Source of the DNA: a virus
Reading direction: 5' to 3' (one strand)
Length of the DNA stretch: 26,161 nucleotides
Virus record (IMG/VR): IMGVR_UViG_3300029893_000024
Location: 1 to 26,161 of that record
Shown here: positions 1-26,161 of the stretch, piece after piece
Layout: the number at the start of each line of letters is the position of its first letter
Numbering within the stretch: position 1 is the first letter of the stretch
Notes under the pieces: model-generated
What the model was told of the DNA's origin: nothing
Databases searched by the model: none
Seen by the model: the letters and a program-made list of their open reading frames with translations, nothing else
Translations under genes and position numbers: made by a program

Positions 1-56
1 TGTTTCTTATAAATATAAAAACTGAATCAATTAAATCATTTTTTCGAAATTTAAAA

Positions 57-197
57 TTACTTTTTCTTTTTACGATCTGGACGCTGAGTTAATACAGAAC
101 CGGCAACGCTTTTCGCTGCCTTAGAGTATCTTCTGTCACGAAGAATTTTAGCGGCTATTTTAGCAACCCTTTTTGAACTTTTTTCATTTTTTGACAT
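57..197 (-). CDS. small basic protein, 46 aa
   Basis: The reading frame runs from an ATG at 197 to a TAA at 57 and is too short for most gene callers. The product is very rich in Lys, Arg, Ser and Ala, with the core KSVAGSVLTQ near residues 30-39 and a terminal run of four Lys. It resembles a widespread family of tiny basic proteins of unknown function with Ser/Lys-Ala repeats ending in an AGSxLxQ motif. That resemblance is from memory. The gene lies on the far side of the attachment site from the integrase, so if the attP reading is right it belongs to the opposite end of the phage map. Base composition suits nucleic-acid binding, but no function can be assigned. Confidence 0.6.
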   Translation of the reverse strand: MSKNEKSSKRVAKIAAKILRDRRYSKAAKSVAGSVLTQRPDRKKKK

Positions 198-319
198 AGT
201 TATCCTCTGATTTTAGATTGATTATTGATTACTTGTATGGTATGAATAAAATTCTTTTTAAGTAATACACCTTCCTTAAGCCATTCATATTAAAAAAATT
301 AAGGGTGTGAGGATTTTTC

Positions 320-348
320 TTGACAGTTAAAAACAGAGGGGTTAAATT
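320..348 (+). promoter_or_regulatory. candidate sigma70-type promoter without a downstream ORF
   Basis: A perfect TTGACA (320-325) is followed after exactly 17 bases by TAAATT (343-348), one of the two best promoter matches in the window. No open reading frame of any size follows on this strand; instead there is a small dyad at 371-389. It may drive a short untranslated RNA, or be a chance match in AT-rich DNA. Confidence 0.35.
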
Positions 349-759
349 GTGGTTGTCGATACACAATATAACTCCCTGAATTTCGGAGTCTTGCAAGTCT
401 CAGTAATTGGTCACCAGCCACATTATTGGGACTTTTTGCATTGCATCCTCTTAAATTTTAAAGAACCACATCTAAATACAAAAAAATTTTTTTTTAAGCA
501 ATCTCCTAAATTAGAATAAAGAAAATAAGTCTATTAGTTTATCATTCCTTTGTGTGAAATATATTAAATAATAAATAGAAGAAAATATTGTTTTTTTATT
601 TAATTTTATTAAAGGGAATGTCAGTGAGGTTTCAAATTTTATGATTGAGTTATTGGTTTCTTTGGTAGCATCTATTTAAATATTAATTAGTGGTAGCTTT
701 GAACATTTCGATTATTTATTTACCCCAATTGATCAGCCGTTAAAGGGAGTTGATTGATT

Positions 760-781
760 TATAACACTCCTATAACACACT
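760..781 (+). repeat. left arm-type repeats of the attachment site
   Basis: Two direct repeats lie back to back: TATAACACTCC (760-770) and TATAACACACT (771-781). The second is identical to two copies at 975-985 and 987-997 on the other side of the tRNA-like core. The position, direct orientation and 11-bp period match the arm-type integrase binding sites of lambda-like attP sites. Integrase binding is inferred. Confidence 0.6.
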
Positions 782-859
782 GTACTTAAAATACAATAAC
801 TATATTGATTTTTGTAAAATAAATGTTAGATTGCAATTCAAAATTGACAACTAATTTTT

Positions 860-901
860 CTTTTAAGCATAGGGTCGGTGGTTCGATCCCACCCGCGCTC
901 A
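860..901 (+). other. attP core: 3' half of a tRNA gene (probably tRNA-Lys, TTT)
   Basis: Read as a tRNA, the segment gives an anticodon loop CTTTTAA (860-866), an anticodon-stem 3' strand GCATA (867-871), a five-base variable loop (872-876), and a T arm GGTGG-TTCGATC-CCACC (877-893). It ends with an acceptor 3' strand CGCGCTC plus discriminator A (894-901). Everything 5' of the anticodon loop is missing: the preceding bases cannot pair as TATGC and no GAGCGCG acceptor strand is present. Tyrosine recombinases often cross over in the anticodon loop, and phages carry the 3' half so that the tRNA is restored on integration. The anticodon TTT (Lys) is read directly from the loop, but the identity remains an inference from a half gene. 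Confidence 0.75.
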
Positions 902-910
902 CTATTTGTA

Positions 911-948
911 AATCCTTGTAATTAAAAACTTTACAAGGATTTTTTATT
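911..948 (+). terminator. Rho-independent terminator after the tRNA half
   Basis: AATCCTTGTA (911-920) pairs perfectly with TACAAGGATT (932-941), with a loop of 11 bases, followed by a T-rich tail. It sits ten bases after the tRNA 3' end. After integration it would terminate the rebuilt tRNA, and it could also stop leftward integrase transcription because an A-rich tract precedes it. Confidence 0.75.
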
Positions 949-974
949 TTAAAGGAAATTAGTAAAATTAAGAG

Positions 975-997
975 TATAACACACTTTATAACACACT
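975..997 (+). repeat. right arm-type repeats of the attachment site
   Basis: TATAACACACT occurs twice, at 975-985 and 987-997, with a 12-bp period. Both copies are identical to the repeat at 771-781 on the far side of the tRNA-like core. The second copy overlaps the integrase stop codon at 996-998. Together with the left pair this gives two arm sites on each side of the core. Confidence 0.65.
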
Positions 998-2381
998 ATT
1001 TCAATTTTCTCAGCTTTTTTGCAATAGCTTTTTTGACATCCGTTTTATTACTTGCCCCTTTCTTTATCATTAATGCAAGTTTTATTCTATCAAAATCACG
1101 GTCTTCTTCATCGGGGATAAATGATTCAAGCGTCATTTCGTCAAGATGTTCCCGAACACCGTTCAAATTCAATTTGATATAGTGCTTATCAGTGATTTTA
1201 GCATCTGAATGGTCTGCAAGTTTCTGAACTGTGAACACATCCATTTTAAGTACATTGATGAGGTAGGAAATAAAAGTTGATCGAATCTGTTTAAGAGTAT
1301 ATTCCTTATTGATAACCTTTGCAATTCTCAAGGTGTGCATTGCGCGAACCCAAAATCCAAGACTTTTAGTGTAGCTTAATTCAGAAGGATTGAACTGAGC
1401 GAATAATCGCCCGGAAGATTCTTTACTTATTTTCATTTCTTGTAACAATCTATTCAACTCTTTGTGGATAGGGAATAAATAATATTCTTTTTGCTTCCGT
1501 CGGCCAGTTTTAACATTCCTGATCTTTATTATCCCTTCCTTCAAGTCAATATCTTCTTTCATTTGCATAATAGCTGAACTTGGACGACATCCAGTTAATA
1601 ACATGAAATAAATAATATGATAGTGATGTGGATAATCTTTATCAGCTTTAAAGTATTGAATTATTTTGAACATCTCCTCAGTAGGAATTGGGTCAGCTTC
1701 TGAATGTTCACCCCTAATTACTTCAATAACGTTTTTTATTATTAAATCATGCTCAATGAAAAAATTCCACAGAGCTCTAAGCGTCCTTGTATAAATTGAT
1801 CTTGAATTTTGATTAACTCCTTCTGGTCCGTTCTCTAATTTTTTGTGACACTTAGAACAAGAACGAATATTTTTATAAAGGATTGTTTTGCAATGTGGAC
1901 ATTTATATTCAAATAGAAATAATAGTTTCCGGTAATCATCAGTTGAGTATTGATCAATATATTTGTCCTTGGCTGCTAAAATCATTTTGGCAACAGCCAT
2001 CTCATAATTCTTAATTGTACGAGGTCTTAAAGCATTAGGATCACCAACAACACTCTTCTCTTTCTTGAAGAATTCTAAGCCCTGGCTCAGCAACATTCTT
2101 TTCTTAATTTTTATCCCGGTCTTTTCCAGTAAATCTCTTTGTACGAGCCCTGATGTAATTCTTTGGATTAATTCCTTGGTTGCTTCATTTCCGAATATCT
2201 TGGGTTTATTCTGAGGGTTCGCCCCTTTTCGAATCCACTCGATGATTTTTTTCTTATCAGATGGAGTTATCTCAATTTTTGAATTAATGGATTTTCTACG
2301 GCGCGCAGGATCACTTTCGAACTTGTCATAAATCCGGATCCAATAGAAAGGACTATTTTTTTGTATGTATAATGAAGGCAT
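996..2381 (-). CDS. int: tyrosine site-specific recombinase (integrase) with zinc-ribbon insertion
   Basis: This 461-aa protein should catalyse integration and excision at the adjacent attachment site. The C-terminal catalytic domain shows R266 in TGCRPSS, K291 in the beta-hairpin, K364-x-x-R367 (Lys where His is usual), H391 in ADHSD and the nucleophile Y401 in KHYIK. The N-terminal about 100 residues should hold the arm-binding region and residues 110-225 the core-binding domain. Within the core-binding domain sits an unusual CPHC (161-164) and CSKC (175-178) pair, a likely zinc ribbon. A basic tail follows the tyrosine. The gene is the last of the leftward operon, 10 bases after the SWIM gene, and its stop codon overlaps an arm repeat. 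This position beside the tRNA-like core is typical for temperate phages. Confidence 0.93.
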   Translation of the reverse strand: MPSLYIQKNSPFYWIRIYDKFESDPARRRKSINSKIEITPSDKKKIIEWIRKGANPQNKPKIFGNEATKELIQRITSGLVQRDLLEKTGIKIKKRMLLSQGLEFFKKEKSVVGDPNALRPRTIKNYEMAVAKMILAAKDKYIDQYSTDDYRKLLFLFEYKCPHCKTILYKNIRSCSKCHKKLENGPEGVNQNSRSIYTRTLRALWNFFIEHDLIIKNVIEVIRGEHSEADPIPTEEMFKIIQYFKADKDYPHHYHIIYFMLLTGCRPSSAIMQMKEDIDLKEGIIKIRNVKTGRRKQKEYYLFPIHKELNRLLQEMKISKESSGRLFAQFNPSELSYTKSLGFWVRAMHTLRIAKVINKEYTLKQIRSTFISYLINVLKMDVFTVQKLADHSDAKITDKHYIKLNLNGVREHLDEMTLESFIPDEEDRDFDRIKLALMIKKGASNKTDVKKAIAKKLRKLK

Positions 2382-2391
2382 AATTATGACC

Positions 2392-2967
2392 TTAAGATAG
2401 TTCCCAAACCATGATTTCGATTATTCTACGGAGTAACAATTCCTTCTTTTTGGGTTCAATTTTAAATCTCCAACGAAATTCCTTCTGATTATAACTGTAC
2501 TTTTTCCAACCATCCATTTCTTTTAAAAAAATATTTATCCAATCATTCTTATTAGTAAAACCAAGGATTAATTCTGAAGTATAAAAATGACTTTTGAAGA
2601 ACAGTTTAATTCTATATTTGAATTGTGCTTCTAACAATAATAAAGTCAATTCATCAATATGTTCTGAAATCTTTGTAGTAGTTAGTTTTAAATACAAATG
2701 ATAACACAGTTTTCGAGAATCCCTTCCTATGTAAGTTTTATTTCTCTCCTGAAAATCAGGACAATTACATTTTAACTGGAAGGGATTCTGTTTGAATTCC
2801 TTATAGTAGTAAGTCCTGTTAGTCCACTCTGGCAACTTTGGGATTTGATGAATGTACCATTTTTCAGCAGTTCGCCCCCCTTTTTCTTTATGCTTATAAT
2901 AAGCTTTTTCTAATTCTCGGAGGTCGCCATAGACTTCTATTCCATTAATGATTTCTTTTTTTGTCAT
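2392..2967 (-). CDS. SWIM-type zinc-binding protein, 191 aa
   Basis: I do not know the precise family. From the start at 2967 the protein has C67-x-C69-P followed by C88-x-H90, the CxC...CxH pattern of SWIM zinc domains, which bind DNA or protein partners. The rest is rich in Lys, Tyr and Trp without a recognisable catalytic motif. An upstream in-frame ATG at 3024 would add a 19-residue hydrophobic leader. I prefer 2967 because a SWIM domain is expected in the cytoplasm, but neither start has a strong ribosome binding site. It lies between the methyltransferase and integrase genes on the same strand, so it is expressed in the lysogen and may assist recombination or the modification enzyme. 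Both roles are guesses. Confidence 0.7.
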   Translation of the reverse strand: MTKKEIINGIEVYGDLRELEKAYYKHKEKGGRTAEKWYIHQIPKLPEWTNRTYYYKEFKQNPFQLKCNCPDFQERNKTYIGRDSRKLCYHLYLKLTTTKISEHIDELTLLLLEAQFKYRIKLFFKSHFYTSELILGFTNKNDWINIFLKEMDGWKKYSYNQKEFRWRFKIEPKKKELLLRRIIEIMVWELS

Positions 2968-3075
2968 TCGTATGAAAGTAAATCCAGTAAGCAATAAACA
3001 AAAAAAATAAAAACTCGATTGCATGTACTTCTGGAGTATCCGGGAAAATACTTGTTTGTAGTATTACTAATTTCA

Positions 3076-4734
3076 TTATTCAAAAATCTCTACCTGATCA
3101 TCAGGAGTTGATTCTTTTTTTGAAGCTTCCTTAAATGTAGTTTTCTTGTATAGACCAACAGGAAGATTAATTTCTTTTCCTTCCAATAAATCATCAACAG
3201 TTAATATCTGTATCTTATCAATTCTGTTTCCAAAATGCTTTTCATCAAAGTATCCTTGTTGTTTTGCTTCTTTAAGCATTGGTTGAGTAACCTGCTCTTT
3301 AAAACATACAAACACACCAAGATCAGATTTTCTTTTATTGACAACTTGAATAAACTCACGTACATTTTTCACATTAACGTTTCCTGATTTCACTTCAATT
3401 AGGACGATTCCTTTTTCTTTTGTATCTGGCCTATCGAATGTGATATGTCCATCCCAGCCGCCATCTGCGGTTCTTTTAGGGTTGAGTACTCCTCCAAGCA
3501 TTACTTCAACAATCCATTCCTGAAAACCGAATCGCCCATCCTTCGACAAAGCTAATTCATGAGCCGAAGCAATATCTCGGGGAAATCCAGAGATTTCAAT
3601 TTCTTCTCTAAGTTTTTTTGCACGTGCCTGCGGAGCCGATTTTGTTAAACGATCAACAATCAATTTTATTGCAAGGTGGGAAATATCAACGCCTACCCAT
3701 CCTCTATTTAATTTCTCGGCGACAGCAATCGATGTACCACAACCACAAAAGAAGTCAGCTACTAAATCCCCTTCGTTTGATGAAGCGTTTATTATTCTTT
3801 CTAACAGAGCTTCTGGTTTTTGAGTTGGGTATCCAAGTGACTCATTCCCCATAGAATTGATTAGGTCTATATCGTCCCAGAAATCTGATATAACGACACC
3901 TTTGTTCTGATCTAAATAATATTTTAACTGAGGAACCCCGTCTTTTTTCCTGGGGAAATCAACGAGACCTTTCTGAACATATAGTTCTAACTTGTCGTGT
4001 GTAGTTAACCAGTGCATCCCCTCTTTTCCTCTTGTATTTGGGTCAAATCCACGCCACGGTCGACCAGTTTCTCCTTTTGTTTTACCAGAAGCCATAAGTG
4101 GTACGAGTCTGAATTTACCTCTTTCATCAATTTGAGAGTATTTTTTTAATAATGTATGATCGTGTTTACCATACTGCAAATTAAATTTATAGCTATCACT
4201 TTTAGCATAAGCCAAGATTACATCATGCGCTTTTCTAAATATTTTTTTAATTGAAGATGTTCTACCACTACGTTTCCAGGCAATTTCGTTAATGAAAAGC
4301 TTTTCGCCAAAGATCATATCACACATTAGTTTTAAATAATGACTCATAGTTGGGTCACAGTGCAAATAAAAACTACCAGTATTCTTCAAAACTTTGTGCA
4401 TAAAAAATATTCTGATTGCCATTGTCGTGAGGTATGAAACAGCACTCTGGGAGATATTAACTTCATCTAAAGTTTTCAACAGTTTATAAAGATCAAGATC
4501 AAGATCCTTAATCTCCTCTAGTGTATCGAGGTAAGAAACATTGCTCCAGGTATCAGCAAAGGCCTCTTTCTGTGCTTTAACATCCTTAAGATCGATATCC
4601 TCGAAGAGAATATTGTAATCTCTCTTAGAATTAAAGGGGGGATCAATATAAATTAAATCAATGAATCCTTCTGGATGGGCTTTGTTTAAATCCTTTAAAA
4701 CATCTAAGCAATCACCAAAGTAAAGTTTTTTCAT
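3076..4734 (-). CDS. DNA adenine-type methyltransferase fused to an Mrr-like nuclease domain
   Basis: The first about 370 of 552 residues form a beta-class DNA methyltransferase. The catalytic D31-P-P-F34 comes first, the motif YPTQKP follows at 302-307, and the SAM-binding motif DFFCGCGTS lies at 327-335. DPPF and the motif order resemble Type III Mod-like N6-adenine enzymes. The C-terminal part has GGWDGH (D428) and LIEVKS (E447, K449), the D...ExK signature of PD-(D/E)XK/Mrr-type endonucleases. One polypeptide therefore carries both modification and a possible restriction or recognition domain. The gene follows the lipoprotein gene by 9 bases in the leftward operon, so it is probably made in the lysogen. 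It may protect phage DNA, act as a single-chain restriction-modification system, or be an orphan methyltransferase with a nuclease-derived binding domain. Confidence 0.88.
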   Translation of the reverse strand: MKKLYFGDCLDVLKDLNKAHPEGFIDLIYIDPPFNSKRDYNILFEDIDLKDVKAQKEAFADTWSNVSYLDTLEEIKDLDLDLYKLLKTLDEVNISQSAVSYLTTMAIRIFFMHKVLKNTGSFYLHCDPTMSHYLKLMCDMIFGEKLFINEIAWKRSGRTSSIKKIFRKAHDVILAYAKSDSYKFNLQYGKHDHTLLKKYSQIDERGKFRLVPLMASGKTKGETGRPWRGFDPNTRGKEGMHWLTTHDKLELYVQKGLVDFPRKKDGVPQLKYYLDQNKGVVISDFWDDIDLINSMGNESLGYPTQKPEALLERIINASSNEGDLVADFFCGCGTSIAVAEKLNRGWVGVDISHLAIKLIVDRLTKSAPQARAKKLREEIEISGFPRDIASAHELALSKDGRFGFQEWIVEVMLGGVLNPKRTADGGWDGHITFDRPDTKEKGIVLIEVKSGNVNVKNVREFIQVVNKRKSDLGVFVCFKEQVTQPMLKEAKQQGYFDEKHFGNRIDKIQILTVDDLLEGKEINLPVGLYKKTTFKEASKKESTPDDQVEIFE

Positions 4735-4743
4735 AATAATGAA

Positions 4744-5484
4744 TTATTTTATTTGATGTCTACGTTTAATCGACTTATTCAATACAATAAAGAAAAATGA
4801 AAATGCAGCAATTATTATTAAAGCCGCTAAGTATTTAATTATTGTATTTGGTTCTTCAGTTCTAAAGGTAACTGTCATCAACTTCTCAGACGATATTTTA
4901 GAAAGAGGAAAGCTCCAATATATTGTACTATTCGCATGATTAACCGAGTCAGCATTAGAACTAATGATTTTTCCGGGTAAAGTCAATTCATACTTCCATG
5001 TATAATTACCAAACATCATTTCCATCATGTTCTTTGATAATTCGTCTGCAATTGTATCCTGATTAGTTTTGTTGCCGAATATTTTTCGAGAGAAGGTAAT
5101 TTCACCTTTGTTATTTTCATTTATTGATATGAACCCAATCATACCACGTTGAGTCGAATCTGTTGTGCTTTTCATTAATGCTTGAATGCTATCAAAACCT
5201 ACTTTTATTTCAATCCATCTGTTGCCAGACTCAGAATATGAACGACTGCTTATAAATCGAATTCCCTCTTTGTTCGAATAATTCTCCTTAAGTTTATCCT
5301 CGTCAAACTCTTTCATATCTCCGCTTTTCCCGCCCATATTAAATAATTGTTCACTAATTCCTACATTAAATGAGAGCTCTCCGGAGAGATCTGGATTTAG
5401 TTTCATCTTCTCTTTGTAATCAAGGCAGCCAAATAATAAAATAGAAAGAGTAAGCAGTGATAAGCTGATTTTAATTTTTTTCAT
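4744..5484 (-). CDS. membrane lipoprotein with C-terminal transmembrane anchor
   Basis: The 246-aa product starts with a classical lipoprotein signal: KKIK, a hydrophobic stretch, then the lipobox LLFGC with Cys20 as the lipidated residue. A second hydrophobic span (about residues 216-236) followed by a KRRH-rich tail predicts a C-terminal membrane helix, leaving about 195 residues outside the cytoplasm. The DLSGELSFNV start and the late PGKI...STIYWSFPL pattern resemble the LppM/DUF3153 lipoprotein fold, as recalled from memory. It sits directly behind the repressor (15-base gap) in the lysogeny operon, the place where superinfection-exclusion and other lysogenic-conversion genes are often carried. 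The exclusion role is inferred only from position and topology. Confidence 0.75.
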   Translation of the reverse strand: MKKIKISLSLLTLSILLFGCLDYKEKMKLNPDLSGELSFNVGISEQLFNMGGKSGDMKEFDEDKLKENYSNKEGIRFISSRSYSESGNRWIEIKVGFDSIQALMKSTTDSTQRGMIGFISINENNKGEITFSRKIFGNKTNQDTIADELSKNMMEMMFGNYTWKYELTLPGKIISSNADSVNHANSTIYWSFPLSKISSEKLMTVTFRTEEPNTIIKYLAALIIIAAFSFFFIVLNKSIKRRHQIK

Positions 5485-5499
5485 CTAACCCTCCAAAGA

Positions 5500-6168
5500 T
5501 TATCTTCTTTTAGATGCTCTAATTACAACCGGTACTTTCCAGAGTGTGATTTTTTGTTTTTTCGAATTAAGAATGATTGGTTGAACAGCAGTATTGTAAC
5601 TGTTAAGGACTATTATTTCGGGATTGTCTTTATCAATTGCCAGAACTTTCAAAGCCCCTTTCGTATCATCCCACCGTGCAGCAACCCAATCTCCATCGCT
5701 TGGTTTATCATCAAAGGAAATAATTGCCAAATCACCGGGACCAACAAGAGGCATCATTGAATATCCAAATTCATTATCAATTCTTAAAACACCATGTTTG
5801 CGCGGATCAAGCTCAAAATCGAAATACTCAAAAAATCCTTCATATTGCCTTATTTCAGATATACCTGCTGGTATTTCTCCAAGGATAGGGAATGAAAGCG
5901 ATGGGGGTATGTGATTTTTTTCAGCTTCATCAATTGGGACTAAATTATATGGATTGCTCGTTTTCCCTGTCAAGAGCCAATTAATGTCGCAACCGAGTTC
6001 ATTCAACTTCGAAAGCGACTCTCCACCGAGAACGTTATCCCCCTTGAAGTACGCCGTGAAATACGTTTCATGCTTGCCCATTTTGCGGGAAAATTCAGCT
6101 AATGAAGAAAATTTTTTTAGTGCAAATTCTTTTAATCTTAAGCCAATTTCACGTTTTTTGTTAATCAT
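5500..6168 (-). CDS. CI/LexA-type phage repressor (S24 family, self-cleaving)
   Basis: This 222-aa protein has an N-terminal helix-turn-helix region (about residues 8-65) and a C-terminal LexA/S24 peptidase fold. Visible landmarks are the Ala101-Gly102 cleavage site in EIPAGI, the catalytic Ser137 in GYSMMP, and the general-base Lys174 in ALKVL. It should keep the rightward early genes silent and be inactivated by RecA-stimulated self-cleavage on DNA damage. It is the first gene of the leftward operon and is divergent from the early operon. Its own ATG overlaps one copy of the CATAGAAAGAT repeat, so it probably controls itself too. Confidence 0.92.
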   Translation of the reverse strand: MINKKREIGLRLKEFALKKFSSLAEFSRKMGKHETYFTAYFKGDNVLGGESLSKLNELGCDINWLLTGKTSNPYNLVPIDEAEKNHIPPSLSFPILGEIPAGISEIRQYEGFFEYFDFELDPRKHGVLRIDNEFGYSMMPLVGPGDLAIISFDDKPSDGDWVAARWDDTKGALKVLAIDKDNPEIIVLNSYNTAVQPIILNSKKQKITLWKVPVVIRASKRR

Positions 6169-6210
6169 AGAAAGATATTATTATTTTGTTCTTGACAGCA
6201 TAGAAAGATT
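6166..6210. promoter_or_regulatory. candidate repressor operators (CATAGAAAGAT repeats)
   Basis: The 11-bp sequence CATAGAAAGAT occurs at 6166-6176, over the repressor start codon, and again at 6199-6209, between the -35 and -10 elements of the rightward promoter. The two copies are direct repeats 33 bp apart, about three helical turns. The second copy lies inside a partial dyad with AGCA at 6198-6201 and TGCT at 6211-6214. A repressor bound there would block RNA polymerase at the early promoter. Confidence 0.5.
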
Positions 6211-6220
6211 TTGCTATATT
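6192..6220 (+). promoter_or_regulatory. early rightward promoter
   Basis: TTGACA at 6192-6197 is followed after 17 bases by TATATT at 6215-6220, a near-perfect sigma70-type promoter. It lies in the divergent gap between the repressor gene and the first rightward gene, which begins 36 bases after the -10 box. This is where a phage PR-type promoter is expected. Confidence 0.8.
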
Positions 6221-6255
6221 CACTTTTGAAATTATAAACAACTTGGTTATTAAAT

Positions 6256-6537
6256 ATGAACACAATGTCAACAACGCTAAATAATTTCCAACTTACACAA
6301 TTCACAAGAAAGAAACAACAACCGGACGATGAAGAAAGAGCCAAAATAAGATATCGTTTGTATCAATTCTCTAACATAAACAGAATTGCAAAAGTATTTA
6401 AACGAACTCCACAGCAAATACAACAAGCTTTTCAAGGGAAACAACCTTCTTTAATGAATAAAATCGTCTCTTACATTGAGAAGCGTGAAAAGCAAATCAG
6501 TTTAAGAACACCAATTCGCAAAACGGTGAAAGCATGA
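6256..6537 (+). CDS. small DNA-binding regulator (Cro/CII position)
   Basis: This is the first gene after the early promoter. The 93-aa basic protein has a probable helix-turn-helix at about residues 40-65 (NINRIAKVFKRTPQQIQQAF), where the second helix follows a typical RTPQQ turn. Its position directly opposite the repressor gene suggests a Cro- or CII-like role in the lysis-lysogeny switch. A second ATG three codons later could also serve as start; no strong Shine-Dalgarno site is visible for either. The stop overlaps the next gene by an ATGA junction. Confidence 0.7.
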   Translation: MNTMSTTLNNFQLTQFTRKKQQPDDEERAKIRYRLYQFSNINRIAKVFKRTPQQIQQAFQGKQPSLMNKIVSYIEKREKQISLRTPIRKTVKA

Positions 6538-6680
6538 CTTTGATCAATACTTTTTTCCTTATGCCAAGTTTGTATTTACCTAAAGCAATCAAGAATGTTA
6601 ATTCTTCAGCTTCCAACGATACCTCAATTTATTCTGAAATAAATTTATTCATGAACCATCTTAAAAAACTTGAGATATGA
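6534..6680 (+). CDS. small hypothetical protein, 48 aa
   Basis: This short frame fits exactly between its neighbours. Its ATG overlaps the stop of the preceding gene (ATGA at 6534-6537), and its stop overlaps the next start (ATGA at 6677-6680). Such double coupling argues that it is translated. The product has a moderately hydrophobic N-terminus (LINTFFLMPSLYL) and a Lys-rich end, and I recognise no domain. It is expressed early with the regulators. Confidence 0.5.
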   Translation: MTLINTFFLMPSLYLPKAIKNVNSSASNDTSIYSEINLFMNHLKKLEI

Positions 6681-7126
6681 ACACTAAAAATTCCATCTGC
6701 ACTGAAAAATTCGATATGCTGAATGATGATCAGAGATTTATTAATGAGATACTCGACAAGCACGGTTTAGAAATAACCTGGCTATCAGAAAAACTGCACA
6801 TGGATTATGAAACAGTGAGGTACCAACTAAGACAGGCAAAGAACTATCGTCAAGATTTTCACGCGATAGTTGTGGAGCTTTTAAAGAAGGAAGGTTTGAT
6901 TACCAGCAATAAAGAAATATGCGACAAATTGAAAGATGACTTGATTGAGTTTTCAACCGTATTAACCGGGACTGTATCAATAATCGCAAAAAGTGTTAAA
7001 GATAAAATTAAAGATCGACACTTGACCGATGATGAAAAACGGATACTCAAGGATCAGCTTAGGAATCAATTAAACAGAGTTACAGACCAATTCAACGATT
7101 TACTTATTTCAATTGATCTCAGATGA
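6677..7126 (+). CDS. early helix-turn-helix protein, 149 aa
   Basis: I do not recognise the family. Residues about 24-55 contain a likely helix-turn-helix (ITWLSEKLHMDYETVRYQLR), and the C-terminal half is a charged, probably helical region (KDKIKDRHLTDDEKRILKDQL). It is the third gene of the early operon, coupled at both ends by ATGA overlaps, the later one at 7123-7126. A regulatory DNA-binding role is likely. Confidence 0.6.
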   Translation: MNTKNSICTEKFDMLNDDQRFINEILDKHGLEITWLSEKLHMDYETVRYQLRQAKNYRQDFHAIVVELLKKEGLITSNKEICDKLKDDLIEFSTVLTGTVSIIAKSVKDKIKDRHLTDDEKRILKDQLRNQLNRVTDQFNDLLISIDLR

Positions 7127-7659
7127 ATAGGAACAAAAAATATATCGATTTAACAAGCCAAAAATTTGGAAGATTATTGGTAATCGCATTTAGCCGTATT
7201 GATAAAAATAGACAAGCATTATGGTTTTGCAAATGCAATTGTGGGAAGATAAAAGAAATTAGAGCTAACTCATTAAGGGGAAATTTAACGAAATCTTGCG
7301 GTTGTCTGCACGATGAAATAACAAAGAAAGTTGGTCATAATAATAGTTCTCATGGACATACAAAAAATCATATCACATCAAAAACTTTTAATTCTTATGC
7401 TGCGATGTTACAGCGTTGTTACTACGTTAAGAATAACCGCTATATGCTTTACGGTGGACGTGGTATTAAAGTTTGTGATAAATGGCTTGGTGCAAAAGGA
7501 TTCCAAAATTTTCTTACAGATATGGGAGAGAGGCCGGAAGGAAAAACACTTGATCGTATTAATGTAAACGGTAATTATGAACCCGGTAATTGTAGATGGA
7601 GCACAGCAAAAGAGCAAGCTAATAACAGAAGATCAAATCAACAATTACTATCGATCTAA
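7123..7659 (+). CDS. HNH-type homing endonuclease-like protein with zinc-binding N-terminus
   Basis: The 178-aa protein opens with FGRLLVI followed by a Cys cluster CKCNCG (36-41) and SCGC (58-61), a zinc-binding module. The second half has the signature YGGRGIKVCDKW (110-121), then F-LTDMG-RP-G-TLDRINVNGNYEPGNCRW (from about 130 to 159), ending in EQANNRR. These motifs belong to phage HNH/AP2-associated endonuclease-like proteins, which behave as mobile genes or nick DNA. A related gene follows at 8835 and an N-terminal remnant at 15667, so the family has spread within this genome. It overlaps the preceding gene by ATGA. Confidence 0.8.
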   Translation: MNRNKKYIDLTSQKFGRLLVIAFSRIDKNRQALWFCKCNCGKIKEIRANSLRGNLTKSCGCLHDEITKKVGHNNSSHGHTKNHITSKTFNSYAAMLQRCYYVKNNRYMLYGGRGIKVCDKWLGAKGFQNFLTDMGERPEGKTLDRINVNGNYEPGNCRWSTAKEQANNRRSNQQLLSI

Positions 7660-7660
7660 A

Positions 7661-8068
7661 ATGAAAAAACCAAACTTGATAACACAATCGGACTTATGGG
7701 ATTACTTAGATCAACTGCACAAGAAATTTTCTGAAGTACTTGAGGCAAAGAATTTGGAAGGGACTTTACTACTGAATGAAATCGTCGAGGATTTACGATG
7801 TAATTATGATTGGCTCATCAAACAAATTAAAGAAGGGAACCTAAAAGCATATTTCTTAAAAGATACGGATAGAAAAAGGGGAGGATGGAGAGTAGAAAAA
7901 AAGGATTATAAAGAATTCAAGAAACAACTCCAATTCGATCCGACTCGCGAAGAATATGTTTTTATACGACCAGTAGAAAGCATTGTTAAAGAATTTCAAT
8001 TGGAAAGAGGACTAACCAATAAAAATAATTCGAAAAGAAAGATGAGGAATTCATGCTTGAGTCAATAA
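7661..8068 (+). CDS. excisionase-like winged-helix DNA-binding protein
   Basis: From the ATG at 7661, two bases after the previous stop, the product has 135 residues. The central part YDWLIKQIKEGNLKAY, a short basic loop, then GGWRVEKKDYKEF has the MerR/excisionase pattern: recognition helix, a turn with Lys-Ala-Tyr, a wing, and an acidic-aromatic helix ending in EF. Phage excisionases (recombination directionality factors) commonly have this fold, and an early-operon place suits one. A further in-frame start upstream at 7577 would overlap the previous gene and is less likely. The partner would be the integrase at 996-2381; this pairing is inferred. Confidence 0.6.
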   Translation: MKKPNLITQSDLWDYLDQLHKKFSEVLEAKNLEGTLLLNEIVEDLRCNYDWLIKQIKEGNLKAYFLKDTDRKRGGWRVEKKDYKEFKKQLQFDPTREEYVFIRPVESIVKEFQLERGLTNKNNSKRKMRNSCLSQ

Positions 8069-8190
8069 CAGAATTTCTTACAGGTATAGACTTTGGGTGG
8101 TGGATCTTAATTGCACTGATATTCTTCATCTTGATCTTTGGTCCAATTGCATATCAGATATTAAAAGAACAATTCAAGGATATGATATGA
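8053..8190 (+). CDS. single-span small membrane protein, 45 aa
   Basis: A GAGG ribosome binding site lies five bases before the ATG at 8053. The 45-residue product has one clear membrane helix (about residues 15-35, WWILIALIFFILIFGPIAY) and a short Lys/Glu-rich cytoplasmic tail. It overlaps the end of the preceding gene by 16 bases and shares an ATGA junction with the next small gene. Two tiny membrane proteins in tandem recall phage holin-like or host-membrane-acting peptides, but an early operon is an unusual place for lysis genes. Function unknown. Confidence 0.6.
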   Translation: MLESITEFLTGIDFGWWILIALIFFILIFGPIAYQILKEQFKDMI

Positions 8191-8294
8191 TTGAAAATAG
8201 TTTAGTCAAAATTATACTCTCACTGCTATTACTCATTGCATTTACATTGTTTGGATTACAGATAACCAAAAAAGAAAAGAAGGAGAATAAATAA
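8187..8294 (+). CDS. single-span small membrane protein, 35 aa
   Basis: The ATG at 8187 overlaps the stop of the previous small gene (ATGA), and the stop overlaps the next start at 8294. The product is one hydrophobic helix (VKIILSLLLLIAFTLFGLQI) followed by a strongly basic tail of Lys and Glu. A longer frame opens upstream from 8097, but the coupled start is better supported. It may act with the preceding 45-aa protein; nothing in the sequence shows a function. Confidence 0.5.
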   Translation: MIENSLVKIILSLLLLIAFTLFGLQITKKEKKENK

Positions 8295-8584
8295 TGGGAT
8301 TTGCGAATCTCGATGTCAGTCGTCATCCGGGTTTTTTATCAGCACAAAGATATTATGAAAACATGGAGCCGTCAGATGTGCCGGTAAAAGAGAAAACTTT
8401 AAGAGAAAAAATTGATTGTACATCTCTTTCAAAATTGGCAACGATAAAAAAAATCTTACTAAAAAGATTAGAATATGAAAACGTGAATTATCTATTAGAA
8501 TGCGTGGAAGATGCTTGTAATGATAAAAACAAATGGAATGATTTTCTCAAAGAGGAAATTGAACCAATTCTTTCTTATAAATAA
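8294..8584 (+). CDS. hypothetical protein, 96 aa
   Basis: A good Shine-Dalgarno site (AAGGAG) lies seven to eight bases before the ATG at 8294. The soluble, charged 96-residue product begins MGFANLDVSRHPGFLSAQRYYENM and continues with mostly helical sequence (KLATIKKILLKRLEYENVNYL). I recognise no domain. It is the last tightly coupled gene of the early cluster before a 71-base gap with a hairpin. Confidence 0.55.
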   Translation: MGFANLDVSRHPGFLSAQRYYENMEPSDVPVKEKTLREKIDCTSLSKLATIKKILLKRLEYENVNYLLECVEDACNDKNKWNDFLKEEIEPILSYK

Positions 8585-8585
8585 A

Positions 8586-8617
8586 GAACCGGCGACCGCA
8601 AAGCGATCAACCGGCTC
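8586..8617 (+). other. stable hairpin in an intergenic gap
   Basis: CCGG at 8589-8592 pairs with CCGG at 8611-8614, and GACCGC (8594-8599) pairs with GCGATC (8603-8608) with one mismatch around an AAA loop. Outer G-C and A-T pairs extend the stem. No T tract follows, so it is not a standard terminator. It may stabilise or process the early transcript. Confidence 0.4.
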
Positions 8618-8655
8618 AATTGTACAACGTGACAGTTCAAAGATATGGAGTAGAC

Positions 8656-8838
8656 ATGACTTTTTCAACCTACAAACTAAACGCCCACCAGTTTTTGATT
8701 TATATTGAAGATGGAAGGGTAAAGCATCAAGTTACAGCTGATAAATGCACAATAGGAACAATAGCAATTTGCTATGCATACGCTATCGGCTACAGAGTCA
8801 AAAAAATAATCAAATCATTAATCAGGATTTTAACATGA
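8656..8838 (+). CDS. hypothetical protein, 60 aa
   Basis: I chose the ATG at 8656 because GGAG lies five bases upstream; an in-frame ATG at 8620 lacks such a site. The 60-aa product starts MTFSTYKLNAHQFLIYIEDG, has a mildly hydrophobic middle (GTIAICYAYAIGY) and a basic end. No domain is recognised. Its stop overlaps the start of the following endonuclease-like gene by ATGA. Confidence 0.5.
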   Translation: MTFSTYKLNAHQFLIYIEDGRVKHQVTADKCTIGTIAICYAYAIGYRVKKIIKSLIRILT

Positions 8839-9275
8839 CAAGACATGGGATGAGTAAGACAAAATTTTATGGTGTTTGGAAATCAATGCGTAAAAGATGC
8901 TTCTACGAGAAAGGGATTGCATATCAAAATTATGGCGGGAGAGGGATCACTATTTGTAAAAGTTGGTTCGATAGTTTTGAAAATTTTTATGCTGACATGT
9001 TTCCAAGTTATAAGCCAGGACTTTCGCTTGATAGAATCAATAATGATGGTAATTATGAACCTTCGAATTGTAGGTGGGTTGATGCAAAACAACAAGTCAA
9101 TAATAGAAGAATCACATATAATGCTAAGGGTTACCAATATATAAAAGGTAAATATAGAGTCAGAATTAAAATCGGGAACAGAACAATTCATGTTGGAATG
9201 TTTGGAAACAAAGAAATTGCAAAACAAAAATATATAGAAGCGAAAAAACAATATTCAATCGCTTCAATTAATTAG
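8835..9275 (+). CDS. HNH-AP2 endonuclease-like protein
   Basis: From the coupled ATG at 8835 the protein has 146 residues. It carries the same core as the gene at 7123: YGGRGITICKSW, then LSLDRINNDGNYEPSNCRW and QQVNNRR. Instead of the N-terminal zinc module it has a C-terminal AP2-type DNA-binding segment (about residues 97-138: GKYRVRIKIGNRTIHVGMFG, then KEIAKQKYIEAKKQY). The combination of HNH-like core and AP2 domain is typical of phage homing endonucleases. It ends the early cluster and is followed by a well-formed ribosome binding site for the recombination genes. Confidence 0.8.
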   Translation: MTRHGMSKTKFYGVWKSMRKRCFYEKGIAYQNYGGRGITICKSWFDSFENFYADMFPSYKPGLSLDRINNDGNYEPSNCRWVDAKQQVNNRRITYNAKGYQYIKGKYRVRIKIGNRTIHVGMFGNKEIAKQKYIEAKKQYSIASIN

Positions 9276-9301
9276 TTCCAATAAACTAAATGGAGGACAA
9301 C

Positions 9302-9988
9302 GTGACACTGCCAAAACTCACTGAAATTGATGTTCTAAATACCGATATCAAAACGGTATTGGAGAACGATCCGAATTATCTCGAACTGATCGAGAGCATT
9401 GACAAAGCTCTCGAAGAAAGTTCCATGATCGTAGTTGTAACAGAATCAGATGTTGCAGTTGCAGCCAATTTCATTTCGAATTTCAAAAAGATTGAAAAAC
9501 GAATTGAATCATACCGGAAGGAACTCGTTCAGCCACTTATGGAAAAGAAAGCTGATATAGATTCCTTTTTCAAAGAAATCCCTAACCGATTTAATAATGA
9601 ATTAAAACGATTGAACAAAGAGGTTCTGGATTTTAAAATTAAGCTACAAGATGAAGCGCGCAAAAAAGCAATTGAAGAAAGAAAACGGCTTGAAGAAGAA
9701 GCTCTTCAGAGTGCAATCAAGGAAGGTCGTGATGAACCGGCGATTATTCCTGAAATAATTCCTCAGACAAAGAAAATCTCCGAAATGAATGCTGCAAAAG
9801 TTCATACACGGAAAACAAAAACTATTACAATCATAAATGAAGCTCTAATACCCCGCGAATACCTGATGCCGGATGAACAAAAAATACGTGCTGAAAGAAT
9901 GAAGTATGAAGCATGTAATGAGGATGGTAGTCTGGTAAAATCGACTATCCCTGGTGTAGAGTTCACTTTTAATGAATCAGTGGTGTGA
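9302..9988 (+). CDS. coiled-coil phage protein of the recombination module (DUF1351-like)
   Basis: I set the start at the GTG at 9302 because GGAGG (9292-9296) stands five bases before it. An in-frame ATG at 9290 would place that site inside the gene. The 228-aa product has a long charged coiled coil (about residues 50-150, with RKELVQPLMEKK and EERKRLEEEAL). A C-terminal domain follows, with the pattern KTKTITIINEALIPREYL and later YEACNEDGSLVKSTIPGVEF. This resembles DUF1351-type proteins that accompany phage single-strand annealing proteins and RecB/Cas4-like nucleases, which is the context here. Its exact role is unknown. Confidence 0.65.
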   Translation: MTLPKLTEIDVLNTDIKTVLENDPNYLELIESIDKALEESSMIVVVTESDVAVAANFISNFKKIEKRIESYRKELVQPLMEKKADIDSFFKEIPNRFNNELKRLNKEVLDFKIKLQDEARKKAIEERKRLEEEALQSAIKEGRDEPAIIPEIIPQTKKISEMNAAKVHTRKTKTITIINEALIPREYLMPDEQKIRAERMKYEACNEDGSLVKSTIPGVEFTFNESVV

Positions 9989-9996
9989 GGTGAATT

Positions 9997-10245
9997 ATGA
10001 AATATGAAGAAATGAAAGAACGCACTCGAAAAATTGAATCGTTGAAAACTGAACTCGAACGATTAGAGAAAATAAAAAGAATGACAGGTTTTTCAACCGT
10101 AAGAATCAGTGTCCCCGGCAACCGAGATGAAGTTAGTATCCAATATTCAACATTCAATGACCTCATCCCACTTTCTATGATTCAAGCATTTGCAACAAAA
10201 AAAGCAATCGAAATTGAAGAAGAAATCAAAGAGTTAGAGAAATGA
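9997..10245 (+). CDS. small coiled-coil protein, 82 aa
   Basis: The 82-aa product consists of a helical start rich in Lys and Glu (RTRKIESLKTELERLEKIKR), a short beta-like middle and another Glu/Lys helix at the end (IEIEEEIKELEK). GAGGTGAATT before the ATG gives a fair ribosome binding site. It overlaps the following nuclease gene by ATGA at 10242-10245 and probably acts in the same recombination module. No family is recognised. Confidence 0.6.
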   Translation: MKYEEMKERTRKIESLKTELERLEKIKRMTGFSTVRISVPGNRDEVSIQYSTFNDLIPLSMIQAFATKKAIEIEEEIKELEK

Positions 10246-11018
10246 ATTCGGATAATACTACATATCTCCGCCCAACAGGGATCAATACCTTTCTGGATTG
10301 TTCGGCAAAGTATCTCTTCCAGGAAATTGAGAGGATTGAAACGCCGAACAAATCCTATCTCGCTTTTGGATCCTCAATTCATAAAACGCTTGAAGCAAAC
10401 TTTGCTCAGAAGATCGATACAAAAACTGATTTACCAATTGATGAAGCAAAAGAAATTTTCTCAGAAGTTTTTGAGGATGAATTCAGAAAAGTAGACAGGA
10501 TGGATCTTGAAGAAGAAAAACCCGGGACGATGAAAGATCAAGGAGTTAAACTAATTCAAAAATATCAGCAAGAAATTGCTCCAAGGATTATCCCGGTAGC
10601 TGTTGAGCAAAGAATAAAGGTAACATTCAAAGGGTACGATTATGGATTGGCCGGAACGATAGATCTCTATGATGCTGATTCAGTAATTATTGATCATAAA
10701 ACTACTTCAAAAAAAATTAACGGAAATATCCCGGAAGGTTATAAAAGACAGCTTTCGGGATATGCATTGTTAGAAGAAGCAACCGGAAGGAAAGTTAATG
10801 GGGCACGAATAGATTATTTCAAACGAGATTCAACTGAAATAAGACATTTAACTGTGCCGATTGACAAAGAGCATTTCCTTTCGATGTTTCAAAGTATTGG
10901 CGATGCCATTAAAAAAGGTGTCTTTATTCCAAACCGCAATTCGTTCCTATGTTCAAAACGCTACTGCAAATTTTATGCAGAGTGCGAAAAGAAATTTGGT
11001 GGAACAGTAAAAAATTAA
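10242..11018 (+). CDS. Cas4/RecB-like PD-(D/E)XK exonuclease with Fe-S cluster cysteines
   Basis: The 258-aa protein has the RecB-family nuclease motifs: LAFGSSIHKTLE (with His47), GTIDLYD (Asp141 region) and VIIDHKTTSK (Asp-x-Lys), followed by the Q-x-x-x-Y motif in KRQLSGYALL. Cys20 near the start and C237, C242 and C248 at the end reproduce the one-plus-three cysteine layout that binds a 4Fe-4S cluster in Cas4 and AddB nucleases. Here there are no CRISPR genes. Between a coiled-coil protein and a candidate annealing protein it should act as the 5'-3' exonuclease of a phage recombination pair, analogous to lambda exo or RecE. Confidence 0.85.
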   Translation: MNSDNTTYLRPTGINTFLDCSAKYLFQEIERIETPNKSYLAFGSSIHKTLEANFAQKIDTKTDLPIDEAKEIFSEVFEDEFRKVDRMDLEEEKPGTMKDQGVKLIQKYQQEIAPRIIPVAVEQRIKVTFKGYDYGLAGTIDLYDADSVIIDHKTTSKKINGNIPEGYKRQLSGYALLEEATGRKVNGARIDYFKRDSTEIRHLTVPIDKEHFLSMFQSIGDAIKKGVFIPNRNSFLCSKRYCKFYAECEKKFGGTVKN

Positions 11019-11032
11019 AGGAGATAAAACTT

Positions 11033-12106
11033 ATGAGTAATAATGTCGAAGTATTAGACGTACATGAAATAAACAGCAATCCAACTGATCTCATTCAATC
11101 ACACGGATTGATGCAGGTTAAAGCCCAGTATACAACTGCAATCCAGGTGGTAAAGAAAAGAGATCTCAATCAAGTCATTGCATCTGTAGAGAATGAAGCT
11201 GCAATTGCAGGTGAAGAATTCTTCTACAACTATCCACAAGGTGGAAATAGAATTGAGGGAATTGCAATAGGTGGTGCACTGATCATTGCCCGGGTGTTTG
11301 GTAATTGCGCAATAAATACCAGACCGATTGAGTATGCAGACAAGTACATAGTTCATGCAGATTTCATTGACTTTGAGACCGGTTTCAATCTTACAAGATC
11401 CTATATGGGAAAGAAGAAAACTCTTAAGAATAAATCTGGAAAGGCAATATATGAGCCAGAGCGCAACGATGAAATCGTTTATCAGATTATCACTTCGAAA
11501 GCAATTCGGAATGTAGTTTCCAATGGTGTCCCTAAATATCTCATAACTAAAGGGATCGCCGCTGCAAAATCTAATATCCGGAAAAAACTCGAGCAAATGG
11601 GAAAAGAAAAAGCGGTTACAATTATTCTAAAACGAGCCGGGGAAGCCAAGATTCCAGTTGATAGAGTAGAAGAAAACTTTGGGAAAAAGGATTCATGGGA
11701 TATTGATAAGATGATAATGGTGATCGGTGCAATTAGAATGGTTGAGGAAGGATATGGAACCATTAACGATGCATTCCCGAAAGGTGGATTACCTGAAACA
11801 GAGGAACCGGAAGATCAGAAAAATGAACAATCTCCCGAACAATCGAAAGCAGAAAGTAAAACCCCGGAAGTTCAATCAGTACAAACAGATGAAAAGAAGA
11901 AGCCCGAACCAATTGCTCTAACACCTGAGGATTGGGAAAATCCTATTAAGGTAATTGCAAAGATCGAATCGATAACCGATCCAAAAGAGCTCGCTTCATT
12001 TAAGAAGGAGAATAAAAACAAACTACAGGCATTCTCCGGAAAAGATCATGATGCAATTCAAGGTGCATTAACAACACAAGAACAAAAAATTAAGAACGGT
12101 CATTGA
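11033..12106 (+). CDS. candidate phage single-strand annealing (recombination) protein
   Basis: The ATG at 11033 has AAAGGAG seven bases upstream; an in-frame extension to 10949 overlaps the nuclease gene and is rejected. The 357-aa product has a conserved-looking core (about residues 25-200) with GGNRIEGIAIGGALIIARVFGN, a pattern I know from phage proteins encoded beside Cas4-like or RecB-like nucleases. A Pro/Glu/Lys-rich linker (about 265-310) follows, then a short C-terminal domain. By context it is the RecT/Red-beta counterpart to the preceding exonuclease. The family assignment is from memory and context, not from a catalytic signature. Confidence 0.6.
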   Translation: MSNNVEVLDVHEINSNPTDLIQSHGLMQVKAQYTTAIQVVKKRDLNQVIASVENEAAIAGEEFFYNYPQGGNRIEGIAIGGALIIARVFGNCAINTRPIEYADKYIVHADFIDFETGFNLTRSYMGKKKTLKNKSGKAIYEPERNDEIVYQIITSKAIRNVVSNGVPKYLITKGIAAAKSNIRKKLEQMGKEKAVTIILKRAGEAKIPVDRVEENFGKKDSWDIDKMIMVIGAIRMVEEGYGTINDAFPKGGLPETEEPEDQKNEQSPEQSKAESKTPEVQSVQTDEKKKPEPIALTPEDWENPIKVIAKIESITDPKELASFKKENKNKLQAFSGKDHDAIQGALTTQEQKIKNGH

Positions 12107-12173
12107 CCGTAGTTACCCCTAATCGGTGAAAGCTATTAGGCAGTATCAATGCCTTCTAAAGTGAGTAACCGGT
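12106..12173 (+). ncRNA. candidate structured RNA element (three-stem fold)
   Basis: Directly after the preceding stop codon the sequence folds into a closed structure. The outer stem is ACCG (12106-12109) with CGGT (12170-12173), continued by GTTAC (12112-12116) with GTAAC (12165-12169), nine pairs in all around a two-base bulge. Inside, CCTAAT (12118-12123) pairs with ATTAGG (12135-12140), and GGCA (12139-12142) can pair with TGCC (12150-12153). The last two stems compete for the same two G residues. It matches no riboswitch or ribozyme consensus I can recall and is not followed by a T tract. It lies 79 bases upstream of the replication initiator gene. Confidence 0.45.
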
Positions 12174-12189
12174 TTAATTAACGTAAGAG

Positions 12190-12210
12190 GTGAAACGTGA
12201 GACGTGAAAA
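12190..12210 (+). repeat. tandem heptamer repeat, three copies
   Basis: GTGAAAC, GTGAGAC and GTGAAAA follow one another without gaps at 12190-12210, between the candidate structured RNA and the replication initiator gene. GAGGTGAAACGTG also resembles a ribosome binding site plus GTG start of a 20-codon frame, which I do not accept as a gene. The repeat could be a small protein-binding array or a simple-sequence leftover. Confidence 0.5.
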
Positions 12211-12251
12211 GAAATTGTTTTATATCTGTGATTTGAAGGAGCGAGGGCTTA

Positions 12252-13124
12252 ATGGCTAAAAGATTGACTGACACTGATAAGTGGTTAAAAATATGGTTCC
12301 GAAAACTTTCACCAATAAAAAAATGCTTTTGGGATTACATTACAGATAATTGTGATCATGCCGGTATATGGGAAGTAGATTTTGAAACTGCTGGACATTT
12401 TATCGGTGGTGAAATTAATTCGGATGAAATTAAAGAAGCATTTGCAAAACAGATAATAGAATTTGCCGATGGGAAAAGATGGTACATTAAAGACTTCATT
12501 GAGTTCCAATACAGCTGCACAATTAATGAATTGAACCCTAAAAATAAACTTCATGCCTCAGTTATTAAATTACTTCAAAAACATAATATTTATGAATTAG
12601 TTGAAGGGGTTAACAAGGGGTTATCGAGCCCCTTGCAAGGGGTTAAGGATAGGAATAAGAATATTAATAAGAATAAGGATAAGGATAAAGAAAAAGAAGG
12701 GGGTGTGGGGGAAACCAAACCGCCGGAAGAATCTGAAGAACCGGTTAAGACCGAATATTTTGAAGCACATTTCCATCAATGCCTACCAGTCGAATTTTTA
12801 GAAACATGGAGAAAATATATTAATCATCAAACAGAAGCCGGTGTTAAAATAAACCGGCATAATGTTATGAGTCACCTTAAAGCATTCAAGGAATGTTACC
12901 AGAACGGAATTTCTCCGCCTGAATTATTGGAAGCATTTCAGCAGTCAAGTCACAAAGGATTGTATTGGATCAGTAAAAATTTAATAAAGGAAAAAGAAGA
13001 TGGGAAAAATAACTCAGATAGCAGAAGCACTAAACAAAGTGGTAGCAGATATAGGAAACCCGTCGGAGAATTTGACATCACCGGAGATAACGAATATCAC
13101 TATGAAACCTTTAAGCAGAAGTAA
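12252..13124 (+). CDS. phage replication initiator (DnaD/O-like)
   Basis: The 290-aa protein starts with a winged-helix-like domain (about residues 1-110) whose sequence WLKIWFRKLSPIKKCFWDYI, then DNCDHAGIWEVDF, follows the pattern of phage replication organisers that bind the origin. A low-complexity Lys/Asn/Asp/Glu linker (about 133-160) leads to a C-terminal helical part with WRKYINHQTEAG and ISPPELLEAFQQ. AAGGAG stands 13 bases before the ATG. It overlaps the DnaC-like gene and precedes it, the normal initiator-loader order. Iteron-like repeats occur inside its own coding sequence. Confidence 0.75.
   Translation: MAKRLTDTDKWLKIWFRKLSPIKKCFWDYITDNCDHAGIWEVDFETAGHFIGGEINSDEIKEAFAKQIIEFADGKRWYIKDFIEFQYSCTINELNPKNKLHASVIKLLQKHNIYELVEGVNKGLSSPLQGVKDRNKNINKNKDKDKEKEGGVGETKPPEESEEPVKTEYFEAHFHQCLPVEFLETWRKYINHQTEAGVKINRHNVMSHLKAFKECYQNGISPPELLEAFQQSSHKGLYWISKNLIKEKEDGKNNSDSRSTKQSGSRYRKPVGEFDITGDNEYHYETFKQK
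12604..12700 (+). other. candidate replication origin inside the initiator gene
   Basis: AAGGGGTTA occurs three times in direct orientation, at 12604, 12615 and 12637. The spacings are 11 and 22 bases, so all copies face the same side of the helix. An inverted CCCCTT lies at 12629-12634, giving the 14-bp palindrome CCCCTTGCAAGGGG (12629-12642). From 12643 to about 12700 the top strand has no C and is almost only A, G and T, a plausible melting region. Iterons followed by an AT-rich stretch within the initiator gene is the design of lambda ori. Origin activity is inferred. Confidence 0.55.
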
Positions 13125-13686
13125 TTTAATCGGATTACCAAAATTATTTACTGAAAAAGGATTCAATAATTTTGATTGTAAAAATGATTTCTTAAAAAAC
13201 ACAGTTGAGTTCTGCAAATTATTTTATCAAAGCAAAACTGAAAAGCAAAGTCTTGTAATGTGTGGGAACGTTGGTAATGGTAAAACACACCTTGCAATTG
13301 CTATCCTAAAAAATCTCATTGAATTACCTTCGAACATGCATGGGATCAGAAAGCAGAATGCACTTTTTATTGTAGCAGACGAATTTTTTATGAGACTTAA
13401 TGATGCTGCTTATGAGAAAAAGAGCAAGCTTGATTTGATCAAGGGATGGTTAAGTAATGATGTAGTTTGTTTAGATGATCTTGGTACTTACAACATGACA
13501 AGTGCTAAGATTGAAAATTTATATACGTTTATAAACCATGCCTATCTTGAAAACAAACGGATAATTATCACTACAAATTTTGCCATGAAAGAATTTGACC
13601 AATATGATAAACGGATTGGTTCACGTTTATCTGAAATGGCTCATATAATTGCATTTCAAGAACCGGATTTTAGAAAATTAAAATAA
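13000..13686 (+). CDS. DnaC-like AAA+ helicase loader
   Basis: The 228-aa ATPase shows Walker A GNVGNGKTH (89-97), Walker B VVCLDDLG (155-162), sensor I ITTN (190-193) and the box VII arginines in RIGSRL (205-210). These are the DnaC/IstB/DnaI family marks, and it should load the host replicative helicase at the phage origin. The ATG at 13000 follows GGAAAAAGAAG and gives a 125-base overlap in another frame with the initiator gene. A later ATG at 13102 would shorten the overlap and remove 34 residues that may contact the helicase. I keep 13000 because of its better ribosome binding site. Confidence 0.9.
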   Translation: MGKITQIAEALNKVVADIGNPSENLTSPEITNITMKPLSRSNLIGLPKLFTEKGFNNFDCKNDFLKNTVEFCKLFYQSKTEKQSLVMCGNVGNGKTHLAIAILKNLIELPSNMHGIRKQNALFIVADEFFMRLNDAAYEKKSKLDLIKGWLSNDVVCLDDLGTYNMTSAKIENLYTFINHAYLENKRIIITTNFAMKEFDQYDKRIGSRLSEMAHIIAFQEPDFRKLK

Positions 13687-13699
13687 AAGGAGTTACAAC

Positions 13700-14422
13700 A
13701 TGATACTACAAACAGAATTAAAATTATACTTGCCGATTCCATTGACCGAGAAGCAGAAAGCTGAACTTGGGGAAAGAATGAGTAAGGTAGAATTACAAAT
13801 TAACAGTCTCGAATCTCAAAAGAAAAATACTGTGGCTGCATTTACGGATGAAATTAAAGAACTCGAAGCAGAGCTGTATGGATTGGCCAAGAAATTTGAA
13901 AACAATACCGATCAAGTTGAGGTTGATTGTCGGGTTGAGTTTAATACTCCTGAGCGTGGAAAGAAAACAATAATACGATTAGATGATAATTCGATCGCTC
14001 GTGTTGAAGATATGAGCGAATATGAAATCAAAGCAATTGAGCAACCGGATTTATTTGATCAGCACAATGAAAATTATACTCTAAATATTCATGCTCACTT
14101 TGGGGTTGAAGTTGATCGGATTTTTAACCAGGATGATATGAAAGAAAATATTTTCATAGTGAATCATCTTTCTGATTTATCCGATCATGGTGTCGATCCT
14201 GAGGGGATAACCGGTGCTGATAAATTACTGAATTGTTTGGCCATAAAATTAAATAAGGAACAAGTCGATTCATTTCCTGAAGATATAGAATACTGCTTCA
14301 TAGCTGAAGGGGAAACCGAGGAAGAACCAGCTTGGTATTTCTTTAAGAACATAAATCCGGATGAAGAAACCGAAGAAGCCAATTCTGATTACCAGATCCC
14401 GGAGAATGAGAATGCCTCTTGA
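13700..14422 (+). CDS. hypothetical coiled-coil protein, 240 aa
   Basis: AAGGAG stands before the ATG at 13700. The acidic protein has an N-terminal coiled coil (about residues 15-70: EKQKAELGERMSKVELQI and DEIKELEAELYGLAKKFE), then a middle with short beta-like stretches and a Glu-rich C-terminus. No domain is recognised. It lies between the helicase loader and a run of small replication-associated genes, and could be a nuclease inhibitor or accessory factor, which the sequence does not show. Its stop overlaps the next start region. Confidence 0.6.
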   Translation: MILQTELKLYLPIPLTEKQKAELGERMSKVELQINSLESQKKNTVAAFTDEIKELEAELYGLAKKFENNTDQVEVDCRVEFNTPERGKKTIIRLDDNSIARVEDMSEYEIKAIEQPDLFDQHNENYTLNIHAHFGVEVDRIFNQDDMKENIFIVNHLSDLSDHGVDPEGITGADKLLNCLAIKLNKEQVDSFPEDIEYCFIAEGETEEEPAWYFFKNINPDEETEEANSDYQIPENENAS

Positions 14423-14720
14423 TAGAATATCTGATTGCCGGTTTGCAAGTGATAAGGATCTGGCACAAAGAACTGCTCGCGAACAGTTGAAGTTCATCCT
14501 GGCCAATAAAGAAAAACTATTGAGAGCTAAGAACTGTAGGAAATATTTAACTGTTGCAATTTCCTTTGATCAAATAAAAGAAGGTCTTACACCCAATCAA
14601 CTCTCTTATGTCGATAGCATTTATGAAATGACGATGGGAGGTGCCGGGTACGAGTCATTCAAACCAACTTATAAACCAAATAAAAGAACGTTTTTGAGAT
14701 ATGGAAAACAATCTAAATAA
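14412..14720 (+). CDS. hypothetical basic protein, 102 aa
   Basis: The ATG at 14412 follows GGAGAATGAGA and lies 11 bases inside the end of the previous gene. The product begins MPLDRISDCRFASDKDLAQR, is rich in Lys and Arg, and ends in the basic RTFLRYGKQSK. No recognised domain; a nucleic-acid-binding role would fit the charge. It overlaps the next gene by 20 bases. Confidence 0.55.
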   Translation: MPLDRISDCRFASDKDLAQRTAREQLKFILANKEKLLRAKNCRKYLTVAISFDQIKEGLTPNQLSYVDSIYEMTMGGAGYESFKPTYKPNKRTFLRYGKQSK

Positions 14721-15126
14721 AGAAAAAGTCTGGTTTCATCTTCTAAACTTTAGTAAAGGGAAAGGGAAGTATCTCAATTCAGCATACTTCCAAAGAAACC
14801 TGGTGCGAGATATTGATTTGAAGTCTTCAGAAGGGAAAGAGGAACTGAAAAAAACTCAGAGAATCCTTGCTGATATTATTGAAGAACTAATAAACGACCT
14901 TAAGATATTGCAAAGTGAACACAGGATAGTAAGCTCGAATGCGGGTTACAAGATTGCTGCTGATCCCGAGGAATTGGAAGAGGGTTGGAATTACCTGTAT
15001 TCGAAAGTTGATGAAGTACTAAAAAGAATTAATTGGCTGAAAGATGGATATAAACAGATGGTCCGAAAGAACCAGAAAGCTGATAAAGTTACCGAAGATA
15101 TGTTCGCTCAAAAAATTGAGGTTTGA
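14701..15126 (+). CDS. hypothetical helical phage protein, 141 aa
   Basis: The product has an N-terminal segment resembling a winged helix (VWFHLLNFSKGKGKYLNSAY), the phrase HRIVSSNAGYKIAADPEELE near residues 74-93, and a helical C-terminus (EVLKRINWLKDGYKQM). I recall phage proteins with the same 'Gly-Tyr-Lys-Ile, then long helix' pattern near replication genes, where a DNA-binding role is assumed. It overlaps the previous gene by 20 bases and ends two bases before the nucleotidyltransferase start. Confidence 0.55.
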   Translation: MENNLNKEKVWFHLLNFSKGKGKYLNSAYFQRNLVRDIDLKSSEGKEELKKTQRILADIIEELINDLKILQSEHRIVSSNAGYKIAADPEELEEGWNYLYSKVDEVLKRINWLKDGYKQMVRKNQKADKVTEDMFAQKIEV

Positions 15127-15127
15127 T

Positions 15128-15667
15128 ATGAAACTAACAAAAGCTGAAAGGATAGCAAAGAAATATTTAGACCTACTCGCTCCATTTTGTGAGCGGATAG
15201 AGATTGCCGGAAGTGTTCGAAGGAAGAAACAGGAAGTAAAGGACATAGAAATAGTATGTATTCCCATGCAAGAGATTGTCCTTGAAAATTCTGATGATTT
15301 TTTTGATGAATCTAAACACGTTTACCAAGTTCACCATGAGTTTATAAATGAAGTTAATAAGTTAGAAAAAATAAAAGGTGAACCAACCGGGAAGTACACT
15401 CAGAGGATTTTGCCAGAAGGAATCAATCTCGATTTATTCATGGCCACAAAAGACAACTGGGGATATATCCTTGCAATCCGTATTGGTCCGGACGGTTACA
15501 GCAAATATTTAGCCGACACCTGGGTCAGGCAGGGTTACAAGGGTGTTGATGGAATGCTCACAAAGAATGGCAAACCCATTCCGGTACTTGAGGAGAAAGA
15601 TTTATTCTTCCTTCTTGGTTTGGAATACGTTGAACCTGAATTCAGAATGAACTTAAGGCAAAATTGA
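15128..15667 (+). CDS. Pol X-type nucleotidyltransferase, minimal
   Basis: From the ATG at 15128 (GAGG six bases upstream) the protein has 179 residues. It shows the nucleotidyltransferase signature AGSVRRKKQEVKDIEIV: Gly28-Ser29, then D39 and E41 as two metal ligands. The third metal ligand is D102 in INLDLFMAT. The end, EKDLFFLLGLEYVEPEFR, closely resembles the C-terminus of Pol beta-family DNA polymerases (LGL-yxxPexR). The N-terminal helix-hairpin-helix domain of full Pol X enzymes is absent, so this is a stand-alone catalytic domain. It may fill short gaps in recombination or modify nucleic-acid ends. Product and template use are unknown. Confidence 0.8.
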   Translation: MKLTKAERIAKKYLDLLAPFCERIEIAGSVRRKKQEVKDIEIVCIPMQEIVLENSDDFFDESKHVYQVHHEFINEVNKLEKIKGEPTGKYTQRILPEGINLDLFMATKDNWGYILAIRIGPDGYSKYLADTWVRQGYKGVDGMLTKNGKPIPVLEEKDLFFLLGLEYVEPEFRMNLRQN

Positions 15668-15777
15668 TGTGGTATCCAGCTAAGAAAATAAGTCCCGGTG
15701 ATAGGTTTGGAAGATTAACCATTATTACAGAAACAGCTAATCACAGAACTCTTAGTGGAATGTTTAGAATTAAATAA
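15667..15777 (+). pseudogene. truncated remnant of an HNH-type endonuclease gene
   Basis: The frame starts at 15667, overlapping the previous stop (TGATG), and encodes only 36 residues. Its segment GDRFGRLTIITET matches the start of the zinc-HNH protein at 7123 (SQKFGRLLVIAFS) in position and pattern. It stops just where the CKCNCG cluster should follow. The rest of the gene is missing, so this is probably a decayed copy of the same mobile family. Confidence 0.55.
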
Positions 15778-15802
15778 ACAAATAATAGAAGGAGGAAATG
15801 AA

Positions 15803-16009
15803 ATGTTATTTAAAATGTTAAGTATCCCTATTGCACTGATAAAGGATGTCGTAACCCTTGGAGGTGCAGTTAATGATGCCCAATACTCAAATGGGAACAG
15901 AACATATACAGGAAAAGTATTTCATGAAATAGGTCAAGAAATTAAACTGAAAGAGGATCTTAAAACACTTGAATCAATTTACAAAACTATAAAAAAATTG
16001 AATGGATAA
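15803..16009 (+). CDS. hypothetical protein, 68 aa
   Basis: GGAGG (15791-15795) lies seven bases before the ATG at 15803, a stronger start than the in-frame ATG at 15755. The small product has a hydrophobic amphipathic N-terminus (MLFKMLSIPIALIKDVVTLGG) and a Lys-rich C-terminal helix (KEDLKTLESIYKTIKKLNG). No family is recognised. It overlaps the next gene by eight bases (ATGGATAA). Confidence 0.55.
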   Translation: MLFKMLSIPIALIKDVVTLGGAVNDAQYSNGNRTYTGKVFHEIGQEIKLKEDLKTLESIYKTIKKLNG

Positions 16010-16334
16010 ATATCAAGAAAATAGAATAGCAACAGCATTAAAGATTGCCGGTTACAATTTCGAAAGGGAATATCGGTTTCATCCTATAAGGAAATGGAGA
16101 TTTGATTTCGCTCTGCCAAATCAGAAAGTGGCGATCGAGTTCGAGGGCGGAATATTTATTCCAGGAACCGGACATAATCGTGGAATCCATTATCACCAAA
16201 ATTGTGAAAAGTACAATGAAGCACTACTCCTGGGATGGAAAGTATTGAGATATACACCAAAACATTTATCGGTCAAAAATGGCGAATATAAAATAATTGA
16301 GGATTTACAAAAACTATTTTCATCACTTAATTAG
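16002..16334 (+). CDS. PD-(D/E)XK resolvase/VSR-like endonuclease, 110 aa
   Basis: The protein has the compact nuclease pattern EREYRFHPIRKWRFDFALP (E23, D35) followed by VAIEFEGGIF (E46, E48) and then GHNRGIHYHQNCEKYNEALLLGW. This matches small phage endonucleases of the PD-(D/E)XK superfamily, in which the Arg-x-Asp-Phe and Ile-Glu-x-Glu-Gly-Gly residues bind metal. Such enzymes resolve recombination junctions or trim branched DNA before packaging. The location at the end of the replication block suits this. Exact substrate unknown. Confidence 0.8.
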   Translation: MDKYQENRIATALKIAGYNFEREYRFHPIRKWRFDFALPNQKVAIEFEGGIFIPGTGHNRGIHYHQNCEKYNEALLLGWKVLRYTPKHLSVKNGEYKIIEDLQKLFSSLN

Positions 16335-16342
16335 AGAGATTA

Positions 16343-16807
16343 ATGAACTTAAAAAACTACACAAGCACCGTCCCTGTTGAAAGGTCTATTATGCTAATCG
16401 AAAAACTACTTATTGATGCAGGTGCAATTAATATCAATAAAGCCGTGGACCCGGTTTCGCGGGAGGTTAGTGGAATTGTATTCCAGATTAATGTAGAGAA
16501 TAAGCCGATTGTTTTTAAGCTGCCTTCGAAAACTGAACAATGTTTCAAAATGATGTGGAAAAATGTATCTCCAAGATCAGCCCACCGGGAAAGTGTAAAA
16601 CAAAACACGATGGATCAAGCTAAAAGAACAGCCTGGAAACTACTTTATGATTGGGTTTCAATACAAGTAAGCATGATTCAGATACAGCAAGTTGAATTAA
16701 TGGAAGTTTTTTTGCCTTACTGCTATGATGTAAGAAATGATCAGACTTTCTTTGAAAAGATGAAAGGGAACGGATTTTTACAGCTCACTGAAGGAAAAAG
16801 TAAGTAA
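16343..16807 (+). CDS. conserved phage protein of unknown function, 154 aa
   Basis: The sequence begins MNLKNYTSTVPVERSIMLIE and contains FKLPSKTEQCFKMMWKN, then AKRTAWKLLYDWVSIQVSMI, QVELMEVFLPYCYD and a late FFEKMKGNGFLQL. I know this pattern (Tyr-Thr-Ser-x-Val-Pro-Val-Glu start; RTAW...DW...Q central helix; VFLPY) from many tailed phages, where it has no assigned function. It lies after the endonuclease and before a hairpin that may separate replication from late genes. Confidence 0.65.
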   Translation: MNLKNYTSTVPVERSIMLIEKLLIDAGAININKAVDPVSREVSGIVFQINVENKPIVFKLPSKTEQCFKMMWKNVSPRSAHRESVKQNTMDQAKRTAWKLLYDWVSIQVSMIQIQQVELMEVFLPYCYDVRNDQTFFEKMKGNGFLQLTEGKSK

Positions 16808-16835
16808 TCTTATTGTCGTGGAGTGTCGCTAAACT

Positions 16836-16862
16836 GAGCGTCCTAAACTTTTTAGGATGCTC
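16836..16862 (+). terminator. 12-bp hairpin after the replication block
   Basis: GAGCGTCCTAAA (16836-16847) pairs with TTTAGGATGCTC (16851-16862), with one G-T pair, around a three-base loop. There is no clean T tract after it, only TCTATCTAAAT, so termination is likely but not certain. A shorter stem, CGCT (16827-16830) with AGCG (16837-16840), competes with it. A nearly identical inner sequence recurs at 24654-24672. Confidence 0.5.
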
Positions 16863-16898
16863 TATCTAAATCGAATATTTATAATTCTATGTGAAATC

Positions 16899-17111
16899 AT
16901 GGGCGAACTATTAGAAGATTTAATTGATGTGCTTATAAAGCATAAAGCCGTTGATGAAGTATCTCTTAGAAATTTCAGAGTAAGAAAACGGTACAATTAT
17001 TTAAGAGAGAAAACAGGTCTTAGCGGAAAAGAAGCAAGAAAACAAATTGCCGATGAATTTAATATGGGTGAAAAAAATGTTGAACATATTCTTTATGGGA
17101 AAAGCAAATGA
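16899..17111 (+). CDS. small helix-turn-helix protein (Mor-like), 70 aa
   Basis: I place the start at 16899; an in-frame start at 16857 would lie inside the hairpin. The 70-aa product carries RKRYNYLREKTGLSGKEARK followed by QIADEFNMGEKNVEHILYG, a helix-turn-helix with the look of Mor/C-type phage activators (Arg-x-Tyr-x-x-Leu-Arg, then Ala-x-x-Phe-x-Met-x-x-x-x-Val). A TATAAT lies 14 bases before the ATG without a good -35 box. As first gene after the hairpin and before the modification and terminase genes it may activate late transcription. This role is inferred. Confidence 0.6.
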   Translation: MGELLEDLIDVLIKHKAVDEVSLRNFRVRKRYNYLREKTGLSGKEARKQIADEFNMGEKNVEHILYGKSK

Positions 17112-17737
17112 AACTATCTGATCTTAAAGAAGCGCCTTATAATCCTCGAGATATATCAGAAGAAGCATTAAAAGGATTATCTACTTCCATAGGTGAATTC
17201 GGTGATCTTTCCGGTATAGTATTTAATAAAAGAACCGGGAATCTGGTAGCAGGTCATCAAAGAATTAAAGCATTGAAAGAGAAATATGGTGATATCGATA
17301 TTTCTTTTAGTGAAGATGGAAACGCTGCAGTTGTTACTTTGGATGGATATATTTTCCCAGTAAGGTTTGTTGACTGGTCAATCGAGAAAGAAAAGCTTGC
17401 AAATATTTCTGCAAATAATCCTAACATTCAAGGGGAATTTACCCCAGGTCTTCAATTAGTTGTTAGTGATCTAAAAATTTCTACTTCACCTGAATTACTA
17501 TCGGGATTGAACATAGATCAGCTCGAAATAAAACCACTAAACCATGAAATCAATCTCGATGTAAATAGCACTGTTGAATTACCCAAAGCCGACTTAAATT
17601 TTACATTTGGCGAATATACTTTCAAAGTTCCTCGGGAAATTTATTTGGAGTGGATTGAAAAACTAAAAATGGATGTTGGATTTTCTGATCAGGATGTTCT
17701 TAAAGAAATTCAACGGAGATTACAGCTTGAATATTGA
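17108..17737 (+). CDS. ParB-fold phage protein (ParB/Srx superfamily), 209 aa
   Basis: The N-terminus LKEAPYNPRDISEEALKGL, then GHQR at 49-52, is the ParB/sulfiredoxin fold. PVRFVDWSIEKEKLANISAN followed by NPNIQGEF, then a C-terminal FTFGEYTFKVPREIYLEWIE and LKEIQRRLQLEY, match ParB-domain proteins that in many phages stand before or are fused to a DNA methyltransferase. No methyltransferase motif occurs in this protein, but the next gene is a ParB-ParB-methyltransferase fusion. The start ATG overlaps the previous stop. It might recognise or bind the DNA to be modified or packaged, possibly using CTP like true ParB. Function not shown. Confidence 0.8.
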   Translation: MKLSDLKEAPYNPRDISEEALKGLSTSIGEFGDLSGIVFNKRTGNLVAGHQRIKALKEKYGDIDISFSEDGNAAVVTLDGYIFPVRFVDWSIEKEKLANISANNPNIQGEFTPGLQLVVSDLKISTSPELLSGLNIDQLEIKPLNHEINLDVNSTVELPKADLNFTFGEYTFKVPREIYLEWIEKLKMDVGFSDQDVLKEIQRRLQLEY

Positions 17738-19250
17738 AATCTGTGATATAAATTCGATCCGCCCGTCAACTTATAATCCAAGAGAAACAGATCCTGATAG
17801 ACTTGGACTTATTGAATTATCTCTTAGGAAATTTGGGTTCTTACTCCCTATCTACGCAGATAATAGTGGAGAAATATTAAGTGGGCACCAACGTCATTTA
17901 GTTGCACAGGCGATGGGTTCAAAAAGAGTACCGGTTGAAAGAGTCAAAGAGCTGGAATTACCAAAAAGAAAGGCAATTAATATTGTTTTTAATCGAGGGA
18001 CAAATGATTTCAGAATGGCTGATGATACAAAAAATGTTACAAGTCAACTGAACACACGATCCTTAAATGAACTATTAAAAAACATTCCCGATGTTGAAAT
18101 TGATAGTCAAGAATTCTTCCCATGCCTTAATATTAGGAAGTATGATATAAAAAAATTGTTGTATGCTAACCAGAGGAACTATAATCCTTATGCAAGGAAT
18201 ATTGCAAGAACACTTCATGCAGAGGGAATTATAATGCCAATTCTCATTAAACCTAACTTTGAGATTATAAATGGAATTGGGAGGCTGCATTTGTTAGCTG
18301 AGAAAAAATATGATTTTGTCGAATGTCTTGAGATCCCATTTGAGAAAGCAGAGGCTGCAGGTCTATTGCTCAATAAAATTACTATGGATTTTGATCTCCA
18401 CAATAAATATCAAGATGTGCTGCGATATAATTCATTCCGGAGAGCGGTTTCCAATCGTCCTGGTCTTGGAAGAGGATTTTATGTAGCTCTGTTTGGGAAT
18501 ATTCCTACTAAAGATTTTCAATTAGAAGGCAACAATCTTAAAAAGTGGAAAATGTTTTATGGTTCAAGAGTCGTTGATTTTGGAGCCGGTCACTTAACTG
18601 ATACAAGGTTACTTGAGAAAGCTGGAATTAATGTAACTCCATTTGAGCCTTACAAGATTAAATCAGGGACAAATGAAATTGATAAAGACGCAAGTAAAGA
18701 ATTAACATTAAAATTTTTAGAGAAAATTGCTCATGGATTTCAATGGGATTCAATTTTTATTTCAAGTGTTCTAAATAGTGTACCTTTCTTTGATGATCGG
18801 AAAAAGATTATTCAAATAATTGCTGCGCTTTGTAATCCATATACAATGGTTTTTGGATGGACAATGAGCAATAAAACTAAGGAATGGGAAAATCCAGAAA
18901 GAGAATATTTATCGGAGAATGCTGCCAGGTCACTAAAATTTAGACTTCATTATGAAGATGGTATTATGTTGGGTGGTTTTAACGATAAGCCAAAAGTTCA
19001 GAAGTATCATTCCGTTGATGAAGCAATTTCACTTTTCAAAATCGGGTTTAGTAATGTACTTGTAAAACATATTTCAGATTCCATATCTATAATTGCCAAA
19101 GACCCGATTATTAATCCAGTGGAATTAAAGCAAGCGATTGAGTTTGAATTTGATTTACCATATCCAGATGGATCAAGGATGAACCTGGTCAAGGAAGCCA
19201 AAGAAGCATTTGTAAAAAGACTAAACCTTCAGGAGTTGTTAGATGAGTGA
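17727..19250 (+). CDS. ParB-ParB-SAM methyltransferase fusion protein, 507 aa
   Basis: I set the start at TTG 17727 because GGAG stands nine bases before it; upstream extension would only add residues from the preceding gene's frame. Domain 1 (about 4-75) is ParB-like, with STYNPRETDPDRL and SGHQR (52-56). Domain 2 (about 136-203) repeats the layout in degraded form, with ANQRNYNPYARNI and NGIGRLHLL. Domain 3 (about 270-400) is a class I methyltransferase fold: VVDFGAGH (282-289), the acidic E307 in FEPY, and a conserved-looking LNSVPFFDDR (349-358). No DPPY or PC catalytic motif of DNA methyltransferases is present, so target and chemistry are open. It overlaps both neighbours (TTGA; ATGAGTGA at 19243). 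Confidence 0.75.
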   Translation: MNIEICDINSIRPSTYNPRETDPDRLGLIELSLRKFGFLLPIYADNSGEILSGHQRHLVAQAMGSKRVPVERVKELELPKRKAINIVFNRGTNDFRMADDTKNVTSQLNTRSLNELLKNIPDVEIDSQEFFPCLNIRKYDIKKLLYANQRNYNPYARNIARTLHAEGIIMPILIKPNFEIINGIGRLHLLAEKKYDFVECLEIPFEKAEAAGLLLNKITMDFDLHNKYQDVLRYNSFRRAVSNRPGLGRGFYVALFGNIPTKDFQLEGNNLKKWKMFYGSRVVDFGAGHLTDTRLLEKAGINVTPFEPYKIKSGTNEIDKDASKELTLKFLEKIAHGFQWDSIFISSVLNSVPFFDDRKKIIQIIAALCNPYTMVFGWTMSNKTKEWENPEREYLSENAARSLKFRLHYEDGIMLGGFNDKPKVQKYHSVDEAISLFKIGFSNVLVKHISDSISIIAKDPIINPVELKQAIEFEFDLPYPDGSRMNLVKEAKEAFVKRLNLQELLDE

Positions 19251-19446
19251 AATAATAACAATCGAAGAGCTTGAAAGTAAAGCTAAAAAAGTAATTGAAT
19301 TAAAAAAGCTGTTTGATAAAACTTTTAATGGTAACTATGATGAGCATCTTAAAGATGAACATCTTAAACTGGTCGTAATGTCTGTCGTTTTTGATGCTTA
19401 CAAAGATGGCTATAAAAAAGGATTAGAAACAGGAATCAATAAATGA
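19243..19446 (+). CDS. hypothetical protein, 67 aa
   Basis: The 67-aa acidic-basic protein (MSEIITIEELESKAKKVIEL, then DEHLKDEHLKLVVMSVVFDA) is predicted helical and has no known domain. It is coupled by overlap to the ParB-methyltransferase gene before it (eight bases) and to the CmoA-like gene after it (ATGA at 19443). It may be an accessory subunit of that pair. Confidence 0.6.
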   Translation: MSEIITIEELESKAKKVIELKKLFDKTFNGNYDEHLKDEHLKLVVMSVVFDAYKDGYKKGLETGINK

Positions 19447-20159
19447 CCCAAATAGATAATACACAACCAAAAGGGAAGTGGGAATTCAACCAGGATGTTA
19501 CAGAATGTTTTGAAGACATGCTGGAAAGGTCTATTCCGCAGTATGATGTAATGCGTGAAACAGTAACAGAACTTTCAAAACAGTTTGTTCAACATAAAAC
19601 TGATATAGTAGATCTTGGTGCATCAAAGGGTGATGCAGTTGATCCTCTAATAAAATCTTTCGGTGCATATAATCATTTTATACTTGTTGAAAAATCGGTT
19701 CCGATGTGTGAAGCGTGCCGCAAAAAGTATCAAGGTCTAATTAATGTAAATGTTCTTGAAGTAAAGAACTCAGATCTACGAAATGACTTTCCAAGATGTA
19801 AAGCTTCAGTAATATTATCAATTCTGACTCTGATGTTTATCCCGGTTAATTACCGGCAGAGGATTTTAAAACAGATCTATGATTCATTAGTACCCGGCGG
19901 TGCTTTTTTAATCGTAGAAAAGGTAATCGGAAACACTGAGCGAATTGATGAATTGATGGTCAAGAACTATCATCAAAAGAAAATTAATAACGGTTATACA
20001 AAGGATTCGGTTGAAAGGAAAGCTCTAAGTCTGGAAGGTGTTCTGGTACCTCTTACTGCAGAATTCAATGAAATACTTTTTAGAAAAGCAGGTTTCAAAT
20101 ATTATGACTGCTTTTGGAGATGGATGAATTTTGCAGGTTGGGTATTGATTAAAGATTAA
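19443..20159 (+). CDS. CmoA-like SAM-dependent enzyme (carboxy-SAM synthase homologue)
   Basis: This 238-aa protein follows E. coli CmoA over its whole length: KWEFNQDVTECFEDMLERSI at the start, IVDLGASKGD (55-64) as SAM-binding motif, and ILTLMFIPV. Then come YDSLVPGGAFLIVEK, NNGYTKDSVERKALSLEGVL (182-201) and FWRWMNFAGW near the end. CmoA converts SAM plus prephenate to carboxy-SAM for wobble-uridine modification. From my memory of the E. coli sequence, the arginine (Arg199) that grips the carboxylate is replaced here by Ala194, so the phage enzyme may be an ordinary methyltransferase or use another SAM analogue. It is coupled to the ParB-methyltransferase module and ends two bases before the terminase gene, which favours a DNA-related role. 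Confidence 0.75.
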   Translation: MTQIDNTQPKGKWEFNQDVTECFEDMLERSIPQYDVMRETVTELSKQFVQHKTDIVDLGASKGDAVDPLIKSFGAYNHFILVEKSVPMCEACRKKYQGLINVNVLEVKNSDLRNDFPRCKASVILSILTLMFIPVNYRQRILKQIYDSLVPGGAFLIVEKVIGNTERIDELMVKNYHQKKINNGYTKDSVERKALSLEGVLVPLTAEFNEILFRKAGFKYYDCFWRWMNFAGWVLIKD

Positions 20160-20161
20160 TC

Positions 20162-20653
20162 ATGGCCAAAGAGAAAAAACATACGATCAGGTTTTATCAA
20201 GCGGTCGATGCAGTAGTTTTAACTTTACTTGAGAATAGTAGATACCTCAAGAGAGAACGAAGTAAAGAATTAACCGCGATAGTAAAAGAACAACTTCAAT
20301 GCACAGCACGAACTGCACAAAGATATATTCATGAAGCTCGAAAAGAAATTAAAAAAATTGGAAGTGAAAAAAGAGAAGCAGCATTTATTAGAGAGGTCAG
20401 GGATAGAGAATACTTAATTGCGAAGACTAAATATGGAAAAGAAAAAGATTACAAACTTGCCTTAGAAATAATGAAAGACCGAGCGAAATTGTTTGGTCTA
20501 TATGTAGAGAAGGTTGAGCATTCTGGAAAGATAGCACTTGAGAGAATTGATTTTCATAAACTAAACAAAGAGCAACTTAGAAAAATTGCTCAAACAAAAA
20601 CAGAAGAAGAATTAATCACATTGCTTAATGAATTTAATATTACCACAAGTTAG
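20162..20653 (+). CDS. terS: terminase small subunit
   Basis: The 163-aa protein has an N-terminal helix-turn-helix region (about residues 30-70: RERSKELTAIVKEQLQCTAR, then TAQRYIHEARKEI). The middle segment YKLALEIMKDRAKLFGLYVE, followed by KVEHSGK, is a familiar small-terminase feature. It should bind the packaging site and deliver it to the large subunit encoded next, with which it overlaps by 26 bases. The start is two bases after the previous stop, without a strong ribosome binding site, so translation is probably coupled. Confidence 0.8.
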   Translation: MAKEKKHTIRFYQAVDAVVLTLLENSRYLKRERSKELTAIVKEQLQCTARTAQRYIHEARKEIKKIGSEKREAAFIREVRDREYLIAKTKYGKEKDYKLALEIMKDRAKLFGLYVEKVEHSGKIALERIDFHKLNKEQLRKIAQTKTEEELITLLNEFNITTS

Positions 20654-22178
20654 AGCTAAAGCGCTGCTCAAATTGTACGAGATAGAAGAAAACGAACGAT
20701 CAAATTATGATACTTTGCGAGCAGTTTATCAGAAGAATCCACTCGATTATTTTGTTGATCGTTTTGGGATTAAACGCGAATCAATTGACTGGTCGCTTCT
20801 TAATGAATATACTGATCATAAGTGGGACGGGACACCCAATCCTCTAAAAACAATTCTTGACTGTTTAGTAACTAATAATCGAATTGGAGTTGAATCTGCA
20901 ACGGGAACCGGCAAGACTTTTCTCGGTGCGCTAATTGTTTTTTGGTTTCTTGAAAATTATGAAAACTCAATTGTTGTTACAACAGCACCTAAACAAGATC
21001 AGCTGACACTGCATATATGGAAAGAAATAGGGAAGCTTTATAACAAATTCGGGAAAGGTCACTTAACAACTCTCAAGTTAAGAATGAATGAGGGACGTGA
21101 TGACTGGGTCGCTGTTGGTTTTATTGCCGGTATTAAAGCTGATGAAGAATCCTCAACAAAAGCCCAAGGTTTCCATGCTGAACACATGTTGATAATTATG
21201 GAAGAAACTCCGGGTATTCCTCAACCGATAATGACAGCTTTTCTTAACACTTGTACAGCCCCTCATAATATCATTTTGGCTTTTGGTAATCCAGATCATC
21301 AAATGGATAACCTTCATAAATTTTGTACAACTCCCGGGACAAAACATATTCGAATCTCAGCTTTTGATCATCCGAATGTTGTATTGAACAATGCGAGTTT
21401 TATCCCAGGCGCTACAAGTAGGGCCGGTTTATCAGATATGCTTAATCGATATGGTAGCTCCGAAAGCCCGTTGTATTTATCCCGTGCAAGAGGAATGTCC
21501 CCAGGTCAAAGTTCAGATAGCTTAATCCAGATGCAATGGTGTATAGATTCGCGTGATGGAGTTAAAAGAACTGAGAAAGGAATTGAGCAATTAAATCGTG
21601 AAGAATTGATGAAAGGTGAAAGAGCTTTAGGTGTAGATGTGGCTAATAGTGAAAGCGGAGATAAAGCAGCAATAGCTGAGGGTGTAGGCGCTGTTTTGAT
21701 TGACCTGAAAGATTTTCAATGTCCCGATGCAAATCAGTTAGGTAAAAGAGATATCTATTTACGAATGAAAGAGAAGAATATTAAACCAAGGATGGTTGGT
21801 GTTGACGGAATTGGTGTTGGCGCGGGGACTATAAATGCATTGAAAGAAATCGGAATAAGAGTTTCGAATATTATCAGTTCCGAAAAGCAGGTTCCTTTAA
21901 CCGGGCAAACTGAAATTTTTGATAATCTTAGATCCCAAATGTATTGGCAGTTGAGAGAAGATCTTCGTAATAGTAGAATTATCCTATGCAATGATGAGGA
22001 ATTATTCGCAGACTTAGTAACTCCCAGATGGGAAGTTCGTAACGGAAAAATCTGTGTTGAAAAAAAAGAAGAAATAAAAAAACGTCTTGGCCACTCTCCC
22101 AATAAAGGTGATGCAGTTGTGTATTGGAATTGGGTCAGGACATTAAGATTAAATACAAAATTTGAATTTGGAGGATAA
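20628..22178 (+). CDS. terL: terminase large subunit (packaging ATPase-nuclease)
   Basis: The 516-aa protein has the packaging ATPase signature: Walker A SATGTGKT (90-97) and Walker B MLIIMEET (187-194) with the catalytic glutamate. The RNase H-like nuclease has metal ligands D337 in GVDVAN, D393 in GVDGIG and D495 in KGDAVVYW. It powers DNA translocation into the prohead and cuts the genome at the end of packaging. The start overlaps the small subunit gene. Confidence 0.93.
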   Translation: MNLILPQVRAKALLKLYEIEENERSNYDTLRAVYQKNPLDYFVDRFGIKRESIDWSLLNEYTDHKWDGTPNPLKTILDCLVTNNRIGVESATGTGKTFLGALIVFWFLENYENSIVVTTAPKQDQLTLHIWKEIGKLYNKFGKGHLTTLKLRMNEGRDDWVAVGFIAGIKADEESSTKAQGFHAEHMLIIMEETPGIPQPIMTAFLNTCTAPHNIILAFGNPDHQMDNLHKFCTTPGTKHIRISAFDHPNVVLNNASFIPGATSRAGLSDMLNRYGSSESPLYLSRARGMSPGQSSDSLIQMQWCIDSRDGVKRTEKGIEQLNREELMKGERALGVDVANSESGDKAAIAEGVGAVLIDLKDFQCPDANQLGKRDIYLRMKEKNIKPRMVGVDGIGVGAGTINALKEIGIRVSNIISSEKQVPLTGQTEIFDNLRSQMYWQLREDLRNSRIILCNDEELFADLVTPRWEVRNGKICVEKKEEIKKRLGHSPNKGDAVVYWNWVRTLRLNTKFEFGG

Positions 22179-22179
22179 A

Positions 22180-23625
22180 ATGTACTTAACACAAACCGAT
22201 CAAACCAACCTTATGCTGATGAATAACAATAATATAGGCGCAAGCGACATCATTGCCGATATTATCAAAGAAGATAAAAAGAGTACAGCTAAAGCAGAAA
22301 TGACTGATGGAGAGGAATACTATAAAATAAACAATGCGATTCTTAAACATGAATTTAATAAGGTTGTTATTGACGGGACACCAATTATAAATCCTTTGAT
22401 CTCAAATGATAAATTAGTTCATGCTTTTCATCATGTCCTGGTTAATCAAAAAATTGATTATATCTGCGGAAATCCAATCATAATCCAAACAGACGAACAA
22501 AAAAATTTGGCAAGGATTAACGAAGTCCTTGGAGATAGATTTGATCTTTTAATGAAGAAGTGGGGAACGAATGCCAGCAATAAAGGAAGTGAATTTCTAC
22601 ATCCATACATTGACAAAGATGGTAAATTCAGACTAACAGTAATTCCATCTCAACAAATTATTGAAATTTTTGATCAGCAATATCAAGAAGATAGAGTCGG
22701 AGTTATTCGATACTATTCAATTGAAGTTAAGAAAGACCGATTGTCACCCAAAAAAACGGTAAATAAAGTAGAATTATGGGATCATGAAAAAACTTTATTT
22801 CTTATTGAGGATGCCGGAAAATATGTTTTAGACCCAGATTACGAAGATAATCCACGGTATCATTTTTATGAGTATAACACCATTGCGCCAGAAGTTAAAA
22901 CTGCCAGGAGCTGGGGGAAGATTCCTTTCATAAAGCTAAAGAATAATTCATTGGAAATGTCTGATCTTCGCTTATACAAAACATTAATTGATAATTATGA
23001 CTTTAGTAGATCTCAATTCAGTAATAATCTAAAGGATATACAAGAATTATTTTGGGTTTTGTTTGGGGCAGAAGAAACGAATCTTGGTGAATTTGTTCGC
23101 AATTTGAAGACCTATAAAGCAATGAAGGTTCCTTTAGGTGCTGAAGTAGATAGCAAAAAAGGCGATATTCCTTTCGAGGCAAGAAAAGAACATGAAGATC
23201 AACTTTGGGAAGACATATTCTTTTTCGGTATGGGAATAAACTGGAAAAGCGATATGTTTAGAAATCCACCTTCTGGGATAGCTCTTAAAACACTTCTTAT
23301 ACCTCTTGATCTAAAAGCCAATGCAATGATACGAGAATGGACGCCGGCTTTAACTGAATTAATGTTTTTTGTCACTTATTATTTAAAATTATCTGAGAAA
23401 ATTGATATTGATCCTAAAGAGATTACTTTCAAGTTTGATAAAACAGTGATAATTAATGAACTCGAGAAATCACAAATAGCACAGTCGAGTAAGGGAGTTA
23501 TATCAGATGAAACCATTCTTGAAAATCATCCTTGGGTAAAGGATAAGCAGCTCGAGGTTGAAAGACTAAAAGCACAAAATGAAGATGTTGAAAATCTAGA
23601 CAAGGTAAATGTTGGTGAAGAATGA
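22180..23625 (+). CDS. portal protein (SPP1 gp6-like)
   Basis: GGAGG (22170-22174) stands five bases before the ATG at 22180; an upstream TTG at 22162 would place this site inside the gene. The 481-aa product has the SPP1-type portal pattern: HEFNKVVIDGTPIINPLISN, KIDYICGNPIII, a stem and wing (VIPSQQIIEIFDQ), and NNSLEMSDLRLYKTLIDNYD followed by SRSQFSNNL. Its C-terminus is charged. It forms the dodecameric DNA channel at the capsid vertex and docks the terminase encoded immediately upstream. Confidence 0.88.
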   Translation: MYLTQTDQTNLMLMNNNNIGASDIIADIIKEDKKSTAKAEMTDGEEYYKINNAILKHEFNKVVIDGTPIINPLISNDKLVHAFHHVLVNQKIDYICGNPIIIQTDEQKNLARINEVLGDRFDLLMKKWGTNASNKGSEFLHPYIDKDGKFRLTVIPSQQIIEIFDQQYQEDRVGVIRYYSIEVKKDRLSPKKTVNKVELWDHEKTLFLIEDAGKYVLDPDYEDNPRYHFYEYNTIAPEVKTARSWGKIPFIKLKNNSLEMSDLRLYKTLIDNYDFSRSQFSNNLKDIQELFWVLFGAEETNLGEFVRNLKTYKAMKVPLGAEVDSKKGDIPFEARKEHEDQLWEDIFFFGMGINWKSDMFRNPPSGIALKTLLIPLDLKANAMIREWTPALTELMFFVTYYLKLSEKIDIDPKEITFKFDKTVIINELEKSQIAQSSKGVISDETILENHPWVKDKQLEVERLKAQNEDVENLDKVNVGEE

Positions 23626-24494
23626 ATATTTCAGAAGTAAATAAAAAAATTGATCGGGTTTATAAGGAAATCGATCAGTTCCTCCGAAAGTCGAATAGCG
23701 ATGCAAAGAGGAAACTCCTTCGACAATACAAAATAGCTCTCGAGGAAATTCGGAAAGAATTGTCGAATATTTATCAGAAGCATGCTGATGATATCGCTAA
23801 TAAAAAATTCTCAATTGACCGGTTGGATAGTTTACGATCTCAGATAGCTGAGAGTATTGGTGAAATGAAAATGAAGGATGCTGAGGTTGTTAAACAAAAT
23901 ATTAAATCAGTTTTTTCACAAACATACTATGTTACCGGGAAAGGAATCGAATCAAGTATTGGAATGAAATTAGGTTTTTCATCATTGAGCAAATCAACAA
24001 TTGAAGCTGCAATAAACAATCCCTATGATAAAATTGGTTGGGGCAATAGATCCGCTAAAAATATTTCCAGACTTATTCAACAAACAAGGGATGAAATTAC
24101 CCAGGGAATAATTCAGGGGAAAAGTTATGCGCAGACATCTAAAATATTGTCGGATAAATTGAGTATCGGGGCATCAAAAGCTATTCGAATTGTAAGAACT
24201 GAATCCGGAAGAGCTGTCAGCCAGGCACGAAAAGAAGTATTCGAATCGATAAAAGATACTTCCAAGGAAACAGGTTTTGAAATAACAAGGGAATGGGTAT
24301 CTGTATTTGATGATCGAACACGCAACTCGCACATGGAGATGGAAGGACAGCAAGCTGATGAAAATGATCAATTTACACTTCCAGATGGAACTAAAACGGA
24401 TGGACCGAGATTAAGCGGTATTGCTGAGGAGGATATTAATTGCCGATGTACGGAGAGAATTGTTATCAAGAATACTATGGAAGTAAGGCTGTAA
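23622..24494 (+). CDS. minor head protein (SPP1 gp7 / Mu gpF-like)
   Basis: The 290-aa protein has an N-terminal helical part and a C-terminal Phage_Mu_F-type domain: RIVRTESGRAVSQARKEVFE (about 189-208), then EWVSVFDDRTRNSHMEMEGQ and the final INCRCTERIVI. The DDRTRxSH and CRC residues are the family hallmark. In SPP1 the homologue binds the portal and is taken into the prohead. It overlaps the portal gene by ATGA at 23622-23625, matching the portal-gp7 order of SPP1. Confidence 0.88.
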   Translation: MNISEVNKKIDRVYKEIDQFLRKSNSDAKRKLLRQYKIALEEIRKELSNIYQKHADDIANKKFSIDRLDSLRSQIAESIGEMKMKDAEVVKQNIKSVFSQTYYVTGKGIESSIGMKLGFSSLSKSTIEAAINNPYDKIGWGNRSAKNISRLIQQTRDEITQGIIQGKSYAQTSKILSDKLSIGASKAIRIVRTESGRAVSQARKEVFESIKDTSKETGFEITREWVSVFDDRTRNSHMEMEGQQADENDQFTLPDGTKTDGPRLSGIAEEDINCRCTERIVIKNTMEVRL

Positions 24495-24811
24495 AAAAAT
24501 AAATTATAATTCCTATCATAACCCCCCCCCTGATATATGCCAGATTTGTATCATAACCCTTGTGATACATTGTTTCCATTTCAATTCATGTCTATGGACC
24601 AACTTTTAATGTTGTATTGTACCTCAATTCCGAAAACTTGTTATCAAATAACATCCTAATCTTTTTAGGATGACAAGCTAAAAACCAATCTTTACATTTT
24701 CTACAAGAAAACACACAGCTTATTTGGTATTTCTGAGCGATATCAGAAAGACGGCACGCAGACACGACTGCGATAAAAAGTGTATCAGAAAATATAATCA
24801 AGGAGTATCAA
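24495..24811. other. 317-bp repeat-rich gap between head genes
   Basis: No supported gene lies here, unusual within a packed head operon. It contains a run of nine C (24522-24530), the direct repeat TATCATAACCC (24514-24524 and 24549-24559) and the inverted repeat TGTATCA/TGATACA (24547-24553, 24563-24569). There is also a CATCCTAA/TTAGGATG hairpin (24652-24672) inside an outer CTTGT/ACAAG pair (24637-24641, 24673-24677), and CGCAG/CTGCG (24757-24761, 24768-24772). A TATAAT at 24793-24798 and AAGGAG before the scaffold start suggest a local promoter or processing site. Confidence 0.5.
24652..24672 (+). repeat. hairpin sharing its sequence with 16841-16859
   Basis: CATCCTAA and TTAGGATG form an 8-bp stem with a five-base loop. 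The 19 bases at 24654-24672 differ from those at 16841-16859 at one position only, in the loop region. The two copies sit in the two gaps that bracket the terminase-portal block. Confidence 0.55.
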
Positions 24812-25453
24812 ATGGATTGGTTAAAACAAATTCTTGGTGAAGATCTTTACAATGAATTATTCCCGAAAGAAAAAACAGATCTTCTGAAAAAAGTAACTGA
24901 CAAAGTCGGTACAAAAAAAATCATCGAAGATGATGGGAAGCTTATTCCTAAACATCGTTTTGATGAAATCAGCAACAAGCTGAATGATCCCGAAAACGGA
25001 TTAAAAGCTGTTACCGATAAACTTACAAATCTTCAAAAGCAGTATGATGAATTGAAGACTCAGAAAGATACCGGGAAAACAGAAATTGAAAAGCAACTCG
25101 AAAAACTTACCAAAGAATTTGATGAACTCAAAACAACGAGTTCCGAGAAGGATAAATTATTATCCAGAGAAAAGAAAAACTCAGCTCTTACAACTGCATT
25201 AACCAATGCGAAAGCAAATCCTAAATATTTACCATTACTCAAAAAGGAAATCGATCTTGATAAGATCGAACTTGACGAGAACGGAGAAATAAAAGGGATT
25301 GCTGAGTTACTAAAACCAATTCAGGAGAATTTTAAGGATTTATTTGGCGAAGTCAAACTAAGTGGAACCGGTCCGCAACACCAAAACAATCAGCAGGACA
25401 ATTTCACCGAAATGACAGCAGCTGAATATTACGCTTCTAAAGCATCGAAATAA
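24812..25453 (+). CDS. capsid scaffold protein (GP20-like)
   Basis: AAGGAG lies nine bases before the ATG. The 213-aa product has the scaffold layout: a short N-terminus (MDWLKQILGEDLYNELFP), KLIPKHRFDEISNKLND (43-59), then a long coiled coil (about 60-125). It continues with LTTALTNAKANPKYLPLLKK and ends in a flexible Gln/Asn-rich tail with AAEYYASKASK. Such proteins guide capsid assembly and are removed before DNA filling. The position immediately before the capsid gene agrees. Confidence 0.85.
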   Translation: MDWLKQILGEDLYNELFPKEKTDLLKKVTDKVGTKKIIEDDGKLIPKHRFDEISNKLNDPENGLKAVTDKLTNLQKQYDELKTQKDTGKTEIEKQLEKLTKEFDELKTTSSEKDKLLSREKKNSALTTALTNAKANPKYLPLLKKEIDLDKIELDENGEIKGIAELLKPIQENFKDLFGEVKLSGTGPQHQNNQQDNFTEMTAAEYYASKASK

Positions 25454-25478
25454 AGTTTAATTAAGTCTGGAGAAAGAA

Positions 25479-26161
25479 ATGCCAACATTAAAAGAATTAT
25501 CAGTTCAATTTGCGAAGAAACAACCTAAGCAGGTTGATTTTGTAACTGAGAATAGCCCGATCTTAGCTATCATTCCTTTCGAGGAATCTTCGCATGCAAT
25601 GCACAATGTTTACTCCGAAGTTAAGAGTGTTACAGGTGCCGGGTTTGTTGATTTAGATTCACCTCTGCCGAATGTTTCAGTTAATACAATCCTAAAACAG
25701 CTGTCACTTTCAGTGATGGGCGGTGAATTACAATTTGGCGAAGATGAAGCCCAATTAGTTGGTGGTAGAGATTCATTTGCTGCCAAAAAGACTCCGGCAA
25801 TTTTAAGACAATCCGGGATGAATGCCGAGTATGCAATTCTTTATAACATGATCCGAGCCTGGGCAATTGCAAATGGCAAGAAGATCAATGCGGGGGGGTC
25901 GAGTAATGTTAATCATTGTATTCTCGCTGTTCGTTTTGCAAGTGGTGAAACTACCGGATTATATTCTCCGAATGGCTTTGCCGATGGCGCATTGTTACCA
26001 TTCGAGTGGTTGAACGGTGGTAACTTGATGAAAATCAAGAAAACAATCGGTGGTTCAGATACCGAAATCAACGGCTATGCAGGAAGATTCAAAAATTATT
26101 TTGGTTTTCAGATTGCTAATCCACTAACAGTTGCAGGTATCTTCAATATCGATCGAATATC
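25479..26161 (+). CDS. major capsid protein (partial, runs off the right edge)
   Basis: The frame opens at ATG 25479 after TGGAGAAAGA and is still open at 26161, giving 227 complete codons. The protein starts MPTLKELSVQFAKKQPKQVD, followed by ENSPILAIIPFEESSHAM and a stretch LPNVSVNTILKQLSLSVMGG with ELQFGEDEAQLVGG, then NMIRAWAIANGKKINAGG. This is the pattern of a phage major capsid family in which an N-terminal arm leads to an early ENSPIL-type loop. Place after the scaffold gene supports the call. A seven-G run (25892-25898) occurs in frame, coding Ala-Gly-Gly-Ser; a sequencing or slippage error there would truncate the protein, but the frame is intact here. Confidence 0.85.
   Translation, partial: MPTLKELSVQFAKKQPKQVDFVTENSPILAIIPFEESSHAMHNVYSEVKSVTGAGFVDLDSPLPNVSVNTILKQLSLSVMGGELQFGEDEAQLVGGRDSFAAKKTPAILRQSGMNAEYAILYNMIRAWAIANGKKINAGGSSNVNHCILAVRFASGETTGLYSPNGFADGALLPFEWLNGGNLMKIKKTIGGSDTEINGYAGRFKNYFGFQIANPLTVAGIFNIDRI

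Follow-up and report, generated by a model that had tools for sequence, protein, structure and literature searches.

Four overlapping genes of a phage contig are likely to form a carboxy-SAM (Cx-SAM)-dependent DNA modification system, in which a ParB-ParB-transferase fusion (P2) would act as the writer and a CmoA homologue as the source of the cofactor. They lie in the window analysed here, 26,161 nucleotides corresponding to positions 1 to 26,161 of IMG/VR virus record IMGVR_UViG_3300029893_000024. As far as gene content can tell, the phage probably makes carboxy-SAM and tags its own DNA with it. A precedent was published in December 2025: Cx-SAM is produced by a phage CmoA and serves CmoX, a homologue of C5-cytosine methyltransferases, to carboxymethylate DNA (PMC12783734). 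The preliminary description had proposed a ParB-linked transferase that places a CmoA-made SAM analogue on phage DNA, and both comparative genomics and the CmoA/CmoX precedent strongly favour this idea. Its suggestion of a new DNA modification system holds in part only: Cx-SAM chemistry on phage DNA is known, whereas the transferase class represented by P2 is new and uncharacterised.

The cassette and its gene products

All four genes are on the plus strand and encode, in order, a stand-alone ParB-fold companion (17108-17737, 209 aa), P2 (17727-19250, 507 aa), a small 67-aa product (19243-19446) and the CmoA homologue (19443-20159, 238 aa). Successive ORFs overlap by 11, 8 and 4 bp, and a gap of two bases separates the last from a putative small terminase subunit gene (20162-20653, plus strand), an arrangement already recognized in the preliminary description. 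The latter gene, for which profile searches including PHROG gave no confident family match, precedes that of the large subunit, TerL (20628-22178, plus strand; phrog_2 terminase large subunit, 1.5e-24). Family profile searches with the 67-aa product gave no match above cut-off, and it was seen again only in a close relative (L001). The same cassette order recurs in dozens of unrelated phages and is therefore not due to chance.

The companion protein belongs to the PHROG ParB families (phrog_620 'ParB-like', 4e-18) and matches Pfam ParB weakly (18.3 bits, cut-off 26.3), in line with the fold first assigned to it. Its C-terminal tail is specific to the transferase type (FKVPREIYLEWIEKLKMDVGFSDQDVLKEIQRRLQL). 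A profile of the P2-type tail recognizes 91 of the 92 P2-linked ParBs, 1/60 of those linked to CmoX and 2/37 of those linked to a short paralogue of P2; ParB tails are thus sorted by the linked transferase.

P2 matches phrog_5475 with 369 bits, ParB_N with 27.4 bits and Methyltransf_23 with 22.3 bits, the last below cut-off. We take TTG 17727 as its start; the mechanical ORF list opens the same frame at ATG 17673, so that Lys423 in our numbering is Lys441 in that of the longer frame. The AF2 model (pLDDT 92.4) and profile comparisons bear out the fusion of two ParB folds to a methyltransferase fold that had been described. The first ParB domain (residues 1-96; 17727-18014, plus strand) carries an intact P-motif of the GxxR type, GHQR (residues 53-56), invariant in alignment A7, and residues 2-95 superpose on ParB 7bnr in VIA-align with Z 11.9 and an rmsd of 1.7 over 92 residues at 25% identity. 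In the second, degenerate domain (about residues 131-222; 18117-18392, plus strand) GHQR is replaced by NGIGRL; the two halves match each other profile to profile (hhalign, E 2.9e-8, probability 95%), and the order of strands and helices in the model agrees. The class I transferase domain (about residues 228-460; 18408-19106, plus strand) has DFGAG as motif I, an acidic FEP and, at the motif IV position, VLNSVPF within the family-conserved SSVLNSVPF.

The absence of a standard DNA methyltransferase catalytic motif, pointed out from the start, extends to the family, in which the amino methyltransferase motif (D/N/S)PP(Y/F/W) is not present. P2 also has neither the SPPC motif and R350 nor the C5-methyltransferase fold of CmoX. 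Without a C5 or amino-methyltransferase motif it therefore probably modifies another atom. A PDB sequence search with P2 (P0002) returned chance matches only. The fold search placed METTL6-like tRNA methyltransferases at the top (Z 13.3-14.4, with rmsd values of 2.9-3.3 over 181-190 residues; METTL6 itself at Z 14.4). Many other class I enzymes follow within 1-2 Z units, among them, at Z 12-13, small-molecule enzymes such as glycine N-methyltransferase. With so many neighbours this close, the search names no substrate; the neighbours do not point to DNA, and the lack of DNA methyltransferases among them is not evidence. Among the residues that separate P2 from the CmoA-free short paralogue is Lys441 (our Lys423; codon 18993-18995, plus strand), which is Lys in 53/53 P2 sequences; the paralogue has F18 Y7 L1 T1 at this position. 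Its conservation makes it a candidate ligand of the Cx-SAM carboxylate. Arg376 of P2 is mostly Glu in the paralogue, and both differences recall the replacement of Asn by Arg that is the hallmark of CmoX.

CmoA converts SAM and prephenate into carboxy-SAM. The last gene of the cassette encodes, as had been claimed, a full-length homologue and hence a predicted Cx-SAM synthase: it matches phrog_4752 (257 bits), E. coli CmoA 4gek (E 1e-30) and TIGR00740 (149 bits, 1.3e-43, residues 10-236; equivalog cut-off 193 bits, not reached), and the top matches of its fold search are 4gek, 4iwn and 1im8. Alignment with CmoA confirms that Ala194 (codon GCT, 20022-20024, plus strand) stands opposite Arg199 of the E. 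coli enzyme, which forms a salt bridge to the carboxylate (PMC3663124). This substitution had been seen as the weak point of the carboxy-SAM hypothesis. The objection is not valid because the position varies in CmoAs encoded beside real CmoX (E30, R12, A2, D1) and is Glu in SpCmoA, a proven Cx-SAM synthase; judged from these alignments, it does not define phage CmoA. The nearest relatives of the window protein have Arg where it has Ala, and the closest (57%, L186) comes from a locus that reads ParB-CmoX-CmoA with a bona fide CmoX.

Linkage of P2 and CmoX to CmoA

Viral and bacterial collections yielded 105 P2 loci, which we compared with 84 CmoX loci and, as a matched control, 50 loci of the short paralogue; single-protein scans of viral contigs gave one and four relatives only. 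CmoA, detected by an independent profile for which CmoX-linked and E. coli sequences alone were used, is found close by in 101/105, 80/84 and 2/50 loci, respectively (P2 versus short paralogue, Fisher p about 1e-32). P2 thus equals CmoX in the tightness of its linkage to CmoA. Among non-redundant loci CmoA accompanies P2 in 52/52, always on the same strand, and the short paralogue in 1/26; the co-occurrence across phages that the preliminary description called for is near-obligate. CmoA is missing from four P2 loci; three of these reach a contig end, whereas locus L057 has its downstream genes and still no CmoA. All 40 sampled P2-linked proteins of the CmoA type match both TIGR00740 and phrog_4752.

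P2 and CmoX never occur in one locus among the 105 and 84 examined. The aligned CmoX rows carry SPPC in 85/85 and R350 in 84/85 cases; a Staphylococcus SPbeta-like C5-methyltransferase encoded beside cmoA, without equivalents of either, was not accepted as CmoX. In the CmoA tree P2-linked and CmoX-linked genes interleave, with at least 25 switches between the two, at least six of them forced by well-supported branches, in sets that were gathered via transferase neighbours and consequently under-sample CmoAs with neither transferase beside them. The two transferases have therefore been exchanged repeatedly beside related CmoAs. Linkage with CmoA, absence of shared loci and interleaving in the tree together suggest that P2 most likely replaces CmoX as a Cx-SAM-using DNA transferase.

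No CmoY-like ligase was found in the P2 loci, whereas 37/84 CmoX loci have CmoY. The 40.7 kb record, possibly a virus fragment, was searched for CmoB (PF08003), a C5-methyltransferase (PF00145) and a HAD-like protein associated with P2 elsewhere, and none was found; a sequence comparison of the HAD-like family with the PDB gave no significant relative.

Proposed mechanism and alternative explanations

In the scheme that we favour, the CmoA homologue would convert SAM, with prephenate, into carboxy-SAM, P2 and the separate ParB companion would bind phage DNA, and P2 would transfer the carboxymethyl group to a DNA base, late in infection and before or during packaging. P2 would thus fill the place of CmoX with a different class I transferase, devoid of a C5 or amino-methyltransferase catalytic motif, and the modification may protect from restriction. 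A more detailed picture, which we offer tentatively and with slightly less than even confidence, is that phage DNA carboxymethyltransferases using Cx-SAM include a second class of independent origin, with P2 as its founding member and with ParB domains, both fused and separate, that direct it as NTP switches. The carboxymethyl group would sit at a non-C5 position (e.g. an exocyclic or ring nitrogen), giving an undescribed base, and in most lineages a third, P2-specific HAD-like protein would take part.

The linkage of P2 with CmoA alone fits the transfer of a carboxymethyl or a methyl group alike. P2 might be an ordinary SAM-dependent DNA methyltransferase, next to a CmoA homologue that no longer carboxylates and has another role, for instance as a second methyltransferase. 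Ala194 and the TIGR00740 score under cut-off would agree with this, as would the short paralogue, which operates without CmoA in 48/50 loci. We nevertheless find it unlikely, given the residues at position 199 in SpCmoA and in CmoX-linked CmoAs, the retention of CmoA in every non-redundant P2 locus and its interleaving with CmoX-linked CmoA.

The exchange of P2 with CmoX, a DNA enzyme, within the same ParB-transferase-CmoA layout, and the presence of the ParB companion with the C5 DNA enzymes as well, argue against a non-DNA target. That P2 acts on RNA, on a protein of the capsid or the packaging machinery or on the nucleotide pool, with the ParB domains as NTP switches only, is in our view highly unlikely, even though the P2 fold is nearest to METTL6 and small-molecule methyltransferases, P2 has no DNA methyltransferase motif, and ParB folds can bind ATP, GTP and CTP and act beyond chromosome segregation (PMC12704722). 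We give hardly any weight to the idea that CmoA serves host tRNA modification (cmo5U34) during infection and that its linkage with P2 is merely positional. The sole characterized cellular role of CmoA does concern RNA, and phage records name the protein a tRNA methyltransferase; however, CmoB was not found in the 40.7 kb record, the linkage is to one transferase family plus ParB, and a CmoX-linked phage CmoA has been proven to feed DNA modification (PMC12783734).

DNA carboxymethylation by P2 remains our preferred reading. The P2 family is represented in phages and prophages of Alphaproteobacteria, Clostridia, Gammaproteobacteria and others, at about a hundred loci. Its existence suggests more than one origin for DNA chemistry with carboxy-SAM, and an exchange of the writer by phages that retain the cofactor source. 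It also suggests an undescribed DNA base to be detected in culturable phages, namely Pseudomonas Samunavirus SM1, Gordonia phage Evaa and Aeromonas phage HJ05. P2 with Lys441 and an adjoining CmoA is a sequence signature by which the question can be put to the test directly. In the CmoX study, a preliminary search for other CmoA-linked carboxymethyltransferases (adenine N6, cytosine N4) was made and none reported (PMC12783734); our full-text literature search for carboxymethyladenine together with phage found no paper.

Comparison with known systems

TIGR04096, a DNA phosphorothioation-associated putative methyltransferase family, matches 6/67 members of the P2 and short-paralogue set weakly (best 1.3e-4) and the window P2 not at all; no dnd genes were seen in the window. 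The short paralogue, known from Escherichia phage vB_EcoM-613R2 (URC09238), Bacteroides phage BS-TP3 (gp52) and E. coli plasmid records, resembles P2 as a ParB-fused class I transferase with the VLNSV motif, a ParB companion and a terminase nearby. It differs in its length of about 460 aa, in the usual lack of CmoA and in the residues at positions 441 and 376. A published survey lists phage ParB-Methyltransf_23 fusions without giving a function, and its main text is silent on CmoA (PMC12704722). These share the ParB_N plus Methyltransf_23 architecture and enrichment in prophages; for P2 we add the linkage with CmoA and the presence of another, degenerate ParB fold.

The closest counterpart is the CmoA-CmoX-CmoY system of Synechococcus phage S-B43, which produces 5-carboxymethylcytosine (5cxmC) (PMC12783734). 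The window transferase is P2 and not a C5-methyltransferase homologue with SPPC and R350, P2 loci are without the CmoY ligase, and the P2-linked ParB tail is different and has no zinc ribbon. In both, a phage CmoA adjoins a nucleic-acid transferase, a ParB companion is frequent, and the operon follows the same ParB-transferase-CmoA logic.

The cassette and the P2 family

The IMG/VR virus record comprises 40,746 bases, of which the window covers 1–26161. The cassette consists of four open reading frames (17108–17737, 17727–19250, 19243–19446 and 19443–20159) that overlap serially by 11, 8 and 4 bases and are directly followed by terminase genes starting at 20162 and 20628, a layout present as the preliminary description had it. 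The first product (P0001) is a ParB-fold protein and the last (P0004) matches CmoA over its full length, again as described. The second, P0002, belongs to phrog_5475 (369 bits), a family annotated as of unknown function and called P2 here. It combines two ParB folds with a class I transferase domain; the two ParB halves align to each other (E 2.9e-8), in line with the earlier claim, and the second is degenerate, NGIGRL replacing GHQR. An AlphaFold2 model (pLDDT 92.4, pTM 0.87) gives the order ParB, ParB-like and class I domain. Using VIA-align, its ParB part superposes on ParB-CDP/CTP structures (Z 11.9), and its transferase part matches METTL6 (Z 14.4, rmsd 2.9, 188 residues), with many class I enzymes 1–2 Z units lower; in this model the METTL6 match informs on fold only and names no substrate.

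A profile built from five members detected at least 80 P2 loci in IMG/VR and 21 in bacterial genomes, with records of Alphaproteobacteria, Clostridia, Photobacterium, Victivallales and Anaerolinea among the matches listed. P2 is also found in Gordonia phage Evaa, Pseudomonas Samunavirus phages and Aeromonas phage HJ05.

Elsewhere in the window, a minus-strand gene on the lysogeny side (3076–4734) joins an N6/N4 DNA methylase to a region with an Mrr-like endonuclease fold and lies beside an integrase-like gene (996–2381), and a possible nucleotidyltransferase (15044–15667) matches the DNA polymerase beta thumb at 25.4 bits (cut-off 25). Ambiguous bases just past the window's end (L012:132-419, X in translation) are likely a scaffold gap in the record.

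Genes linked with P2

Co-occurrence with CmoA, proposed as a check in the preliminary description, was scored in all loci with a CmoA profile made solely from E. coli CmoA and CmoAs linked to CmoX, a C5-methyltransferase homologue using carboxy-SAM (Cx-SAM) on DNA; a short P2 paralogue served as the matched control. Among the loci listed, CmoA accompanied P2 in 101/105 and CmoX in 80/84, versus 2/50 for the paralogue (Fisher p ~1e-32). Excluding near-copies and loci truncated downstream, the counts were 52/52 for P2, always on the same strand, versus 1/26. Three of the four P2 loci lacking CmoA reach a contig end, L057 being the genuine exception. All 40 P2-linked CmoAs sampled match TIGR00740 and phrog_4752. 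P2 and CmoX were never found in one locus (105 P2 and 84 CmoX loci scanned), and in a profile scan 37 of the 84 CmoX loci, but none of the P2 loci, carried a CmoY-type ligase.

The ParB companion has a C-terminal tail that differs with the neighbouring transferase. The P2-type tail profile matches 91/92 P2-linked, 1/60 CmoX-linked and 2/37 paralogue-linked ParBs, the self-matches arising by construction and the cross-matches being the informative part; among the CmoX-linked ParBs, most terminate in a CPKCG tail resembling a zinc ribbon (CxxC in 57/60). Such transferase-specific tails suggest that companion and transferase are physical partners. Since ATP binding has been observed for a ParB-methyltransferase fusion (PMC12704722), NTP-gated loading would be plausible.

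A third component, phrog_32036 (e.g. L052:4627-5037), occurs in 83/109 P2 loci, 0/84 CmoX loci and 0/50 loci of the short paralogue. Its motifs LLDLN, TARP and ESNP suggest a HAD-like protein, and two members weakly match the polynucleotide kinase family. It was searched for and not found in the window's record, locus L001, SM1 or HJ05, and is thus not essential to the P2–CmoA pair.

Related arrangements were also observed. The short paralogue (L019:1269-2642, L020:4263-5684, L121-L169), mostly CmoA-free and with its own ParB tail, occurs in phages of Escherichia and Bacteroides, in plasmid records from E. coli and on viral contigs, and is predicted to be a plain methyltransferase. In Staphylococcus SPbeta-like phages (L014:5684-6682), cmoA adjoins an HhaI-like C5-methyltransferase that falls outside the published CmoX signature, as it has neither SPPC nor an R350 equivalent. 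In Erwinia jumbo phage Yoloswag (L010:6778-7653), CmoA is directly followed by a CmoY-like ligase; neither CmoX nor P2 was found within the 12.8 kb examined, so its transferase would have to be looked for elsewhere.

Ala194 and the CmoA tree

Arg199 of E. coli CmoA binds the carboxylate (PMC3663124), and its apparent replacement by Ala194 had been regarded as the weak point of the hypothesis. The alignment does place Ala194 in that column, but the column is not conserved among CmoX-linked phage CmoAs (E30 R12 A2 D1); P2-linked CmoAs have E25 R24 A7 and others. SpCmoA, whose kcat exceeds that of E. coli CmoA, has Glu there. The window's CmoA retains the near-universal Asp62, Phe137, Lys165 and Lys198 (E. 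coli numbering), and its nearest relatives have Arg at the Ala194 position. Because the column varies beside CmoX, SpCmoA carries Glu and the near-invariant positions are kept, Ala194 is not decisive: judged from sequence, it would be compatible with activity or inactivity, and the objection was not borne out.

When 112 CmoAs are placed on a maximum-likelihood tree, a quick one with many forks open, the P2- and CmoX-linked members interleave, with at least 25 changes, six of them forced by well-supported branches. The window's CmoA is nearest (57%) to that of locus L186, where the gene order is ParB-CmoX-CmoA and CmoX has SPPC and R350 intact. If one Cx-SAM source serves either P2 or CmoX, such interleaving is what would be expected.

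Comparison with the published Cx-SAM system

CmoA of Synechococcus phage S-B43 is a proven Cx-SAM synthase; its CmoX, a C5-methyltransferase homologue with SPPC and R350, produces 5-carboxymethylcytosine, to which CmoY adds glycine by amidation (PMC12783734, December 2025). The earlier hypothesis of DNA modification through a CmoA-made SAM analogue therefore stands in its general form as an already known mechanism, and the novelty lies only in the transferase type. We consider it probable that CmoA (P0004) feeds Cx-SAM to P2, which would carboxymethylate phage DNA late, near packaging. Cytosine C5 would be a less likely target atom, because P2 lacks the Cys nucleophile motif. Comparison of 53 P2 proteins with 27 short paralogues (numbering from ATG 17673) revealed invariant or near-invariant P2 positions replaced in the CmoA-free paralogue, including Lys441 (Phe/Tyr), Arg376 (Glu), Pro440 (Trp) and Arg257 (Gln); we propose Lys441 as a candidate carboxylate ligand, by analogy with R350 in CmoX.

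The P2–CmoA cassette is thus real, recurrent and functionally coherent, and would represent a new form of the Cx-SAM-based DNA modification that was recently described in phages. In S-B43 the writer is a C5-methyltransferase homologue, whereas profile searches of the window's 40,746-base record found neither a C5-methyltransferase (PF00145) nor CmoB (PF08003), and the putative writer is P2.
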